From positions 1-64,000 of the forward strand of contig JABLXA010000016.1 in NCBI GenBank assembly GCA_013178415.1: DNA of 64,000 bases. The letters run 5' to 3'. The position numbers were made by a program, and so were the translations under genes. Shown here in pieces: positions 1-64,000 of this stretch (the stretch's first letter is position 1; each line of letters begins with the position of its first letter). The notes under the pieces are model-generated. The model was not told the DNA's origin, ran no database searches, and saw only the letters and a list, made by a program, of their open reading frames with translations. The stretch is from Bacillota bacterium (GTDB lineage: Bacteria; Bacillota; SHA-98; Ch115).

Positions 1-144
1 GAGGGAGTACCTCTGTTAATTATTGTAAATCGATAATAAAATTTTATGCTTTAAGAAGGCTTTAATGATGCACGAGGGTACAATTGGTGGCTGGCAAAGA
101 TCTGGAAGGTTATATCAAAAGTGCAGTATTGGCGTATGTTTTTG

Positions 145-173
145 TTGACAAGAGTGCTCTGGCTGGCTATAAT
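145..173 (+). promoter_or_regulatory. Consensus sigma-70-type promoter of tRNA-Leu
   Basis: TTGACA at 145-150, a 17-nt spacer and TATAAT at 168-173 match the vegetative (sigma-A) consensus perfectly. Initiation is expected near 180, about 50 nt before the mature tRNA 5' end, so the transcript would carry a short leader removed by RNase P. Confidence 0.85.
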
Positions 174-230
174 AGCTAATAGACGGTCGTTTGTGCGGCT
201 GTGAGCGATAAAAGATAGCATAAATTGAGT

Positions 231-315
231 GCCCGGGTGGCGGAACTGGCAGACGCGTACGTTTGAGGGGCGTATGGGGTAACCCGTACCGGTTCAAGTC
301 CGGTCCCGGGCACCA
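231..315 (+). tRNA. tRNA-Leu (anticodon GAG), CCA encoded
   Basis: Class II tRNA. The acceptor arm GCCCGGG (231-237) pairs with CCCGGGC (305-311), followed by discriminator A and encoded CCA (313-315). The anticodon stem TACGT/GCGTA encloses a loop TTGAGGG, giving anticodon GAG. The T-arm ACCGG-TTCAAGT-CCGGT and a long variable arm (TGGGGTAACCCGT) are typical of tRNA-Leu. It is preceded by a consensus promoter and followed by a toxin-antitoxin/recombinase patch, as expected if the tRNA gene marks an integration boundary; no duplicated att site is visible. Confidence 0.95.
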
Positions 316-506
316 TATGATTGACATACTGATGCTACGGCGGGTTCGGCAAAGAAGTAGATCGTAAGGGTGTCGCTCCCCGGATCGAATTCAAGGCGCC
401 GGACGAAATATCGTAGCATTTTTCTTTTTCATGTTCATGAGGCTTAGGAGGGTTTTGGATCAAAATCTAGAATATATCACCAGAAGATATGGGAAAGGGT
501 GCTGGT

Positions 507-1151
507 ATGGAGAAATTACGGAATCTTATTGTCTTCTTCATTCGCAATTTCCCGCGCCCTCTAACCCGCACCGAACTTGTCAAGTTGTTATATCTATTTG
601 AATATGAGCAAGTCCAGATTCAAGGGCATCAATATAGCGAAGTGACCTTTGTTCGTGACAAATATGGTCCTTTCGTTTCATCTATCCTTGCAGAGAGTGA
701 CTCTCTCTGTTCCGCCGGTATCATAAACTGCAACCGTTATGATATCGATTCGGACTGCATATTATATGAATATACTGTCTCGGATCCCATTAAAGCGGCG
801 CAGTATGATTTACCGGAATGGGAAAAGGGAATTGCTTTGACCTTGATAGATCGGACCGCAAGACTATCACTAAAACAAATAAAGGAGCTTGCATATTCCA
901 CCCCTCCAATGGTCGAGATCCTTAAAAAGGAGGCAGAATTAGGATATCTGCTTCTTTCAAGGGGGATCAATATGGAAAAAGGGAATACCCCGAAAAAATT
1001 TACAAAAAAGGAACTTGCCGCTGCTAAACGGCGCCTAGATACCTCACCGGATCGGGGCTCTGACGACGAGTATCTTGCTGCATTTCTTGACACCTACAAA
1101 GAGTTCGAGAACCTTCGACGGAGGGCTACAGAATGCCTTCTTCAGAATTAG
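507..1151 (+). CDS. Panacea (SocA-like, DUF4065) domain antitoxin
   Basis: Soluble protein of about 214 aa. Its N-terminal third contains the pattern LVKLLYLFEYEQ...KYGPFVSS, which matches the Panacea/SocA domain found in antitoxins paired with many unrelated toxins. It overlaps the start of a PemK/MazF-like gene, so I infer a type II toxin-antitoxin pair in which this protein neutralises the toxin and perhaps autoregulates. An in-frame ATG at 489 would add six residues; I prefer 507 because AAAGGG lies a proper distance upstream, whereas 489 has only a weak AGAAG. The C-terminal half (lysine-rich, then acidic) shows no recognised domain. The assignment rests on motif recall, not a search. 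Confidence 0.7.
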   Translation: MEKLRNLIVFFIRNFPRPLTRTELVKLLYLFEYEQVQIQGHQYSEVTFVRDKYGPFVSSILAESDSLCSAGIINCNRYDIDSDCILYEYTVSDPIKAAQYDLPEWEKGIALTLIDRTARLSLKQIKELAYSTPPMVEILKKEAELGYLLLSRGINMEKGNTPKKFTKKELAAAKRRLDTSPDRGSDDEYLAAFLDTYKEFENLRRRATECLLQN

Positions 1152-1606
1152 ATCCGTATCCTTTCCCGCAGGCCATTTTTGTTAACAGAGAGGTTGAATT
1201 TGGGGAAGTATATTTGGTCAATGACCACTTGATAAGCATACCGGATGCCGATAGGGTTCAAGGCGAAAGGATTTTTCATAAGGAAAGGCGGGTAGTAATT
1301 GTCCAAAACGACCGAACGAATTATACGACGTTCCCCACAGTCTTGATTGCCCCATTAACTAGTCGTACTGATACGAAGCGTCGTCATGATATTGAACTAT
1401 TTCCGGAAGAGGAAGAAGCCATAAGTAAGCCTGTCCTTGTTCGGCTCAAATTGATACAACCTATTCTACGTGCTGATCTTGGCGACTGTCTGGGGGTGCT
1501 GTCCAGGTCCAAACAAGCGGAGATTATGCAAGCAATTTTGGAGATTTTCGGGGTATCGAATGACGGAGAGAATGGGCAAGAGCAGGTTGGAGGGTTAACT
1601 ACCTGA
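1133..1606 (+). CDS. PemK/MazF-like type II toxin (endoribonuclease family)
   Basis: 157 aa. The central part has the MazF/PemK fold signature: a GEVYLV beta-strand start, RVVIVQND near residue 55, TVLIAPLTS near residue 72, and a late beta-strand region (VLVRLKLIQPI) followed by a C-terminal helix. Family members cleave mRNA. The start ATG has GGAGGG about 8 nt upstream and overlaps the antitoxin gene by 19 nt, indicating translational coupling. The antitoxin-first order is usual. The N-terminal 20 residues before the fold are slightly longer than in compact MazF proteins. Target specificity cannot be read from the sequence. Confidence 0.75.
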   Translation: MPSSELDPYPFPQAIFVNREVEFGEVYLVNDHLISIPDADRVQGERIFHKERRVVIVQNDRTNYTTFPTVLIAPLTSRTDTKRRHDIELFPEEEEAISKPVLVRLKLIQPILRADLGDCLGVLSRSKQAEIMQAILEIFGVSNDGENGQEQVGGLTT

Positions 1607-1680
1607 AGCCCGGCTTTTAGAAGGCAAGGTTTTTTCAATTTTTGAAAATGCGAGGCTGGGAAGCTCTCTGGCGGGATACA

Positions 1681-2096
1681 TTATGGCAAACATGCCGCGC
1701 CCCGTTCCGGGTACCAGTGGCATCCCATACTGCTTCGAGAGAGGCAGTATTTATTTTTTCTACAGGGGCTGGGAATGCCCCTAGCGTTCAATTCATCTCT
1801 GATACCGACATATGATAGCTGCCGATTGCCCCGGAGCTCGACCAGGATCAGCCTTACGATTTCTGCTTGCTGGGGGTTTATACGCCATAGCGTCCGCACA
1901 ATATCTTTGCCCCTGGCGTTCTTACCTCGTACAACATGATATGTCTCATAACCATACGGGGCCCTTCCGCCGTTTTGGACGCATACTCCTCTATCCGCCG
2001 GCGCTGGGCCGGGATGGAATTATTGGAGTCAGCCTGCTCTTCTGTGGAAACGCGCTCGTAGGCTAAAGCATAGATTGGCACTTGAAACATCCTCAC
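1681..2096 (-). pseudogene. Serine site-specific recombinase remnant
   Basis: Read on the minus strand, the first frame begins with a resolvase/invertase N-terminus: YERVSTEEQADSNNSIPAQR (catalytic Ser in RVST, then the conserved Q..R helix). It then loses similarity and stops. A second frame continues with INPQQAEIVRLIL and GIRDELNARGIPSP, typical of the zinc-ribbon/recombinase domain of large serine recombinases. Most of the catalytic core and the DNA-binding C-terminus are missing, so this is a deletion and frameshift relic. It suggests that the neighbouring toxin-antitoxin genes arrived on an integrated element beside the tRNA. Confidence 0.75.
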
Positions 2097-2187
2097 TCGA
2101 AAAAGTAGTCCATATTCTTGAGGAGTATAGATTTTGCTAGCTATCCTTGCCGCAGGGGTTGGATATAGCCTCTCATAGTCTGCTGCC

Positions 2188-2520
2188 TTATACCGACACC
2201 TCTTGAAGATCTAGCTTGTTATTAACTTTTGAGGAAGAAGTCATTGGCCGGAATTTAATCTCCAAGGCCATACCACAGCTTCTAGCTATTTTCTGCAAAC
2301 TTGATAGAGAAACTTGGCACTTCCCGCTTTCCATGCGAGCAATAGAGGATTGAGTTGTACCGATTCTCTCAGCCAATTCCTCCTGAGTGAGGCCAAGAGA
2401 TTTTCGAAGAGCAAGTATGGTCCTAGCGATCTGATATTCCAGCTCGCTATCTTCCCATGCTTTAGCGAATTCGGGGTCCTTTAACAACTCATCAAGATGC
2501 TCCTCAAATCTCATCGCCAT
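2188..2520 (-). CDS. XRE-family HTH regulator (HigA-type antitoxin-like)
   Basis: 110 aa. Residues ~30-90 form a Cro/C1 helix-turn-helix: LRKSLGLTQEELAERIGTTQ followed by SSIARMESGKCQVSLSSLQK. The N-terminus (DPEFAKAWEDSELEYQIAR) is the type seen in antitoxins of HigB/RelE-like toxins. No toxin gene lies on either side, so it is an orphan or its partner has been lost. GGAGGGGG precedes the ATG by about 7 nt. A palindrome overlapping its own -10 box (2557-2574) suggests autorepression. Confidence 0.8.
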   Translation of the reverse strand: MAMRFEEHLDELLKDPEFAKAWEDSELEYQIARTILALRKSLGLTQEELAERIGTTQSSIARMESGKCQVSLSSLQKIARSCGMALEIKFRPMTSSSKVNNKLDLQEVSV

Positions 2521-2554
2521 CTCCCCCTCCTTATAAGAATTCTCTTCTGAGTTT

Positions 2555-2574
2555 ATTATAGCACGCGCGCTATA
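2555..2574 (-). promoter_or_regulatory. -10 box with overlapping palindromic operator of the XRE gene
   Basis: On the minus strand TATAAT (2560-2555) lies about 35 nt before the XRE ATG. A perfect inverted repeat TATAGC-ACGCGC-GCTATA occupies 2557-2574 and overlaps this box, a classic autoregulatory operator arrangement. No good -35 is visible (ATATAA at 17-bp spacing). Confidence 0.6.
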
Positions 2575-2899
2575 TTTTTATATGCCAATTTCATGCCCGT
2601 TGGGGATGTTTTCTATTAAGCCAAGTAAAATCCCGTCTATAAATCCATCCAACGTATCTTTCCTTGATTTTTCGCCCCGATAGTTATATAAGCAAACTCA
2701 TACTCGCCTCCACCGGCGGGAACGCGGCGGGCTCGGAGAAGGCGGGGCTTACCTAATTATATCATGGAATATGACACTGGACTCTCTTTTTCAGATCATG
2801 CCGGAGATGCGATTTTTCCTCCGTCCCTGGCAGGATTAAAGACCTATGAGTGGAAATTTCCATGCATATGACTTTCACAGGATGTGAATTGATTAGACC
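2575..2899. other. Intergenic region without recognisable gene
   Basis: AT-rich near 2575-2680, then a GC-rich patch around 2705-2750 (GGCGGG repeats). I see no coding frame, terminator or convincing promoter for the downstream cyclase gene. Confidence 0.4.
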
Positions 2900-4867
2900 A
2901 TGTATTGGCACTATTCCCCTTATATGCTACTTCTTATCATAACAGCGGTTACATCTAGCACGATTGCGGCCATGGCCTGGCGGCGAAGGGATGTACCTGG
3001 CGCAAAGTCATTGATCCTGGTTATGCTGGCCGTGATAGGGTGGGCGCTCGGAAATGTATTGGAGCTGGGATACACTGACCTGAAAACCAAAGTATTTTGG
3101 GCCAACATCGAATATATTGGAATTGTGGCCGTGCCGTTGGCCTGGTTTGCCTTTGCTATCCAGTACGCCGGGCAAGAGAAATGGCTGAGTCGTCGCAATA
3201 TAGCGCTACTATTGGTTATACCTGCCCTCACCCTGATCTTCGTTTGGACAGATGGCCGCTATGGGTTGATGCGGCATGACTTCAGGCTGGATACCAATGG
3301 CCCTTTCTCTGTGGTGGCTAAATCCTATGGTCCATGGTTCTGGGTTCATACAGCCTATTCACATATTCTAACCCTGCTCGGCACAGTCATATTGATGCAG
3401 GCATTCTTCCGGCTGCCGCGCCTGTATCGGGAGCAGGCGAGTGTCTTGCTGGTTGGCGCGCTGGTGCCATGGGTGGGGAATGTCCTCTATATTTCCGGGT
3501 TAAGCCCAATCCGCCGCCTTGATCTTACGCCCTGTTCATTCGCCTTTTCTGGCATGTTGATGGCCTGGGGCCTCTTTCGCCTGCAACTGCTGGACATCGT
3601 GCCGATGGCCCGTGATGCTGTCATTGAAGGTATGAGCGATGGTGTAATCGTCCTGGATGCTCAAAATCGTATTGTGGATATCAACCCGGCCGCCCAGGGT
3701 ATCATAGGCCGTCGTGCGTCGGAAGTAGTAGGGAAGCCGGCTGATAAGGCATTCTCAAAGCATCGCGACCTCGTCGAATATTGCATCCAAAATGTGAAGG
3801 CGCAGGCAGAGATCTTTCTTGGGACAGGTGAAGCGCAACGTTGCTATGGCCTGCGCATCTCTCCTTTGCATGATTACCGGGGCAATCTCACCGGTCGCGT
3901 GTTCGTCCTGCATGAAATCACCATGCAAAAGCGGGCTGAGGCGGCTCTACGGGAGTCGAAGCAAAAGATAGAGAGACTCTGCGAAATGGCCCGCCAGTTG
4001 GCGGCTAGCGAGACTGAAGAGGAGGTATACCAACTCACAATCAGCGCGGCGGAAAATATCCTCGGTCTTTCCAGGTGTCGCCTTAATATAATGGAAGGAA
4101 ATGAGATGGTGACTAGGGCCGCGTCCCCTGAGTTTCCTTCCGCAGCAAGCAGGGGTGAATCTGCTACAGGATGGCCGGCCGGAGAGGTGCGTAATCAGAA
4201 CAAAAGGATGATGAGTGTTCGTATCGGCGATTTCGGCGTACTGGAGGCGGCGCCTCCGGGATCTGGTGTTTTCACTGAAGATGATATGCGGCTTCTCGAC
4301 CTGTTGCTTGGGCATGCCACAGAGGCATTGAAAAGGATCAGCCTGCAAAATGAACTCAGGGCGCAAGCCATTCATGATCCCCTGACCGGCCTTTATAACC
4401 GCCGTCACTTTTCCCGTGTGATCCGGGAAGAGCTCGAGCGTTCTGAGCGATACCGCCGGCCTCTCACTTTCATGTTGATAGACGTCAACTTTTTTAAGGA
4501 GATCAATGATCAATTTGGTCATCAGACCGGAGATATTGTGCTCCAAAAGGTGGGGAAATTGCTGCAAGAACAGCTGCGGGAAACGGACGCCGTTATACGG
4601 TATGGAGGGGATGAATTCCTCATTGTTTTAGCAGGAACGAAGGGCCAAGAGGATGCGGAACACATAGCTCGGAGGATTCGCGAATCCGTCGATAGATGGA
4701 ATAATGATGGTTCGCCGGTGGATCTTCCAGTAACCCTGGCAATTGGGATGAGTTCGTGGGATCCATCAGGCGATGAATCAGTAGAAACTGCTTTGCGCAA
4801 GGCCGACCAGCGTATGTATGAGGATAAGAAAAGGCAAGGAATGGGCAAACTGCCCAGCGCATTATAG
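2900..4867 (+). CDS. Membrane diguanylate cyclase with 7TM, PAS and GAF-like modules
   Basis: 655 aa. The N-terminal ~220 residues form about seven hydrophobic segments resembling the 7TM sensor module of histidine kinases (PF16927 type). A PAS domain follows (about 235-345, with DGVIVLDAQNRIVDINPAA), then a GAF-like region (about 360-485), then a GGDEF domain. The catalytic loop is intact (GGDEF at 569-573), as is an RETD inhibitory site five residues upstream, so it should synthesise c-di-GMP from two GTP with product feedback. It sits just upstream of the Tad pilus operon; c-di-GMP control of surface attachment is a reasonable inference. The start lacks a strong SD. Confidence 0.9.
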   Translation: MYWHYSPYMLLLIITAVTSSTIAAMAWRRRDVPGAKSLILVMLAVIGWALGNVLELGYTDLKTKVFWANIEYIGIVAVPLAWFAFAIQYAGQEKWLSRRNIALLLVIPALTLIFVWTDGRYGLMRHDFRLDTNGPFSVVAKSYGPWFWVHTAYSHILTLLGTVILMQAFFRLPRLYREQASVLLVGALVPWVGNVLYISGLSPIRRLDLTPCSFAFSGMLMAWGLFRLQLLDIVPMARDAVIEGMSDGVIVLDAQNRIVDINPAAQGIIGRRASEVVGKPADKAFSKHRDLVEYCIQNVKAQAEIFLGTGEAQRCYGLRISPLHDYRGNLTGRVFVLHEITMQKRAEAALRESKQKIERLCEMARQLAASETEEEVYQLTISAAENILGLSRCRLNIMEGNEMVTRAASPEFPSAASRGESATGWPAGEVRNQNKRMMSVRIGDFGVLEAAPPGSGVFTEDDMRLLDLLLGHATEALKRISLQNELRAQAIHDPLTGLYNRRHFSRVIREELERSERYRRPLTFMLIDVNFFKEINDQFGHQTGDIVLQKVGKLLQEQLRETDAVIRYGGDEFLIVLAGTKGQEDAEHIARRIRESVDRWNNDGSPVDLPVTLAIGMSSWDPSGDESVETALRKADQRMYEDKKRQGMGKLPSAL

Positions 4868-4994
4868 AAAAGATTTTTTCGAGAGGAATTTACTAGACAA
4901 GAAGGAAAGCCACGTTTCCTGTCGAAATATCGAGTGGGTGCCAGTGAATCCGGTTCTTTACGCGGTCGCTTGGAATCGGCTGAGGTAGTAGCGA

Positions 4995-5046
4995 GACCGA
5001 CCAATTACAACCATCAGGCAGGCTGTGATTGTGGTTGGTCTTTTTT
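4995..5046 (+). terminator. Rho-independent terminator after diguanylate cyclase gene
   Basis: GACCGACCA near 4995-5003 pairs (one G-U) with TGGTTGGTC at 5032-5040, and TTTTTT follows immediately at 5041-5046. The preceding 125 nt include another small stem (AGGAAA/TTTCCT around 4902-4919), so the 3' region may be more structured than a simple terminator. Confidence 0.65.
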
Positions 5047-5443
5047 CTATATAGACCCCCATGCCGCGGGGGCGGCGCCATCAAAAGGATGGAAATAGCA
5101 GCGGCTCATTTTTGGGGCAGATTGCCAAATTCAGATTTAGATCAGGGGCTAGCCGCGTGTGGCGTATTTGCCAGCCGCGCGCCGATGGTGTCTTCTTTCA
5201 GTTTTGGAATTTGTCATCTGCACTCAGTCAGACTTAGCTCAATAAGCAAAGTTAAGGACTGGGAGTCTAGTTAGGCGGCCACACCAACATGACGCATGAA
5301 AAACTTTCGCCTCAACTGGTTGGGCTGAACATTGATGATTTTGCGCGATCATTCCGATATATTTAATGGGACTCTATCCTCAGTCGATTAGGCGCAGTTT
5401 TGCAGATCAGATGAACTGGCATCGATGAGAGGAGGTGAAACCG
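5047..5443 (+). other. Upstream region of the Tad operon
   Basis: About 400 bp without a supported gene. It must hold the pilus operon promoter, but no clear sigma-A hexamer pair is seen; TATATT near 5358 lacks a well-spaced -35. The last bases contain the very strong SD AGGAGGTGA (5430-5438) for flp. Confidence 0.4.
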
Positions 5444-5644
5444 ATGTTGAAGCTTCTCAAGAGGCTCGTCAAAGAGGAGAGCGGGCAGGCGATGGTGGAG
5501 TATGGGTTGATAATCGCTGTGATTGCCATAGCGGTAGTGGCCGTTCTAGTAGCTTTTAGGGATGAAATCGCAAACGTTTTTAATAGGGCCACGACCGCGC
5601 TGCGGGAGACCGGCAATGAGGAGAACCTACCGACGCCACCGTAG
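5444..5644 (+). CDS. flp: Flp/Fap-type pilin subunit
   Basis: 66 aa. A short basic leader (MLKLLKRLVKEESG) ends at the class III prepilin cleavage site G/QAMVEYGL, with Glu at +5 and Tyr at +6, followed by a hydrophobic helix (LIIAVIAIAVVAVLVAF) and a polar tail. The product is the major Tad pilus subunit, cleaved by the prepilin peptidase encoded next. A GTG nine bases upstream lies inside the SD AGGAGG, so ATG 5444 is the start. First gene of the Tad operon. Confidence 0.95.
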   Translation: MLKLLKRLVKEESGQAMVEYGLIIAVIAIAVVAVLVAFRDEIANVFNRATTALRETGNEENLPTPP

Positions 5645-5755
5645 TAATAGCCGCAGCTGGAATAGGATTGGCGGCGGTCAGCACCGACTAGCAGCTGCGT
5701 CTTTCCATGGCGACGGAGCTAATGTGGAAACCGGAAAACCAGCAGGGTGAGATAC

Positions 5756-6289
5756 ATGATGTCGGCTCAAGGAATAGTTGTAGCCTCGCTCGCAGGTATA
5801 GCAATCTATGTTGATATGAAGCATGGGAGAATTCCCAATGCCCTGGTGGTTTTTGGTTTCCTGGCGGGTATTACTACAAACCTTGTGACAGCAGGCGCAA
5901 AGGGCCTTCTCCTGAGCCTAGAGGGCGCGCTCCTCGGGCTCGCGCTTTTGTTCATCCCATTCGCCCTGGGCGGGATGGGCGCAGGGGATGTAAAGCTTCT
6001 TGGAGCTATCGGGGCCCTTATTGGGCCCCAGGGAGTATTTTATACTGCGCTCTATGGCGCTCTGGCGGGTGGAGTCATGGCTGTTGTCGTGCTCATCAAG
6101 CACAGGAGGTTATTTGTCACATTACGCACACTTGGATTTGGATTTTTGCTTTTCCTGCTGGGGGCGTGGGGTGGGCGCTCCTGGAACCTTGGCCAGAGTA
6201 AGGGAGGTAGCGGTTCAATCGGCTTCCCTTATTCCCTCGCTATCGGAGCGGGCCTGGTCCTCGCGCTCATCCTGCGCCGCGCGGGGTGA
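5756..6289 (+). CDS. tadV: Prepilin peptidase (TadV/CpaA, A24A family)
   Basis: About 177 aa with six hydrophobic segments. The two catalytic aspartates of A24 aspartyl peptidases are visible in YVDMKHGRIPN (about residue 21) and GMGAGDVKLLGAIG (GxGD, about residue 79). It lacks the N-methyltransferase domain, as usual for Tad-type enzymes. It should process Flp and the TadE/TadG pseudopilins at the inner membrane. GTG 5747 is also in frame; ATG 5756 is preceded by AGGGTG. Confidence 0.92.
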   Translation: MMSAQGIVVASLAGIAIYVDMKHGRIPNALVVFGFLAGITTNLVTAGAKGLLLSLEGALLGLALLFIPFALGGMGAGDVKLLGAIGALIGPQGVFYTALYGALAGGVMAVVVLIKHRRLFVTLRTLGFGFLLFLLGAWGGRSWNLGQSKGGSGSIGFPYSLAIGAGLVLALILRRAG

Positions 6290-6297
6290 GGTCCCAC

Positions 6298-6714
6298 ATG
6301 AATAGAAATGCTCGCAGATTGAGCCGACTTTTCGCGAAAAGTGAAAAGGGACAGGCCCTTGTAGAGACTGCCCTCGTTTTGATGCTTCTCCTCCTTCTTT
6401 TTGGGGGTATAGTGGAATTCGGGCGTATTTTGCAGGCATCCCTCACAGTTACAGCCGCCTCTCGGGAAGGGGCGAGGGTGGGGATCCTCGGAAAAACTGA
6501 TGATGAAATCAAAGAGGTGGTAAGAACCGCGGCTGGGACGTTAGACGCTGACAAGCTGCAGATAGATATCGTTCCACCCGCGGCTGACCGTAAAAGAGGC
6601 GAAAGCCTCACTGTGGAGGTTAAATATCCTGTTGAAATCGTCATACCTATCATTTCTGCGATTATCCCGGGCCCTTTTAATGTTTACGGCCGCACCGTAA
6701 TGAGGATGGAATGA
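6298..6714 (+). CDS. tadE: TadE-like minor pseudopilin
   Basis: About 138 aa. After a basic N-terminus comes the TadE signature GQALVETALVLMLLLLLFGG followed by a periplasmic domain with LTVTAASREGARVG, the standard TadE/CpaK beginning. It probably belongs to the pilus initiation or assembly complex. I chose ATG 6298 (SD GGGGTGAGG) over an upstream GTG at 6286 that overlaps the tadV stop. Its stop overlaps the next gene (ATGA at 6711). Confidence 0.88.
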   Translation: MNRNARRLSRLFAKSEKGQALVETALVLMLLLLLFGGIVEFGRILQASLTVTAASREGARVGILGKTDDEIKEVVRTAAGTLDADKLQIDIVPPAADRKRGESLTVEVKYPVEIVIPIISAIIPGPFNVYGRTVMRME

Positions 6715-7820
6715 ACCGGGATCTTGGTGGGTCAGCCGGCCCAACAGACCCCCATGGGGGCGCTTTTGGTATGTTTCCGAAGTTAGAGAGGTCCGCCAGG
6801 AGAATATATACAAGACTGCTGAGGGATGAGAAAGGCAGCGTACTTGCGGGCGCGGCCCTTGGCATGGGAGTGATCCTTGCTATAGCAGCTCTGGTGATAG
6901 ATCTGGGGGTTTTGTACCTTACCCGAGCCCAGCTATCCCGGGCCGCTGATGCTGCGGTGTTCGCAGGAGTGCAGGAATTACCTGATCAACCGGATGTTGC
7001 AAGAAGTATGGCTATTAGTTTTGCTTCACATAATGGTGTGCCAGAAGATGGCGTTAGTATAGACATCTCAGGGGATAATCATGAAATCAGGGTCGAGGTT
7101 CATGAAACCGTGAGTCTGCTGTTTGCAAGGCTCCTGGGGTTCTCTCAAATGGATGTCAGAGCCCGGTCGGCGGCAAGGGTAGCCTCCGTGAGGGCGCTCA
7201 CAGGCGCGGTCCCGATCGGCGTCGTGCAGCAGGATTTTGAATATGGACAGCTCTATGCTCTGAAATATGGGCCAGGGGGGCCGCAGGGGCAGCATCATGG
7301 GAATTTCGGGGCCCTTGCTCTCGGCGGCCGGGGAGGCAGAACCTACGAGGATAACTTGAGGGATGGCTACGGCGGAGTGCTCCGCATCGGTGACGAGGTG
7401 GAAACGGAGCCTGGCAATAAGGCCGGCCCTACACGCCATGGGGTGGAAGACCGGATAGGACGGTGCTGGCACATACCGAAATGCACGCCTGACCACTTCG
7501 TGCCCGGGTGTCCCAGACTCGTTTATGTCCCGGTAGTTGATACTTTGGATTTTCATGGAAGAAAGAAAGGCCCCACCATAGTAGGTTTTGCCGCATTCTT
7601 CCTGGAGGGCGCTGAAGATGAGGATTCCGGCGGGGCGCAGGCGGGTGGTCAAGGGCAAGGCCACGGGAAAGGGAAGAGCATGAGTATATGCGGCAACGGC
7701 GATCAAGGCGGCAACAGTGGCTGGATTTATGGCACGTTCATACGAATGGTGACCGAAGGTGAACTCGGGGCTGGTGGGGATCCCGATTTTGGCCTTCGTA
7801 CTTATAAGCTTATTGAATAG
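6711..7820 (+). CDS. tadG: TadG-like pilus assembly protein, copy 1
   Basis: 369 aa. Around residue 41 it has DEKGSVLAGAALGMGVIL followed by AALVIDLGVLYLTRAQLSRAADAA, the Flp pilus-assembly TadG-type N-terminal domain: one membrane anchor, then the conserved R..AADAA segment. The remainder is periplasmic; residues ~170-330 are Gly-rich and include a GQGHGKGKS stretch. The start ATG overlaps the tadE stop; a later ATG at 6771 is also plausible. It is a paralogue of the following gene, most similar over the first 150 residues and again at the C-terminal GMDFGLRTY/DFGLRTYKLIE motif. Confidence 0.85.
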   Translation: MNRDLGGSAGPTDPHGGAFGMFPKLERSARRIYTRLLRDEKGSVLAGAALGMGVILAIAALVIDLGVLYLTRAQLSRAADAAVFAGVQELPDQPDVARSMAISFASHNGVPEDGVSIDISGDNHEIRVEVHETVSLLFARLLGFSQMDVRARSAARVASVRALTGAVPIGVVQQDFEYGQLYALKYGPGGPQGQHHGNFGALALGGRGGRTYEDNLRDGYGGVLRIGDEVETEPGNKAGPTRHGVEDRIGRCWHIPKCTPDHFVPGCPRLVYVPVVDTLDFHGRKKGPTIVGFAAFFLEGAEDEDSGGAQAGGQGQGHGKGKSMSICGNGDQGGNSGWIYGTFIRMVTEGELGAGGDPDFGLRTYKLIE

Positions 7821-7825
7821 AGCAG

Positions 7826-7852
7826 CATATGCCACTTGAAAGGTGGCATATG
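7826..7852 (+). repeat. Perfect 10-bp inverted repeat between the two tadG paralogues
   Basis: CATATGCCAC (7826-7835), 7-nt loop, GTGGCATATG (7843-7852). No T-tract follows, so it is not a standard terminator. Position within an operon suggests an mRNA stability or attenuation hairpin. Confidence 0.65.
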
Positions 7853-7917
7853 GGGCGCTTGATAGCGTAGAAAGCACTATTGAGATTCAAGCATTCCTTG
7901 GGGCGGGGGGCCAGAAA

Positions 7918-8853
7918 ATGCCCATGAGGCTATGGGGGGACGAAAAAGGTAATACACTCGCGGTCGTAGCCCTGGGTATGGCAGTGATTCTCGGCATGGC
8001 AGCTTTGGTTATAGATGCCGGGCTATTATACCTTACGCGCGCCAGGCTATCTCGGGCCGCGGATGCCGCCGCTCTTGCCGGGGTGCGGGAATTGCCGGAA
8101 AACCCTGCGACTGCCGAGAGTGTTGCCCGCGACTATGCGTGCCGTAATGGCGTCCCAGAGGGGAGTATTGCCGTAAATATCTCGGATCGTAACCACAAGA
8201 TTAGCGTTGAGATCAGCGAGGATGTAAGACTGACATTCGCCGGACTGTTAGGGTTCCCTCAGACCAGGGTGAAGGCAAAAGCTGTGGCGCGGGTGGGATC
8301 TATAGAGGGCGTGAAAGGGGTAATGCCCTTCGGGGTCGATAAGGCGCTCTTTGGAAGCGAGGGTTTCAGCCACGATATAAATTGCACACTCGTCCCGAAA
8401 GGATTCGGATGGATGCCAGGCGACGTGGGTTTTGTTCCTCTGGACCTAAAGGGTGACGGGGAGTCCCGATTTCCTTTTAGTCCTGTATTTGACTACATAA
8501 GGAACATAGTCTTAGGTTACCCAAAGACGCTTAATATAGGCGAAATGGTATACACTTATCCTTCCCCATATTCCATAATCGACGTATTAGCGACAATGAT
8601 CGGCCTTATTATAAGGACCCTGTTCTATTGGAACAAAAGTGAGGCTTATATTTATATCCCCATAGTTGACCATTTGCCGGATAGGAGAGAGCAAGTGAAA
8701 ATCGAGGGTTTTGCCTGCTTTTCCATGGATGTAAAACACTGGTGGAATATCTTCCCTTGGAGAGTTTCCGGAAGATTTACAAAGATGGTAGCCGAGGGCG
8801 GTCTTGGCAATGGCATGGATTTTGGACTGCGAACATATGGGCTTGTCGAATAG
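7918..8853 (+). CDS. TadG-like pilus assembly protein, copy 2
   Basis: About 311 aa from ATG 7918. It begins with a short leader and DEKGNTLAVVALGMAVIL, then AALVIDAGLLYLTRARLSRAADAAALAG, closely matching copy 1. A beta-rich periplasmic part and the ending DFGLRTYGLVE are also shared, whereas the central 150 residues differ strongly (Gly-rich in copy 1, aromatic and Pro-rich here). GTG 7843 would extend the protein by 25 residues but falls inside the hairpin; ATG 7918 follows a GGGGCGGGGGG tract. Tandem duplication with divergent middles suggests different adhesive or capping roles (inference). Confidence 0.82.
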   Translation: MPMRLWGDEKGNTLAVVALGMAVILGMAALVIDAGLLYLTRARLSRAADAAALAGVRELPENPATAESVARDYACRNGVPEGSIAVNISDRNHKISVEISEDVRLTFAGLLGFPQTRVKAKAVARVGSIEGVKGVMPFGVDKALFGSEGFSHDINCTLVPKGFGWMPGDVGFVPLDLKGDGESRFPFSPVFDYIRNIVLGYPKTLNIGEMVYTYPSPYSIIDVLATMIGLIIRTLFYWNKSEAYIYIPIVDHLPDRREQVKIEGFACFSMDVKHWWNIFPWRVSGRFTKMVAEGGLGNGMDFGLRTYGLVE

Positions 8854-8918
8854 CCTGTTCATATGGCAGCCCGCGGGATTAACGTCATTTTAAAGGAGAG
8901 GTCAGGGGTGCAGGTGAC

Positions 8919-9941
8919 ATGAGGGCATGGAGAGTTGTGCTGGTTGCGGCCATATTTCTCGGGATCCTCACAGCAGGGATCACTTATAGATATGTGAGGA
9001 ATGCCACTTTGCCATCCTCGGGCACGATGGCGCCCAGGATGGCTCGGGTTACGGTGGCGAGGGTTCAGATCCCTGCTTACACTGCGATAACCCGGGATAT
9101 GGTCTATCAAAAGGAAGTGCCTGAGGGTGAAGCTGAGCCTGATGTTGTGCCGCTGGAGGATGCAATTGGCAGCATCACGAAGCAGGAGATCCTGGAGGGC
9201 AGGCAGGTGGTCCGCCCAATGCTCTTCAACAAGCAGGAGGCCGCTGGACTTGCCTTTGCCATTCCGAGAGGAATGCGCGCAGTCACGATTCCAGTGAATG
9301 AAGTCGCGGGGGTTGGCGGTTTTGTCAAACCGGGTGACCGCGTGGACATCCTGGGGACATTCAGGTCTGATGTGGCTTCTGTTGATATGACCACGACCGT
9401 GCTACGGAATATCCGGGTTCTCGCCGTGGCCCAGCAGATGGACGAAAAAGACAGGAATAAAGCCGTGGTCGCTGCCAGTGTCACTCTTGCGGTGACCCCG
9501 CAAGACGCGGAAAAGCTGGTGCTCGCCGGTGAGCTTGGAAGCCTGCGACTTGCGCTTTGTCCTATGCCGGAGGCAGCCTCGGCCAGCCCTTATGCTCAGG
9601 CGGGTTCCGCCAGCGCAACGCTGGCGAGCGCGCCCATAATGCCGCGCCGGGTGACTTCCTCCGAGATTGTGGGCACTCCTGCAAAGCCAGGGAGAACTGC
9701 AGGGTTCCAGGCTCCTGGATACCAGGCGCCTGGATATCAGGCTTCCGGATATGTGTCCTCCGGGCCTCCGGTCCCCCAACAATCTTCCAGATCTGCAGTG
9801 AGTGTAGGGAGCGTTGCTGCAGGGTCCGGAGGATCCGGCGCAGCCGGGAAATCGCCTGTTGAACCTAAAGTTAAGGTTATAGAGATCATCAGGGGTACCG
9901 AAAGAGACTATGTTCCAGTGGATAGGAGTGGCGAGAAATGA
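8919..9941 (+). CDS. cpaB: Flp pilus assembly protein CpaB/RcpC
   Basis: 340 aa. An N-terminal membrane anchor (VVLVAAIFLGILTAGI) is followed by a SAF domain (about residues 45-110, VARVQIPAYTAITRDM) and the RcpC/CpaB domain (FAIPRGMRAVTIPVNEV, VGGFVKPGDRVDILGTF, VTLAVTPQDAEKLVLAGELG). CpaB works in the periplasm with the secretin. An odd Pro/Gly-rich repeat, PGYQAPGYQASGY, occurs near residues 265-280. The end overlaps the next ATG (ATGA), so translation is coupled. Confidence 0.93.
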   Translation: MRAWRVVLVAAIFLGILTAGITYRYVRNATLPSSGTMAPRMARVTVARVQIPAYTAITRDMVYQKEVPEGEAEPDVVPLEDAIGSITKQEILEGRQVVRPMLFNKQEAAGLAFAIPRGMRAVTIPVNEVAGVGGFVKPGDRVDILGTFRSDVASVDMTTTVLRNIRVLAVAQQMDEKDRNKAVVAASVTLAVTPQDAEKLVLAGELGSLRLALCPMPEAASASPYAQAGSASATLASAPIMPRRVTSSEIVGTPAKPGRTAGFQAPGYQAPGYQASGYVSSGPPVPQQSSRSAVSVGSVAAGSGGSGAAGKSPVEPKVKVIEIIRGTERDYVPVDRSGEK

Positions 9942-10555
9942 AACGTTGTGTTCCGATGATGCTGCGTATCTCTTGGGTCATATTTATACTCTCAGCTGTC
10001 GTCTTGCCGGCCGTCATCTCACCTGCCACTATCCAGGCCTCTGGTTCGAAGCCCGGCCAGGACCCTGAGCCCCGTGACATCCCAATTATCTTAGGAAGAT
10101 CCATTTTGCTCAGTTTTGACGGCCTAACCAGGGCAGCCGTTGGAGACCCGAGGGTGGCGGATGTTGTGGTGATATCAGGTAACGAAATCCTGCTGAATGC
10201 AAAAGCCCCCGGTGAAACCACCCTCCATGTGTGGGACAAGAGTGGGGTGAAGGTCTACCTGGTCAAAGTCAGCCGCAACGAGTCGGAAACCGCGGCAATC
10301 GTGAAGAAATTGATCGGCCTTCCTGGGGTTTCCGTGAAGACGGCGGGCGGGGTTATCCTTCTTGAAGGAAATGTGGACAGGCCTGAAGATAAAGCGAAGG
10401 CGGAAGAAGTAGCAAAGGCTTATGCGGACAAGGTGTTGAGCTTTATCGTCATATCACCTGCTGGGTCTCAGAAAACAGTCGAAGTGGTAGTGGAGGTCAT
10501 AAAGGGGACGGAGAAGAGCACAGTAAATCTCCGGGAACCCGCTGAAGGGAGATGA
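9938..10555 (+). CDS. Secretin-less CpaC paralogue (pilus N-terminal domain + BON)
   Basis: 205 aa with a signal sequence (residues ~8-35). Residues ~50-120 match the 'pilus formation protein N-terminal' domain (LLSFDGLTRAAVGDPRVADV, TTLHVWDKSGVKVYLV). Residues ~125-175 form a BON-like domain (VKKLIGLPGVSVKTAGGVIL, EDKAKAEEVAKAYADKVL). It is strikingly similar to the N-terminal half of the next gene but ends before any secretin domain. It could be a periplasmic accessory that piles onto the secretin ring, or a truncated duplicate kept for function; the open reading frame is intact. Confidence 0.85.
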   Translation: MKRCVPMMLRISWVIFILSAVVLPAVISPATIQASGSKPGQDPEPRDIPIILGRSILLSFDGLTRAAVGDPRVADVVVISGNEILLNAKAPGETTLHVWDKSGVKVYLVKVSRNESETAAIVKKLIGLPGVSVKTAGGVILLEGNVDRPEDKAKAEEVAKAYADKVLSFIVISPAGSQKTVEVVVEVIKGTEKSTVNLREPAEGR

Positions 10556-10562
10556 GGTTCCT

Positions 10563-12335
10563 GTGAGATGTGGCCAAATGTCATTTGGGTTGGAACCGCG
10601 TCTCGCAGTTTTGATGCGATATGCAGTTTCAATGCGATGCCTTATTCTAATTCTGACGATCGCGGTATTTGTCTTTTCATCCCATAGTCCGGTGACCGCT
10701 GAAGAGGCTGCTCCGCCTCAATGTGAAGCTGGATCTGCCATACCTGGATCCGCCGCGCCTGCTATCCAGCAGCCTGATTCGCCACTTGGGGACCTCCTCG
10801 CGGATGAGATACTTGTTCTTACCATGGGGGATTCCAGGCTTTTGAGATTTGAAGGCCTCCTCCGCGCGGCGGTAGGTGACCCGAAGATTGCTGATGTGGC
10901 GGTAGTATCCGATAAAGAGCTTGTGCTAAATGGCAGGTCTCCCGGCAAAACTACGCTGCACGTATGGGACAAAGCAGGGGTGCATTTTTATCGCGTCGAG
11001 GTGGATCGTCAGGATACAGGCATTGCAAAGAAAGTCAGTGAACTCATAGGCCTGGATGGCATAACTGTCAAGATGGCAAATGAGACTATTCTCCTCGAGG
11101 GCACTGTTTCAAAACCCGAGGATAAGCTCCGGGCCGAAGGCATCGCGAAGGCCTATTCAGACAAAGTCCTGAATCTTATTTCCGTTATACCTGAAAAACC
11201 AGCACCGGGCGAGGTCACCGGCGCTGCCGCAAAGACTCCGGAGGCGGAGGCGCCGCCAAAACCTCCGACCACCGAGGAAATCATAAGAAAGCTGTCTGGC
11301 CTAGATGGTATCAGGGTCACAGAAATCGGGGATACGCTCTTGCTGGACGGGGAAGTGCCAACGCAGAACGACCTGTCGCGGGTACAGGCAGTAGCAGGGA
11401 TTTTTGGCAAGAAGGTGGTGAATCTTCTTTCCGTCAAGGCTCCTCTCCAGGTGCTTCTCCAGGTGCAGGTAGTCGAGGCCAGGCGTAATGCCGGAAAGGA
11501 CCTGGGCATCCGCTGGGGCGGGGTCACGGGCCAGGGGAACGTTCAGCTCCCGGGCACGAATCTTGCAGATTCCACTACCCCCGAGGTAGGGCTTCTCTCT
11601 CCCCAGATAGGGCTCATTGGCGAGATCTTCGTAGGTTCTGCCCTTGAACGCTTGAACCTGCTGAGGGCTAGAATTGATGCCCTGGCCAGCGAAGGCCTGG
11701 TAAAACTCCTTGCCGCCCCGAGCATGCTCACGCTTAGCGGCAGCGAGGCGAATTTCCTCGTTGGAGGCGAGATTCCGATATTCCTTGGAGATGAGGGTGG
11801 CAAGATCAAATTCGAATGGAAGCCCTATGGCGTCCAGCTCAAGATAACGCCGGTCGTGGAACGCCAGGGGTACATAGATCTCAAAGTAAATCCGGAAGTC
11901 AGCAGTTTTGACTGGGAGAATGCGCTGCTTGTAAATGGCTGGAAGATTCCGGCATTCAAGACCAGGCGGGCAGAAGGGCACCTTATTCTGGCAGATGGAA
12001 GCACCATGGTCCTCGGCGGGCTCATTCAGTCTGAGGATACAAAAGTCATAGACAAGATACCTCTTCTTGGCGATATTCCAATCATCGGAGCCCTTTTCCG
12101 TAGCGAGAAATTCCAAAGGCAGGAGACAGAGCTCCTTATATTCGTGACCCCGAGGATAGTGGGGGCCGGGGAAAGCATTTCGCTTGATGTCATTAAGCAC
12201 CCGGTTATTCCTGATGTATCTATGGAAAAGACGCCTGAGGGGAAAGAGGCGCCTGTGGACAAAGCACCTGTTGGAAAAGCGCCTGAAGGGACGACTCCTG
12301 CAGGGAAGGCATTCGATGGTGAGGTGAAAAAGTGA
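10563..12335 (+). CDS. cpaC: Tad secretin (CpaC/RcpA)
   Basis: 590 aa. It has a signal peptide, then a pilus N-terminal domain (RLLRFEGLLRAAVGDPKIAD), then two BON-like modules (about 155-210 and 230-285). The type II/III secretin domain spans about 300-545 (VLLQVQVVEARRNAGKDLGI, LVKLLAAPSMLTLSGSEANF, VPLLGDIPIIGALFRSEKF, TELLIFVTPRIV). Secretins form outer-membrane pores, so this gene is direct evidence for a second membrane. The C-terminus is a repetitive tail of PEGKEAPVDKAPVGKAP type. GTG 10563 follows GAGG; ATG 10614 or 10632 would give a more compact signal peptide, so the start is uncertain. Confidence 0.93.
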   Translation: MRCGQMSFGLEPRLAVLMRYAVSMRCLILILTIAVFVFSSHSPVTAEEAAPPQCEAGSAIPGSAAPAIQQPDSPLGDLLADEILVLTMGDSRLLRFEGLLRAAVGDPKIADVAVVSDKELVLNGRSPGKTTLHVWDKAGVHFYRVEVDRQDTGIAKKVSELIGLDGITVKMANETILLEGTVSKPEDKLRAEGIAKAYSDKVLNLISVIPEKPAPGEVTGAAAKTPEAEAPPKPPTTEEIIRKLSGLDGIRVTEIGDTLLLDGEVPTQNDLSRVQAVAGIFGKKVVNLLSVKAPLQVLLQVQVVEARRNAGKDLGIRWGGVTGQGNVQLPGTNLADSTTPEVGLLSPQIGLIGEIFVGSALERLNLLRARIDALASEGLVKLLAAPSMLTLSGSEANFLVGGEIPIFLGDEGGKIKFEWKPYGVQLKITPVVERQGYIDLKVNPEVSSFDWENALLVNGWKIPAFKTRRAEGHLILADGSTMVLGGLIQSEDTKVIDKIPLLGDIPIIGALFRSEKFQRQETELLIFVTPRIVGAGESISLDVIKHPVIPDVSMEKTPEGKEAPVDKAPVGKAPEGTTPAGKAFDGEVKK

Positions 12336-13531
12336 CCATGGACGAGAAAATCAGGGTGCTCGTGGTTAGCGCTGCACCAGAGACCATCGAGAGCATAAGG
12401 TCTGCATTGGATTCCGAAAGTGAATACAGGATAGTGGGCGAGGCCAGGAGCAGGGAAGAGGCCTGGAGGCTGGCTGAACGCTTCGAACCAGATCTTGTCC
12501 TCATCGACCTTGATCCGTGGAAGATGAATTGGGTTGATGCTATCGAGCGTATCGCCCTGAGCCTCCCAGATACCACTGTCGTTGCCTTTTCCACTCATGC
12601 TGAACCTGAATACCTGCGGGATGCCATGGTGGCCGGCGCCAGGGAATACCTTGTCAAGCCTTTTGGCCCCGGGGAGCTCCTGGGCGCCATAAGGCGGGCT
12701 TATGAGGCTGACAGGAGGCGAAAGGCCAGATATGCCGAACGCGGTCTGCTGGAGTCGCAAGAGGGTCCGGGCAGGCAAAGAGGAAAGATCATTACATTCC
12801 TCAGCACAAAGGGTGGGGTTGGCAAGACAACCATCGCCGCCAATTTCGCTGTTGACCTGGTCCGGGAGACAAAGTCCAGGGTCGTCATGGTGGACCTGGA
12901 TCTCGAGTTTGGAGATGTAGCGATACTCCTCGATATCATTCCTACACATACCATTATTGATGTCGTGCAGGAAGAAAATTTGACGGGGGCTCTCATGGAA
13001 CGTTACCTTTCAACCCACCGCTCAGGACTCAGGGTGCTCCCGGCTCCTACCAGGCCTGAGCAAGCTGAGCTTGTAGAGCCGGAACACATTCGAGAGATTC
13101 TCGCCCTGTTGAGCGGGATGTTTGACTATATTGTCATTGATACTGCCCAATCTTTCACCGACACCACGCTTTCGGCCCTGGACATCTCCGACATGATCTT
13201 TCTCGTGACAACCCTGGAGGTCCCTGCCATCAAGAACACCAAGCTTTGTCTTGGATTGATGGATTCTCTACACTATCCTGCTCAGAAGATCAAGATCCTC
13301 GTCAATCGTTCATCCAGGGATATCGGAGTGAATTTGGAGGAAACAGAGCGTACACTGGGGCGCGCAGCAGATTTCCACATTCCTAGCGAAGGTAAGATCG
13401 TGGTTCCATCCGTGAATAGGGGCGTGCCATTCATCATGGCCAATCCTTCGTCAAGGGCGGCCCGTAGCCTTAGAGACGTTGTAAGAACTGTGCTGGATGA
13501 ATTCAAAGAACCCGAAGCAGCCAGGAGGTGA
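12332..13531 (+). CDS. cpaE: CpaE/TadZ-like receiver + MinD/ParA ATPase
   Basis: 399 aa. Residues ~7-125 resemble a response-regulator receiver domain ([34 protein letters not shown]). Residues ~145-380 form a MinD/ParA-type ATPase with deviant Walker [17 protein letters not shown], switch [14 protein letters not shown] and Walker B-like [11 protein letters not shown]. CpaE/TadZ localises the Tad machine at the inner membrane. GTG 12332 overlaps the secretin stop and is well placed after GAGGTG; ATG 12338 is the alternative. Confidence 0.92.
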
Positions 13532-13536
13532 TGTAC

Positions 13537-15078
13537 GTGTCGCTTCTGAGCCGACTTGAAGGCATTAAATCAGGATCACGCGCCGAGGCGCGGACAAAGC
13601 TGGATCGGCGGGGGATGAAGGCAGCGGGAGAATCGCAGGATGGGGTGGACCAGAGCGCGAATGATGTGGATCGGGACGCGGATGGCGCAGGGCGTCTTGA
13701 TTCCATCGGCGCCTTTGGCATAGATCCAGAGCTCTGGCGGGGCAAGACTGAGCTTTTGGGACGGCTTTCGCGCAGGCCAGTGAGACAGCGCGCGCCCAGA
13801 CGGAAAAAGGAAGATCCTCTGGAGCCTCTCAAGGATAAGATACACAACCGCCTCGTGAGGGAAGTGGAAAGGGATCTCCTCGAGAGGATCAACGAGGCTG
13901 AGGAGAGGGCGAAACTTCGAGAGAAGGTTGAGTCTGTCGTCTCCGAAGTTCTGGATGAGGAAGAGGCGGTCCTGCTCCCTGCCGAGCGCGAGGCGTTGCT
14001 CCAGGAGATACTCAACGATGTGATGGGCTATGGACCCATAAACGCCTTGATCCAGGATCCTACCATTACTGAGATCATGGTGAACGGACCCTATCAGGTC
14101 TACATCGAGCGCGGCGGCAAGGTGGAGCTCACAGATGTCTCTTTTCGGGACGCAAACCATGTGATGCATGTCATAGAAAGGATCGTGGCTCCACTGGGAA
14201 GACGCATAGATGAGGGAAGTCCCATGGTAGATGCAAGGCTGCCGGACGGTTCTCGCGTAAATGCCGTTATTCCTCCCCTTTCCCTTGTAGGGCCTTGCAT
14301 CACGATCAGGAAATTCCTGAAAGACCTCTTAACTGCAGAAGACCTGGTACACCTCGGCACCCTCTCGTGGGAGATGGCCAGGTTCTTGGATGCTTGCGTC
14401 AATGCGCGTCTCAATATAGTTGTCTCGGGAGGCACAGGGAGCGGGAAGACAACAACTTTAAACGTGCTCTCTTCCTTCATACCCGAGGATGAAAGGATCA
14501 TAACCATAGAAGATGCGGCGGAACTTCAGCTCAGGCAGCAACACGTTGTCAGGCTTGAATCACGCCCACCTAATATAGAAGGGAAGGGCGCGATAACGAT
14601 CCGGGATCTTGTGCGAAATGCTCTCAGGATGCGTCCCAACAGGATCGTGGTAGGTGAGGTGAGAGGCGGGGAGGCCCTAGACATGCTCCAGGCAATGAAT
14701 ACGGGTCACGATGGTTCTCTCACCACAGTGCATGCCAACTCACCCCGTGACGTATTGTCCAGGCTGGAGACGATGACGTTGATGGCGGGGATGGAGCTCC
14801 CGATAAGGGCCATAAGAGAACAGATCTCGTCCGCCATCGATCTTATTGTTCACCAGGAGCGCTTGCGGGATGGAAGCAGGAAAATAGTGCAGATCACCGA
14901 GGTGCAGGGCATGGAGGGTGATGTTATCATCACCCAGGACGTATTTTTCTTTGAACAACTCGGTATCGACGAGAGGGGAAAGGTCCTCGGGAGGTTCCGT
15001 TCTGCAGGGATAAGACCAAAATTCGTAGATAGATTTGAGGCTTACGGGATTCACCTCCCAGCAGATATTTTCAGCTAA
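13537..15078 (+). CDS. cpaF: Tad secretion ATPase CpaF/TadA
   Basis: About 513 aa. A hexameric VirB11-like ATPase that powers pilus extension and retraction. Seen: N-terminal domain with [21 protein letters not shown] and [17 protein letters not shown], Walker [14 protein letters not shown] (near residue 300), Asp box [11 protein letters not shown], Walker B region [20 protein letters not shown], and His box [20 protein letters not shown]. The SD AGGAGGTGAT (13523-13532) is too close to ATG 13531 but ideally spaced for GTG 13537, giving MSLLSRLEG at the N-terminus, so I use 13537. Confidence 0.95.
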
Positions 15079-15093
15079 GGAAGGGGCTTTTCA

Positions 15094-16050
15094 TTGGTGC
15101 TACTCCTGATAGCCGTCCTTGCTTTCCTTACAGTAGCGCTTGCGGTCATGGCCGCAGCACTGGCGCTTGAGGAAAGCCCGCCGGTGATACATGTCAGGCT
15201 TGAGAAATATTTGGGTAATTCTCCCACTACATCCAGGCCTGCAAAGCTCGTAACGACCTTCAGGACCTCACTCCGGAGGGCCGGGAAAGTATTCGAGGCC
15301 AGCGATTATGTCGCGAGGCTGGGTGGGGAATTGGAGCGGGCAGGCTTGCCTTTTGGTGGGCCGGAACTGCTGGCATTCAGCGTCTTCATGGCGGTGGGGC
15401 TTGCCTTTATATTCTTTATTCTTAGCCACAGACTGCTGATTGCTTTCACCATGGGGATTTTGGGGGCCCTTGGGCCTATTGTCGCCGTCCGGATACACCT
15501 TCGTAAGAGGCTCTCGGTTTTCAATACCCAGCTGGCAGATGCCCTGACAACTATCTCCAATTCATTGCGGGCAGGGTACAGCTTCATGCAGGCCATGGAC
15601 GTAGTGTCGAGGGAGATGCTCCCGCCACTTTCAGAGGAATTTCTACGCACTTTGAAGGAAATCCAGCTTGGCGCATCTGTTGAGGAGGCGCTGACGAACC
15701 TTGCCGGCAGAGTACGAAGCGATGACCTCGAGTTGGCCGTAACCGCCATCCTCGTTCAACGACAGGTTGGCGGCAACCTGTCAGAAGTGCTGGACAATAT
15801 TGCCGCGACCATACGGGAGCGTATCAAGATCAAGGCGGAGATAAGGACCCTTACAACTCAGGGAAAGCTTTCAGGGCTGATAATCGGAATCCTCCCCCTG
15901 GCGGTCGGAGGAATCATGTCTGTCATCAGTCCCGGTTATATAGCGCCGCTTTTCACTCATCCTCTGGGCAGGCTCATGGTGGGGTATGCAATAGTAAGTG
16001 AACTTATTGGCGCATTCCTGGTTTGGAGAATTGTGTCTATTGAGGTATGA
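15094..16050 (+). CDS. tadB: Tad inner-membrane platform protein TadB
   Basis: 318 aa. T2SSF (GspF-like) domain at residues ~140-270 with QLADALTTISNSLRAGYSFMQ and QVGGNLSEVLDNIAATIRER. Two N-terminal and two C-terminal hydrophobic segments flank it, as expected for TadB. With TadC it forms the membrane platform for the CpaF ATPase. The start is TTG 15094 or GTG 15097 after GGAAGGGG. Confidence 0.93.
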   Translation: MVLLLIAVLAFLTVALAVMAAALALEESPPVIHVRLEKYLGNSPTTSRPAKLVTTFRTSLRRAGKVFEASDYVARLGGELERAGLPFGGPELLAFSVFMAVGLAFIFFILSHRLLIAFTMGILGALGPIVAVRIHLRKRLSVFNTQLADALTTISNSLRAGYSFMQAMDVVSREMLPPLSEEFLRTLKEIQLGASVEEALTNLAGRVRSDDLELAVTAILVQRQVGGNLSEVLDNIAATIRERIKIKAEIRTLTTQGKLSGLIIGILPLAVGGIMSVISPGYIAPLFTHPLGRLMVGYAIVSELIGAFLVWRIVSIEV

Positions 16051-16144
16051 TCGGCTTTACGCTGGCGATGTGCTTTGGAGCGATGATGAACTCTGCGCCG
16101 GCTGGCATCGCGCTGGGTTAAGCGATTTCCGTGAGGTATGAAAA

Positions 16145-17080
16145 ATGGGGATTACAGTCTATCTTATTACGATGTTCATCTTCATAAGCGTTGCAGCTTT
16201 TGCCTTCGGAGTATGGCTGTACTTCAGGCAGCAGAAGGAAGAGGTAAGGCTCAGGCTTGGCAGGATAGCAAGTTACGGTGCCGGTCCTCATCCTGAGGGC
16301 GCGGCAGGAGCAAGATCAGGGTTGGTCCGCGGTGCCCAGAGAAGGCCAGGAAGATCGTCGATTCTCGGCCGGCTGGTTGGGATTTTCTCGAAAGCTACTT
16401 CAGGGAATAGTATGGAGTATAGGCAGCGGAGGGCGAGGGGAAAGATGGCCCTTCTGGGGGCGCGGTTTAGTTTGGCGCTGGTCCTGGCCCTGGTTGCTGT
16501 TGGCTTTTCTCTGATGACCGGAGTCAAGTCTTTTGAATCCACGATGCTGGTAATCGGAGGATTTCTGGTGGGCTTCCTGATCCCCGGTGCCATGGAGGCA
16601 CACAAGAAGAGCGCCAGGGAGATAGCCATACGAAAGGCGCTGCCGGATATGCTCGATCTCCTCACCATGAGCGTCGAAGCAGGTCTCGGCTTCGATCGAG
16701 CCCTCGCCAAGGTCATAGAGGGGAAAACGGGACCGCTGGTAGATGAATTTGAGATCGTGCTCCAGGAGATAAGAGTGGGAAGAGCAAGACGGGAGGCATT
16801 GCGAGACCTCGGCGAACGAGTCAAAATGCCTGAGGTCTCTCGCTTGATAGGCGCGATAATACAGGCTGAGCAGCTTGGGATGGGGATTGCCAAATCCCTC
16901 AGAATACAATCGGAGCAGTTGCGCCTTGCGAGGCGCCAGAGGGCGGAAGAGTCGGCGATGAAGGCTCCCATCAAGATGCTGTTCCCGCTGATTTTGTTCA
17001 TTTTTCCGGCACTTTTTGTCGTGCTCCTCGGTCCAGCCATAATCCAGCTATTCACCATGTTTGTCAGAATGGGCGGGTGA
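16145..17080 (+). CDS. tadC: Tad inner-membrane platform protein TadC
   Basis: 311 aa. T2SSF domain at residues ~165-290 with LPDMLDLLTMSVEAGLGFDRAL and IQAEQLGMGIAKSLRIQSEQ. There are N-terminal, mid (about 105-150) and C-terminal hydrophobic helices. It is TadB's partner. ATG 16145 is preceded by GAGG. A 94-nt gap separates it from tadB. Confidence 0.93.
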   Translation: MGITVYLITMFIFISVAAFAFGVWLYFRQQKEEVRLRLGRIASYGAGPHPEGAAGARSGLVRGAQRRPGRSSILGRLVGIFSKATSGNSMEYRQRRARGKMALLGARFSLALVLALVAVGFSLMTGVKSFESTMLVIGGFLVGFLIPGAMEAHKKSAREIAIRKALPDMLDLLTMSVEAGLGFDRALAKVIEGKTGPLVDEFEIVLQEIRVGRARREALRDLGERVKMPEVSRLIGAIIQAEQLGMGIAKSLRIQSEQLRLARRQRAEESAMKAPIKMLFPLILFIFPALFVVLLGPAIIQLFTMFVRMGG

Positions 17081-17081
17081 G

Positions 17082-17504
17082 ATGAAGAGCATGCACCGCG
17101 CCGCTCTTGGCAAGCCGTCACACATCATGACCGGGCAGCCATACGTCATAGTTCAAAATGAGTCAAAAGGAACAGTCCTCGCGGGAAAGGCAAGAGTGGC
17201 CTCAACCTGCTTGAGACGCGCGATAGGACTCCTGGGCCGTTCGGGAATTGATTCTGGCGAAGGGCTCATCCTGGTGCCATGCAGGAGTATCCATACGTTT
17301 TTTATGCGGTTTCCAATAGATGTTGTCTTCATGGATAAAGAATTCCGCGTCCTGCTACTGGAAGAGAATATGCAACCCTTCAGAGTCAGCCCTTACCTTC
17401 CCGGGGCATATTGCGTTCTTGAGATTCCCACCGGCACTATCACGGACACGGCTACAGCAGAAGGAGATATGTTATCCGTTACGCCCTGTACGCCCTGCAG
17501 GTAG
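17082..17504 (+). CDS. DUF192 family protein at the end of the Tad operon
   Basis: About 140 aa. It matches the DUF192 fold: ARVASTCLRRAIGLLGRSGI, EGLILVPCRSIHTFFMRFPI, DVVFMDKEFRVL, and YVLEIP-like CVLEIPTGTI. Function is unknown; DUF192 genes are often found downstream of tad clusters. It starts within 2 nt of the tadC stop, so it is presumably cotranscribed. TTG 17061 is an alternative start overlapping tadC. Confidence 0.85.
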   Translation: MKSMHRAALGKPSHIMTGQPYVIVQNESKGTVLAGKARVASTCLRRAIGLLGRSGIDSGEGLILVPCRSIHTFFMRFPIDVVFMDKEFRVLLLEENMQPFRVSPYLPGAYCVLEIPTGTITDTATAEGDMLSVTPCTPCR

Positions 17505-17554
17505 AACGTGCGCCCTGTGATCGGAACCCGCAGCCCGGCCCGCGTTTCCTTATT

Positions 17555-18559
17555 TCATATCCACTTTTTCCACCTGAAATACCAGAGCATCCCTGCGGTA
17601 ATGAGGGCCATGACTCCCAGCACAACAGGGTAGGCCCATGGAACGTTCAATTCAGGCATGTATTTGAAATTCATGCCATAGATCCCTGCGATGACCGATA
17701 GTGGCATCATTATGGTGGTGATGATGGTGAGGACCTTCATGATCTCGTTCATCCTGTTGGAAGTGCTGGAGAGATAGGCGTCCAGGACGCTTGACAGGAG
17801 ATCATGGTAATTGTCCACCAGGTCGAACAGCCTCAAGATATGGTCATAGGCATCCATGAAGTAGATGCGATTGGCCTCATTGATGAAAGGCTTATCCTTG
17901 CGCAGGATCAAATTTAGGATCTCCCTCTGCGGGGAGAGTGACTTTCGTATGCTCAGAATATTGTGGCGGAGTTCAAAAGCCTCTGAGAGAAGGCGTTGAT
18001 TTGGGGCCACGAACACCCGGCGTTCGATGGCCTCCAACCTTGATTCAACCTTATCGAGAACTGGGAAGTATTCATCTATGAGTCCGCGCAGCAGGCGATA
18101 CAGCAAAAAGCCGATTCCTCTCTGCGCCAGGTTGCTGGATGAATCATAATCCTTATATGCTTCCTCCACGAACTTCAGCTTATCAAGATGGAAAGTCACA
18201 AGGTAATTGCCGCCCAGGAAAACATCAAATTCCGTAATCTTGTGCCTTCGCCCCTGACCTGAAGGCCCGACAGCGTGGAGTATGAGAAAGAGGTATTCCG
18301 GGTATTCATCCACCTTTGGCCGCTGGAAACGATGCAGGCAATCTTCGATAGCCAGGGGATGGAATTGGAATACACTCTTCAAAAGATCAGCTTCCTCCTC
18401 TGTTGGCTCATCGAAATCCACCCAGAGGAAAGTCCCGGCTTTGAGGGCATCCGAGATAGCCTTGGTCAGGCCAGAGTCGATCCTGTCAGATGGAAATTCT
18501 CCATGAATACAGCCTGGCGCGAAAATCCGGATCAAGTCTTCTTGCGCCTCCCACTGCAA
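17555..18559 (-). CDS. corA: CorA-type divalent metal ion transporter
   Basis: 334 aa. It has an N-terminal cytoplasmic alpha/beta domain (about 1-230), a long stalk helix, and two C-terminal TM helices. The pore signature YGMNFKYMPE follows TM1 (about residue 291) and a basic tail WYFRWKKWI ends the protein. Homopentameric CorA channels carry Mg2+ and sometimes Co2+/Ni2+. It lies convergent to the Tad operon. Confidence 0.93.
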   Translation of the reverse strand: MQWEAQEDLIRIFAPGCIHGEFPSDRIDSGLTKAISDALKAGTFLWVDFDEPTEEEADLLKSVFQFHPLAIEDCLHRFQRPKVDEYPEYLFLILHAVGPSGQGRRHKITEFDVFLGGNYLVTFHLDKLKFVEEAYKDYDSSSNLAQRGIGFLLYRLLRGLIDEYFPVLDKVESRLEAIERRVFVAPNQRLLSEAFELRHNILSIRKSLSPQREILNLILRKDKPFINEANRIYFMDAYDHILRLFDLVDNYHDLLSSVLDAYLSSTSNRMNEIMKVLTIITTIMMPLSVIAGIYGMNFKYMPELNVPWAYPVVLGVMALITAGMLWYFRWKKWI

Positions 18560-18686
18560 CCCTTCGATCTATTGCAACCTTTCAGTTGTTTCATTGCATC
18601 ACCAGATCTGCGTTTGTCACATCTGCGGTCGATATTCACTCATTCATGGCAAGCCATGTCAGTTTATCAATTCGCTTCAAGTCATG

Positions 18687-20498
18687 TCAATAGATTTTAG
18701 CGGCTAGTACGACTCCGCTCCACGCTCCAAGGTTTAAGGCGAACTCTCCTCCAGCCGAGATCTCATGCCAATTACCGGCACCCAGGTTCTCGTCCATGCT
18801 GCCGCAAAGGCCGCCAGTGCTGAAGATGGCGCCAGCTTCAACGCGAAATATCTCGCGGGCCAGTATCTTGCCAGTTTTCCCGTCAGGAGCCAGGCGCAGC
18901 ACGATATCAGGAGATATCTTCACCCTTTGGGCTTCGCTGCACATGTTGAGCACCACAATGACCCCGTGATCTCGGTCCAAGGTGGCTCCCGGATCTAGGC
19001 CTTGCGCCCGAGATCGACCCTGTGTCAGGGCCTGGCCCTGTACCCGGACGAAAGCGACGGCAGCCTCGGGTTTCTTTTCTCCCATAGCTTCTACAAATGA
19101 AAGCCGTCCCCTTCTGAGAGATGCATGAGATTTCCTGAGGGCGCAAAGAGCACCATATAACCCCTTCAACCTGTTCCGTATTCCCTCCCTATATGGCCTG
19201 TCCCAGCCTATGAGGGAGGGATCAAACAGGCTGGGCCTTTCCAGTTCTCCGATCTCCTGACCATTATATATGAGAGGTATGCCATCCAGAGTGAACAGGA
19301 GCAGCGCCGCCGCGCCCAGGGGGGCAAACCCGAAGCGATTGGCTGACCTTGGCAAGTCATGATTCTCGAGATACTTTAATCTCAAAGATCCACGAGGGAA
19401 TTCACGTTCCTGCTGAACAAGGCCTTCAGGTATCGCATTTGCGCCTTTCCGCCCCTTCACTACATCCTCCAGGATCCGCGGCAGCTCTTCCTCATATGTT
19501 ACATCAAAGGCCAGGAGATTGTGAATTGGTTCATGAGACTCAGCCAGGAGCATGGCATCACTTTTGATTTTCTTTATTTCGTTCCTGAATTTCACCCAAA
19601 ACTGCACTGGGACCAATGCCGCCACATCACATCTGAAGCCATCGACATCAAAATCACCGATCCAGTATTTCCCGACTTGAATCATGTAATCTTCCAATTC
19701 CGGATTATCGAAATAGTTTAGCTGAGAGACATCATCCCATCCAAACCCTGCTCGTTGGATATTCCCATGACAATCTCTGCAAAACCACTCTGGATGCTGT
19801 GTCGTCAAAACGCTGTCATTGGAGGTATGATTTGCCACAAAGTCCATGATGACTCTAATACCCAGGTCGTGCGCGGCCCTGACAAGATTCCTCAGGTCTT
19901 CCTTTGAACCATACGCCGGATCGATACTGAAATAATCATAGATAGAATATGGAGAACCTAGAATGCCTTTTCGTCCGGCGAGCCCGATCTTATGAATCGG
20001 CATCAGCCAGATGCAGTTTACTCCGAGAGAACTTATGTCAGGCAACTTCCTTGTGATGGCGTTCAATGTGCCTTCTTTTGAAAAGACCCTCGGGAAAATC
20101 TCATATATTATGGCATCTCGGACCCAGTCCGGGCTCTCTACGCTTGGGCGATTGTGCATGAGACGCGGTCGAACGGAATCTAACGTAATCAACACCCTGC
20201 CTGAATCATCTACATCGATTACTGAATTGGCGCCGCCATATCCATTGTCAACTCGCCATGGGTTTGCCGGATCGTCGATCCAGCGTCCATCTACCACATA
20301 TCTATATTGGTAGATTCCTTCCCTCAGAGGGATTATTGTTTCCCATAAGTCTTTGTCTGATTTGGAAAGCGGATGTAAATCCATTCTCCATCCGTTGAAT
20401 TCGCCAGCAATTGAGACTGATCTTGCTCTAGAATCTTGATACCTGAAAAGAATACCACCATCAACCCCCACGGGTTGAAGGTCTTCTCTTCCTCCCAA
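18687..20498 (-). CDS. GH13 alpha-glucan hydrolase with N-terminal CBM48-like domain
   Basis: 603 aa. Residues ~12-95 form an E-set/CBM48-type glycogen-binding domain (VSIAGEFNGWRMDLHPL, GIYQYRYVVDGRWIDDP). The TIM barrel (about 130-480) carries the GH13 regions: VIMDFVANHTSND, GFRCDVAALVP (nucleophile Asp), LLAESHE (acid Glu) and YLENHDLPR (third Asp). Neopullulanase or cyclomaltodextrinase-type activity on maltodextrins is likely. There is no signal peptide, so it is cytoplasmic. The start is TTG with GGGGGAGG just upstream. Confidence 0.88.
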   Translation of the reverse strand: MGGREDLQPVGVDGGILFRYQDSRARSVSIAGEFNGWRMDLHPLSKSDKDLWETIIPLREGIYQYRYVVDGRWIDDPANPWRVDNGYGGANSVIDVDDSGRVLITLDSVRPRLMHNRPSVESPDWVRDAIIYEIFPRVFSKEGTLNAITRKLPDISSLGVNCIWLMPIHKIGLAGRKGILGSPYSIYDYFSIDPAYGSKEDLRNLVRAAHDLGIRVIMDFVANHTSNDSVLTTQHPEWFCRDCHGNIQRAGFGWDDVSQLNYFDNPELEDYMIQVGKYWIGDFDVDGFRCDVAALVPVQFWVKFRNEIKKIKSDAMLLAESHEPIHNLLAFDVTYEEELPRILEDVVKGRKGANAIPEGLVQQEREFPRGSLRLKYLENHDLPRSANRFGFAPLGAAALLLFTLDGIPLIYNGQEIGELERPSLFDPSLIGWDRPYREGIRNRLKGLYGALCALRKSHASLRRGRLSFVEAMGEKKPEAAVAFVRVQGQALTQGRSRAQGLDPGATLDRDHGVIVVLNMCSEAQRVKISPDIVLRLAPDGKTGKILAREIFRVEAGAIFSTGGLCGSMDENLGAGNWHEISAGGEFALNLGAWSGVVLAAKIY

Positions 20499-20551
20499 AC
20501 TGCCTCCCCCTTGCCTAAGAAACGATAGGACAAGATGACCTCCCCATAGAT

Positions 20552-20581
20552 ATTATAGGAAATCTGGGGACGGGACGGCAA
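20552..20581 (-). promoter_or_regulatory. Promoter of the GH13 gene
   Basis: Minus-strand TTGCCG (20581-20576), 18-nt spacer, TATAAT (20557-20552), about 50 nt upstream of the TTG start at 20498. Confidence 0.65.
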
Positions 20582-20743
20582 TTCCATTTTATCCCCAGGT
20601 CTACAGAGGTTTTTAATCAAAGGAATTTATTTCTATGATTGGCGCTAGCCTTTAAAGGAATTGGCCAAATGGTGGAGAATTTCGCATTCGGATCTGTCCC
20701 GAAAATGGGTTTTGCCACACGAGGCATTCCCATCCATTCGGCG

Positions 20744-20815
20744 GTGCCGCTATAGCGGTATGGGCATCTATCGGTGATATGGGCGTCCATCGAAAGTATT
20801 GGTGTCGATGGGAAA
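20744..20815. repeat. 18-nt palindromic element followed by three 19-bp tandem repeats
   Basis: GTGCCGCTATAGCGGTAT (20744-20761) is a near-perfect hairpin. It runs into three imperfect direct repeats with exact 19-bp steps: TATGGGCATCTATCGG at 20759, TATGGGCGTCCATCGA at 20778, TATTGGTGTCGATGGG at 20797. They lie between the GH13 promoter and the ChbG-like gene. The same 18-nt hairpin design recurs at 43230 and 43295. Confidence 0.6.
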
Positions 20816-20844
20816 CCATCTGTTGGAGGAGGTCGAAATGATCC

Positions 20845-21834
20845 ATGTGTAACCTGATGATACCTGCTTTTCTGGCGATCCTTGGCCTGAGTCTCATACT
20901 GGTGGCGGGCGCAGAGCCCGTTTGCGCCGAGTCTCCCCCGATGTATTCCAAGTCTCCCAATGTGGCCGAGCGGCTTGGCTACCCGGCGGATTCCAAGCTT
21001 CTGATCATTCATTGCGATGATACCGGCCTCAGCTATGCGTCAAACAAGGCTGTTCAGGAACTTCTGACTCGCGGAATTGCCAGGAGCGCCAGCGTGATGA
21101 TGCCATGCTCATGGGCTTATGATTTCCAGAGGTGGTTTGAAAAGCATCCTGAGTATGATGTGGGCATACATATCACCCTCACCAGCGAATGGGATACTTA
21201 CCGTTGGAGACCTATCTCCTGCGCCTCTGAGGTCGGCGGTCTCATCGACCAGGAGGGGTTCATGTGGCGCGATGTGCGCGGCGTCGCATCTTCAGCCTCC
21301 CCAGAAGAGGTCAAGAAGGAGATTAGGGCTCAGGTCAAACAGGCCCTTGATTGGGGGGTAAGACCTACGCATCTGGATACCCACATGGGCACTGTATTCG
21401 CGACACCGGGATTTTTCGAGGCGTATATAGAGGTTGCCGGGGAATTTGGAATATTGCCCATGCTTATAAATCCCACAGAGGAAATCATCAGGGATTTTGA
21501 GAGCATGGGAGTTCCTCATGCCGGGGCCCTTGCGGAGAGAATGCGCGACCTTCCTTTCCCAAAGCTAGACAATCTCATCACTGATTTTGGCGGCGGTGAT
21601 GACTATGAATCTCGTAAGCAGGCCATCTATCAAGTGCTTCGAGATCTCAAGCCCGGACTTACTCAAATAATCATCCACCCCGCCCTGGACACCCTGGAAA
21701 TGCATTCGATAACCGATTCTTGGAAGGCGCGGTATCTTGATTACAAGATATTCATGGAGGATGAGACCCAAAGACTTCTTGATGAGCTCAATATCAAGGT
21801 GATCACCTGGAAGGAACTGGCGTCACTGATGTGA
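20845..21834 (+). CDS. Secreted ChbG/YdjC-family carbohydrate deacetylase
   Basis: 329 aa. A signal peptide (IPAFLAILGLSLILVAGAEP, cleavage near VCAES) precedes a ChbG/HpnK-type domain: LLIIHCDDTGLSYASN (metal-binding Asp pair), VGIHITLTSEW, and RPTHLDTHMG (His/Asp ligands). Family members remove acetyl groups from N-acetylated sugars such as chitooligosaccharides; most are cytoplasmic, so export is unusual. The strong SD GGAGGAGG (20824-20831) sits better for ATG 20838, which opens a four-codon ORF (MIHV, stop at 20850-20852) overlapping this start. Translation of ChbG may therefore depend on the mini-ORF. Confidence 0.82.
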   Translation: MCNLMIPAFLAILGLSLILVAGAEPVCAESPPMYSKSPNVAERLGYPADSKLLIIHCDDTGLSYASNKAVQELLTRGIARSASVMMPCSWAYDFQRWFEKHPEYDVGIHITLTSEWDTYRWRPISCASEVGGLIDQEGFMWRDVRGVASSASPEEVKKEIRAQVKQALDWGVRPTHLDTHMGTVFATPGFFEAYIEVAGEFGILPMLINPTEEIIRDFESMGVPHAGALAERMRDLPFPKLDNLITDFGGGDDYESRKQAIYQVLRDLKPGLTQIIIHPALDTLEMHSITDSWKARYLDYKIFMEDETQRLLDELNIKVITWKELASLM

Positions 21835-21895
21835 TCATGGTCCATAACGACAGGGAAACCGGGCTGATAGCGACAAGAAATTGAGCTCGTAATCG

Positions 21896-21943
21896 CAAAA
21901 AGGACTGAGCCCCTGAGAGCTGCTCATGGCAAGCTTCAGGGGC
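21896..21943 (-). terminator. Terminator between convergent deacetylase and amidase genes
   Basis: GCCCCTGA (21909-21916) pairs with TCAGGGGC (21936-21943), extended by AGCT/AGCT. On the minus strand CCTTTTT follows a few bases after the stem, so it terminates the amidase transcript; on the plus strand no T-tract follows. Confidence 0.6.
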
Positions 21944-21973
21944 ATCCATAGGGCGGGTCGAATTGCAGGCACA

Positions 21974-22846
21974 TCAAGGCGAGACGCCGAAGTGGTCTGC
22001 GATGCCCCGATAGATGTAGTATCCTTCCCGCCAGGTATACCCGGGATCCTTTAACCGGGCTTCCTGGTATGGGTTGGTGATGAAAGACGCTTCTGTCAGG
22101 ATGGCAGGCATCCGGGTATAACGCAGCACATAGAAATTGGCGGTTTTAGGGCCATGATCGGCGAGTCCGAGCCCTCTCACAAGGCTCCAATGAACCCTGT
22201 TTCGCATGTCCATACTGGTCCAACTTCCGTAGGTATAGGCATATGTCTCTGTCCCGTTATATGCTGGATTGACAGAGGCATTATGATGGACAGAGATGAA
22301 TCTATCAGCTCCCCATTGGTTCGCCATATAGACGCGGTCTTCCAGGCTCACATCATAGTCACCATAGCGCGTCATCCTGACAGTTGCCCCACCATATTCA
22401 GCAAGGCAATTCCTGAGAGCTGTGGCCACGCGAAGATTTACATCCTTCTCGGTGAGCCCGGTAGGTCCCACTGCCCCCGGGTCCCATCCGCCATGGCCTG
22501 GATCTACCATAAAGGTTACTCCTCCAAGTCCACCCCTAGCACTTGCAATTTGCGTAGCGCCTATCCATGCTAGAGTTGTGATGCATATGACCGCCGCGAT
22601 CAAGATGAAGCAGGGGTTTTGGAGCGCTCTTCTAGGCAACTGATGGCCGGAAACGCCAATCCGTCCACGCGCAGACTGGACAGTTATCATCTTTCTGTGA
22701 TCTGCCGTGTTCTGACGATCTACTATCTTTTGGCGATCTAGCACCTTCCCATGATTCTCTGCAATCCCGATGGTTTCCTTTGAAAACGAGCAACTTCCTG
22801 ACTGGCCAAAAGACAGCCAGCCGCACACTCCCTTAGAATTCCGCAT
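21974..22846 (-). CDS. N-acetylmuramoyl-L-alanine amidase (Amidase_3)
   Basis: 290 aa. After a basic cytoplasmic stretch and a TM segment (residues ~75-100, FILIAAVICITTLAWIGA), residues ~110-290 form an Amidase_3 catalytic domain. Seen: FMVDPGHGGWDPGAVG (zinc His), TEKDVNLRVA (zinc Glu), FISVHHNASVN (zinc His) and PAILTEASFITN (catalytic Glu). It cleaves the amide between muramic acid and the stem peptide and acts outside the inner membrane. GAGGAGG lies 8 nt before the ATG. Confidence 0.92.
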   Translation of the reverse strand: MRNSKGVCGWLSFGQSGSCSFSKETIGIAENHGKVLDRQKIVDRQNTADHRKMITVQSARGRIGVSGHQLPRRALQNPCFILIAAVICITTLAWIGATQIASARGGLGGVTFMVDPGHGGWDPGAVGPTGLTEKDVNLRVATALRNCLAEYGGATVRMTRYGDYDVSLEDRVYMANQWGADRFISVHHNASVNPAYNGTETYAYTYGSWTSMDMRNRVHWSLVRGLGLADHGPKTANFYVLRYTRMPAILTEASFITNPYQEARLKDPGYTWREGYYIYRGIADHFGVSP

Positions 22847-23042
22847 TTACAGCCTCCTCTCTACGGGGCTCTCCCATGCCCCCTTGAGCATCGGCATAGA
22901 ATCATCACGATTCCAGCCATTGAAGATTACCCTTGTCCATCTTTCAATGCGAGGCATCACCTCCTTGAAATGGCGCCTCAGGGCGGCGGGCAGCGCCCGG
23001 CGCGACCGACTACCCTGCAAGATTATGAGTCGAAGCTCAATA

Positions 23043-24422
23043 TCAGAATAAGACGTTATAAAATACCTTGATACGGCCATATCCTGAGGAACTGTTCTGA
23101 TAGGCTGAATAGTCCAGTCCTATCTCGGAGGATGGTGAGAGCTCGCGGGTTACCCCCATCGTATAACTCAGGGTTGGTATCTTTTCATAGAGTCCCTTCG
23201 TCTTCGCGTCCTCCGGGTTATTGAAAGCAAGATATGTTGCTGTTCCATGGATCATTGTCTTGGGGCTCAACCGCCTCTCATATGAAACACGGATGCCTTT
23301 GGTATTCTCATAGAGTCCTAGTTCCGTTCCTCCAGCAGATTGGGAAGCGGAAAAGGTAGGCTCGAAACCAGGCGGCAGCCAACCTGCTGTTATGGAAAGG
23401 TGGTGCTTGTCTGAATCGAAAACATCCGTGGTGATGGCCCATCCTGTCACCCAACCCTTGTTGAATTCAGGCCCAAAAGTAGTGGGAGGCCGCATAAATG
23501 CCACCTCGCCTTTTACCTTCCGCCCCAAAATATGCCCAATGAAATCAATGCTTTGACCACGCTCGTCCACGAGCCCCGAGAAAAGATAGTTATATCCGAG
23601 AGACCAATCGCCAGCAAGCATCTCGGCACGCAGGGCTATGAGGTCATCGCTTCCTATCACTATGTTGCTTGCTCGCCCATATTGCGAGCTGAGACGTGAG
23701 TAAAGAAGTGAGACATTGATTGTCGGGGTTACTTTGCCCGTCGCGAGTATCCCCTCAAATGGAGAGACGGTGCTTTTGCAGAGAAGCCCGACTGGTCCCA
23801 TTGAAGCATAGAGCCTTCCTGCTGTCACACTGAACCTCTTACCAACATACCTGAAGTTCACTTCGTCAATCAGTAGAGGACCGAAGGTCGGGTTCATTCC
23901 GTAGCTTCCGTCGCTTGGGAATTGGACGCCCCAGACACCCTGACTGGCGAGGCTGACATATATATCTGAGCGTGGCCCCGTCTGAGCCAGCAGATTTAGC
24001 TCCAGATCCTGAGTGAATCCAGGACGTCTTGCTCCGGATGAAGTCTTGTCATCCTCCTTTTTCTCATTTTCGGAACTCGTCTGGCCCTGAAATTTTTCAG
24101 GGTGGCCAGTGAAATAGTCCGCCGAAAGGCTGAACTTCCCGCCTATCTGAAGACGTCCCGGGTCTGAAGTGAAGCCCTGATTAGTATCTTTTACGGAAGC
24201 CTCCTCTGTCAAAGGCTCTGCCAGTTTCAACTCGGCTGGCTGCGCCGACTCATTTTTCGCCGTGGAATCTCCCGTAGATGGCGCGGCAAATGCCGCCGCA
24301 TCAAACATCGTCTGTATGGCGGTATCACAGATAGTCGGGTTCTTGATAAAGGGAGGAACTACAAAAAGAATGAGACATAGACTTGTAACGCAAAAATAGG
24401 CCTTGTGGTTCCGCATATGCAT
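23043..24422 (-). CDS. Putative outer-membrane beta-barrel protein
   Basis: 459 aa. It has a signal sequence (about residues 8-48, ending AAAFA), a low-complexity Ser/Glu/Lys linker to ~150, then alternating hydrophobic/polar strands rich in Gly and aromatics (for example FRYVGKRFSVTAGRLYASMG, WSLGYNYLFSGL). The last residues, IKVFYNVLF, end in Phe like a BAM-recognised beta-signal. I infer an outer-membrane porin or alginate-export-like barrel. Family identity is unknown. Together with the Tad secretin it argues for a diderm cell. Confidence 0.7.
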   Translation of the reverse strand: MHMRNHKAYFCVTSLCLILFVVPPFIKNPTICDTAIQTMFDAAAFAAPSTGDSTAKNESAQPAELKLAEPLTEEASVKDTNQGFTSDPGRLQIGGKFSLSADYFTGHPEKFQGQTSSENEKKEDDKTSSGARRPGFTQDLELNLLAQTGPRSDIYVSLASQGVWGVQFPSDGSYGMNPTFGPLLIDEVNFRYVGKRFSVTAGRLYASMGPVGLLCKSTVSPFEGILATGKVTPTINVSLLYSRLSSQYGRASNIVIGSDDLIALRAEMLAGDWSLGYNYLFSGLVDERGQSIDFIGHILGRKVKGEVAFMRPPTTFGPEFNKGWVTGWAITTDVFDSDKHHLSITAGWLPPGFEPTFSASQSAGGTELGLYENTKGIRVSYERRLSPKTMIHGTATYLAFNNPEDAKTKGLYEKIPTLSYTMGVTRELSPSSEIGLDYSAYQNSSSGYGRIKVFYNVLF

Positions 24423-24520
24423 TCTATTTATCTCCTAAATATTTAAATATTTGAAAACAGATTACCCTTGAATCAGATTTTCCCTGTCAATCCTGGCTTA
24501 CGCGAAAGAGTGATGGAGAA

Positions 24521-24574
24521 TAGCTCTGCATTCTCTTGCGACGCATATGATACCATCTTATGCAGAGCTAGCAA
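24521..24574 (-). promoter_or_regulatory. Promoter and 11-bp inverted-repeat operator of the barrel gene
   Basis: Minus strand: TTGCTA (24574-24569), 16-nt spacer, TATCAT (24552-24547). TAGCTCTGCAT (24521-24531) and ATGCAGAGCTA (24560-24570) form a perfect 11-bp inverted repeat flanking the -10 box. The geometry fits a repressor operator or a 5'-UTR hairpin. Confidence 0.5.
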
Positions 24575-24715
24575 GCGAAATATTGCGTCACAGCCAGATA
24601 ATTGACATTTTCGCCGCTTCCTTAATGATTTCCTGCTGTGGCGCGCTTAGGTGATGATGGGAATTTGTGGGAAAAGGTCGACCTACCTAAAAGATAGAAA
24701 ATCAGGCTACTATGG

Positions 24716-25420
24716 CTATTTGGAGATCGTGGACCGCCCAACCTGCCTGCGGGAATTGCGTATAGGATGAGAAACGTCCAAGAGACCATTGATAACCAGC
24801 ACCCAGGCGAGACATATCTCTATGTAAAGGAAAATGGCTCCCACCTTCCTGAGTGTAGGGTAATCATTGGCCTTGCTGAACAGTACAAGGGAGAAGCCTG
24901 TGAGGACGGCAACGAATTGCAGCCGTGAGACGGTATTGGGGCTGAAGTTGGCCGGCCCCATCGCAAGGGCCAGTATCCGCGCCTTGGTATCCTTAAACTC
25001 GAGATGCGATGCCTTGATTCTGTCGGTAATTGTCACGATCACCTGCGGAATGATGATGAGGATGACCATGCCAGTGCCAAGCGCCCCACTCACGAGAGCG
25101 AGTATGCCCATCCAGCCGCCGACCAGCCAGTCTGAGAAATGGTCAAGATAAGCTCCGGCGCGCGAACTCAATTTTCTGGCGCGAGCGAGCATACCGTCGA
25201 TGCTATCGGTAAGTGCGGCCGCGATTAGCACCCAGGTCTGCGTCTTAAGTGGCTGACCGGCCAAAAACAATATTATGGCTACGCCAACCAGGCATATCCT
25301 GAGCGCCGTGATATGATTGGGGTGAATCCACCGCGGCATAAGGAGCCCTACAATACGTCCAAGAGTCCGGTCCCGGAGCTTCTCTTCGAAAGACGTCAAC
25401 CGCTCAAACATGGACTTCAT
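24716..25420 (-). CDS. CDP-alcohol phosphatidyltransferase family membrane enzyme
   Basis: 234 aa with about six hydrophobic segments. The complete CDP-OH-P motif DxxDGxxAR(x8)GxxxDxxxD is present as DSIDGMLARARKLSSRAG then AYLDHFSD (about residues 73-98). These enzymes transfer a phosphatidyl group from CDP-diacylglycerol to an alcohol (glycerol-phosphate, inositol and others). The substrate is not evident. AAAGGGGA precedes the ATG. Confidence 0.88.
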   Translation of the reverse strand: MKSMFERLTSFEEKLRDRTLGRIVGLLMPRWIHPNHITALRICLVGVAIILFLAGQPLKTQTWVLIAAALTDSIDGMLARARKLSSRAGAYLDHFSDWLVGGWMGILALVSGALGTGMVILIIIPQVIVTITDRIKASHLEFKDTKARILALAMGPANFSPNTVSRLQFVAVLTGFSLVLFSKANDYPTLRKVGAIFLYIEICLAWVLVINGLLDVSHPIRNSRRQVGRSTISK

Positions 25421-25572
25421 TTCCCCTTTCTTTCATATCCTATGCCAATATTCTCGATAATTGATATGATTCCTTGTCAAACCCTGTTGTGGACCAGCGA
25501 CAGATTCGATGATATCATATCTCTTGAGGAAAGCATAAGGCCAACGGCCTGAATATTTTTGGAGTGATCCGA

Positions 25573-26748
25573 ATGGACTGGAACGATCTCCTAGAGCGGC
25601 TGGGACGCGGAGAGGGTATCCATACGGAATTCAAGCTTAAGATTCCCCACCCTGACGATTTGGCGGCAGCCATAGTCTCTATGGCCAACACAGATGGAGG
25701 CGAAATCATTATCGGAGTAAATGATCTGCGCCAGTCTGTAGGTGTGGATCTTAACGAACTTGATGCAATTATGAAGCAGGTGGACAATGTCGCCCGGAAT
25801 AACTGTGAACCCCCTTTGACCGTGGTTCAGGAGACAATCCCTATACCACATGGGAAAGATAAACTCTGTGTCATAATCCATGTGCCGAAGGGACAACAGC
25901 GTCCTTATCGCACTAATCGTGGTGTATATTACATTCGAACTACTTCAGGCCGCCAGCAGGCTTCTCGTGAAGAACTCTTGCGTCTTTTTCAATCAGCTGA
26001 GGCCCTACATATAGATGAACTCCCATGTCGTGGCACTTCCACGGCCGATCTGGATGTTCCATACTTTCTCAAGTTTTTTCAGCATGCCTATGGCTTGACC
26101 ATCGAAGAGTCAGGGCTTTCGTTGGAACAGGTATTGAGGAATATGCGCCTTTTGACCAAGGATAATAACTTGACCTTGGCCGGGATGGCCCTCTTTGGCA
26201 GGCAACCGCAACATTTCTATCCCCATATGGCCGTTTACTCGGCTCGAATGGAAGGCAAGGATATGAGTGGTGACATATTGGACCGTAAGGACATAGAAGG
26301 CAACTTGGAAAGTCAGCTTCTGGGAGCAGAAGCCTTCATTCGTCTTCACTTAAGAGAAAGACACAGGATTAGAGGCTTTGAACCCGAACGCCAGCTTGAA
26401 TTGCCGCCAGAAATATTCAGGGAAGCCATAATAAACGCGCTGGTTCACAGAGACTACACCGTCCGGGCTCCTCTTCGCCTGCTGATCTTCGATGATCGTG
26501 TAGAGGTTCACACTCCTGGGAAGCCTCCTAATACTGTGGATGTTGAGGCAATGAAAGCAGGAATTCATGTGCCGCGAAATCCTATTATATTGACTCATAT
26601 GGCCAAAATGGGGTATGTGACGCGGATCGGAAGCGGGGTGCCGCGAATCTTTCGGCTGGTCACTGAAACCGTCGGACGTCCACCAATTTTGGAATTGACA
26701 AGTGCGGAGCTTATATTGACTGTACCCCGGCCGGATCCATATCTCTAG
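25573..26748 (+). CDS. AlbA_2 (Schlafen-type) DNA-binding / RecG-like ATP-binding regulator
   Basis: About 391 aa. Residues ~15-135 match the AlbA_2 domain (EFKLKIPHPDDLAAAIVSMANTDGGEIIIGV written in two parts here: HTEFKLKI and ANTDGGEIIIGVND). The C-terminal half matches HATPase_c_4 of putative transcriptional regulators (PPEIFREAIINALVHRDYT, GKPPNTVDVEAM, RIGSGVPRIF). The family is broad and function is poorly defined. I chose ATG 25573 because TTTTGGAG is 9 nt upstream; GTG 25564 is also in frame. Confidence 0.82.
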   Translation: MDWNDLLERLGRGEGIHTEFKLKIPHPDDLAAAIVSMANTDGGEIIIGVNDLRQSVGVDLNELDAIMKQVDNVARNNCEPPLTVVQETIPIPHGKDKLCVIIHVPKGQQRPYRTNRGVYYIRTTSGRQQASREELLRLFQSAEALHIDELPCRGTSTADLDVPYFLKFFQHAYGLTIEESGLSLEQVLRNMRLLTKDNNLTLAGMALFGRQPQHFYPHMAVYSARMEGKDMSGDILDRKDIEGNLESQLLGAEAFIRLHLRERHRIRGFEPERQLELPPEIFREAIINALVHRDYTVRAPLRLLIFDDRVEVHTPGKPPNTVDVEAMKAGIHVPRNPIILTHMAKMGYVTRIGSGVPRIFRLVTETVGRPPILELTSAELILTVPRPDPYL

Positions 26749-26808
26749 ATCTCTAAGCCTTGTCGCAAGGATGCTGCTGTAGTAGAATAACCACGGAGGT
26801 GTTTTGTG

Positions 26809-26988
26809 ATGGGTCTTGATGTAAGAGATACCCGGAACAAGCGGCCTATTAGGCGGCATATCAAGGTTGTAAGCGCTGGCATTCCCGGCCAGAGGATGCT
26901 TTCCGGCGGGTGCCATGAGTGCCAGACATCGTGCCAATCCGCATGCAAGACTTCCTGCACCGTAGGTAATCAAGTATGTCAGCAGTAG
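26809..26988 (+). CDS. scfA: SCIFF ranthipeptide precursor (six cysteines in a C-terminal core)
   Basis: 59-aa peptide. The C-terminal core has Cys at 35, 38, 42, 46, 50 and 57 (GGCHECQTSCQSACKTSCTV then GNQVCQQ), the diagnostic SCIFF pattern. The N-terminal leader is basic and somewhat longer than the usual ~45-aa total. Radical SAM enzymes of this family install Cys-to-alpha/beta/gamma-carbon thioethers. GGAGG lies 9 nt upstream; GTG 26806 would add one residue. The maturase start overlaps the last 13 nt. Confidence 0.92.
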   Translation: MGLDVRDTRNKRPIRRHIKVVSAGIPGQRMLSGGCHECQTSCQSACKTSCTVGNQVCQQ

Positions 26989-28403
26989 GGACCAGAAGGA
27001 CTCTGAGAAGCCCGGAGGAACTCAAGGCCGCTAACTGGCATCTCTTCCGCGCAGGCGGCCTTTCCCTATTTTTTGATGCTCGCACCCTCTCTCTCAATAT
27101 CCTTGATGAAGTCGCGCGGCGGGTTGCGGAGCTTTATGGGCTGATGAGTTCCGATGACATAATAGGCCGGCTCTCTCCAATGTATCCTTTATCTGATGTG
27201 GAATCTGCCATTGCGGAAATAGAGGATCTCGTATCTTCCGGATTGGTTTCCGATTTTCGCCAAGATGATAGGGCACTCTTTCCGATAGAATCCATTCCAG
27301 ATGAAAAGGCATCTTTGCCTGTCAAGGCTTTATGTCTCAATGTGGCCCATGATTGCAACCTCCGTTGCCGTTACTGCTTCGCAAGTTCGGGAGATTTCGG
27401 CGGATCCCGGAAGTTTATGCCAGCGAATGTCGCAAGGCAGGCAATAGATTTTCTATTGAAATCTTCTGGACCTCGAGCTCATTGCGAGGTGGATTTCTTT
27501 GGCGGAGAGCCACTGGTAAATTGGCCGGTCGTGGTTGATGCCGTGAGGTATGGCTATCAAAGAGCCGCTGAATATTCCAAGGCGTTGAAATTCACCGTCA
27601 CAACCAATGCTACGCTTCTGGATGACGAAAAGATCGAGTTCATAAGATCGAACAACATGGATATAGTGCTCAGTCTCGATGGTAGACCCGAAACAAATGA
27701 TAGAATGAGGATCTTTGCCGACAAGAGGCCGAGTTATGAAGTTGTAAGCCGCAACATCCGCAGATACCTGGAGCATAAGGGCGATGGCATATACTATGTC
27801 CGCGGGACGTATACAAGCTATAACCTGGATTTCGCCGCGGATGTCATGCACCTGGCTGATCTCGGGGCCAGGTCAGTTTCTGTAGAGCCTGTGGTAGCGG
27901 GTCCTGATGAGCCATATTCTATTAGAGAAGAGCATCTGCCCCGGATCTATGAAGAGTACGATAAGTTGGCCCTTCAGTATGTAGATCGCGCCAGGAATGG
28001 TAGAGGATTTTCATTTTTTCATTTCAATGTAGATCTGGATCATGGGCCATGCATTGCCAAGAGGTTCTCAGGATGTGGCGCTGGCATCGAGTATCTGGCT
28101 GTGACCCCTGAGGGCGACATTTATCCATGCCATCAATTTGTCGGGAAGCAAGATTATCGCCTCGGAAATGTATGGGATGGAATCCTTCATCCTGAGATTT
28201 CGCGACAATTTGCAGGGGCTCATATATATACAAAGAATGGGTGCGCAAATTGCTGGGCCAGATTCTTGTGCGGGGGCGGGTGTCATGCGAATGCGGTGGA
28301 GAGAGGAGGAGATATCCTGTCACCTGACAACATCGCGTGCGCCATCATGAGAAAACGTCTCGAGACTGCTCTTTTTGTGAAAGCGGCACTTAGTTCACCT
28401 TAA
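26976..28403 (+). CDS. scfB: SCIFF radical SAM/SPASM maturase
   Basis: 475 aa. Residues ~20-100 form the SCIFF-recognition (RRE-like) N-terminus. The radical SAM core begins at C127-x3-C131-x2-C134 (CNLRCRYC), with FFGGEPL and TTNATLLDDEK. The SPASM region contains CGAGIEYLAVTPEGDIYPCH and CANCWARFLCGGGC, supplying auxiliary 4Fe-4S ligands. It should crosslink the adjacent SCIFF cysteines by thioether bonds. It is translationally overlapped with scfA. No dedicated protease or exporter follows, which is usual for SCIFF loci. Confidence 0.94.
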   Translation: MSAVGTRRTLRSPEELKAANWHLFRAGGLSLFFDARTLSLNILDEVARRVAELYGLMSSDDIIGRLSPMYPLSDVESAIAEIEDLVSSGLVSDFRQDDRALFPIESIPDEKASLPVKALCLNVAHDCNLRCRYCFASSGDFGGSRKFMPANVARQAIDFLLKSSGPRAHCEVDFFGGEPLVNWPVVVDAVRYGYQRAAEYSKALKFTVTTNATLLDDEKIEFIRSNNMDIVLSLDGRPETNDRMRIFADKRPSYEVVSRNIRRYLEHKGDGIYYVRGTYTSYNLDFAADVMHLADLGARSVSVEPVVAGPDEPYSIREEHLPRIYEEYDKLALQYVDRARNGRGFSFFHFNVDLDHGPCIAKRFSGCGAGIEYLAVTPEGDIYPCHQFVGKQDYRLGNVWDGILHPEISRQFAGAHIYTKNGCANCWARFLCGGGCHANAVERGGDILSPDNIACAIMRKRLETALFVKAALSSP

Positions 28404-28510
28404 TGGGCCAGGATTATCCGGCAACCGGAGATCTTACGGTGGCCTGGTCCCGATAGGCCAAAGGTCTACCGCATCAGCTTTTACGAGCAATATTCATGGG
28501 GGTGAATCAG

Positions 28511-29848
28511 ATGGAAAGAGTCGTATCCCACCTGGCGTCGATAAGGCTGAGGGCGGCGGTGATATTTGTTATATCTATGTGTTTACTGACGGCGATCATG
28601 TCCCTGCTCCCCCGAGTTGCAGGGAGTGACAAGGTTTTCGCATCCGATCCCGACCAGAATGAGAATGAGCTTCTTCATCAAGCAAATGCCCTCATAGAAT
28701 CCGGCAAAGCGGCGGAAGCCCTATCTAAGATTGAAAAAGCCCTAGATCTCGATCCTCTCAGCGCGAAAGCATGGTTTCTGAAAGGTGTGTCTCATCATTC
28801 CCTGGCGCAGTTGAATGATGCCTTGTTGTCCCTCCGAAAGGCAGAGGATCTCGGTTATTCTGATCCAAGACTTCATTATTACCTCGGTCTTGTATATCTG
28901 GATACCGGCGAAATCGCAAACGGCCTCAAAGAGGCTGAACTCCTGCCATCTGATTTCCTTTCCAGGGCTGATCTTTATTACAAGGCTGCGAATATTTATT
29001 CTAATAGAGCTGGAAGGCATGATCAACCATCCCTTAATGAAGCAATAAGACTATACCGGAAGGCACTTGAGATCGACCCGACCCTGGCTGACGCTCATTT
29101 TCAGTTAGGGCTTGCACTCTATGATTTAGGGAAATTCCAGGAGTCGGCTGCCTCCTTCCGTCGCGCTCTCGAACTAAGCCCCGGCCGTAAGGATGCTCTG
29201 GAGAACCTGGCTCTTTCATATCTTTCCATGGGGGACCAGGCTAGAGCCATGGCTATATATGAGGATCTTCTCGAATCTGATGGAGACTCAGTATCCATCT
29301 GGATCGCCCTGGGAGATCTCTCGATGAAGGGCGGGCTATATAAGGAGGCTGCATACTATTACCGCCAGGCCATCATGCTGATGCCCAAATGGGCCACGGC
29401 TCATTATAAACTCGGACGCGCGCTTCGACTTACCGGAGACACAGAGGGGGCATCCCAAGCCTTCAAGGAAACCATCTCCATAGCACCATATTTTGTGGAT
29501 GCTCATTTTACCTGGGGGGACATGTGTCTTGAGCAGGGGAATATTAAGGAGGCAATCGAGCACTTAAAGGATGCCATAGATTTGAGCCCTTCCAGGGTAT
29601 CTCTCAGAATAGCTCTGGGAAGGGCATATCTTCTCGATAATGACATCCAAAACGCTATATCCGAATTTCGCCAGGCAATATCGTATAATCCCCTTTATGC
29701 TGAGAGCCATTACTGGCTTGCAGTCGCCCTTATACAGGACAAAGATATAGATGCTGCTATTGAAGAACTCCGGAAAGTATTGCATATTGACACATCCTTT
29801 AAGGATGCCAGGCAACTACTGGATCTTCTAAAAGAGAACAAGTCCTAA
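28511..29848 (+). CDS. Membrane-anchored/secreted TPR-repeat protein
   Basis: About 445 aa. An N-terminal hydrophobic segment (AAVIFVISMCLLTAIMSLL) is followed by roughly ten TPR motifs spanning the protein (e.g. AKAWFLKGVSHHSLAQLNDA, ADAHFQLGLALYDLGKFQES, AESHYWLAVALIQDKDIDAA). It is probably a periplasmic or membrane-tethered scaffold. ATG 28496 is in frame but ATG 28511 follows GGGGGTG, so I prefer it. It sits just downstream of the SCIFF pair with a 107-nt gap; a functional link is not shown. Confidence 0.85.
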   Translation: MERVVSHLASIRLRAAVIFVISMCLLTAIMSLLPRVAGSDKVFASDPDQNENELLHQANALIESGKAAEALSKIEKALDLDPLSAKAWFLKGVSHHSLAQLNDALLSLRKAEDLGYSDPRLHYYLGLVYLDTGEIANGLKEAELLPSDFLSRADLYYKAANIYSNRAGRHDQPSLNEAIRLYRKALEIDPTLADAHFQLGLALYDLGKFQESAASFRRALELSPGRKDALENLALSYLSMGDQARAMAIYEDLLESDGDSVSIWIALGDLSMKGGLYKEAAYYYRQAIMLMPKWATAHYKLGRALRLTGDTEGASQAFKETISIAPYFVDAHFTWGDMCLEQGNIKEAIEHLKDAIDLSPSRVSLRIALGRAYLLDNDIQNAISEFRQAISYNPLYAESHYWLAVALIQDKDIDAAIEELRKVLHIDTSFKDARQLLDLLKENKS

Positions 29849-30085
29849 TGGAAGCCCTGCAGGGAAAAGCCGGAACTCATGTGTCTGCATAGCCTGTAAA
29901 ATTGTGGGGAATCATGTCGGTACTAACGTCTGAATATGGAGAATAAGGATTTTCGGAAGATATCATGAAGCGGTGCAAGTGGTTGAGCCAGCGCCAAGCG
30001 GCATCATAGATTAGAAAGGAGGTATGCCGCGATCATTCTTGCTTCTAGATCATGCAGATAAAGCGGGATTCTTCGCGGCGTGGTC

Positions 30086-30334
30086 ATGGCGCTTTTTGCC
30101 AGAAAGAAGTCTGCTGAAGGGAAGGCAGAATCGTTGACTCTAACTGTAAATGGAATGAAATGTGAAGGTTGTATCGAACGAGTGGTCAAAGGTCTGAAAT
30201 CACTGGATGGTGTCCAGGATGCAAGCGGCGAGTTATCTCAGAAAAAGATCTCAGTTTCCTATGATCCGGCCGTCCTGAAGAGGGACGATATCGTAAATAC
30301 AATAGAGAATCTTGGATACCGGGTTCAGAAATAG
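30086..30334 (+). CDS. Heavy-metal-associated (HMA) domain protein, CopZ-like
   Basis: 82 aa. After a basic N-terminus it is a single HMA domain with the metal site NGMKCEGCIERV (MxCxxC) and the typical ending VNTIENLGYRV. Such proteins chaperone Cu(I) or other soft metals. The SD is weak; a stronger AAAGGAGG at 30016-30023 serves an overlapping out-of-frame ATG. Upstream 29849-30085 contains no other supported gene. Confidence 0.85.
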   Translation: MALFARKKSAEGKAESLTLTVNGMKCEGCIERVVKGLKSLDGVQDASGELSQKKISVSYDPAVLKRDDIVNTIENLGYRVQK

Positions 30335-30419
30335 AACGGCAGAGAACGGATCGCGGCAAGTCCTTTCAGCCATGGGAAGATTCAACCGGGACTGTTCCAT
30401 CTCTCATGACAAATCCAGT

Positions 30420-30466
30420 GGTCCGCCTCGATCGGTTCCCGACCTCGTCAGGCGGACCCCATTTTT
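30420..30466 (+). terminator. Terminator after the HMA gene
   Basis: GGTCCGCCT (30420-30428) pairs with AGGCGGACC (30450-30458), followed by CCATTTTTC. It separates the HMA gene from the export operon; 30467-30722 holds no supported gene. Confidence 0.7.
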
Positions 30467-30722
30467 CATGGCGCTCCTTTGAAGTAATGTACTCAGATAA
30501 GACGTCAGAATTTGATAGATGTGGGAAAAAGGACATAGCATGGGCCTTTTGGATGCGAAGCCAAGAGCCAATGCTTTCGTACGCGAAAGAGGGGATCCAT
30601 AATGCGACAGTCCAAGGTAACTCGGCAGACAACACGGCCGCTACTGCCGCGCGGAAGAGAGGCCCATATTTTTTCCAAAAGATGGCAAAGATCAGTTCAC
30701 CTTCATTGTGAGAGGTGATCTA

Positions 30723-32045
30723 ATGAGGATCCAGGATTTGGCGAGTATAGCCATACGTTATTCGCGTATGAGGTTCCTCGAATCTTTCTTGATCGTGCTT
30801 GCGATAGCCCTGGGAGTCGCAGTTGTGGCAACATTCGCCGGGCTCATCGGCAGCGTGAGTGATCAGGCCAGGGCTTTCGCAAGGAATCCTATCGCGTGGG
30901 GAATATGTATAATACCCCGAGATGAGGACTATGCATCTTTTTCCAGCGGGCCGTCTCAGGCGCCTGCTACCCCCATAGGGCCCGCCGGGACGCCCCCTGT
31001 GCGGCTTACCATGCGGGATATGGAACGCCTCAGGCAGGGTGTCACCTCTGCCAGGTATGTTTTCACCCAAGAGTATAGAATGATGCCGCTCAGGCCTGCC
31101 ATATCCACAGGCAACAAGTCGGGGGCCCCGCACAGTGAGGTTATGGCGATTACGCCTGAGTTTTTTGATGCCTATGGATTGAGGCTGGGACAGGGGACTT
31201 TTTTCACCAAGTCTGATATATCAGCTGGTTCAAATGTGATAGTACTTGGGAGCAAGCTGGCCAAGCGTCTTTTCGGTGATGCTCCTGCCATCGGGCAGGA
31301 GCTCCTGTGGGGTTTTGCTCCAGTAGGCCCGGGGGGATCCAGAGGGGGAGCGTCCTCGTCTTATACAGTCATAGGCGTATTAGAGCCCGTCTCACCTGAT
31401 GCAAAGGGGAAAGGCACGGGCCTTTCAGACCCCATGGACCAGTTTGATGAATGTGGCTTCATACCTATCACCTCAACATGGGAGCACAGGGGGCCGGATA
31501 CAACCTTGCGGGAGATCTGGGTCATGCCTGCATCTGCGAAGGAAGCGCCAGTTGCTCTTGATGAGGTCAGGAAATTTGTAGAACGCGAATACCGCGGGGG
31601 TGTTGCCGTTCATTCAGCGCTTGATGACATGAAACATGCCATGCGCAGTCTGCGGGGTCTGGCGATGGCGATCCTGCTTATTGCGTCAGCCGGGATGGTG
31701 ATAGCTGCCATCAACATCCTCAACCTCATGCTTGCCCGTGTGCTCCGGCGCACTAAAGCCATTGGCATATCCATCGCCCTTGGCGCAAGCAGGCAGGACA
31801 TCTTTCTCCAATTACTCGGGGAATCATTCATCCTTGGGCTCGCAGGCGGCGGCATCGGACTGATTCTGGCGATGGGCGGGGTCCGTCTCATTGCCATGGT
31901 TACTCAAGGCTTCGTGGTTACTGTGGGGCTTTGGGGCCTTGCGGCGGGAATAGGCGCTTCGTGCCTCGCCAGCCTGGTATTCGGCGCTTATCCAGCCTAT
32001 CTTGCCGCCAGGTCTGTGGCGGCGGACGCCTTGAGGGAGGTATGA
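30723..32045 (+). CDS. ABC transporter permease, MacB/FtsX type (1)
   Basis: About 440 aa. One N-terminal TM helix (SFLIVLAIALGVAVVATFAG), a large extracytoplasmic MacB-core domain, then three C-terminal TM helices with the FtsX-like motif LRRTKAIGISIALGASRQDI. It lacks an ATPase domain; the ATPase is encoded at 34862. Together with the next three genes it forms a tripartite-like exporter. AGAGGTGA precedes the ATG. Confidence 0.9.
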   Translation: MRIQDLASIAIRYSRMRFLESFLIVLAIALGVAVVATFAGLIGSVSDQARAFARNPIAWGICIIPRDEDYASFSSGPSQAPATPIGPAGTPPVRLTMRDMERLRQGVTSARYVFTQEYRMMPLRPAISTGNKSGAPHSEVMAITPEFFDAYGLRLGQGTFFTKSDISAGSNVIVLGSKLAKRLFGDAPAIGQELLWGFAPVGPGGSRGGASSSYTVIGVLEPVSPDAKGKGTGLSDPMDQFDECGFIPITSTWEHRGPDTTLREIWVMPASAKEAPVALDEVRKFVEREYRGGVAVHSALDDMKHAMRSLRGLAMAILLIASAGMVIAAINILNLMLARVLRRTKAIGISIALGASRQDIFLQLLGESFILGLAGGGIGLILAMGGVRLIAMVTQGFVVTVGLWGLAAGIGASCLASLVFGAYPAYLAARSVAADALREV

Positions 32046-32049
32046 TGAG

Positions 32050-33414
32050 GTGCTTTCCATAATCCTTGGGTCCGCATGGCACAACATAAAGCGCCATCCG
32101 CTCCGGGCCTTCCTCACGATTCTACAGATAAGCATCGGGATTGCCTGCGTGGTGTCCGTCTTGAGCTATAAAATGAATCTCCAGGCTATGTTGGGCCATC
32201 TCGTTGGGGCGAGTGAGGATTTGGTGGTAGCTGTAGGCGGCAGTGAATTTCGTAATGAACAGGGCGGCTTGACGCGCGTCACGTATCCGATATTCACGGA
32301 AAGAGATGTGGCGGAGCTTGCCTCTGATTTTTCCATGGTGGAAGCGGTGTCACCTGTGGCGCAGCTCCCGATATTTGTGGCGGAGGCCAACGGAATGCGG
32401 TATCTCGTGAGGGGTGGTGCGTCAGTTGGTGCGGATTACGCGAAGATATATGACCTCGAGATAATCGAGGGCAGTTTCATAACCAGGTCGGATGTGGAGA
32501 ATAAGTCAGACGTGGTTGTGATCTCTGAAGGCCTTGGTAAAATCCTGTTTGGAAGCCCTCCATATGTTGGTGAGACAATTGAAGTTCTTCCCAGGGTTAT
32601 GGGCGGGATGGATCAGTCTAAGCCGGAGCCGATCCCCAGGACTAAATATAGAGTGATAGGCGTGTTCCGGGGTAAATCCGGCCAGGCGAATCCGCTTTCA
32701 CCCACCGTGAAGATCGCGTGGTCTGCGTTCTGGCCGGCCACTGTCGACCCGGCGGGCGTCGCAAGGGCTCCGGGTCTTGATATGGTGGTTCGGTATCCAT
32801 ATACAACCCTCTCGATTCGAGCGAAGCCCGGTAAGGCAGGCATGGTCAGAGATCGTATCAAGACGCTGATATCAGGGCGACGCCGGCCGGGTATCCCTAT
32901 TGCAGAAGCGGAGGGCGGGGTGAGGGCCGACGATAAGGCGTCGGTCATATTTGAATCTCCGGGGGATAGGGCCAAGATGATCTTGTGGTTTGCATCTCAG
33001 CTGACCCTGGCCCTTGGAGGCGCGGTCTTTGTTGCGCTCGTCGTGAGCGCGATAGGAATACTCAGCATAATGATGGTGAGTGTGGTGGAGAGAACGAGGG
33101 AGATAGGACTCCGGCGGGCCCTTGGAGCATCGCGCAGGGCTATCATACTGCAATTTACGTTGGATTCTACCATCTTGGCCTTCGCGGGAGGAGCCCTTGG
33201 CATTTTGTTGGCTTTCTGGCTGTATCCTCTCATAAAGAGCGTTGTTTTCGAACGGACCTGGTTTGCCACTGGCAGCCTTGTGAGTCCGTACCCGGCACCG
33301 CTTGCGGCCCTTGGAGGAATCGCGCTTGCCGCGGCATCGGGCGCCTTATTTGGATTCATCCCGGCCTTTCAGGCGGCAAAGGTGGAGCCTGCGGAGATCT
33401 TAAGAGAATTGTAG
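32050..33414 (+). CDS. ABC transporter permease, MacB/FtsX type (2)
   Basis: 454 aa with the same architecture as its neighbour: N-terminal TM, MacB core, and three C-terminal TMs with VVERTREIGLRRALGASRRA (FtsX signature). It starts at GTG 32050, 4 nt after the previous stop. A heterodimeric permease is likely. An ORF extending the downstream adaptor backwards to 32985 overlaps this gene in another frame and is not real. Confidence 0.9.
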   Translation: MLSIILGSAWHNIKRHPLRAFLTILQISIGIACVVSVLSYKMNLQAMLGHLVGASEDLVVAVGGSEFRNEQGGLTRVTYPIFTERDVAELASDFSMVEAVSPVAQLPIFVAEANGMRYLVRGGASVGADYAKIYDLEIIEGSFITRSDVENKSDVVVISEGLGKILFGSPPYVGETIEVLPRVMGGMDQSKPEPIPRTKYRVIGVFRGKSGQANPLSPTVKIAWSAFWPATVDPAGVARAPGLDMVVRYPYTTLSIRAKPGKAGMVRDRIKTLISGRRRPGIPIAEAEGGVRADDKASVIFESPGDRAKMILWFASQLTLALGGAVFVALVVSAIGILSIMMVSVVERTREIGLRRALGASRRAIILQFTLDSTILAFAGGALGILLAFWLYPLIKSVVFERTWFATGSLVSPYPAPLAALGGIALAAASGALFGFIPAFQAAKVEPAEILREL

Positions 33415-33431
33415 GAAGGGAATTCGATGCC

Positions 33432-34769
33432 ATGTCGGAGAGAGATGCCGGGATAAGGCAAGATACAGGGACGAAGCGATTTGAGCCCATTATAAGAAGG
33501 CCGCCCAGGGCATTATCGGGGCGTACCCGGAGAGATTTGGCGATGGTTCTCTTTGTCGCTATCGTACTGGCGCTCGTAGTAGGTCTGCCGGCATATTTCC
33601 TGATGCCACGCGAGAAGCCTTATCTTCTGGCCAATTATACCTATGCTGAGGTCAGGCCTGGAGAATTCAAAGATGTGGTGGACGCGCCCGGGACGGTTTT
33701 GCCGGCCCACACAGTAGAGATACGGGCGGAAGTGGCTGGAGTCGTTCAAAAGATTATGGTGACGCCCGGCCAGGAAGTAAAGCCAGGCATGTCTATATGC
33801 ATTCTCCACTCGGCGGATCTTGCGGCAAGACTTGAAGAAGGAAAACTTCAAGCGCTCACCGCCGAGGATAATCTGGAGAAGGCCCGCCTTGAGTCAAAGC
33901 AGACCATCGAGCGTATAGAACGCGACCTGGAGGATGCGAAAAGAGATGTCGCCTATGCGATGGCGAAGCTAGAGGACGCGCGAAAGCTTTATGAGGCTGG
34001 CGCCATTCCGCAAAAGCAGGTGGAGGAGGCCCAGGCGGAAGTTGATCGCGCGCAATCTATTGTCGAATCCAAACAATCGGAGCTCTCGGCATCGAAGGCC
34101 GAGGCTGAATTCCAGATCAACGCCTGCGCCCGGCAACTTGGCGCTGCCAGGTCTAGCCTCAAGGCTATCGAGGATGCCATGGCGGGGTTAGTTCTCCGTT
34201 CCCCCATCGCCGGCAAGGTTCTTGACGTGGCTGTTGTGCCGGGCGCGACAGTGAGCCAGGGGATGGTCGTCGCTCAGGTCGCGGACCTCAGCCGGCTGGT
34301 GGTAAAGGCTAAGGTAGATGCATCAGATATAAGGCTCGTCACGGCAGGTCAGAGAGCGACCGTGGATCTTGGCGGGAGGAGCCTCAGCGGGACCGTGCAG
34401 GATGTGGCTCCAAGGGCCGAAGAGACAGGGCAGGGCGCGACTGTGGATGTTACTGTAGGCCTGAATGCGAACCCGGGTGATGTGCCCCCAAATAGCGCGG
34501 CCTATGTTGAAATCGAAGTGAGGCAACGTTCCGGCGTTTTGTATCTCCCGCGAGGACCATTCCTCGCCAGCGGGCAGGAGATGTTTGTCTATGTGATAGA
34601 AGGGGATAAGGCGGTCCAGAGGGATGTGAGATTCGGCAGGTCCTATGGTAATGCTATTGAGATCCTGGAGGGGCTTGCTGCCGGGGAAAAGGTGATAACA
34701 TCTTCGTATGAGGAGTTCAAAGATAGGAAGGAGATTCGGGTATTGTCAGAAGGAGGGCGACAATCATAA
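33432..34769 (+). CDS. MacA/HlyD-like periplasmic adaptor subunit
   Basis: About 445 aa. A TM helix (about residues 37-60, VLFVAIVLALVVGLPAYFL) is followed by a membrane-fusion-protein fold: barrel-sandwich hybrid (VEIRAEVAGVVQKIMVTPGQ), a long coiled coil (about 140-240, Glu/Lys/Gln-rich), the second lipoyl half (LRSPIAGKVLDVAVVPGATV) and beta-barrel. It links the permeases to the cell exterior or an outer-membrane channel. I chose ATG 33432 as the first sensible start after the permease stop. Confidence 0.9.
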   Translation: MSERDAGIRQDTGTKRFEPIIRRPPRALSGRTRRDLAMVLFVAIVLALVVGLPAYFLMPREKPYLLANYTYAEVRPGEFKDVVDAPGTVLPAHTVEIRAEVAGVVQKIMVTPGQEVKPGMSICILHSADLAARLEEGKLQALTAEDNLEKARLESKQTIERIERDLEDAKRDVAYAMAKLEDARKLYEAGAIPQKQVEEAQAEVDRAQSIVESKQSELSASKAEAEFQINACARQLGAARSSLKAIEDAMAGLVLRSPIAGKVLDVAVVPGATVSQGMVVAQVADLSRLVVKAKVDASDIRLVTAGQRATVDLGGRSLSGTVQDVAPRAEETGQGATVDVTVGLNANPGDVPPNSAAYVEIEVRQRSGVLYLPRGPFLASGQEMFVYVIEGDKAVQRDVRFGRSYGNAIEILEGLAAGEKVITSSYEEFKDRKEIRVLSEGGRQS

Positions 34770-34861
34770 ACCGGCACGCCGCCGGATCCATCTTGCTTTT
34801 GAGTCCATTGGGGATCAAGCCGGACCAGCTTACCGCCGACTGTGCCAAGGGGGGGCTAGCT

Positions 34862-35566
34862 ATGAGTCAGCCTATGGATGGTTTCATTGCGCTTCGGGAT
34901 ATCTCCAAAATATATGTCTTGGGCAAGGTAGATGTATCCGCCATATCGGATGTCACCTTGGATGTCGCCCGTGGAGAATATATTGCGATAATGGGCCCGT
35001 CCGGTTCGGGGAAATCCACGCTATTGAATATAATGGGCGGACTTGACGTGCCAACTTCCGGAAAGTATCTGCTCGAAGGCGCTGATATAACCAGATTGTC
35101 CGATAGGGAGCTTGCCAGGATCCGATGTCAGCATTTCGGGTTTGTATTTCAGAGCTATAACCTCTTTCCAGAATTCACGGCAATTGAGAATGTGATGATT
35201 CCCATGGCATATGCAGGCGTCCGACCGGCAGAACGGTGGAAGAGGGCCTGTGCCCTGCTTGAATCGCTTGACATGGGCCACCGGCTGAGACATTATCCCA
35301 ACCAGTTGTCAGGAGGCGAACAGCAGCGCGTCGCCATAGCGAGAGCTCTTGCCAATGATCCTGACATCATTCTCGCTGATGAACCTACAGGGAACCTGGC
35401 GAGCAAGCAGGGCGATGAGATCCTGTCTATCTTTGATGACCTGAACTCACAGGGCGTTACTATTGTGATGGTTACTCACAACAGAGCTGTTGCCGACCAT
35501 GCAAGACGTCTAATTCTTCTTCGCGATGGCCGCGTTGAGAGCGATGAGGCGATAAGGCCCCTGTAA
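34862..35566 (+). CDS. ABC transporter ATPase, MacB/LolD type
   Basis: 234 aa. Walker [16 protein letters not shown]-loop [14 protein letters not shown], signature [16 protein letters not shown], Walker [16 protein letters not shown] and H-loop MVTHN are all present. It energises the two MacB-like permeases. A frame extending back to TTG 34793 exists, but ATG 34862 has GGGGGGGC just upstream and a typical N-terminus. Confidence 0.93.
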
Positions 35567-35695
35567 TGGGGCGCCGCCCGGATCGCAACCCCCAAATTCA
35601 TTCCATAACTTCCAAAAGTCAGGGATTAGCATCAAAAATTGGCCATTAATTCCAATTTTCCCTGATAAATTCCTCGGTTCTTTCCAGTTTTATGT

Positions 35696-35724
35696 TTTAC
35701 ATCTAATGTAACCGATGGTATCAT
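35696..35724 (+). promoter_or_regulatory. Promoter of the LuxR-type regulator gene
   Basis: TTTACA (35696-35701), 17-nt spacer, TATCAT (35719-35724). The leader can fold TAGATC/GATCTA plus CCTA/TAGG around the SD AGGAGG (35783-35788), which might partly hide it. Confidence 0.65.
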
Positions 35725-35794
35725 ATACCTAAGTCATCCATATTATTCCTCATCTTCACCCAGTAGATCTAGGACCTATTCTAGGAGGATCTAT

Positions 35795-36508
35795 ATGGCC
35801 AGGATCAAATTGCTCCTTTTCACCGACCACCCTATAGTAAAACGGGGAGTACTGGACGCATTGAAGGATGAAGTCTCCATAGAAGTAGTTGGCGAGGCTC
35901 AATCTCTTATGGAGGCGGTTCATAAAGCTTATGAGCTGAAACCAGATGCTATCCTGGTGGACCCATACGCACGCAAGATAGATGGACGTGAGGCGAGCGT
36001 GATCTTACAGGAGATGCTCAAGGATATCATGGTATTCAACTTGGAAGACCGGGATGGAGTAAAAGGAACGATGCGCGGCGCCCTGCCTGGCCAGGACATG
36101 GCAAGATCAGGAGGACATGAGAGGGGCGAGGGCGGGGGAAAGGCCGGTTCAGGGCAGGATGCGCATCTTCCGGGGAACTGGATCATTGACCCTGATCTGG
36201 GGAGAATGCTGAAACAACGATCGCGGCTGGCCACAGACATTCAAATCAAGGCCCGGCTTGTAACGAGAGGGCCCAATCAGGGGGATTTTCGCTATTTCTA
36301 TTGTGATCCAAACTGGAAGCTCACCGAGGCTGAAAAAGATGTGCTCTCCTTCATAGTGGAAGGGCATTCCAACAGGGAAATCGCTGAAGAGCTATATCTC
36401 AGCGTCAATACCGTAAAATGTCATATAAGGCGGATCCTACAAAAACTGCATGTTACCAGCAGGTCAGAGGCCATAAGGGTAGCGACCCGGAGCCTCATTA
36501 AATGCTGA
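35795..36508 (+). CDS. LuxR/NarL-type regulator with degenerate receiver domain
   Basis: 237 aa. Residues 1-90 resemble a receiver domain (LLLFTDHPIVKRGVLDALKD) with a phospho-acceptor-like D56 (AILVDPYAR). However, the acidic pair is reduced to one Asp (TDH), and the conserved Thr/Lys strands are replaced by a Gly-rich linker (about 95-130). The C-terminus (about 170-235) is a complete LuxR helix-turn-helix: LTEAEKDVLSFIVEGHSNRE, SVNTVKCHIRRILQKL. No kinase is adjacent, so phosphorylation-independent control is likely. It directly precedes the putative RiPP operon and is the obvious candidate regulator. Confidence 0.88.
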   Translation: MARIKLLLFTDHPIVKRGVLDALKDEVSIEVVGEAQSLMEAVHKAYELKPDAILVDPYARKIDGREASVILQEMLKDIMVFNLEDRDGVKGTMRGALPGQDMARSGGHERGEGGGKAGSGQDAHLPGNWIIDPDLGRMLKQRSRLATDIQIKARLVTRGPNQGDFRYFYCDPNWKLTEAEKDVLSFIVEGHSNREIAEELYLSVNTVKCHIRRILQKLHVTSRSEAIRVATRSLIKC

Positions 36509-36524
36509 AGGTGAGCTGTGCGAG

Positions 36525-36589
36525 GATATTCACCCCGAATATCATCCTATAGGGTGATGTGATTTTATGGAAGGCCATGCTAGTATAGT
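36525..36589 (+). promoter_or_regulatory. Palindromic site and candidate activator-dependent promoter of the RiPP operon
   Basis: A perfect inverted repeat GATATTC-ACCCC-GAATATC (36525-36543) is followed by an imperfect one (ATCATCCTATAGGGTGAT, 36541-36558). TATAGT at 36584-36589 could be a -10 box, but no good -35 is seen (GATTTT). A palindrome about 60 bp upstream of a weak promoter is the arrangement expected for LuxR-type activation (inference). Confidence 0.4.
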
Positions 36590-36674
36590 CCTGCGGGGTT
36601 CTTCCAGCGGGAGGACAGCAGGTAAGATGTAGAGAGCTTTTGCTGAGGAGAATCTGTAGAGAGGAGGAAGAGGA

Positions 36675-36776
36675 ATGTACGGGAAGATCGGCGGGAAGCG
36701 GCTGAATCTCAATATCGGGATTGACGGATTCTGCGTGAGCTTCAGGCTGTGGGGACACAGAGTGACCGTCGGCTAA
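36675..36776 (+). CDS. Putative 33-aa RiPP precursor peptide
   Basis: Short ORF missed by length-limited gene calling. A very strong SD (GGAGGAAGAGGA directly before ATG) argues that it is translated. The peptide starts MYGKIGGKR, continues LNLNIGIDGFCVSFRLW (10-26) and ends GHRVTVG. It has one Cys (20), aromatic residues at 2, 19, 23 and 26, and alternating hydrophobic/polar residues. It precedes an RRE-containing radical SAM/SPASM gene by about 180 nt, with protease and ABC exporter genes following. No known RiPP class is recognised; FCV, FRL and WGH triads would be possible aromatic-crosslink sites, and Cys20 a possible thioether donor (speculation). Confidence 0.6.
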   Translation: MYGKIGGKRLNLNIGIDGFCVSFRLWGHRVTVG

Positions 36777-36889
36777 GCCAGTCAGCGCGAATCTCTGCCG
36801 TCCTATTCGGAGCATTGCCATCCAAAAGCCAGGATCAAGGGGGCAGAGCATCGAGGGATCTGATGCCGGCAGTTCTCTGAGTAGACGAG

Positions 36890-36950
36890 TTGCCGCCGGA
36901 AGCCTTGGAAGTGAGGCGCCTCCGGCGGTAACACCCAAGTGGAGGTGTTA
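36890..36950 (+). promoter_or_regulatory. Two hairpins between precursor and radical SAM gene, second one covering the SD
   Basis: Hairpin 1: TTGCCGCCGGA (36890-36900) pairs with TCCGGCGGTAA (36921-36931), one G-U. Hairpin 2: TAACACC (36929-36935) pairs with GGTGTTA (36944-36950), and its loop and arm contain the SD GGAGGTG (36941-36947). The two share TAA, so full formation is mutually exclusive. No T-tract follows either. They likely reduce maturase expression relative to precursor. Confidence 0.55.
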
Positions 36951-36956
36951 GGGAAT

Positions 36957-38405
36957 TTGTTGCCAGTTTACCTTTTGGAATCCAGACTTGCAATCCCGGC
37001 AAACGTGAGGGTCATCTCAGATAAGGATCAGGTCGTCGTGATCAATCCTGATCTCTCAGATTGGATAAAGTTGACTCCGGAGGCCTGGAGGCTGGTGACC
37101 GAAGCCTGCGAGGGGAAGTGGCCATCCCATCTCGCGCCGGATGATTCGATTCGGGTGCTTTTCGAATACCTCTTCGAGCATCAATATCTAATAAATATGC
37201 CAGGGAATATGGTATTGCCTCAACCCGCCAGGAATGGTAATACTTCTTTCTCCCCAGGTCCAGTCTCACCGTCCAGTCCTGAAAAACTCTACCTAAATGT
37301 GACAGACCGATGCAATCTCAATTGTCCGACATGCTATTTCGGCTCTGGAAGCGGACACGGAGAGTATCCGCTAGATCTAGATACTGACCAGTGGCATGGA
37401 ATAATTGATGGTATTGCATCGGATGGAGTCCAATGCGTCTTCATAAGCGGCGGCGAACCCTTGTTGCGGCCAGATCTCATCAACTTACTAGACCACGCAT
37501 GCAGGAAGTTTTCGAATGTGGTCCTGCTTACCAATGGGACGCTCATCACCGAGCCTCTAGCCAGTAAAATGGCGCAGATGGACCTACGCATCCAGATAAG
37601 TGTGGATGGAAGCCAGGCTGTGTTGCATGACTCCATCCGAGGCGATGGGACATTTTCGGCGGCCATCAGTGGAATAAAGCTTCTCCTTTCCGCGGGGGTG
37701 AAGAGAATTGAGATCGTGCCCACCATCACGAAACTCAACATCGGGGATCTCGCTGGTCTCGAGAATTTGGCACAATCTCTTGGGGTCGGTTACCACTTCA
37801 GCCTATTCATGCCAGTAGGGCGCGGGAAATGCCGATCGAGGGACCTGGAACTTACACCTGTGGACCTTTTAATATGGGCCGGGGATATCCTCGACAAGAT
37901 GTCCTCAGATCCTGCCTGCGGCGATGGCGCTGAATCCAAATGCCCGGATGGGCAGAAGATTGAGTGCCATGGTCCCGAAGCGCCCTTGGCTCTAATTCCT
38001 AGGGTTTCATGTGGCGCGGGAAAATCCATCTTAAGTGTAGGGCCCGATGGGAAGATATATCCATGCCCTCTGTTGCATCTTCCGGAATTAGCCTGCGGAA
38101 ATGCTCTCACCGATTCTGTGATGTCCGCTTTACGACTTATATCGGGCCAGATCCCTGATGTAGATGATCTCCCAGGCTGTAGTGAATGCGATGTCAGGTA
38201 CTTCTGCGGTGGGGGGTGCAGAGCCGGGTCATTTCATGAGAGAAGGGATTTTCTTGCCAAAGATCCTTATTGCAGCTTCTATCGAAGCTTGTACGGTTCC
38301 TTCCTATGGGATTGGCGAGAGGATGAACCTCCTGAGAAAAACCTGAAGCAGATGAGGGAGAACTTCAAAAGGGCAATTTCGAGTTTGAAAGGGGTCGAAT
38401 CTTGA
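36957..38405 (+). CDS. Radical SAM/SPASM peptide maturase with N-terminal PqqD-like RRE
   Basis: About 482 aa. Residues ~15-80 resemble a PqqD-type RiPP recognition element (VVVINPDLSDWIKLTPEAWR, FEYLFEHQYLI). The radical SAM core has C-x3-C-x2-C as CNLNCPTC (about residue 119), then FISGGEPLLRPDL and LLTNGTLI. The SPASM region is complete: CGAGKSILSVGPDGKIYPCP, then CSECDVRYFCGGGC, then a final Cys (DPYC). It should modify a leader-guided peptide, most plausibly the 33-mer encoded upstream. GTG 36939 is in frame, but the SD GGAGGTG suits TTG 36957/36960. It overlaps the protease gene at its stop. Confidence 0.9.
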   Translation: MLPVYLLESRLAIPANVRVISDKDQVVVINPDLSDWIKLTPEAWRLVTEACEGKWPSHLAPDDSIRVLFEYLFEHQYLINMPGNMVLPQPARNGNTSFSPGPVSPSSPEKLYLNVTDRCNLNCPTCYFGSGSGHGEYPLDLDTDQWHGIIDGIASDGVQCVFISGGEPLLRPDLINLLDHACRKFSNVVLLTNGTLITEPLASKMAQMDLRIQISVDGSQAVLHDSIRGDGTFSAAISGIKLLLSAGVKRIEIVPTITKLNIGDLAGLENLAQSLGVGYHFSLFMPVGRGKCRSRDLELTPVDLLIWAGDILDKMSSDPACGDGAESKCPDGQKIECHGPEAPLALIPRVSCGAGKSILSVGPDGKIYPCPLLHLPELACGNALTDSVMSALRLISGQIPDVDDLPGCSECDVRYFCGGGCRAGSFHERRDFLAKDPYCSFYRSLYGSFLWDWREDEPPEKNLKQMRENFKRAISSLKGVES

Positions 38406-39295
38406 ACTGGATCAAGAGTCTATTCACATGTGAGACTGCCTTGCCCTGGGCCATGATTGGCATCTCATGCGTTATATGTTTCTGGGTGGATTGGAAATTC
38501 GGTGATTCCCCGGATAGCGGCTCAAGTTGCGGGATTGAATCTCAAAGACAGAATGCGCATGCTATAAATCTTGGGCCTATCCTGGTTTGGGGCATGCTCG
38601 TGGCCATAGCTCTGGCCACTTCATCAGATCCTGTGGGGTACTATGGGCTTTCCACCACGCGCTTGAGTAAGATCCCATGGCTTGCTGTGGCCTGCATGGT
38701 AGGCACCGCCTTTTCGGCGGGAAGACTATTGGATCATGTTTTGTTACCGGGGGTCATCTCCCGTCTGGTCAGAGAAAATGTCATCGTTCCAGGCGGCAGC
38801 TTTGGGCTTCTAAGCAGGCTTGACACACATTACGCCTTATTCTTGGGCATCTTCTACATAGGATGTCAGACCTTTTTCGAGGAACTCATCTTCAGGGGAA
38901 TATGCTTTGACATTTTCTATCGTCTAATAATGGCGGCAAGAGGGTTTAGACCTGGCAGTGGGATCTTCGACGCGGTCATCATAGCCTCCCTCGGGCAAGC
39001 TTTGCTCTTTGGCGTGCTTCACCACATGCCATTGAGGCTGGCCTTGCGGAAACGTGGAGAAAAGGCGCTATTGATGGAGGCATATGTGATGGTCATGCCA
39101 ACCGCCCTCGGGTTCTTTTTTGAAATGCTGAATCGTTCCATTGATTCATTATGGCCGGGTTGGGTCGCACATTTTTCTCTCAACTATCTAACCATGGCCT
39201 GGATGGTTGTGGAAGGCTGGCGACAATCGACGGCTTTGAAAGCAGGACATAAACATGAGAAAGGAGGTAGGCGCATTCTTCCTATCAGCGAATGA
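38402..39295 (+). CDS. CPBP (CAAX/Abi) family intramembrane metalloprotease
   Basis: 297 aa with about eight hydrophobic segments. The three family motifs are visible: FFEELIFRGICFD (EExxxR), LLFGVLHHMPL (His), and WVAHFSLNYLTMAW (third His/Asn motif). CPBP enzymes in peptide operons often remove leaders or give immunity. It starts at TTG overlapping the radical SAM stop (TTGA), after AAGGGG. As the only protease in the operon, it is the candidate leader peptidase (inference). Confidence 0.88.
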   Translation: MNWIKSLFTCETALPWAMIGISCVICFWVDWKFGDSPDSGSSCGIESQRQNAHAINLGPILVWGMLVAIALATSSDPVGYYGLSTTRLSKIPWLAVACMVGTAFSAGRLLDHVLLPGVISRLVRENVIVPGGSFGLLSRLDTHYALFLGIFYIGCQTFFEELIFRGICFDIFYRLIMAARGFRPGSGIFDAVIIASLGQALLFGVLHHMPLRLALRKRGEKALLMEAYVMVMPTALGFFFEMLNRSIDSLWPGWVAHFSLNYLTMAWMVVEGWRQSTALKAGHKHEKGGRRILPISE

Positions 39296-39304
39296 GGAGG
39301 GCTT

Positions 39305-40303
39305 TTGCGCCGGCGCTTTGTGGGGATTTTGCGGTCTTCAATGTCATATTATGAATCTGCCATATCTCTGGAAAATGTCACCAAGACATATGGGAGGAGG
39401 TGGGGGCAGCCAGGAAAAACAGTGGTCAACAATGTGACTTTTGATGTATCCCATGGAGAGCTTATGGGTCTACTTGGTCCTAATGGCTCAGGTAAGACCA
39501 CTATCATCAAGATGCTGGTTGGGCTCGTGACATTGACTCACGGCGCGATACGAATAAAAGGGGTAGATATAACCAGTTCTAGGGCGAGAGCCCTTGCGGC
39601 TCTCGGAGTGATGTCCGGAGATGCCAGATCCCTTTATTGGAGATTAAGCTGCTATCAAAATCTGGAGTATTTTGGCGCACTCAGGACTGGGCTGTGGGGG
39701 CGCAAGTTGAGGGACCGTATTGGGAGTCTGTTAGAAGCTTTCGGTCTTTCCAGTATGAGCAACACACCAGCCGGTGATCTTTCTCGCGGGCTCCTGCAGC
39801 GGCTTGGGTTAGCTGTGGCTCTTGTGAGCGACCCTGAGATACTGATCCTCGACGAGCCCACATCCGGCCTAGATGTGGTTGCAATTCATGAGTTAGTCGG
39901 GTTTCTTCGTGAGCTTTCCAGGCGGGGACGGACGATACTCATAGCAACGCATGATATGAGTTTTGCCGAGAGACTTGCGGATAGGGTATGCATAATACAG
40001 GGAGGATATCTAGTCGCCCTGGACAGGGTATCTCACCTGTCCAGGCTTTTGAGGACCCACTGCTATGAGCTCTCCGTGGATGGCAGCATTGATGAGATCG
40101 GACGGGATGCCATCACCTCGTTTAAAGGTGTGGCTCTCAGCGAGACTAGAGATGGATTGAAGATCACATTTGATGCTGAGGATGTAGACGAGCTCTATGA
40201 GCTGCTAGATTTCCTGAGGCAACGGAAGGTTGGCATCAAGGATCTTTTGCGGAGGGAACCAGACCTTGAGCAAGCCTATCTGCGAATCATTGGGAAAAGC
40301 TAG
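39305..40303 (+). CDS. ABC transporter ATPase of the RiPP operon
   Basis: 332 aa. Walker A GLLGPNGSGKTTIIKML, a degenerate signature LSRGLLQRLGLA (LSRGxxQR form typical of ABC-2 exporters), Walker B EILILDEPTSGLDV and H-loop IATHDMSFAE are present. The C-terminal ~90 residues form an accessory domain as in multidrug or antibiotic-peptide ABC-2 ATPases. TTG 39305 has the strong SD GAGGAGGG; ATG 39341 lacks one. It partners with the following permease. Confidence 0.92.
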   Translation: MRRRFVGILRSSMSYYESAISLENVTKTYGRRWGQPGKTVVNNVTFDVSHGELMGLLGPNGSGKTTIIKMLVGLVTLTHGAIRIKGVDITSSRARALAALGVMSGDARSLYWRLSCYQNLEYFGALRTGLWGRKLRDRIGSLLEAFGLSSMSNTPAGDLSRGLLQRLGLAVALVSDPEILILDEPTSGLDVVAIHELVGFLRELSRRGRTILIATHDMSFAERLADRVCIIQGGYLVALDRVSHLSRLLRTHCYELSVDGSIDEIGRDAITSFKGVALSETRDGLKITFDAEDVDELYELLDFLRQRKVGIKDLLRREPDLEQAYLRIIGKS

Positions 40304-40320
40304 GGGAAGGGGAATAGAGA

Positions 40321-41118
40321 TTGTTTTCATATGTGATACTGTGCATGGCAGAATTCAAGCGAGGAGTATTGATGCACTTCAGATACCCTTTATCTGCAGT
40401 TGCGGAAATGGCGGGGTTGGTGATCACAGCATTTGTCATAGTGGCAGGGGCAGATGCATATCCTGGCACTATCGGGACCAAATTCGTTGAAGCAGGGGAA
40501 CGGCTCGCCGGTTTCGTGGGGTTCTTCATAGCTTTGGTTGGTACGCAGGGACCGAGTAAGGTAGTTAGAGATGAGGCGGATACGGGGACCCTTGAGCAGC
40601 TTTCCATATGTCGCCCCAATCTGATGTGCATCATCATTGCCAGGGTTATGGCGGATACGATGAGGTTAATCCCCATTTTGATACTAGCCCTGGGGGCTGT
40701 GGCTCATATTTCGGGGATAGAGATATCATTGCCCTTCATAAAGGTCTTTGTGATATTACTTGCGATCGGGGTTGGCATGTCGGGCTGGGGTTTTTTGATA
40801 GCGTCGCTGGTTCTCCTATACAAGCGAATGGGGTTTCTCATTAATCTCTTCAGCCTTGCGATGCTCCCTCTGGCAATATTGCCGATGAAGGACCTTCCAG
40901 CGTCGATCTCGCTGGCGGCCGCCATGGTTCCTTTTCGCTGGGGTAACGCGCTCCTACAAGGGGCTATAATGCCGGGCGCGGTTGGACCAGAATCTGTATG
41001 GACATCGGTACTGGCCCCATTTCTAGCTAGCAGCGTTGCCACCATCGCCATAGGAATCGCGGTCTTCGCTTACGCTGATAGAATCGCCCGAAAGGATGGG
41101 TTACTCGGGAAATATTAG
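40321..41118 (+). CDS. ABC-2 type transporter permease of the RiPP operon
   Basis: 265 aa with six hydrophobic segments and an ABC-2 membrane fold (VVRDEADTGTLEQLSICRPN is the usual cytoplasmic coupling region after TM2). With the preceding ATPase it forms an exporter for the modified peptide or an immunity pump. TTG 40321 follows AAGGGG. Confidence 0.87.
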   Translation: MFSYVILCMAEFKRGVLMHFRYPLSAVAEMAGLVITAFVIVAGADAYPGTIGTKFVEAGERLAGFVGFFIALVGTQGPSKVVRDEADTGTLEQLSICRPNLMCIIIARVMADTMRLIPILILALGAVAHISGIEISLPFIKVFVILLAIGVGMSGWGFLIASLVLLYKRMGFLINLFSLAMLPLAILPMKDLPASISLAAAMVPFRWGNALLQGAIMPGAVGPESVWTSVLAPFLASSVATIAIGIAVFAYADRIARKDGLLGKY

Positions 41119-41136
41119 GGTTCGGAGGGATCGTGT

Positions 41137-41607
41137 GTGGATTCAGTTCGTGCTTCCAGTGGTTTGGATCTCCATAGCTTTGGAGATTTGCCCTCAGGCG
41201 TTTCTAAAACTTACCTCAAGATCGGACAATGGTATCTTGATCTCGCCAACAAGGAGGGGCAGCCTCCAAAGAAACTGGAAGCCTTGGGAGTAGCTCTCGA
41301 TGCATTCTGTCAGGCGAAGCGCCTCGGGGCCGGAGCTACGGCATGTGCGATGCTCAGTGATGTGCTTGCATCTTATGCCAGGGTTAAAGGCAAGGAACTG
41401 CTGGAGGTGCGTTGGTTCGCCGATAGAGCTATCCTTGAGGCTGAAGAGGGTATCGCTATGGAGCCTAATAACCCTTTATCCTATCTGGCCCTGTCCCGCG
41501 CCTTGACGGTCCGGGCTCGGCTCTGTCCAGAATGGATGATCCTCCCATTGTTGTTGAAGGCGGCAATGGCTTATGATGTAGCGCGCAAGCTACAGCATGA
41601 GATATAG
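41137..41607 (+). CDS. Helical-repeat (TPR-like) protein of unknown function, last RiPP operon gene
   Basis: 156 aa, soluble, mostly alpha-helical and Ala/Leu-rich (GQWYLDLANKEGQPPKKLEA, AILEAEEGIAMEPNNPLSYL). The second stretch looks like a TPR hairpin. No family is recognised. It begins at GTG 41137 with GGAGGG upstream, 18 nt after the permease, so it is likely part of the operon. Possible roles are immunity or scaffolding; nothing decides between them. Confidence 0.7.
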   Translation: MDSVRASSGLDLHSFGDLPSGVSKTYLKIGQWYLDLANKEGQPPKKLEALGVALDAFCQAKRLGAGATACAMLSDVLASYARVKGKELLEVRWFADRAILEAEEGIAMEPNNPLSYLALSRALTVRARLCPEWMILPLLLKAAMAYDVARKLQHEI

Positions 41608-41693
41608 GGCCAGTATTCCAAGAAATGTCTTGTTGCCGGACTTTGCTTGCGAGATAATATGATTGATCAAAGCATGCATGGAGGAATTTGGTA

Positions 41694-43112
41694 GTGTTGA
41701 ACGCTGACATTGGGCTTATAGGCCTTGCCGTAATGGGACAGAACCTCGCTCTTAACATGGCTGGCAAAGGTTTCAGGGTCGCTGTATATAATCGGACTGT
41801 TGAGAGAGTTGATGAGTTTGTAAATGGCATCGCAAGGGGAGCGAATATCATGCCTGCGCATTCCCCGGAGGAACTCGTGATGTCTTTGAAGAGGCCTCGT
41901 CGAATCATGCTTATGGTCAAAGCCGGGGATGCCGTTGATGCCGTGATTGAACAGTTGGTTCCCTTGCTCGATGATGGAGACCTTATAGTTGATGGCGGGA
42001 ATTCATTCTTCAAGGATACCATAAGGCGTGAGAAGGCATTGAAGGAACATGGCATTCTTTTCCTCGGAACAGGAATTTCCGGGGGAGAGGAGGGCGCTCT
42101 TCGTGGACCGAGCATAATGCCGGGTGGCGCTCCGCAAGCTTGGGATCTTATGGGAGAGATCCTTCTGCGCATTTCCGCGAAAGCCCCTGATGGGGAACCT
42201 TGTTGCGCTTATCTCGGGCCCGATGGGGCCGGCCATTTTGTCAAAATGGTCCATAACGGGATTGAATACGGGGACATGCAGCTCATAGCAGAAGCCTATC
42301 ACCTCATGAGCGCGCTCTTGGGGATGTCTGCCAATGAGATCTCTGAGGTATTTGCCAGATGGAATGAAGGAGAGCTCGGGTCATACCTTATAGAGATCAC
42401 GTCATATATCTTGAATAGGGTCGATGAGGAGACTGGAAGACCCCTGGTCGATATGATCCTCGACGAAGCGGAGCAGAAGGGAACGGGGAAATGGACAAGC
42501 CGGGAGTCCCTCGATCTGGGTGTGCCCGTACCTACCATTACAGAGGCTGTCTTCACGCGATTCATGTCCGGGCTGAAAGAAGAGCGCGTAAGGGCTTCAA
42601 GCGCCCTAAGAGGGCCGGAGCTCCGGTTTGGTGACGATGACGATAGAGAAGGGTTGATCAATGACATCGGCAGAGCATTATTTGCATCCAAGATATGTGC
42701 CTATGCGCAGGGATTCTCTCTTCTCAGAGCTGCCTCAAAAGCATATGGATGGAACCTAGACCTCGGTGTAGTGGCAAAAATCTGGCGGGGTGGATGCATA
42801 ATCAGGGCGCGTTTTCTGGATCGCATTAGAGAAGCTTATATAAAGGATAAGGAGCTTCCGAATTTGCTGCTGGATGATTATTTCCGGAGATCTATCGAGG
42901 ATTCACAGGCCAGCTGGCGGAAGGTAGTGAGTTTTGCCGCCATCCATGGCATTCCAGTGCCTGCGTTTAGTTCGGCCCTAGGCTATTTTGATGCGTATAG
43001 GACTGAAAGACTCCCGGCTAATCTACTGCAGGCGCAGAGGGACTATTTTGGTGCCCATACATATAGAAGGCTGGATAAGCCTGGATCTTTTCATACGGAG
43101 TGGGTTTTATAA
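41694..43112 (+). CDS. gnd: 6-phosphogluconate dehydrogenase (decarboxylating)
   Basis: About 472 aa, normal length for the long-chain enzyme. Cofactor motif IGLAVMGQNLALNMAGKGF, NADP-loop YNRT, substrate motif GISGGEEGALRGPSIMPGG, catalytic KMVHNGIEYGDMQLIAE (Lys, Asn) and the terminal AQRDYFGAHTYRR are all present. It converts 6-phosphogluconate to ribulose-5-phosphate, CO2 and NADPH (or NADH). GTG 41694 is well placed after GGAGG; TTG 41688 is nearer. Confidence 0.95.
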   Translation: MLNADIGLIGLAVMGQNLALNMAGKGFRVAVYNRTVERVDEFVNGIARGANIMPAHSPEELVMSLKRPRRIMLMVKAGDAVDAVIEQLVPLLDDGDLIVDGGNSFFKDTIRREKALKEHGILFLGTGISGGEEGALRGPSIMPGGAPQAWDLMGEILLRISAKAPDGEPCCAYLGPDGAGHFVKMVHNGIEYGDMQLIAEAYHLMSALLGMSANEISEVFARWNEGELGSYLIEITSYILNRVDEETGRPLVDMILDEAEQKGTGKWTSRESLDLGVPVPTITEAVFTRFMSGLKEERVRASSALRGPELRFGDDDDREGLINDIGRALFASKICAYAQGFSLLRAASKAYGWNLDLGVVAKIWRGGCIIRARFLDRIREAYIKDKELPNLLLDDYFRRSIEDSQASWRKVVSFAAIHGIPVPAFSSALGYFDAYRTERLPANLLQAQRDYFGAHTYRRLDKPGSFHTEWVL

Positions 43113-43181
43113 ATTCCACCCAGAGAATAGCGGCGTCCGCTTTGGGAATTTTCATCCTTCTGATGGCGTTGCGACAGCGGC

Positions 43182-43312
43182 ATGGAGGTCTATTTTGTAA
43201 ATGGATTACCTCCATTTCTATCCTTGATGGTGCCGTCTGGACGGTATCAACAATTACCTCGTGATTGACGGCTTCTATTTTCGTCCATCTAACGACGCCG
43301 TCATGGCGGTAT
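43182..43312. repeat. Inverted repeat and two copies of an 18-nt palindromic element upstream of zwf
   Basis: ATGGAGGT (43182-43189) and ACCTCCAT (43208-43215) form a hairpin. GTGCCGTCTGGACGGTAT (43230-43247) and ACGCCGTCATGGCGGTAT (43295-43312) share the design seen at 20744 (GCCG, short loop, CGGTAT). The rest of the 240-nt gnd-zwf gap shows no ORF. Confidence 0.55.
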
Positions 43313-43352
43313 GTGGGGATGTAAGATAATTGGCGACTCACAGGAGAGCGAT

Positions 43353-44858
43353 GTGATTGATATGCCAATTCACGAAGAAGGAACCAAGCTGGATCCGTGC
43401 ATCCTTGTGATATTTGGCGCTACAGGGGACCTTGCCAGGAGGAAGCTGTTTCCTGCCTTGTATAACCTTTATCGGCAGCAGCAATTACCCGGACGTTTTG
43501 CAGTCATAGGACTTGGCAGAAAGCTAAGTGATGAAAGTGAATTTCGCGATAGCGTCTGTCACTCGGTCAAGGAATTCTCCCGTAAGGTTGAAGATGGAGC
43601 CTGTGGTGAATTCCTGGAGTATTTCAAATACCAGCGGTTTGAGATAGAAGACCCCGAAGCATATGCGGGCTTGAAGCAGCTTTTAGAGGAAACGGACAGG
43701 GCATTGGGCACCGGTGGGAATTTCATATTCTACCTCGCCGTGGCCCCCGAGCAATTTGCCCAAATTGTAGAACGGCTTTCTCACGAAAGGCTGGCAGAGG
43801 CGGAGATTGGCTGGAGGAGAATCGTGATAGAAAAGCCGTTTGGCAAGGATCTTGAATCAGCCAGACAATTGAACCGGAGGATAACCAGGGTTTTCAATGA
43901 GGATGAGATATATCGCATCGACCACTACCTAGGCAAGGAAATGATCCAGAACATAATGATCATACGCTTCGCCAATTCCCTCTTTGAGCCTCTGTGGAAC
44001 AACAAGTATATAGACAACGTTCAGATCAGCGTCACTGAGGCAGATGGGGTCGGGGCCAGGGGACGGTACTATGAAGGAGCGGGAGCCGTCCGGGATATGG
44101 TTCAAAATCATCTGATGCAGCTTTTGACCTTGACAGCCATGGAAGCGCCGGTGGATCTCACCACTCGCTCGATAAGGGATGAAAAGGTAAAGGTGATACG
44201 TTCCCTCAGGAGATTTTCCCCGGATATGGCACGGGAATTTATTGTACGGGGGCAGTACGGCCCCGGCAGCATAGACGGCCGAAGAGTAAAGGGCTATAGG
44301 GAGGAAGAGGGCGCATCGTCTGATTCAATGACTGAGACCTTTCTAGCGGCCAAGCTATTCATTGATAATTTCAGATGGAGTGGTGTGCCTTTCTATCTTA
44401 GGACTGGGAAGAGGCTGCCGAGGAGCGCTGCCTCGATAGTTATCGAATTCAAGGCGCCAGCCGGGGTTCTATATTTCGAGAAATATGGGGAGCTGCTTCC
44501 CAATGTACTGGTGATAAAGATACAGCCTGAGGAGGGAGTCTATCTGCAATTCAATGCGAAAGAGCTTGGAATGCGAGACCGGATCATCCCGGTCAAGATG
44601 GACTATTGTCAAAACTGCATCTATCCGGAAAACTCTCCTGAGGCATATGAACGTCTGATAAGGGATGTCATCTCCGGTGATTCGGCGCTTTTCACAAGGT
44701 GGGACGAGGTAGAGAACGCTTGGGCCTTCACCGAGACGATAACGGATGCGTGGAAAGGACATGAGGTAAGCTTCCCCAATTATGCTGCGGGGACCTGGGG
44801 ACCTAAGGAAGCAGAGGATCTTCTGCGCCGTGATGGAAAGGAGTGGTGGTCCAGTTGA
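43353..44858 (+). CDS. zwf: Glucose-6-phosphate 1-dehydrogenase
   Basis: About 501 aa. Coenzyme motif IFGATGDLARRKLFPALYNL, active-site RIDHYLGKEMIQNIM (Lys and His), and EKPFGKDLESARQLN are canonical. It makes 6-phosphogluconolactone with NADP reduction. GTG 43353 has GGAGAG four bases upstream; ATG 43362 is the alternative. It pairs with gnd for the oxidative pentose phosphate route; no 6-phosphogluconolactonase gene is nearby. Confidence 0.95.
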   Translation: MIDMPIHEEGTKLDPCILVIFGATGDLARRKLFPALYNLYRQQQLPGRFAVIGLGRKLSDESEFRDSVCHSVKEFSRKVEDGACGEFLEYFKYQRFEIEDPEAYAGLKQLLEETDRALGTGGNFIFYLAVAPEQFAQIVERLSHERLAEAEIGWRRIVIEKPFGKDLESARQLNRRITRVFNEDEIYRIDHYLGKEMIQNIMIIRFANSLFEPLWNNKYIDNVQISVTEADGVGARGRYYEGAGAVRDMVQNHLMQLLTLTAMEAPVDLTTRSIRDEKVKVIRSLRRFSPDMAREFIVRGQYGPGSIDGRRVKGYREEEGASSDSMTETFLAAKLFIDNFRWSGVPFYLRTGKRLPRSAASIVIEFKAPAGVLYFEKYGELLPNVLVIKIQPEEGVYLQFNAKELGMRDRIIPVKMDYCQNCIYPENSPEAYERLIRDVISGDSALFTRWDEVENAWAFTETITDAWKGHEVSFPNYAAGTWGPKEAEDLLRRDGKEWWSS

Positions 44859-45475
44859 GAAGGCAGATTTTCGACGTTTCGATGCCGATCAGGCCCGATA
44901 TGATGGTTTACAAGAATAATGACAGCCTGAGACCTGGCTTTGAGATCACGAGGAATTACGAGGATGGCGTCCGTGAGACAAAGATCCACATGAACGTTCA
45001 TACCGGGACCCACATAGATGCGCCAATGCATATGATCGAGGGAGGCAGCGGGATTGACACATATCCTTTGGGAAATATGATCGCGCCCTGTATTGTATGC
45101 GATTTTACTCACTTGAAGGAAAAGATAACTGCCGATGACCTTCGGGGGCAGCCCATCAAGAGAGGGGAGTTTGTGCTCTTCAAAACTAGAAATTCATATG
45201 AAAATGAATTCATCCCCCACTTTGTGTATTTGGATAAGACGGGAGCAGAATATCTGGCGGAGGTTGGGGTCAATGGGGTTGGACTCGACGCCCTTAGCAT
45301 CGAACGCAGCCAACCAGGACATGCCACGCATATAGCTCTGCTCAGCAGGGGCATTGCCATAATCGAGGGCCTCCGGCTGAAGGACGTAGATCAGGGATCT
45401 TATACCATGGTCGCTTGTCCTCTAAACCTGGTAGGAGTCGAAGCTTCTCCAGCGAGAGTCATTCTCATGGCGTAG
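44855..45475 (+). CDS. Cyclase-family metal-dependent hydrolase (kynurenine formamidase-like)
   Basis: About 206 aa. The zinc-binding signature of the cyclase/KynB family is clear: NVHTGTHIDAPMHMIEGG. Further family blocks are LFKTRNS, GVGLDALSIERS and HIALLSRGIAIIEGL. Members hydrolyse amides, esters or cyclic substrates; the substrate here is unknown. Start codons GTG 44843/44846 or TTG 44855 all overlap the end of zwf, so translation is probably coupled. Confidence 0.85.
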   Translation: MRRQIFDVSMPIRPDMMVYKNNDSLRPGFEITRNYEDGVRETKIHMNVHTGTHIDAPMHMIEGGSGIDTYPLGNMIAPCIVCDFTHLKEKITADDLRGQPIKRGEFVLFKTRNSYENEFIPHFVYLDKTGAEYLAEVGVNGVGLDALSIERSQPGHATHIALLSRGIAIIEGLRLKDVDQGSYTMVACPLNLVGVEASPARVILMA

Positions 45476-45554
45476 GCACTACGGCTCAATTCACTCGTGT
45501 GCACCCTGTGCGCGCGGTTGGCATTCGCTTTGCGGAAAGGAGGGTGAGCTGTTC

Positions 45555-46016
45555 ATGGATGGGCAGGACCTGCTTAATTTTAAAACCTGGGCAGTAGTTG
45601 GCGATGTGCAAAATACTGACAAATGGGCATATAAGATCCTCCAGGCGCTCGCAATGGTTGGCTATAGAGTATATGGGGTCGATCCTCGCGGGAGACAAAA
45701 AGAGGTGTACGAGACTAACCCCCATGATAAGCGAGATGATTCCAAAGCGATGGCCTCTAGCACTCTTTCTGTGGTTGTCACATCTCTCAAAGAACTGCCT
45801 GAGAAGGTGGACGTGATCGACCTTGTAGTAAATCCTCTCCTCGGCTTGAAGGTGCTGGAGGAAGCGGCCGAACTGGAGATAGATAAAGTCCTCATTCAGC
45901 CCGGCGCATCCAGCCCTGAAATCCTGGAATATTGCAAGGCTCATGGCATTCTTGTAGTTGAGAGCTGTGCCCTGGTGGAGCTCAAGAAAGCCGGGCGGCT
46001 TGGATCACCGTCCTAG
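45555..46016 (+). CDS. CoA-binding (Rossmann) domain protein, YccU-like
   Basis: 153 aa. A single CoA_binding_2 domain: TWAVVGDVQNTDKWAYKIL, GYRVYGVDPRG, VDVIDLVVNPLLGLKVLEEA, VLIQPGASSPEILEYCKAHG and ending VVESCALVEL. Many relatives bind CoA; function is unknown. AAAGGAGGGTGA precedes the ATG by about 8 nt. Confidence 0.85.
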   Translation: MDGQDLLNFKTWAVVGDVQNTDKWAYKILQALAMVGYRVYGVDPRGRQKEVYETNPHDKRDDSKAMASSTLSVVVTSLKELPEKVDVIDLVVNPLLGLKVLEEAAELEIDKVLIQPGASSPEILEYCKAHGILVVESCALVELKKAGRLGSPS

Positions 46017-46133
46017 CCATTGGCTAAAACCTGGGCGCCAGCAAGCAGATCAGATGCTCCCATGGGTAGGCCCGACCTTTCAAGCTCGGCGCGGATCCGC
46101 CCATAGGGGATAGCCACTGCTTCGTCAAGTAGA

Positions 46134-46955
46134 TTAAAGCTCCCATTTCTTATGAATCACCGGAACATCTGATAGGAGCTTTTGAGTGTAGGGGTCCCGA
46201 GGATTGGTAATAATGTCCCCGGCATCACCCTGTTCTACGATCTTCCCTTTGTTCATGATGAGAAGAGTATCGCTCGTATAATAAGCAAGCCCTATGTCAT
46301 GGGTTATGAATAGTATGGACATTCCTCTTGTGCGTCTCAGATCCAGCAGAAGGTTCAATATGGACACCCTTGAAGATGCATCTATCATCGAAGTAGGTTC
46401 ATCTGCAACCAGTATCTCCGGATTGATGAGGAGGACCCTGGCAATCATTATTCTTTGCCTTTGGCCGCCGCTCATCTCATGGACGCGTTTCTTGAGGACT
46501 TCATCAGGGTTGAGCCCTACATTTGAAAGCGCCTGGCGGATTCTTTCTTCCTTATCTGCAGCGCTGAGATTATTGGGCACGAGACGAAAAGCGTTATTGA
46601 GTACTCGCTTTACTCCATAGAAGTTGTTGAAGGAGGCAAAGGGGTCCTGAAATATGGCCTGGACATGCCGCCAGTATTCTATGGCCTCGGAGTTCCTTCT
46701 TATAGACGAATATATATCGGCGCCCCTGAAAAGGATGGAGCCTGATGTGGGCCTGCTTAGGCGAAGGATGAGCCTTGCGACTGTCGTCTTCCCGCTCCCG
46801 CTTTCCCCCAAAAGCGAGATGACTTCTCCCTTTCTTATTGAGAAGGAAACATTATCTACCGCTACTACGCGGGAACTACCGTATCCAAAGACTTTGGTAA
46901 GGTTTCTGACCTCCAAAACCTTTTCCTGAGCTTGCTCCAATTTCTGTGCCAGCAT
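46134..46955 (-). CDS. Oligopeptide/dipeptide ABC transporter ATPase (OppF/DppF-like)
   Basis: 273 aa. Walker A LLGESGSGKTTVARLIL, signature MSGGQRQRIMIARVL (Met for Leu), Walker B EILVADEPTSMIDAS and H-loop LFITHDIGLAYY. The C-terminal oligopeptide extension is minimal. It is the last gene of the transporter operon, separated from the preceding ATPase gene by about 140 nt. Confidence 0.92.
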   Translation of the reverse strand: MLAQKLEQAQEKVLEVRNLTKVFGYGSSRVVAVDNVSFSIRKGEVISLLGESGSGKTTVARLILRLSRPTSGSILFRGADIYSSIRRNSEAIEYWRHVQAIFQDPFASFNNFYGVKRVLNNAFRLVPNNLSAADKEERIRQALSNVGLNPDEVLKKRVHEMSGGQRQRIMIARVLLINPEILVADEPTSMIDASSRVSILNLLLDLRRTRGMSILFITHDIGLAYYTSDTLLIMNKGKIVEQGDAGDIITNPRDPYTQKLLSDVPVIHKKWEL

Positions 46956-47095
46956 GGTGTTCCCTCCTCCATATGAAAATAGACTCAGCTATCATGGGCA
47001 TCTTAGTTCGTCAGATGGCGATGGCCTGGCAACATAGGCGTCTCTGACGTAAACTTGCGATGCTGCGGACAGATAGCGGCTCAAGACGACCTTTA

Positions 47096-48076
47096 CTATG
47101 AGGCCTGCTCCACCATCCAACACCATACCTGACTCTTCTCGATGGCTCTACCTTCAGGCTCCTCCTTCTCGCATATGTCCATCTTGTAAGGGCATCTTGG
47201 GTGAAATCTGCATCCTGATGGGGGATTCTTCAGATCCGGAGGGATCCCGCTGATCCCTTCTATCTTGCTCTGCTTAATCTCAGGCTCTGGAACGAGGATA
47301 GAAGACATCAGCGCCTTTGTGTAAGGATGGAGGGATCTGAATATCACATCCTCCATGGGACCTATCTCCACTATCTTCCCCGCATACATGATGGCAATTC
47401 TGTCAGCAAAATGCCTCAGAAGGGGAAGCTCGTGAGTTATAAAGATTATACTTTTTATAATGTTATTCCTTAAAAGGTCCACCATGAGCCTTATAACAGT
47501 CTTTTGAGAGGAGACGTCCAGCGCTGATGTGGGTTCATCTGCAATAAGTACACTCGGGTTAAGCAGAGTGGAAATCACGATGATGACCCTTTGTTTCATT
47601 CCGCCGCTGAGCTGATGAGGATAGAGATTGAGCACCCTTTCTGGCAAAGAAAGCGCCCTGACTCTCTCCCTAGCCCGTTCCAAGGCCTCGTCCCTTTTGA
47701 GCTCGGGGAAGTGTTCCTGCATGACATCGGCGATGAGGCTCCCGATCTTGATTGTCGGGTTGAGAGCATTCATGGCGCCCTGGGGCACCACAGAAATATA
47801 CCTTCCCCTCACATCTCGCCGCAAAGTCTCTTTGTCCATGAGGAGAGCGTTTTGTCCATCAATCCTGATCTCGCCCTCTATGAGGTAGAGCGGCGGGTTT
47901 ATGGTAAAGGAGAGCACAGAAGACAGGGTAGACTTCCCGCATCCAGACTCCCCAGCTATGCCCAGGACCTCCCCTTCGCTGAGGGTGAGCGAGACCCCGT
48001 CCACCGCTTTGATCTCTTCCCCTTTTACTGTCTTGAAGTAGGCTCTTACATCTCTTGCGACTAGAAGTTCTTTCAT
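47096..48076 (-). CDS. Oligopeptide/dipeptide ABC transporter ATPase (OppD/DppD-like)
   Basis: 326 aa. Walker A IAGESGCGKSTLSSVL, signature LSGGMKQRVIIVISTL, Walker B VLIADEPTSALDVSS and H-loop FITHELPLLRHF. The C-terminal extension has the oligo_HPY Cys-rich part (GCRFHPRCPYKMDICEKEEP), which may bind an iron-sulfur cluster in relatives. It starts 7 nt after the permease stop. Confidence 0.93.
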   Translation of the reverse strand: MKELLVARDVRAYFKTVKGEEIKAVDGVSLTLSEGEVLGIAGESGCGKSTLSSVLSFTINPPLYLIEGEIRIDGQNALLMDKETLRRDVRGRYISVVPQGAMNALNPTIKIGSLIADVMQEHFPELKRDEALERARERVRALSLPERVLNLYPHQLSGGMKQRVIIVISTLLNPSVLIADEPTSALDVSSQKTVIRLMVDLLRNNIIKSIIFITHELPLLRHFADRIAIMYAGKIVEIGPMEDVIFRSLHPYTKALMSSILVPEPEIKQSKIEGISGIPPDLKNPPSGCRFHPRCPYKMDICEKEEPEGRAIEKSQVWCWMVEQAS

Positions 48077-48083
48077 GGCAGAT

Positions 48084-48923
48084 TTAGCCCCTTCTTAATC
48101 TTGGATTGAATACCTCATCCATTCCGGAATTCATGCACATAAGAGAGAAGGAGGTGATGGCCAGAAAGAAGACAGGAGGAACGAATGCCCACCACGCCCC
48201 TACTCTTACCGCTTCCCATAACAACGACCAGTGAAGCATGACCCCGAGAGAGACTGTCTGGTAAGGCCCAAGACCCAGCATGCTGAGGGTGGCCTCGTTC
48301 AGGATCCCGCCGGAGAACTGCAGGATGAAGGCCATCGAGATGTATGAGAACATGTAGGGGAGGACCTCCCACAGGATCATCTCCAGGGTTCCAAACCCTG
48401 ATATTCTGGCGATATCGATGTGTTCACGAGTCCTGAGACTAGATGTCTGGGCTCTTACTGCCCTAGCTGTCCATGGCCAGCTGGTAATGCCTATGATCAG
48501 TCCCATCACGGCTGCTGATCTGGTTTTTATGGCTATGGAAAGAAGAATCAGGACCACGATCGCCGGGATAGTGATGAGGACATTGGTGATGCCCATGAGA
48601 ATCTCCTCTATGACCCCACCCTTGAATCCGGCTATAGTACCTATCACCACTCCGATGGTAGTGGCGACGATACCGGCTATCAGCCCTATCATGAGGGATG
48701 TGCGTGTGCCATACATGAGTTGCGTGAACACATCGCGACCGAGGTTATCTGTCCCCAGGATGAATTTATCGGAAGGTGCACTAAACAATCCGCCCACCAT
48801 CATGAAGGGATCATTGGAGCTGACCGCTGGACCTATGATAGCAAAGAACACCACCGAAAGGAAAATAGTCATTCCGGCAATGAAGCGCCTCGACTTGAAT
48901 GCTAAGAGCAATATTTCTCGCAT
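48084..48923 (-). CDS. Oligopeptide/dipeptide ABC transporter permease (OppC/DppC-like)
   Basis: About 279 aa. N-terminal OppC domain and a BPD_transp_1 region with GTDNLGRDVFTQLMYGTRTS and the EAA-type loop REHIDIARISGFGTLEMILW. ATG 48923 directly follows the upstream permease stop with AAAGG in place; a longer frame to 48965 overlaps that gene and is unlikely. Confidence 0.93.
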   Translation of the reverse strand: MREILLLAFKSRRFIAGMTIFLSVVFFAIIGPAVSSNDPFMMVGGLFSAPSDKFILGTDNLGRDVFTQLMYGTRTSLMIGLIAGIVATTIGVVIGTIAGFKGGVIEEILMGITNVLITIPAIVVLILLSIAIKTRSAAVMGLIIGITSWPWTARAVRAQTSSLRTREHIDIARISGFGTLEMILWEVLPYMFSYISMAFILQFSGGILNEATLSMLGLGPYQTVSLGVMLHWSLLWEAVRVGAWWAFVPPVFFLAITSFSLMCMNSGMDEVFNPRLRRG

Positions 48924-48924
48924 C

Positions 48925-49941
48925 TTACCTTTCTCCCAATTGCGCTGCCCTGATCCTTGGATCAATGAATCCGTAAGCTATGTCAACCAGGAAATTTGCG
49001 AGCAGGACAGCAGTTGTGATTATAAGAGTACATCCTTGAATAAGTGGATAATCGCTTTGCCGTATGGCAGTGAATAGGAGACTCCCGACGCCAGGGTAGG
49101 AGAAGACGGACTCTGTAACTAGCGCACCGCCCATCATGGTGCCAAATGAGATGGCCAGCCCTGTAATCTGAGGCAACATGGCGTTTCTGAATACATACCT
49201 GATTATCTTAGCATCTCTCATCCCAAGTGCCCTGGCATAGTTCACATAATCTGTCGTAAGCTCATATATAGACATCTCGCGCATTCCTATTGCTTGGCCA
49301 CCAAGCGCCACTACGATCATCGAGAGAAATGGAAGCGCGTAATGATGGAGGGCGTCTAGGATAAAATGCCATGAGAGCGAAGGGAGCAAACCGAAGCTAT
49401 ATCCGCCTCCTACCGGGAACAGCGTGAACTTGACCGCCAGTAGATAGAGGAGCACTATAGCAAGGCAGTAATAAGGGATGGTTGAGAAAACTAGTGAGAG
49501 CGTAAACGCTACACTATCGAACCGCCCGCCCTTATATGCGCTGTATGCTCCTAGGAGGTTCCCCAGTATCCAACCTGTCAAGATGGCAGGCACCTGAAGC
49601 ATGATGGTCCATGGCAGGGCCCGTCTTATAAGATCAATTACTTTCCCGGGGTAGAGCATAAAAGAGGTACCTAAATTACCGCGAAGAACATTCGCGAGAT
49701 AATCGAGATACTGGCGATGCAGTGGCTTATCGAGGCCAAATTCCTTCAGATAGGTTTTATAAAGCTTCTCGAGGGCCTCGCTCTGTACGCCTCCCACTGC
49801 CAACTGGTTTACGATGACTGCAACCGGATTTCCGGGAATCAGCCTTGGGAGAAGGAAATTGAGGCTGATCGCAACGTAGAAGGCTATCAGGTACCATACG
49901 AGTTTCTGCAGGATATATCGCATGAATCTGTTGCTGTGCAT
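48925..49941 (-). CDS. Oligopeptide/dipeptide ABC transporter permease (OppB/DppB-like)
   Basis: 338 aa with six TM helices. Typical start YILQKLVWYLIAFYVAISLN with FLLPRLIPGNPV, the GLDKPLHRQYLDYLANVLRG segment, and EAA loop DYVNYARALGMRDAKIIRYV. It pairs with the OppC-like permease. An alternative start at 49923 removes six residues. Confidence 0.93.
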   Translation of the reverse strand: MHSNRFMRYILQKLVWYLIAFYVAISLNFLLPRLIPGNPVAVIVNQLAVGGVQSEALEKLYKTYLKEFGLDKPLHRQYLDYLANVLRGNLGTSFMLYPGKVIDLIRRALPWTIMLQVPAILTGWILGNLLGAYSAYKGGRFDSVAFTLSLVFSTIPYYCLAIVLLYLLAVKFTLFPVGGGYSFGLLPSLSWHFILDALHHYALPFLSMIVVALGGQAIGMREMSIYELTTDYVNYARALGMRDAKIIRYVFRNAMLPQITGLAISFGTMMGGALVTESVFSYPGVGSLLFTAIRQSDYPLIQGCTLIITTAVLLANFLVDIAYGFIDPRIRAAQLGER

Positions 49942-49964
49942 ATACCTATTACACCCTCTCGGGG

Positions 49965-50005
49965 GAGAAGAGAGGCCGGCTGCAGGAATTCATGCCTCTC
50001 CTCTC
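49965..50005 (-). repeat. Intercistronic hairpin between binding protein and permease genes
   Basis: GAGAAGAGAGGC (49965-49976) pairs with GCCTCTCCTCTC (49994-50005), one mismatch. No T-tract on the minus strand. Such hairpins commonly stabilise the binding-protein mRNA relative to downstream permease genes. Confidence 0.55.
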
Positions 50006-50074
50006 GCCTATCTCCAGGTTTGAGCGTGACTCTGTCGCGCAGTACGATCCGGCCTACTGTTTTGCTTGATTTGC

Positions 50075-51805
50075 CTATTTCTTCGGTTTGATGATATAGA
50101 GTATCTTCACGCCCGCGAAGTTATGCTGAGGTGGCGCTGTCGGATTGTCATCGGTCGGGAAGCCAGTCCAATATGTTTCGTTGAATTCATAGAATTCCCA
50201 TGGCCTGTATTCCAGCGGGATGATGGGGATATCCTTCATAAAGATCTGGTTGAGTTCCCGGTAGATCTCAGTCAGTTCCTTTTCGTCTGAAGTAGCTGCT
50301 GCTTTGTCTAGTAGTTCTCCTACCTTGGGGTTCGAATATCTATTATAGTTCCAGTATGCGACTTGGCCTACAGGCGGGACTCCCCTGATGTCCATTACAT
50401 CTCTGAATCTCACCCAGGGATGCGCAGGGCTGTAGCCGCCGGCAGGGGTGTTCATCAATAGATCGAAATTCCCGGTGTTGCGATGATCGGTCCATACTGG
50501 GGCATCTGGATACTGGGTTCTGATCTCGATACCAACCTTCCTGGCGCTGGCGGCCACCACCTCGAGGCTGGTCATCCAGTCGGTCCAGCCATATGGGCAC
50601 TCCGCAATGAATGGCCCGAGCCGCGTGCCATCAGGAAGCACATATATGCCATCAGGCCCTTTCTTTGCCTTGAGTTCCTTTTCAAGAATCTCGACAGCCT
50701 TCTGAGGATTGTATTCCCAGCCATACTTCTTCACATCATCGGCATTGAAATACTTCTTCTCAGGAACGCCTACAGGAATAAGCAGGCTGGATTGCGCTGG
50801 CGGAGAATATCGGGACATTGCGGTCTCCGCGATCTTTTCATAATCTATAGCATACGCAAGGGCGCGGCGTACCTGTGGCAGATCTAGTGGATGTTTGTGA
50901 ATGTTGATGAAGAGCGAAGGGATAGACGCTGGTATATGGTATGGGCTCTTCTTATACCAGGTCCCAACTGGCAGCTTCTTATTCTCCCACATCTTCCATA
51001 TCTCCGGGCAGAACTGCTGTGAAAGGTCTACTTCCGCTCTCTCCAGAGCCAGGTTGCCTGCGTCATTGCTCTTAAAGATGGGATGGACTATATATTTGGG
51101 TGCAGGCTTGCCGAAATACGGGATACCCCAATAGTTGTCATCTCTTTCAACTACTATCTGTTCAGGAGAATAGCTCAGGAGCTTGTATGGCCCGGAACCT
51201 ACGGGCTCAAAGTTTGGATCGTCTTTCAGTTTGCCCGCTGCCTCGATCTTTGACCAAATATGCTGGGGCACGATACGTATAGTGCCGAGATAATTTTCCA
51301 CCAGACCACGATGAGGCTTAGCAGGATTGAGGCTGATACGTATGGTCCGGTCGTCAACAGCCTTCACCGAGCTTACGTAATCCCAAAATGGACTATAACT
51401 AAGGGCGTTTTTTTTCCCGAGTTCCATGGTATATACAACATCTTTTGAGGTGAGTGGTTTCCCATCCTGCCAGCGCGTCCCCTTATGAAGGGTTACCGTG
51501 AGGTTGAGCTTGTCTAGCCACTTGTAACTCTCCGCGAGTATAGGGTCGAGCTTTCCTGTAACAAGGTTGAAAGCGAAGAGCGTCTCATATATGTACTCTT
51601 CGTTCGGAACAGGCCAGGCTATCGTCCCCGCAAAGGGATTGAAGCTCGTAGGGGGGCCCCATTGCAGGCCGGCCTTATAAAGGGTTTGTTCTCTGGGTAG
51701 CCTAGCAGGCGCCTGGGCCCACGATATTGATGAACAAGCGAGGAGAAATGTGAGAACACCAATCAGGACGACATGGATCCGCGAAATCCTGGTCCTATTT
51801 GACAT
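50075..51805 (-). CDS. Extracellular peptide-binding protein of ABC transporter (SBP_bac_5)
   Basis: 576 aa. A signal sequence contains LLAC (possible lipobox) and also AQA (possible type I site). The family 5 fold shows LQWGPPTSFNPF, SYKWLDKLNLTVTLHKGTRW, DGKPLTSKDVVYTMELG and VRRALAYAIDYEKIAE. It captures peptides or nickel-like ligands for the permeases encoded downstream; the substrate cannot be told. First gene of the operon. Confidence 0.92.
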   Translation of the reverse strand: MSNRTRISRIHVVLIGVLTFLLACSSISWAQAPARLPREQTLYKAGLQWGPPTSFNPFAGTIAWPVPNEEYIYETLFAFNLVTGKLDPILAESYKWLDKLNLTVTLHKGTRWQDGKPLTSKDVVYTMELGKKNALSYSPFWDYVSSVKAVDDRTIRISLNPAKPHRGLVENYLGTIRIVPQHIWSKIEAAGKLKDDPNFEPVGSGPYKLLSYSPEQIVVERDDNYWGIPYFGKPAPKYIVHPIFKSNDAGNLALERAEVDLSQQFCPEIWKMWENKKLPVGTWYKKSPYHIPASIPSLFINIHKHPLDLPQVRRALAYAIDYEKIAETAMSRYSPPAQSSLLIPVGVPEKKYFNADDVKKYGWEYNPQKAVEILEKELKAKKGPDGIYVLPDGTRLGPFIAECPYGWTDWMTSLEVVAASARKVGIEIRTQYPDAPVWTDHRNTGNFDLLMNTPAGGYSPAHPWVRFRDVMDIRGVPPVGQVAYWNYNRYSNPKVGELLDKAAATSDEKELTEIYRELNQIFMKDIPIIPLEYRPWEFYEFNETYWTGFPTDDNPTAPPQHNFAGVKILYIIKPKK

Positions 51806-52163
51806 ATGGAGATCTCACCATGCCTTTCTTATCGAATTATTTGACCTCGAAATAAAGAAAGTATGTCTCCGCTTCTTCCTCGGCCACCAAATATATGCAC
51901 TCGACATTTAGTTAGATCGCCTGGCTGATAGAGTCGTTACACCTCCTTTCTCGGTAATCCAATTGTAACGATCGTCTGATGGGCCGGATTTCCGGCCTGA
52001 TTACTCCTCCTTTAGAATGCAATGACGTATTATTATTTCTATAACTGTTGGAAAATTCCTTCTTGCGATTTTTCGGCAAATTATGTGCCACCGCTGCAAG
52101 ATCTCGCAGGTATGCAAGCGTGGACTCTATGCCCTACCGCATGTGTATTTTTATTTTACTATT
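51806..52163 (-). promoter_or_regulatory. Leader region of the peptide transporter operon
   Basis: On the minus strand two SD-like AAAGGAGG tracts occur (near 52013-52004 and 51957-51950). Neither serves a real ORF; the second is followed by GTG-TAA, a start-stop pair. Between them is a perfect hairpin GGCCGG-AAAT-CCGGCC (51997-51982). Only AT-rich -10-like sequence (TTATAG, TAATAAT near 52025-52045) marks a promoter. The arrangement could be a translational or anti-SD regulated leader. Confidence 0.4.
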
Positions 52164-53099
52164 CTACATGGACCCAAGAATCCGCCGAATCTGCCAATAG
52201 TCTTCACGGTCAATGCTCTTCCCCATGGCGTTAGAGGCTTCCTCAATTTGGCTTGGATGCTTGATCCCGACGATAGCCACATGTACCCCGGGATGCATAA
52301 GTGTGGCGGCAAGCACGAGTTGGGTGATGGTCATATTGTACTTTTCGGCGATGGAGCCGAGGCTTGCCACACGAGATGCAAGCTGACGGAAGCGCTCACC
52401 CTGGAAATCTGGATGCGTAGCGCGAAGATCATTGAACGTCTCTGTTCCTTTGTACTTGCCAGTCAGCAGCCCGCGGTGTAGAGAGCTATATACAAGTACT
52501 CCAATCGATTCCGACTGGCAATACGGTAGAAGATCTGCCTCAATATGGGTATTCAATAGATCATAATCTGGCTGCGCAGTCGCATAATCGCCGTATCTCC
52601 GCGCCAGGCGCAGCTGTTCAACAGTGAAATTACTCACGCCATAAGCACGTATCTTACCCTGGCTCTTCAATCTTTCCAGTGCATCTGTAGTCTCTTCTAT
52701 TGGTGTAATAGGATCGAAGGCATGGCACTGATAAAGATCTATGTAATCCATCTGCAGGCGCCGGAGGCTTGCCTCGCATTCTTTGAGAATATAGTCACGG
52801 GATAGATCTGGATGCCTGTGCCCGTCAGGGTAGAAATGGTGATAAACTTTAGTAGCTACTACCACCTGGTCGCGGGGTAGGGTCTTGAGGGCTTTTCCGA
52901 GAACCGTTTCAGCGAGGCCGTCTCCGTAAGCATCGGCCGTATCGTAGAAATTGACTCCCACGTCGAAAGCCCGATGCATGGCGGCTATGATTTCATCTTC
53001 TGATTGTGTTCCCCAAAATTTAGGTGACAACTGCCATGTGCCAAAGCATACGGGACTGACGGAAAGCCCACTCCGTCCAAGGGTTACTCTTAATGACAT
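52164..53099 (-). CDS. Aldo/keto reductase
   Basis: About 311 aa. TIM-barrel NADPH oxidoreductase with the catalytic tetrad visible: Asp and Tyr in FYDTADAYGDG, Lys in VVATKVYHH, His in LYQCHAFDP. GVSNFTVEQL and the C-terminal VGIKHPSQIEE are family features. ATG 53099 has GGAGGGAG upstream; the frame runs to 53171 but without SD. The substrate is unknown. Confidence 0.92.
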   Translation of the reverse strand: MSLRVTLGRSGLSVSPVCFGTWQLSPKFWGTQSEDEIIAAMHRAFDVGVNFYDTADAYGDGLAETVLGKALKTLPRDQVVVATKVYHHFYPDGHRHPDLSRDYILKECEASLRRLQMDYIDLYQCHAFDPITPIEETTDALERLKSQGKIRAYGVSNFTVEQLRLARRYGDYATAQPDYDLLNTHIEADLLPYCQSESIGVLVYSSLHRGLLTGKYKGTETFNDLRATHPDFQGERFRQLASRVASLGSIAEKYNMTITQLVLAATLMHPGVHVAIVGIKHPSQIEEASNAMGKSIDREDYWQIRRILGSM

Positions 53100-53259
53100 T
53101 CTATCTTCGCTCCCTCCATGATGATGTTGCTGAAAGACCCACCAAGGTCTCGCAGCCGCTTCGCGGCTCATTCAATCGTAGATAGAATTCTGCTTTCCAC
53201 CCACGATTTCCTTTATAGCCGTGATCATAGATAGGCATAGAGAACGAAGAAGGCCGGAA

Positions 53260-53541
53260 GGAATATGGTCGCTGGCCCTTGGGAATCGCCTTTCTCCTGC
53301 TGGCATACCTGGTTTCTGGTATTGCGGAACCTTTAGTCTCCGGGTACCTGCATCATCGAACTGCCTCGGAATGCCGTGCTACAGTGGAGTCATTCCAATC
53401 GCTGGCTTTACGGGCAGTCGCAGCATTGGTGGGCCTGGGGTTCAGCCGGGTAGCGGCGGATTTCTCCGTTTTCGGGGGCTATCTCTTCCTGGGAGTCTTG
53501 GTGATGGGGTATGTTGTCTTCTGTATCACGCAGCGGGGCTG
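53260..53541 (+). pseudogene. MFS transporter C-terminal remnant
   Basis: Reads GIAFLLLAYLVSGIAEPLVS, then YLHHRTASECRATVESFQSL (typical MFS loop before TM11), then GGYLFLGVLVMGYVVFCI. Only the last ~90 residues of a 400-aa transporter are present, without a proper start. Gene decay. Confidence 0.7.
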
Positions 53542-53890
53542 ATTATGCTGGCTGCGATACCTACAAGAAGGCGGCCGCCGGAGATTTGAGCGGGCCTAGT
53601 GAAGCCCGCGACAAATCATCGGTGTTGTTGGCTTCCTCTGAACTATCCGGAAGGGAGAGACTGCGGGAGGCGAGGATCCCCGCCTTTTCGACATCGATAA
53701 GAAAGTCTAACCCTGCCCTCCCCGATGTGGATTGACTCCACCCCGGGAAACCGGCTGGTCGAGGACGACTATGCGGGTCAAATGGCATTTGTCGCGAAAC
53801 CGGATTGGGCCTGTCATGAACGATTTGGAGGATGTATCTGGTCCGACTTTGAGCGGTTTACCTGTATTACCTTTATCGGCCTCGCCTTGC
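53542..53890. other. Non-coding decayed stretch
   Basis: About 350 bp with no supported ORF. A short inverted repeat GCGGGC...GCCCGC near 53589-53609 is the only structure seen. Confidence 0.4.
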
Positions 53891-54448
53891 TCAATTCCGC
53901 GCTGAACTGCAAGACCATTCATCTCTAGAAATGGCGAAGGTATAGCCAGTGAACTCAATAGGCTTCCCATCTTGCGTGTTTCTAAAGGAACCTGTGCTTT
54001 CGGCAATCTTCATGAGACCCAGCCGCTCGAGTAGCCGGCATGACGGACGGTTGGCGGCCGCGGTACCAGCGACGACCCTGTCTGCCCGCAATTCGCCGAA
54101 CGCATATCCAAGGGCAGCACGGCATGCCTCTATCGCGTAGCCTTTGCCGTGGTAGTCGAAGTTGAAGCAATATCCAAGATTGAACTCTCGACAGTTTTTC
54201 TTTTGCTCTTGGTTTAGCGACACAAATCCGATGAACTGTCCTGTGTCTTTCAGGCAGACCGCAAGGTAGCTGTCTTCGCTGGCGAACCATTCAGCAACTT
54301 TCTTGATTTCTTCCGGAGATGTCGGCCACTGGTGATCATAGACTGCGTACTCTGATGATTCATATTGGACGATCATCTCGTGCAGAGCTTCCCAGTCGCT
54401 TTTCTTGAAGTTCCTTATGGAAAGCCTCTCCGTTTCCATCGTTGTCAT
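53891..54448 (-). CDS. GNAT family N-acetyltransferase (RimJ/RimL-like)
   Basis: 185 aa. TERLSIRNFKKSDWEALHEM start, acetyl-CoA-binding segment FDYHGKGYAIEACRAALGYA (R/QxxGxG/A-like GKGYA), then TAAANRPSCRLLERLGLMK and the closing EFTGYTFAI. It acetylates an amino group of an unknown substrate. One of the intact genes in the degraded region. A frame-neutral GC-rich start with no strong SD. Confidence 0.85.
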   Translation of the reverse strand: MTTMETERLSIRNFKKSDWEALHEMIVQYESSEYAVYDHQWPTSPEEIKKVAEWFASEDSYLAVCLKDTGQFIGFVSLNQEQKKNCREFNLGYCFNFDYHGKGYAIEACRAALGYAFGELRADRVVAGTAAANRPSCRLLERLGLMKIAESTGSFRNTQDGKPIEFTGYTFAISRDEWSCSSARN

Positions 54449-54548
54449 CCTGATGCCCCCAATCTATGGTGATGTTCATCCAGCTCCACCCGGTCATGTT
54501 TAAATCTCGCGTGGCGAGGCGCATACCTCTGTCCCAATCGAGTGCCTA

Positions 54549-55024
54549 TCACGCTTTCATGGCCAACTTCGCCCAGTCTGCGGCCCGTTCAAGTTCACCA
54601 TCTTTCAATGGGCCCTCAGAATCTTTTACGAAAAATCCTTCAGGAGGGATTATCAACGACCCTCCTTTTTTGTGAGCTTATCTGCTATGGGTTTGGCGGC
54701 ATATCCAAAGAGTCTCACCATTGTGTTCAAGAAGCGTGATCTTACGTCGGCCGTAGAAATCCTGGTGTCGAAGGCCGCCACCTTGACACCTTTGAGGCCA
54801 TTTGAAGGGATGCTGTTCAGGAAGTCAGTGACTGCCTTTGTTGGTCTAAATGCCCGGGTGGGGGAACCAACGATCAATAATTCCAATCCATTCAGGTGTT
54901 CTGGCTTTACGTCGCCTGCACGGAGTGTTTCAACTTTCCCCTTGGGGGTGAGGGCATTGCCGACTGCCAGAGCTATCTGTTCTGTATTGCCGAAGACTGA
55001 ATCATATACTATCAAAGCCTTCAC
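54549..55024 (-). pseudogene. Flavodoxin-domain protein interrupted by a -1 frameshift at A_AAA_AAG
   Basis: The first frame (GTG 55024 to 54653, 123 aa) is a flavodoxin fold with FMN loop VYDSVFGNTEQIALAVGNAL and LELLIVGSPTRAFRPTKA, ending KKEGR. The missing C-terminus continues in the -1 frame to 54549: IIPPEGFFVKDSEGPLKDGE, then LERAADWAKLA, matching the usual family ending. The frames meet at A6-G (54671-54665), which forms the slippery heptamer A AAA AAG in phase, followed by AGGAGGG. A one-base homopolymer deletion (real or assembly) or programmed frameshifting are both possible. A TGGTATAAT extended -10 lies near 55191-55183. Confidence 0.75.
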
Positions 55025-55224
55025 TGGAATCCATTACCTCCTTTATAGTTCGAGTTATCGATCATAATGTTATTGGGAATCTGACATTTCGGAGACGTCC
55101 AAGCTAAAGGGACCTTCGGGGGGATCAGGATGTGCCAGGCCTTGCTTAAAAGCCCACCATATGTAATATAGATCATATATTAATTATACCACGAAAAGGG
55201 GGCAGCCATAAGAATATTGACTGA

Positions 55225-56202
55225 AAAAGTAGTGCCGGCTATATCGTCGAGCTCATCAGTGGAATTCCCTGGGCCACCTATGTCGAAGAGAACATCCTCA
55301 AACCGCTGCATACGGATCATACCACCCTGAGACAGCCCGTTCCGTCATATCTGCAGAATCAACTGGCCACCGGGTATGAATACTCGGTAGCCTCCGCACG
55401 ATTTGGGCCACAGCCTTTCGAATATGTGCCCGCTGCTCCTGCCGGCGCCTTCAGCGCCACTGCCACGGATATGGCGAGGTTTATGATCACGCACCTGCAG
55501 CTGGGACGCCTCGATGGTAGCCAAATTTCGGGGGCGGAGACTGCCCGGAAGATGCACAGCACAAGTTTCTGCCAGGATGGGCTGCTGCCATCTGAGAGCG
55601 CCGGGTGGGAGGCAGCGCTGGCGGACAGCACAAAGTTGGGTAGCATGAGTCCTGGCTAGGATCAGTGGTTGGGCGGCATTGCTCATGGCTTTCTGAAACA
55701 GCCCTATGGAAGACTGCGGACCATCGGCCATGGCGGCGATACATTCCTTTTTCATTCAGAGCTGCGCCTCGTGCCTTCTCACAATCTTGGTATCTTTGTC
55801 ATTTACAACAGCCCTGATGGTGTAGTCGCCCGCGACCAGTTGGTCCGCGCGTTTCTCGACCGCTATTTTGCGAGCTACGCTGATTGGCCCGGTAAATCAG
55901 CAGGGGAAGAGTCAGGCGCAGCGCTGGAGCCGGACGCAGGGGCCAGTTCGGAGGCTGGGGCGGCTGCAGAGGTTGGGGCGGCTATGGAGGCCGGGTCGAA
56001 TTTGGGCCCAGTGGCGCGAGTCGATGGAGCGCAGCCGAGGGAAGGCCTGGATGAATATGCCGACGTATATGGTTCAACCCGGGTACCTCGTACAACCGTG
56101 GACCGGTTGATTGAGCTTATTAGCGTTGCGACCGTGCGCCTTGATCCGGCAGTCTTCGCCATATGGCTCAACCACTGGAATCTGCTTGGGTTCCGGTTTT
56201 AA
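55225..56202 (+). pseudogene. Serine beta-lactamase-family hydrolase remnant
   Basis: The frame starts inside the domain (SAGYIVELISGIPWATYVEE, NILKPL), continues with AGAFSATATDMARFMI, meets an in-frame TAG at 55657-55659, and resumes in the same frame with GGIAHGFLKQPYGRLRTIGH, GGDTFLFHSEL (the KTG-equivalent HGG box). The N-terminal SxxK nucleophile region is missing. An Ala/Glu/Gly-rich insertion occupies about 55905-56010, then a short C-terminal domain. Two lesions make it a pseudogene. Confidence 0.8.
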
Positions 56203-56634
56203 TCGGTCCTAAGAGGGGGGTACAGGATCTCATGCCCGCTCATGGCGACATCAGGCCCGCACTCCCGTTCCTTGTGTTGTATACGGCGGCGTTTTTGTTT
56301 TCCGGCTTGTCAGTGGCGAGGGTGACCTTCCTCCTCTATGCTTTTCTGTACCCGGGAGCCACAGAAGAGTCCCTTTATCGCGGAGGCGTGCAACCACTGC
56401 TCCTTAGGAGCGGCGCAAGCCCGGCGCCTGCAATTGCTCTGGCCACCCTGGTCTTTGCAGGCGGACATATCCCCGATTTTGTGTTCAGAGTCTACCCCGG
56501 TATGCTGCTGTTGGCCATGGGACAGGTTGCGAGTGTGGCATTATATGGAACGCTTCTTGGCTATGGGGGTGCATAGATCCGGGATACTATGGCCATGGAT
56601 GGTGGTGCATGCGTTCAGTGATGTCGTGGGGTAA
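56163..56634 (+). pseudogene. CPBP intramembrane protease remnant with frameshift
   Basis: GATEESLYRGGVQPLLL carries the EExxxR motif and VFAGGHIPDFVF the His motif. The frame ends at 56576, while the third motif (ILWPWMVVHAFSDVVG) lies in the next frame, the switch occurring at a GGGGG run near 56563-56567. The N-terminus overlaps the end of the beta-lactamase remnant and is probably lost. Similar to many beta-lactamase/CPBP neighbours, but not functional as read. Confidence 0.7.
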
Positions 56635-56797
56635 GCGATACACATTTGGTCCGTTCCGAACTGCTCTGCTAAAGGCGGATCCTTGTCCGCAATGATCTCA
56701 ACCGCGATAATTCCAAACGTTGATAGCGCGTTTCTTTGCTGCTATACTCGAGCTAGATTCTTCCGCTTCTATATCACCATTCCAAGGGGGTTACTCT

Positions 56798-57361
56798 GTG
56801 GCAATGGCAAAGGCCAGTGGAGATTTGCACACTATTCTCAAACGCCTTACTTCTGCCCTCCTCGGGCTTGAACCGGTGGCTGTTTACCTCTTTGGCTCCC
56901 AGGCCACGGGAGAGGCCCGGCCGGATAGCGATATTGATTTAGCCATACTGCTTCCGAAAGGCAAAGAGCTGTCGTCGCTTGAGCGTCTCGATATGATGGA
57001 CCACCTGCAGGAAATCGCAGGGCGCGAAGTTGATTTAGTGGCAGTCAATGCTGCGCGCTTGCCGCTCCAATTCGAGATTATCCATACCGGCCGGGTTCTT
57101 TATGAATCCAGCTTTGATGCCCGCACGGACGCGGAAGACATCATTGTCCGTGACTACCCGGATCTTCAGCCCATGTATGAGCGAAATTCCTGGGAGATCC
57201 TGGAGGCGGCGCAGGAGGAGGCAAGAGCGCAACATGTTCAACGAACAGCTTGCGGCCGATCACGCGCAGCTTATTCGGATTTCCCTCGCCCGCTTGGAGA
57301 GGCTGGTTGCTTTATCCTGGGAAGAGTTCGTGGCAAATCCGGACAACTTTGCCATTGCTGA
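56798..57361 (+). CDS. mntA: MntA-type minimal nucleotidyltransferase (antitoxin of HepT)
   Basis: About 187 aa. The MNT signature GSX10DXD is intact: YLFGSQATGEARPDSDIDLA, with VDLVAVNAARLPLQFEII and GRVLYE typical of MntA. MntA neutralises HEPN toxin HepT by AMPylating a Tyr next to the RNase motif. Start GTG 56798 follows AAGGGGG. The natural C-terminus is probably near residue 145; the last ~42 residues read across the hepT gene in another frame, suggesting a lost stop or frameshift. The cognate HepT is truncated. Confidence 0.8.
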   Translation: MAMAKASGDLHTILKRLTSALLGLEPVAVYLFGSQATGEARPDSDIDLAILLPKGKELSSLERLDMMDHLQEIAGREVDLVAVNAARLPLQFEIIHTGRVLYESSFDARTDAEDIIVRDYPDLQPMYERNSWEILEAAQEEARAQHVQRTACGRSRAAYSDFPRPLGEAGCFILGRVRGKSGQLCHC

Positions 57362-57503
57362 ACATCACCTACGTCGGGCCTTGCGGGCCGTTTTAGACCT
57401 GGGGCGGCATGTATTGGTAAAAGCGGGTTTCGGCAATCCGGCCAATTGCAAAGAGATCTTCGACCTTCCGGAAGGCGTCCTTGGACCTAACGACAGGGGT
57501 TAG
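57234..57503 (+). pseudogene. hepT: Truncated HEPN toxin (HepT, DUF86) lacking the RNase motif
   Basis: 89 aa. LIRISLARLERLVALSWEEF, HHLRRALRAVLDLGRHVLVK and FDLPEGVLGP match the first two-thirds of HepT/DUF86. It stops before the helix that carries RX4-6HXY (usually AGFRNxLVHxY), so the catalytic Arg and His and the AMPylated Tyr are absent. The toxin should be inactive. Confidence 0.8.
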
Positions 57504-57798
57504 TGGCGCCTGCATTTGCCTATAGGAGACTGTGTGTGTTCGTAGTGATCTGAAAATACGCGGCCACGCAAGCGCTCTTTTCAGACTCAAGCCGGGTCCC
57601 TTCCTGGGAATGGCTTATTATGTTCTACCTTAATCGAGCCTGAAGTGCAGGGTCGCGTCCTTTCATTTATGAGTAGCGCTATGGTTATTGCCAAACCCTT
57701 GGGGCTCCTTGTTGCCGGTCCGGCGACAGACATCATAGGTATCCCCGCCTATAGATAGACAATTTCAGAGTTGAAAGATAGTGCTGCCATATTATCCC

Positions 57799-58580
57799 GT
57801 GCTATTTCCCGGCAGGAAGCGGATCATAGGTCTCCTGGCGGCATTTTGGCCAGGTCTGTGGGACGGGTGGCGAGTTTTTAGTCATCTTAGACCGAGGGTG
57901 ATGAGTTTTTGGGCAGGTCCCGTGCGGAAGTGACTGAGGATTTGCCCGCCTAGACCGAGGGTGGCGAGTTTTCGGTCAGCCTAGACCGAAGGTGACGAAT
58001 TTTTAGGCAGGTTGCGCGTGGAGATGGCTGGGAATTCGTCAGCTTAGACCGTGGGTGGCGAGACTGCAGGCAGGTCCCCTATGGAAGTGGCTAAAAATCC
58101 GTCAGCTTCCCCGCCAGGGTGGCTATGTTTTCGTCAGGCCGGGGATATTTTGACAAATCCTGGGCCTACATCATCTTGAGCTGGCTAGAATTTAGGCAGG
58201 TTTTGCTCAAATGTGGTCAAGATTTCGCCAGCATATAATCCGGGGTGGCCAATTTCTTGCCATCCTCTCCTCCGATTGGAAGATTATAGGTTATGATTAT
58301 CCATAATAAGGAATCTTATGGGATATAGTGCCTGAGGGTGGCGAGATTTAAGCCGGCTTGGACGCAGAGGTGGCTGAAATGTCGGCAGCCTCTGCTCTCA
58401 AGTGGCGAAAATCCTACCACCTCACCCTTGAGTTGGAAAACTATAAGCTACGGTCACCCACAATAAGGAATTTTATGGGATATATTGGCCCGGGGCGACG
58501 ATGTTCCGGCCAGTCTGAGAATGGAGCTAGCGAGAATTCTACCAGTCCCTGCTCATATGTGGCGGAAATTCGGGCACTGC
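57799..58580. repeat. Array of ~24 degenerate units, period ~31.5 bp
   Basis: A core GTGGCGARNTTTNNGNCAG recurs with its first base at 57835, 57867, 57898, 57930, 57961, 57992, 58024, 58055, 58087, 58119, 58150, 58181, 58213, 58245, 58276, 58308, 58338, 58370, 58402, 58433, 58465, 58495, 58527 and 58559; a weaker unit is near 57799. Steps are 30-32 bp (mean about 31.5, three helical turns). Early linkers share TTAGACCGAG or CCTAGACCGA. No ORF in it is credible. Remnant transposon end repeats or a protein-binding array are possible. Confidence 0.8.
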
Positions 58581-58686
58581 ATGTTTTGAGTTCAGGCTTG
58601 TATATCTATAGTTTTTCTTCCTTAGCGTTCTCATTGCCCTTGTCGGTGTGGCCTGCTTCTTGGTGCCTTCGGTAAGACAGATAGAA

Positions 58687-59454
58687 TTAGGACCTCATAT
58701 TCCTCAGCAGAGGCACCGAGGAGGCCAGGCTGGCTAACCCGAGAAAAGCCCATAGTGGCACCAGGTCCATCGCTCCCTTTAAACCAGCTGCAGTCTGAGA
58801 TAACGAGCCCGCGGTCAATACGAGCGCATAGGCAGCCCCTTTGACGTTGAAGATCACTGATAGTACGTACCCCCAGGAATGGTGCTTCCACAACCAGATG
58901 GTAGCCAGCACGAGGCCCGATACCACAAACGATAGATCCAGGGCTGCGGCCAGCTTAATCCCGCCCTCGCCCAGGCCGCTCGGCGGAAGCTGCCCAGTTA
59001 CGGCGAAAATCAGCGCCTGGGCGATCCACGCCGTCCCCAGTAAAATCGCCCAAAGCATCATGTAACCACTGATCCATTTGACAGGTGTCTTAGCCTGGAA
59101 TTTGCGGCCGATTTGGTCGACATCGATGTTCGCTAGCCCGAATATGAGCGCAAATATCGACAGCGTAAACAGAGTCACATAGATTAGAAAGAACCAGTTG
59201 AACGTGGCTCCGAAGACGTAGAAAGCATAGTTATAGAGCATGTAGTCCAGCATCCCTAACCAAACCAGTTGTGCTCGGTATGAACCCCGCATCGATAAAA
59301 TCAATGCACCGACCAACACCGGAAGAACAACAAGGAGCGTCACCAAGTCATTGCCGAACCATCCTTCCATAATTAAGGCGCTGCTGTCTCGGTACAGGTT
59401 CCCGATAGGGAGCCCGTGACGTATCCTGCAGGCATGTTCATTGGGATAAGGCAT
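58687..59454 (-). CDS. Uncharacterised polytopic membrane protein
   Basis: 255 aa with about seven TM segments (LVTLLVVLPVLVGALILSMR, YNYAFYVFGATFNWFFLIYV, ISGYMMLWAILLGTAWIAQA). Conserved-looking LPIGNLYRDSSAL near the N-terminus. No catalytic motif is recognised. It appears intact although its neighbours are decayed. Function unknown. Confidence 0.75.
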   Translation of the reverse strand: MPYPNEHACRIRHGLPIGNLYRDSSALIMEGWFGNDLVTLLVVLPVLVGALILSMRGSYRAQLVWLGMLDYMLYNYAFYVFGATFNWFFLIYVTLFTLSIFALIFGLANIDVDQIGRKFQAKTPVKWISGYMMLWAILLGTAWIAQALIFAVTGQLPPSGLGEGGIKLAAALDLSFVVSGLVLATIWLWKHHSWGYVLSVIFNVKGAAYALVLTAGSLSQTAAGLKGAMDLVPLWAFLGLASLASSVPLLRNMRS

Positions 59455-59546
59455 ATCCTAATCACCCCCCCCTGGTAGCAAATGGCACAAGAATAGCGAA
59501 CTACCTCAATGATGATTCGTTTGGACAGACATTTTGATCCCAAATA

Positions 59547-59578
59547 GTTTCAATCCACGTCCCCATATAGGGGGCGAC
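59547..59578 (-). CRISPR. Solitary type I-C-like CRISPR repeat (no array)
   Basis: 32 nt. On the plus strand it starts GTTTCAATCCACG and ends GGGGGCGAC; on the minus strand it reads GTCGCCCCC...CGTGGATTGAAAC, the classic type I-C repeat form with a C/G-rich stem around ATATA. No second repeat occurs within several spacer lengths on either side and no cas gene is in the window. It is an orphan remnant. Confidence 0.6.
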
Positions 59579-59932
59579 AGGAATACATTGATCCTATGGC
59601 ATTTGGCATAAGTGAGGTTATCTTCCCCTCGGGGAAGTCTGTTCTCCCGTTAGGCTGCTCACGGTCGAGAATTCAGCCGCTTACGTGATTTGCTGGTTCT
59701 TGACCAACCGAAATCTGATGAAGGAGGGACGGTCATGAATAGCTTTTGGCATTCGCGTTCGAATTGTTTATCCCCGCGGCGGAAAACTCCTGGCCGGTCT
59801 TTGCGGTTGATCGCAACGTAGGCCAGAATGTGATGGAAAAGATATGCGAATACGGGAATGTGGAGATGTACGATTGCGCGGGCGTTGCTCCCACGTTGAG
59901 CGCTTGGATACCGTGCATCCCCATGTTCACGT
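59579..59932. other. Non-coding stretch between CRISPR repeat and MATE remnant
   Basis: No supported gene. A short perfect hairpin CTTCCCC-TC-GGGGAAG lies at 59622-59637. Overlapping ORFs on both strands (59659-59976) lack SD and family motifs. Confidence 0.4.
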
Positions 59933-60909
59933 TTATGAGTTCTGATAGGCTTCTCGCCCGCCAACTCGGGTTTTGACCTTCCACCATCTGCCAGTCCGGA
60001 AGTAGCGTATCGCCAGCACTGCGCGCACCATCCAAACCAGACACATTACGATCCACACGCTGGGAAGCCCGAGTCTGAAAATGTACATGACCATGGCGGT
60101 GAGCGGCATTCTGACAAGCCAGGTGCCAGCCGCGGTTATCTTCAGAGCTGTGCGGGTATCTCCCGCTCCTCTTAGAGAACCGCAGAACACATCGGTGATG
60201 CCGATGGCCGCCTGTTCTAATGCAGCGATCCGCAGGCAAATGGAGGCGATATGCACTACCTGCAGGTCGTTTGTGAATGCCCTCATAATGAGATCGGGGA
60301 TGAGGAGGAAAGCCAGGCCTACGCTTCCCATCACTATCACTGAATAGCGAGCCGACCTGTAACCCACCTGCATTGCGCGGTCCGGTTTCCCGGCACCCAG
60401 GCTTTGCCCTACGAGTATCCCGGAAGCTACGGCAAACCCATAGCCCGGCATGAACGAGAGCGATTCCGCGGCGACGGTGACCTAGTTAGCTGCGAATCCA
60501 ACAGTCCCAATGGCGGCGATCATGAATGGTGTCACTGTGCGGCTGCCGTTCATAAGATCCCGGCCGCCAGGAAGACACCCAGGCCAAAGCCAAGCAGAAG
60601 TCCCTGGCCTCCAGCAAATGAGGCGCCGGCGCGGTCTTGAGCTCCTATGGATCGAGCTACCATGGCGGTGGTCCCGACACTGACAGCGCTGAAGACCCAG
60701 ACGGAGGTCCAATAGACGCTGCCGCCGAGCCCGACAGCGCTAAGTGCTCCTGCCCCAAGATGCCCTACCATGGCAGTATCTACTATCCAAATGAACATAT
60801 TGAGCACCATCTCTAGGATCGCGGGCCACGCAAGCGTTACTATTTCTCGATCGATCCTCGCATTTCGCTTTTTGCGGGCGATAGCTAGATGCTGATCCTC
60901 TCCACCCAT
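59933..60909 (-). pseudogene. MATE-family efflux transporter remnant
   Basis: The N-terminal part (60909 to 60550) is good MATE sequence: DREIVTLAWPAILEMVLNMF, WIVDTAMVGHLGAGALSAVG, and then stops. The C-terminal half resumes before 60451: PGYGFAVASGILVGQSLGAG, GITDVFCGSLRGAGDTRTAL. The middle (~120-150 residues) is deleted, and short frames with stops bridge the join. Non-functional. Confidence 0.85.
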
Positions 60910-61034
60910 GGAAATACCTCCGCAAAAAGTGCCGCAGATTCACGGCCACAACTTCCAGTTTACCATATCTGCGGACTTCCGAACATCCGTCAACGAAAGG
61001 ACGAAAGGGGCGGGCTCAGCGGGCTCAGAGTGGC

Positions 61035-61063
61035 TTGACAGCCCAGTCGTAATTGGGTATAAT
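61035..61063 (+). promoter_or_regulatory. Perfect-consensus promoter of the AbrB/PIN operon
   Basis: TTGACA (61035-61040), 17-nt spacer, TATAAT (61058-61063). The spacer contains CCCA...TGGG (61042-61045 / 61054-61057), a possible half-site pair for the AbrB-type antitoxin. Confidence 0.85.
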
Positions 61064-61111
61064 GATCTTACCTTAATCTTACTTTTGTTTTATGCAAAGG
61101 GGGGCCCAACG

Positions 61112-61363
61112 ATGGAATGCACACGATTATCCAGCAAAGGGCAGGTCGTGATCCCCAAGGCCATTCGGGCGGCCCATAGATGGGGGCCAGGGACTGAGCT
61201 CGTGGTAGAAGACCGCGGAGACGCCATTATATTGCGGCCAGCCCGGCCTTTTGCGCCCACTCGGGTCGAGGATGTCCTCGGTTGCGCGGGATATAAGGGT
61301 CCGAAGCGGACTCTGAAGGAAATGGAATCTGCCATCGCCAGAGGGGCCCGTGAACAGAGATGA
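61112..61363 (+). CDS. AbrB/SpoVT-type antitoxin (VapB-like)
   Basis: 83 aa. The swapped-hairpin AbrB DNA-binding domain is at the N-terminus: CTRLSSKGQVVIPKAIRAAH, GTELVVEDRGDAIILRPA. The C-terminal tail (TLKEMESAIARGAREQR) probably binds the PIN toxin. AAGGGGGG is 7 nt before the ATG. It overlaps the toxin start (ATGA). Confidence 0.9.
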   Translation: MECTRLSSKGQVVIPKAIRAAHRWGPGTELVVEDRGDAIILRPARPFAPTRVEDVLGCAGYKGPKRTLKEMESAIARGAREQR

Positions 61364-61752
61364 TTGCGGCTGATACCAACGTCTTGGTCCGGTTCCTCAC
61401 TAAAGATGATCCGTCACAGGCAGAGCGCGCTGCTCATTTATTTCAGAGCGAGCCGGTGTTTATTGCCAAGACCGTTCTTCTGGAGACTGAATGGGTGTTG
61501 CGCCATGCCTACGGCCTGAGCCGGGATGTGATTAACGCAGCCTTCTGCAAGTTGCTTGGCCTGCCCAGCGTGAGCGTGGAGGACGTGTCGGCGGTCAGCA
61601 AAGCTTTAGAGTGGCACGCCTCAGGTTTAGATTTCGCCGACGCGCTTCATCTAGCTGCAAGCGGAGGCGCAAGACGTTTTGCTACCTTTGACCAGGATTT
61701 CGCTAAGCGGGCCAGGGGAATACCGGCTCATGTGGAGGTACTCCTGGTTTGA
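61360..61752 (+). CDS. PIN-domain toxin (VapC-like ribonuclease)
   Basis: 130 aa. Acidic active site visible: Asp in IAADTNVLVRFL, Glu in VLLETEWVLRHAY, Asp in LDFADALHLAA and Asp in FATFDQDFAKRA. VapC toxins cleave tRNA or rRNA. It overlaps the antitoxin by 4 nt. The pair looks fully intact, unlike surrounding genes. Confidence 0.9.
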   Translation: MIAADTNVLVRFLTKDDPSQAERAAHLFQSEPVFIAKTVLLETEWVLRHAYGLSRDVINAAFCKLLGLPSVSVEDVSAVSKALEWHASGLDFADALHLAASGGARRFATFDQDFAKRARGIPAHVEVLLV

Positions 61753-61857
61753 TTCCCGCCATCTTATGGTAGCAGTAGTCCGTATGGCATGCAGCGTTTC
61801 CCTTTTCTATTGTACACTAACGAGGGAAAGCCATGGGGCATCCCATAGGAGGATGCC

Positions 61858-62572
61858 ATGAGGGGACGTATCCTACTCGTTGACGATGACCGCGACATTT
61901 GCCGCCTGGTCAAGCTATATCTCGAAAATGAAGGATTCGAAGTGGACGTGGCTTACAGAAGGGAGCAGGCTCTGGCGCTGTTTGGTGGGGGAGGGCCCGG
62001 CAAGCCCGGTGAGCGTAGCGTGACGCCCGGCGCCATTGGGGTCGAGTCCTATGCCATGATTATTCTCGACATTATGCTCCCGGGCATGGATGGTTTCGAG
62101 GTGGCGCGGCAGGTCCGCCTCTACATCGATGTGCTCATCTTATTTCTGAGCGCCCGAGACGCGGATGTAGACAAGGCTGTGGGCCTGGGTCCGGGATGCG
62201 GAGATAGAGCTGACGGTCAAGGAGTTCGACCTGCTCAGGTTGTTTATGAGCAATCCCGGGCAGGTATTCACCAAAGCACAGTTATTTGATGAGGTTTGGG
62301 GTGAGGATTTTATCGGAGCTGGTAATACGGTAATGGTGCATATACGGCTGCTGCGTACTAAAATCGAAGAGGATCCCAGTGATCCGCAGCTCATCAAGAC
62401 AGTCTGGGGCATAGGCTATCGGTTCGAAGCCAGGGATGGAGGAGCAGGACGAATGGGGCATTCGGGCCAGCCGCCATCCAACCAGCCATCGTCCAACCAA
62501 TTACCATCCAATCGGTCGCAGTCTGAGCGGTCTGATTGGTCAGCCCGGCCTTCCGGGCGGTGTGAGGCGTGA
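61858..62572 (+). pseudogene. OmpR-type response regulator with internal deletion
   Basis: The receiver half (RILLVDDDRDICRLVKLYLE, MIILDIMLPGMDGFEVARQV, LFLSARDADVDK) is followed by a deletion of about 60 residues and a frame change. The winged-helix half continues in another frame (EIELTVKEFDLLRLFMSNPG, QVFTKAQLFDEVWGEDF, KTVWGIGYRFEARDG). A low-complexity Ser/Asn/Pro tail follows. GGAGG lies before the ATG. Confidence 0.85.
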
Positions 62573-62631
62573 TGGTGATAGCCATCCTGGCGGTTGCGGC
62601 GACCCTGGCTCTGGCAGCCCTGGTGTTGTAA
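62572..62631 (+). pseudogene. Histidine kinase N-terminal stub
   Basis: ATG overlaps the response-regulator stop (TGATG) and encodes MVIAILAVAATLALAALVL before TAA. It resembles the first TM helix of a sensor kinase whose remainder has been deleted. Confidence 0.45.
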
Positions 62632-62717
62632 GATTCTCTTAAGCCTTTGATCAGCACTCACCCTCTTTATTCGTGTAGACTTGGACTGACAGGCAGACCG
62701 AGCCTGGAAGAAGTGAT

Positions 62718-63516
62718 GTGAGCAAGATGAATGCAGCATATAAAAACAGCCTGAAGGATAGGCTGGCAACAGCCCCGACCGTCCTGCAAACCCATGGGCT
62801 GACCAAGGTCTACGGCGCAAAGCCCGCCGTGCACGCTCTCAGCCTCTCCGTGCGGCAAGGCGAGATTTATGGTTTCCTCGGGCAAAATGGGGCTGGCAAG
62901 ACAACGACCATCCGCATGATCCTCGCGCTGGTTAAACCGACGGCCGGTTGGGCCGAGGCTCTTAGGGCGCGGGTCAGCCCGTCCCGTCCGGAGATGTTTG
63001 AACGGATCGAGAACATGATCGAGACGCCCGGTTTCTACTCAAACCCCTGAGCTTTTGATCCTGGACGAACCCACCAACGGGTTGGACCCGATCGACATCC
63101 GCGAGATGCGTACGTTAATCAAGCGCCTGGCAGAGGAACGGCGGATCACCATATTCATGTCCAGCCATATTCTCAGCGAGGTGCAGCAGTTGGCCACCCG
63201 TATCGGGGTCATCAACGAGGGGTGCCTGGTGGAAGAGGTGGATTATGATGAACTGCAGCGCCGTAACCGGACTTATCTGGAAATCCAGGTCTCTGACACA
63301 GCCAAGGCCGTCTGGGTATTGGAGGAAAAGCTGAAGCTCCGGGATTTCTCGGTCCATGAGGAAAATCGCGTCAGAGTCTACGAGGCCCTGGACCAGGCGG
63401 CACAGATCAACCTGGCGCTGGCCAACAATGGGATACTGGTAAGCAGGCTTGACGCGAATGAAGAGAATCTGGAAGATCATTTCATTAGACTGGTAGGCAA
63501 GGAGACTGATCATGAG
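62718..63516 (+). pseudogene. Bacitracin-type ABC ATPase with central deletion
   Basis: N-terminal part: LQTHGLTKVYGAKPAVHALS, FLGQNGAGKTTTIRMILALV (Walker A), ENMIETPGFYSN. The frame then breaks and restarts as PELLILDEPTNGLDPIDIRE (Walker B) and FMSSHILSEVQQLATRIGVI (H-loop). The segment with the Q-loop and signature LSGGMKQR (~60 residues) is missing, so it cannot hydrolyse ATP normally. Confidence 0.85.
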
Positions 63517-63560
63517 GGAGGGGATAACGGCAATGGGACGGGTGCTGCAAACAGATTTGA

Positions 63561-63891
63561 CTACCAGCCTGACATCTACCGCGTAGGGAGCCGGAATACC
63601 AACAAAGTTGCCATTACGTTCGACGATGGCCCGAGTCGCGAGTCTACTCCGGTTATTCTGGATATCCTGAGGGAACATGAGGTACCGGACACATTTCTTC
63701 TCGTGGGAATCCACGTTGAGAAATACCCGGACATTGCTCAGAGGATAGTTGAAGAAGGACATGAGCTCGGTAACCACACTTACTGGCATCATAGCGTCGA
63801 TCCCATGGGCCCTGCCGGCAGCATGGATCCTCATCCGCCGGAACGCGCTGGAGTCAGACCACGGTTAAGTAGCATTTTCTCGAATTCTTGA
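63561..63891 (+). pseudogene. Polysaccharide deacetylase (NodB) fragment fused to the ABC remnant
   Basis: In the same frame as the ABC C-terminus, the sequence becomes NodB-like: NKVAITFDDGPSRESTPVIL (metal Asp), then DTFLLVGIHVEKYPDIAQRI, then HELGNHTYWHHS (metal His). The signal peptide and the C-terminal half are missing. The fusion is probably a deletion product rather than a functional chimera. 63892-64000 shows nothing recognisable. Confidence 0.75.
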
Positions 63892-64000
63892 ATCCGTTCG
63901 GGACGCCTTGCGCTACTTACCGTTCAATGATAGACTAGCAGCGTGGCGGCGGTATCGCCATGATGAACTTCCCGGGTAGTGGCAGGTAGAAGATTGCCCT

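Follow-up and report, generated by a model that had tools for sequence, protein, structure and literature searches.

To our knowledge, few RiPPs are retained by whole lineages, the examples being PQQ, mycofactocin and SCIFF, each of them a proven or suspected cofactor or signal; the sporulation killing factor (SKF) is not lineage-universal. The SKF operon of Bacillus subtilis (skfABCEFGH) has the order precursor, RRE-radical SAM enzyme (SkfB), protease (SkfC) and ABC pair (PMC8172795, PMC6231123), and SkfB is a Twitch enzyme with one auxiliary cluster (PMC6231123). In the SCIFF/ranthipeptide group, thermocellin (CteA/CteB) acquires a single Cys-Thr thioether in vitro, and the lineage-wide spread of SCIFF has been taken as an argument against an antimicrobial role, a quorum-sensing role having been reported (PMC8326336). 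The NxxC ranthipeptide of Streptococcus orisratti (NxxcA/NxxcB) contains an Asn-x-x-Cys beta-thioether (PMC8326336, PMC13361665), streptosactin (StsB/GggB) has two thioether rings, and the streptococcal RaS-RiPPs are Rgg-linked (PMC13361665).

The window analyzed here, a 64,000-nucleotide stretch of DNA from a Bacillota bacterium, had been predicted to carry a further RiPP operon of seven genes at 35795-41607. All seven ORFs were found in place on one strand (+), together with a stem-loop, as follows:

35795..36508, + strand: LuxR/NarL-type HTH regulator with a degenerate receiver domain (PF00196, 4.6e-18; Response_reg, 20.6 bits)
36675..36776, + strand: 33-aa precursor peptide, MYGKIGGKRLNLNIGIDGFCVSFRLWGHRVTVG (28 ungapped 33-aa homologues; pN/pS 0.16)
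36889..36932, + strand: stem-loop between the precursor and maturase genes (12 bp, no U-tract)
36939..38405, + strand: radical SAM/SPASM maturase with an N-terminal RRE (PF04055, 9.1e-23)
38402..39295, + strand: CPBP (Rce1-like) intramembrane glutamic protease (PF02517, 1.1e-9)
39305..40303, + strand: ABC transporter ATPase, DrrA/NodI-like, accessory exporter (PF00005, 8.8e-29)
40321..41118, + strand: ABC-2 type permease, accessory exporter (PF01061, 9.7e-6; 25.7 bits against a cut-off of 26.9)
41137..41607, + strand: 156-aa orphan, possibly TPR-like, lineage-specific accessory gene (PF13431, weak, 0.078)

The tight spacing claimed for these genes holds except at the precursor gene, which is flanked by gaps of 166 bp (5') and 162 bp (3'), the stem-loop sitting inside the latter. 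No riboswitch was found near the operon with Rfam, the sole match in the window being a c-di-GMP-II riboswitch at 4928-5011.

The precursor ORF is preceded by a strong ribosome-binding site (GAGGAGG), as had been noted for it, and lies beyond chance, since its pooled pN/pS of 0.16 over 16 pairs indicates strong purifying selection and its ungapped homologues stand beside the same enzyme. Orthologous radical SAM genes with no related short ORF in front of them had been named beforehand as the result that would speak against the operon; an ungapped 33-aa homologue occupies this position in 28 of 28 loci, so that a short precursor gene is co-conserved with a peptide maturase, as in other RiPP systems. 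In the alignment of the 28 precursors, G7, C20, F23, W26, T31 and G33 are invariant, C20 being the single invariant cysteine, and there is no variable core. Position 17 is D in 20 sequences, N in 7 and S in 1, and residue 32 is I in 22, V in 3 and L in 3, with Leu found in f38 genomes; residues 25 (L/C/F/V) and 28 (H/F/Y/V) vary. Neither Pfam nor NCBIfam families matched the precursor, and an AlphaFold model (pLDDT 66, pTM 0.24) was too weak to place Cys20 or to judge a hairpin with C20 opposite T31.

The maturase proved to be a radical SAM/SPASM enzyme, as anticipated, with the CX3CX2C motif and all seven SPASM cysteines invariant in the family alignment; beyond these ten cluster ligands, no further cysteine is invariant. 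Its true start may be the TTG at 36957 or 36960, downstream of GGAGGTG. A PqqD-like N terminus had been proposed; Pfam gave no PqqD match, but full-length matches to the RRE-bearing maturases CteB, SkfB and StsB span the N-terminal domain and point to an RRE, or leader-binding domain. The best PDB matches to the maturase profile were CteB (7e-35, 124 bits) and SkfB (9e-34), TigE reaching 68 bits, and the fold search was led by SkfB (1e-15) and CteB (8e-15), other close neighbors being the anaerobic sulfatase maturase, SuiB (C-C bond) and TigE (cyclopropane). The sactipeptide maturase StsB is the sole NCBIfam model matched by all 26 members and the best one for the window enzyme (residues 15-451, only 142 bits against a cut-off of 625), WgkB is among the matches in 23 of the 26, and the mycofactocin model MftC gave 139.9 bits, short of its cut-off of 265. 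Since the window enzyme scores well under every curated NCBIfam cut-off, with CteB, SkfB and StsB the nearest, the type of reaction cannot be read from family membership. With the maturase profile, true members score at least 271 bits, and the next-best maturases of the phylum, among which are a known mycofactocin maturase and a fusion to a methyltransferase, score at most 238 bits.

Comparison of the loci shows that the regulator, the precursor, the RRE-radical SAM/SPASM maturase and the CPBP protease form a conserved core unit, as judged from sequence, in keeping with the conserved precursor and synteny that had been sought in relatives. An HTH regulator gene lies 5' of the precursor gene throughout the family, and its N-terminal part differs among groups: the Response_reg score in the window is under the Pfam cut-off of 30.2 bits, the receiver is intact in f2 (PF00072, 2.3e-12) and was not detected in f38, and the N termini of f3, f63 and f74 members are unlike a receiver. 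The glutamate-type intramembrane protease was correctly recognized, carrying EELIFR, FGVLH and HFSLN in the window, with EExxxR in 25 of 25 sequences and both FxxxH and HxxxN in 24, the exception being cut by a contig end; it probably processes the precursor, or else serves immunity. The ABC-2 ATPase and permease are present in the window as predicted, the permease scoring just under its cut-off. Because only some members of the window's class have ABC genes adjoining the cassette, and none was found beside it in the second class, the exporter falls outside the core, and the original prediction of a RiPP operon stands for precursor and maturase and not for an integral exporter. The orphan has a homologue only in the other f1 genome, G001. 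The stem-loop, scoring 12 against 13 for the best shuffle, is weak when taken alone; in f3, a comparable stem 3' of the precursor gene shows compensatory change in 12 of 19 pairs, and the element is probably one of processing, stabilization or attenuation.

Enzyme and peptide co-occur in 17 of 17 genomes examined from the window's class and in 11 of 12 genomes of a second class, which is effectively 12 of 12, as the remaining one is represented by a contig starting inside the enzyme gene. About 371 further genomes from the phylum lacked the precursor, viral contigs yielded no relative, and the radical SAM proteins retrieved from plasmids were all distant, falling below 60% identity. The enzyme tree broadly tracks taxonomy. 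In two genomes (G092 and G128), the cassette adjoins a SPOB_a-type kinase gene and obg. As judged from these sequences, the most unusual feature of the system is a nearly invariant peptide, free of a variable core and universal in two classes.

The window also holds a second, distinct system, as had been supposed: a SCIFF precursor at 26854-26982 (69 bits against a cut-off of 50) with its maturase at 26976-28403. Wherever one contig carries both loci, SCIFF lies upstream and in the same orientation. The cassette shares with SCIFF an RRE-radical SAM/SPASM maturase but differs in its unrelated precursor, which has one invariant cysteine against six in SCIFF and, containing a single Cys, shows no match to TIGR03973 (about six Cys in 45 residues), in a maturase of a separate clade that shares about 25% identity with the window's SCIFF maturase, and in its added CPBP protease and regulator. 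Also comparable is an f86 cassette (G191, G329), which has short basic precursors, a stem-loop, an RRE-radical SAM gene, an ABC gene and, in G329, a CPBP protease; one of its precursors reads IGVNGIC where some family members have SINGIC, but it encodes up to three divergent tandem precursors of variable sequence, and its maturase scores about half as high with the profile.

We consider it somewhat better than an even chance that the locus is a vertically inherited RiPP cassette whose peptide carries one Cys20 thioether, is trimmed by the CPBP protease and acts as a signal or in physiology rather than as an antimicrobial. Thioether chemistry is suggested by the proximity of the maturase to CteB, SkfB and StsB, by the one invariant cysteine and by the [DN]17-x-x-C20 pattern, which recalls Asn20-x-x-Cys23 of NxxcA by precursor spacing alone, D predominating at position 17 and NxxC being streptococcal; the enzyme affinities and the single cysteine likewise suggest that the product could belong to the ranthipeptides or sactipeptides as a new family. 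The original prediction placed the precursor outside recognized patterns and its class as possibly new: the former agrees with the database results, while a new class is not established, the nearest maturases being thioether-forming. A class-defining RiPP whose crosslinks over C20, F23, W26 and T31 follow a pattern unseen in known RiPPs, its matured product being a near-invariant signal or a redox or structural cofactor in the two classes, is unlikely.

Other chemistries would leave the cassette the same. A three-residue-type cyclophane, with C-C crosslinks at F23-x-x and W26-x-x as in triceptides, streptide and tryglysin (WGK), would account for the invariance of F23 and W26 in all 28 precursors and fits the WgkB matches and the SuiB fold. 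Known cyclophanes, however, have conserved polar partner residues, unlike the variable residues 25 and 28, the latter being the would-be partner of W26; with C20 unexplained and CteB and SkfB scoring higher in profile and fold, we regard this chemistry as rather improbable. That residue 32 becomes a cyclopropylglycine, on the model of TvgB, which modifies the Val of a TVGG motif (PMC9062424), and of TigE, is very unlikely: T31 and G33 are invariant about I, V or L, and TigE is matched by fold and profile, but with 68 bits against 124 for CteB, whereas the TvgB substrate is a repeat and T-[IVL]-G occurs once in the 33-mer, Leu32 in f38 fits poorly, and C20, F23 and W26 would have no part.

Resemblance of operons was weighed in the same manner. 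The gene set mirrors yydFGHIJ (epeXEPAB), with the gene order and a membrane protease as in that operon (PMC7026026, PMC12871923), so that a D-amino-acid epipeptide comes to mind; this candidate, which we hold to be highly improbable, was rejected for the missing invariant cysteine that would serve as hydrogen donor beyond the ten cluster ligands and for the weak profile match to EpeE (YydG) (4e-6, over a short stretch), and the protease is of the CPBP family where EpeP is an M50 enzyme (PMC10885120). A bacteriocin, against which the CPBP protein would give immunity and which the ABC pair would export, would agree with the skf gene set of precursor, radical SAM enzyme, protease, ABC pair and orphan (PMC8172795) and with the likeness of the maturase to SkfB in profile and fold. 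The full seven-cysteine SPASM domain differs from the Twitch domain of SkfB, and the 33-aa precursor with one invariant Cys from the 55-residue SkfA, which has a separate core and several Cys. Universality in two classes, a slowly evolving peptide devoid of a variable core, and the lack of an adjoining exporter in the second class argue against a bacteriocin, which we judge improbable. Since f38 genomes keep the cassette with no Spo0A above the cut-off, it is not necessarily a sporulation toxin, and on this ground the reading as a sporulation factor was set aside; Spo0A also fell below the cut-off in G011 and G281, probably through fragmented assemblies.

The favored thioether cassette could work through several steps: (i) the LuxR-type protein would control the operon, the stem-loop 3' of the precursor gene setting the precursor-to-enzyme ratio; (ii) the precursor would be held by the RRE at the basic half, the N-terminal one; (iii) the maturase would abstract a hydrogen and couple the sulfur of Cys20 to another residue, forming one thioether, the likeliest acceptor being Asp/Asn17, which precedes Cys20 by three residues just like the acceptor in the NxxC ranthipeptide, and the second choice the invariant Thr31; and (iv) the CPBP protease would trim the modified peptide, which the ABC pair, where present, would export. 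The matured peptide would most likely serve as a signal within the species or fill some other conserved physiological role. We favor such a conserved role, as a signal or akin to a cofactor, over that of an antimicrobial on grounds of distribution and constraint, given the presence in 17 of 17 and effectively 12 of 12 genomes, the lack of the precursor elsewhere in the phylum sample and of a variable core, and the taxonomy-tracking enzyme tree; the argument from lineage-wide spread is the one made for SCIFF (PMC8326336).

To conclude, the novelty lies in an undescribed precursor family assembled from known RiPP parts. Within the literature collection searched, no paper joined CPBP, radical SAM, RiPP and precursor, and a search by precursor motifs gave only unrelated papers among the ten matches listed, by which absence is not proven. 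Given how tightly the peptide is constrained, its product is probably one molecule across both classes, and, if the favored reading is true, the 33-mer cassette would be another lineage-wide RiPP beside PQQ, mycofactocin and SCIFF. Its 33-aa substrate and one enzyme make a compact, testable pair for radical SAM chemistry, the co-located SCIFF cassette allows both systems to be studied jointly, and the locus offers a handle on the physiology of uncultured Bacillota known here from metagenome assemblies only.

The source genome of the window comprises 3.57 Mb in 57 contigs, and all seven predicted ORFs of the cassette at 35795-41607 were confirmed. Searched against 150 relatives, the 33-residue precursor was recovered in 20 genomes, that of the window among them. 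A profile built from those sequences matched 27 of the 399 genomes sampled from the phylum and none of them outside two classes, that of the window (families f1, f2, and f3; the window belongs to f1) and a second one (f38, f63, and f74). In the 28 loci read, the window included, the precursor ORF has exactly 33 codons and a stop, its alignment is gapless, and the same radical SAM gene follows it; a related short ORF upstream of the orthologous enzyme gene, which the original prediction requires, was present in all 28. Translation starts at ATG or GTG, with ATC in a single assembly (locus L050), and most loci have a purine-rich ribosome-binding site ahead of the start. Codon comparison of 16 pairs gave a pS of 0.46 and a pN of 0.07, which shows that the precursor is a real protein under selection. 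G7, C20, F23, W26, T31, and G33 are invariant across the 28 loci, and conservation is stronger in the C-terminal half (residues 16 to 33; mean column entropy, 0.88 bits) than in residues 2 to 15 (1.53 bits). Position 17 holds Asp or Asn (Ser in a single sequence), forming a [D/N]-x-x-C motif with C20.

The constant parts of the cassette are the regulator, precursor, enzyme, and protease. A CPBP gene follows the radical SAM gene wherever the contig extends far enough (in L059, with no separate ORF called, it was recovered by tblastn), and a LuxR-type HTH gene lies upstream of the precursor in nearly all loci. The predicted regulator stood as to its LuxR-type HTH, but its receiver domain falls under the Pfam cut-off, and the gene is therefore more aptly described as a LuxR-type HTH regulator than as a functional two-component response regulator. 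Among the families, f2 has an intact receiver, f1 a degenerate one, and f38 none that is recognisable; no histidine kinase was seen in the ORFs adjoining the window cassette. Both ORFs of the proposed ABC exporter are present, but the permease is just a marginal Pfam match. The ATPase and permease lie downstream in families f1 and f2 and in many genomes of f3. Next to the cassettes of f38, f63, and f74 they were not found, and several loci there are followed by genes assigned from their sequences as obg, nadD, yqeK, rsfS, and leuS, sometimes preceded by a SPOB_a-type kinase. The 156-residue orphan is restricted to f1. MacB/FtsX-type permeases, an HlyD-like adaptor, and a LolD/MacB-like ATPase at 30708-35566, between the SCIFF and RiPP loci, form a second, unrelated-looking exporter set. 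An amidohydrolase that resembles MTA/SAH or 5'-deoxyadenosine deaminases adjoins the cassette in several second-class genomes, upstream of the regulator (L062, L075, L078, and L079). 5'-Deoxyadenosine is a by-product of radical SAM enzymes.

RNA features located in the window were as follows:
4928-5011, c-di-GMP-II-GAG riboswitch (45 bits; gathering score, 40)
36889-36932, stem-loop lacking a U-tract between the precursor and enzyme genes, ending just ahead of the annotated enzyme start at 36939

In f3 (L047-L059), a stem-loop 10 to 70 nt past the stop codon of the precursor is predicted to form 19 pairs, of which 12 show compensatory change, and carries no U-tract; most other loci have comparable stems 3' of the precursor, whose single-sequence scores often fall inside the shuffled range. 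The element may serve processing or attenuation.

An enzyme profile built from 26 family members and run over the 399 genomes scored every precursor-bearing genome at 271 bits or more, the lowest scores being truncated copies, and the top non-members at 238 bits or less; among the latter, one genome (G268) encodes a mycofactocin maturase, which at 400 bits exceeds the cut-off of 265, and another (G292) a methyltransferase-radical SAM fusion. The precursor of one second-class genome, G325, is missing simply from the assembly, since the contig starts inside the enzyme gene at its extreme end; a CPBP gene lies downstream of the partial enzyme gene. The homologues all come from one phylum sample of mostly draft genomes, and for those genomes only, the cassette is present in 17/17 of the window's class (G000, the source genome, and G001-G016) and in 11/12 of the second class, or 12/12 if G325 is counted. 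Four loci with public names (L021-L024), from a scan of a named genome collection with the enzyme plus exact peptide patterns, belong to Bacillota metagenome assemblies. In a tree of the enzyme alone, the two classes are apart, f1, f2, f3, and f38 are each a single group, and f63 and f74 are intermixed with modest support, a pattern that fits descent without recent transfer.

The next-nearest enzyme, in family f86, also has short precursors upstream: a single 44-residue one in G191 (L090) and three divergent tandem ones of 35 to 39 residues in G329 (L091, 4173-4718). There a stem-loop sits between the precursor(s) and the radical SAM gene, and a CPBP-like gene, assigned by eye from its EE motif, follows the enzyme in G329. 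One f86 precursor has IGVNGIC, near the SINGIC of some two-class members, a likeness that is a lead only. These loci are apparently another undescribed RiPP cassette, which suggests a broader set of cassettes built from a precursor, a radical SAM enzyme, and a CPBP protein, with the two-class version having become nearly fixed.

Whatever its chemistry, the cassette is almost certainly a RiPP system. The three radical SAM cysteines and seven SPASM cysteines (C358, C376, C414, C417, C423, C427, and C445) are invariant wherever the sequence extends, and the enzyme alignment has no further invariant cysteine. The family profile matches CteB (7e-35, residues 27 to 427) and SkfB (9e-34), with weaker matches to PqqE, sulfatase maturase, TigE (8vpo), SuiB, and EpeE; StsB, a sactipeptide maturase, is the only NCBIfam model matching 26/26 members, at scores far under its cut-off. 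A confident AlphaFold model (pLDDT, 82; pTM, 0.81) retrieved SkfB and CteB as the closest folds, then anSME and SuiB, which supports but does not prove CteB/SkfB kinship, since TM-scores of about 0.45 to 0.53 by query length indicate a partial match, perhaps from differing domain placement. The closest enzymes install thioethers at Cys, and a single Cys of the precursor is invariant; the putative product is more likely than not a thioether, a cyclophane being unlikely and cyclopropylglycine still less likely. Candidate acceptors for a thioether to Cys20 would be (i) position 17, in the same spacing as in NxxcB, which links Cys23 of its substrate to the beta-carbon of Asn20 (PMC8326336, PMC13361665), and (ii) the invariant Thr31, Thr acceptors being used by SCIFF enzymes (PMC8172795, PMC8326336).

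The separate SCIFF locus predicted in the window proved to be a complete precursor and maturase pair at 26806-28403. SCIFF matches occur in 27/29 cassette genomes, and in all 15 with both systems on one contig, SCIFF lies upstream on the same strand, 2.3 to 48 kb off. Antimicrobial precursors mostly diversify and are patchily spread, whereas the precursor described here is, like SCIFF, universal in the two classes and constrained. The wide spread of SCIFF has been read as evidence against antimicrobial function, and involvement in quorum sensing has been reported for it (PMC8326336). No exporter adjoins the second-class cassette, so the product may act inside the cell there. On the grounds of universality and constraint, we consider, with moderate confidence, that the putative product would be a signal or other conserved physiological factor.
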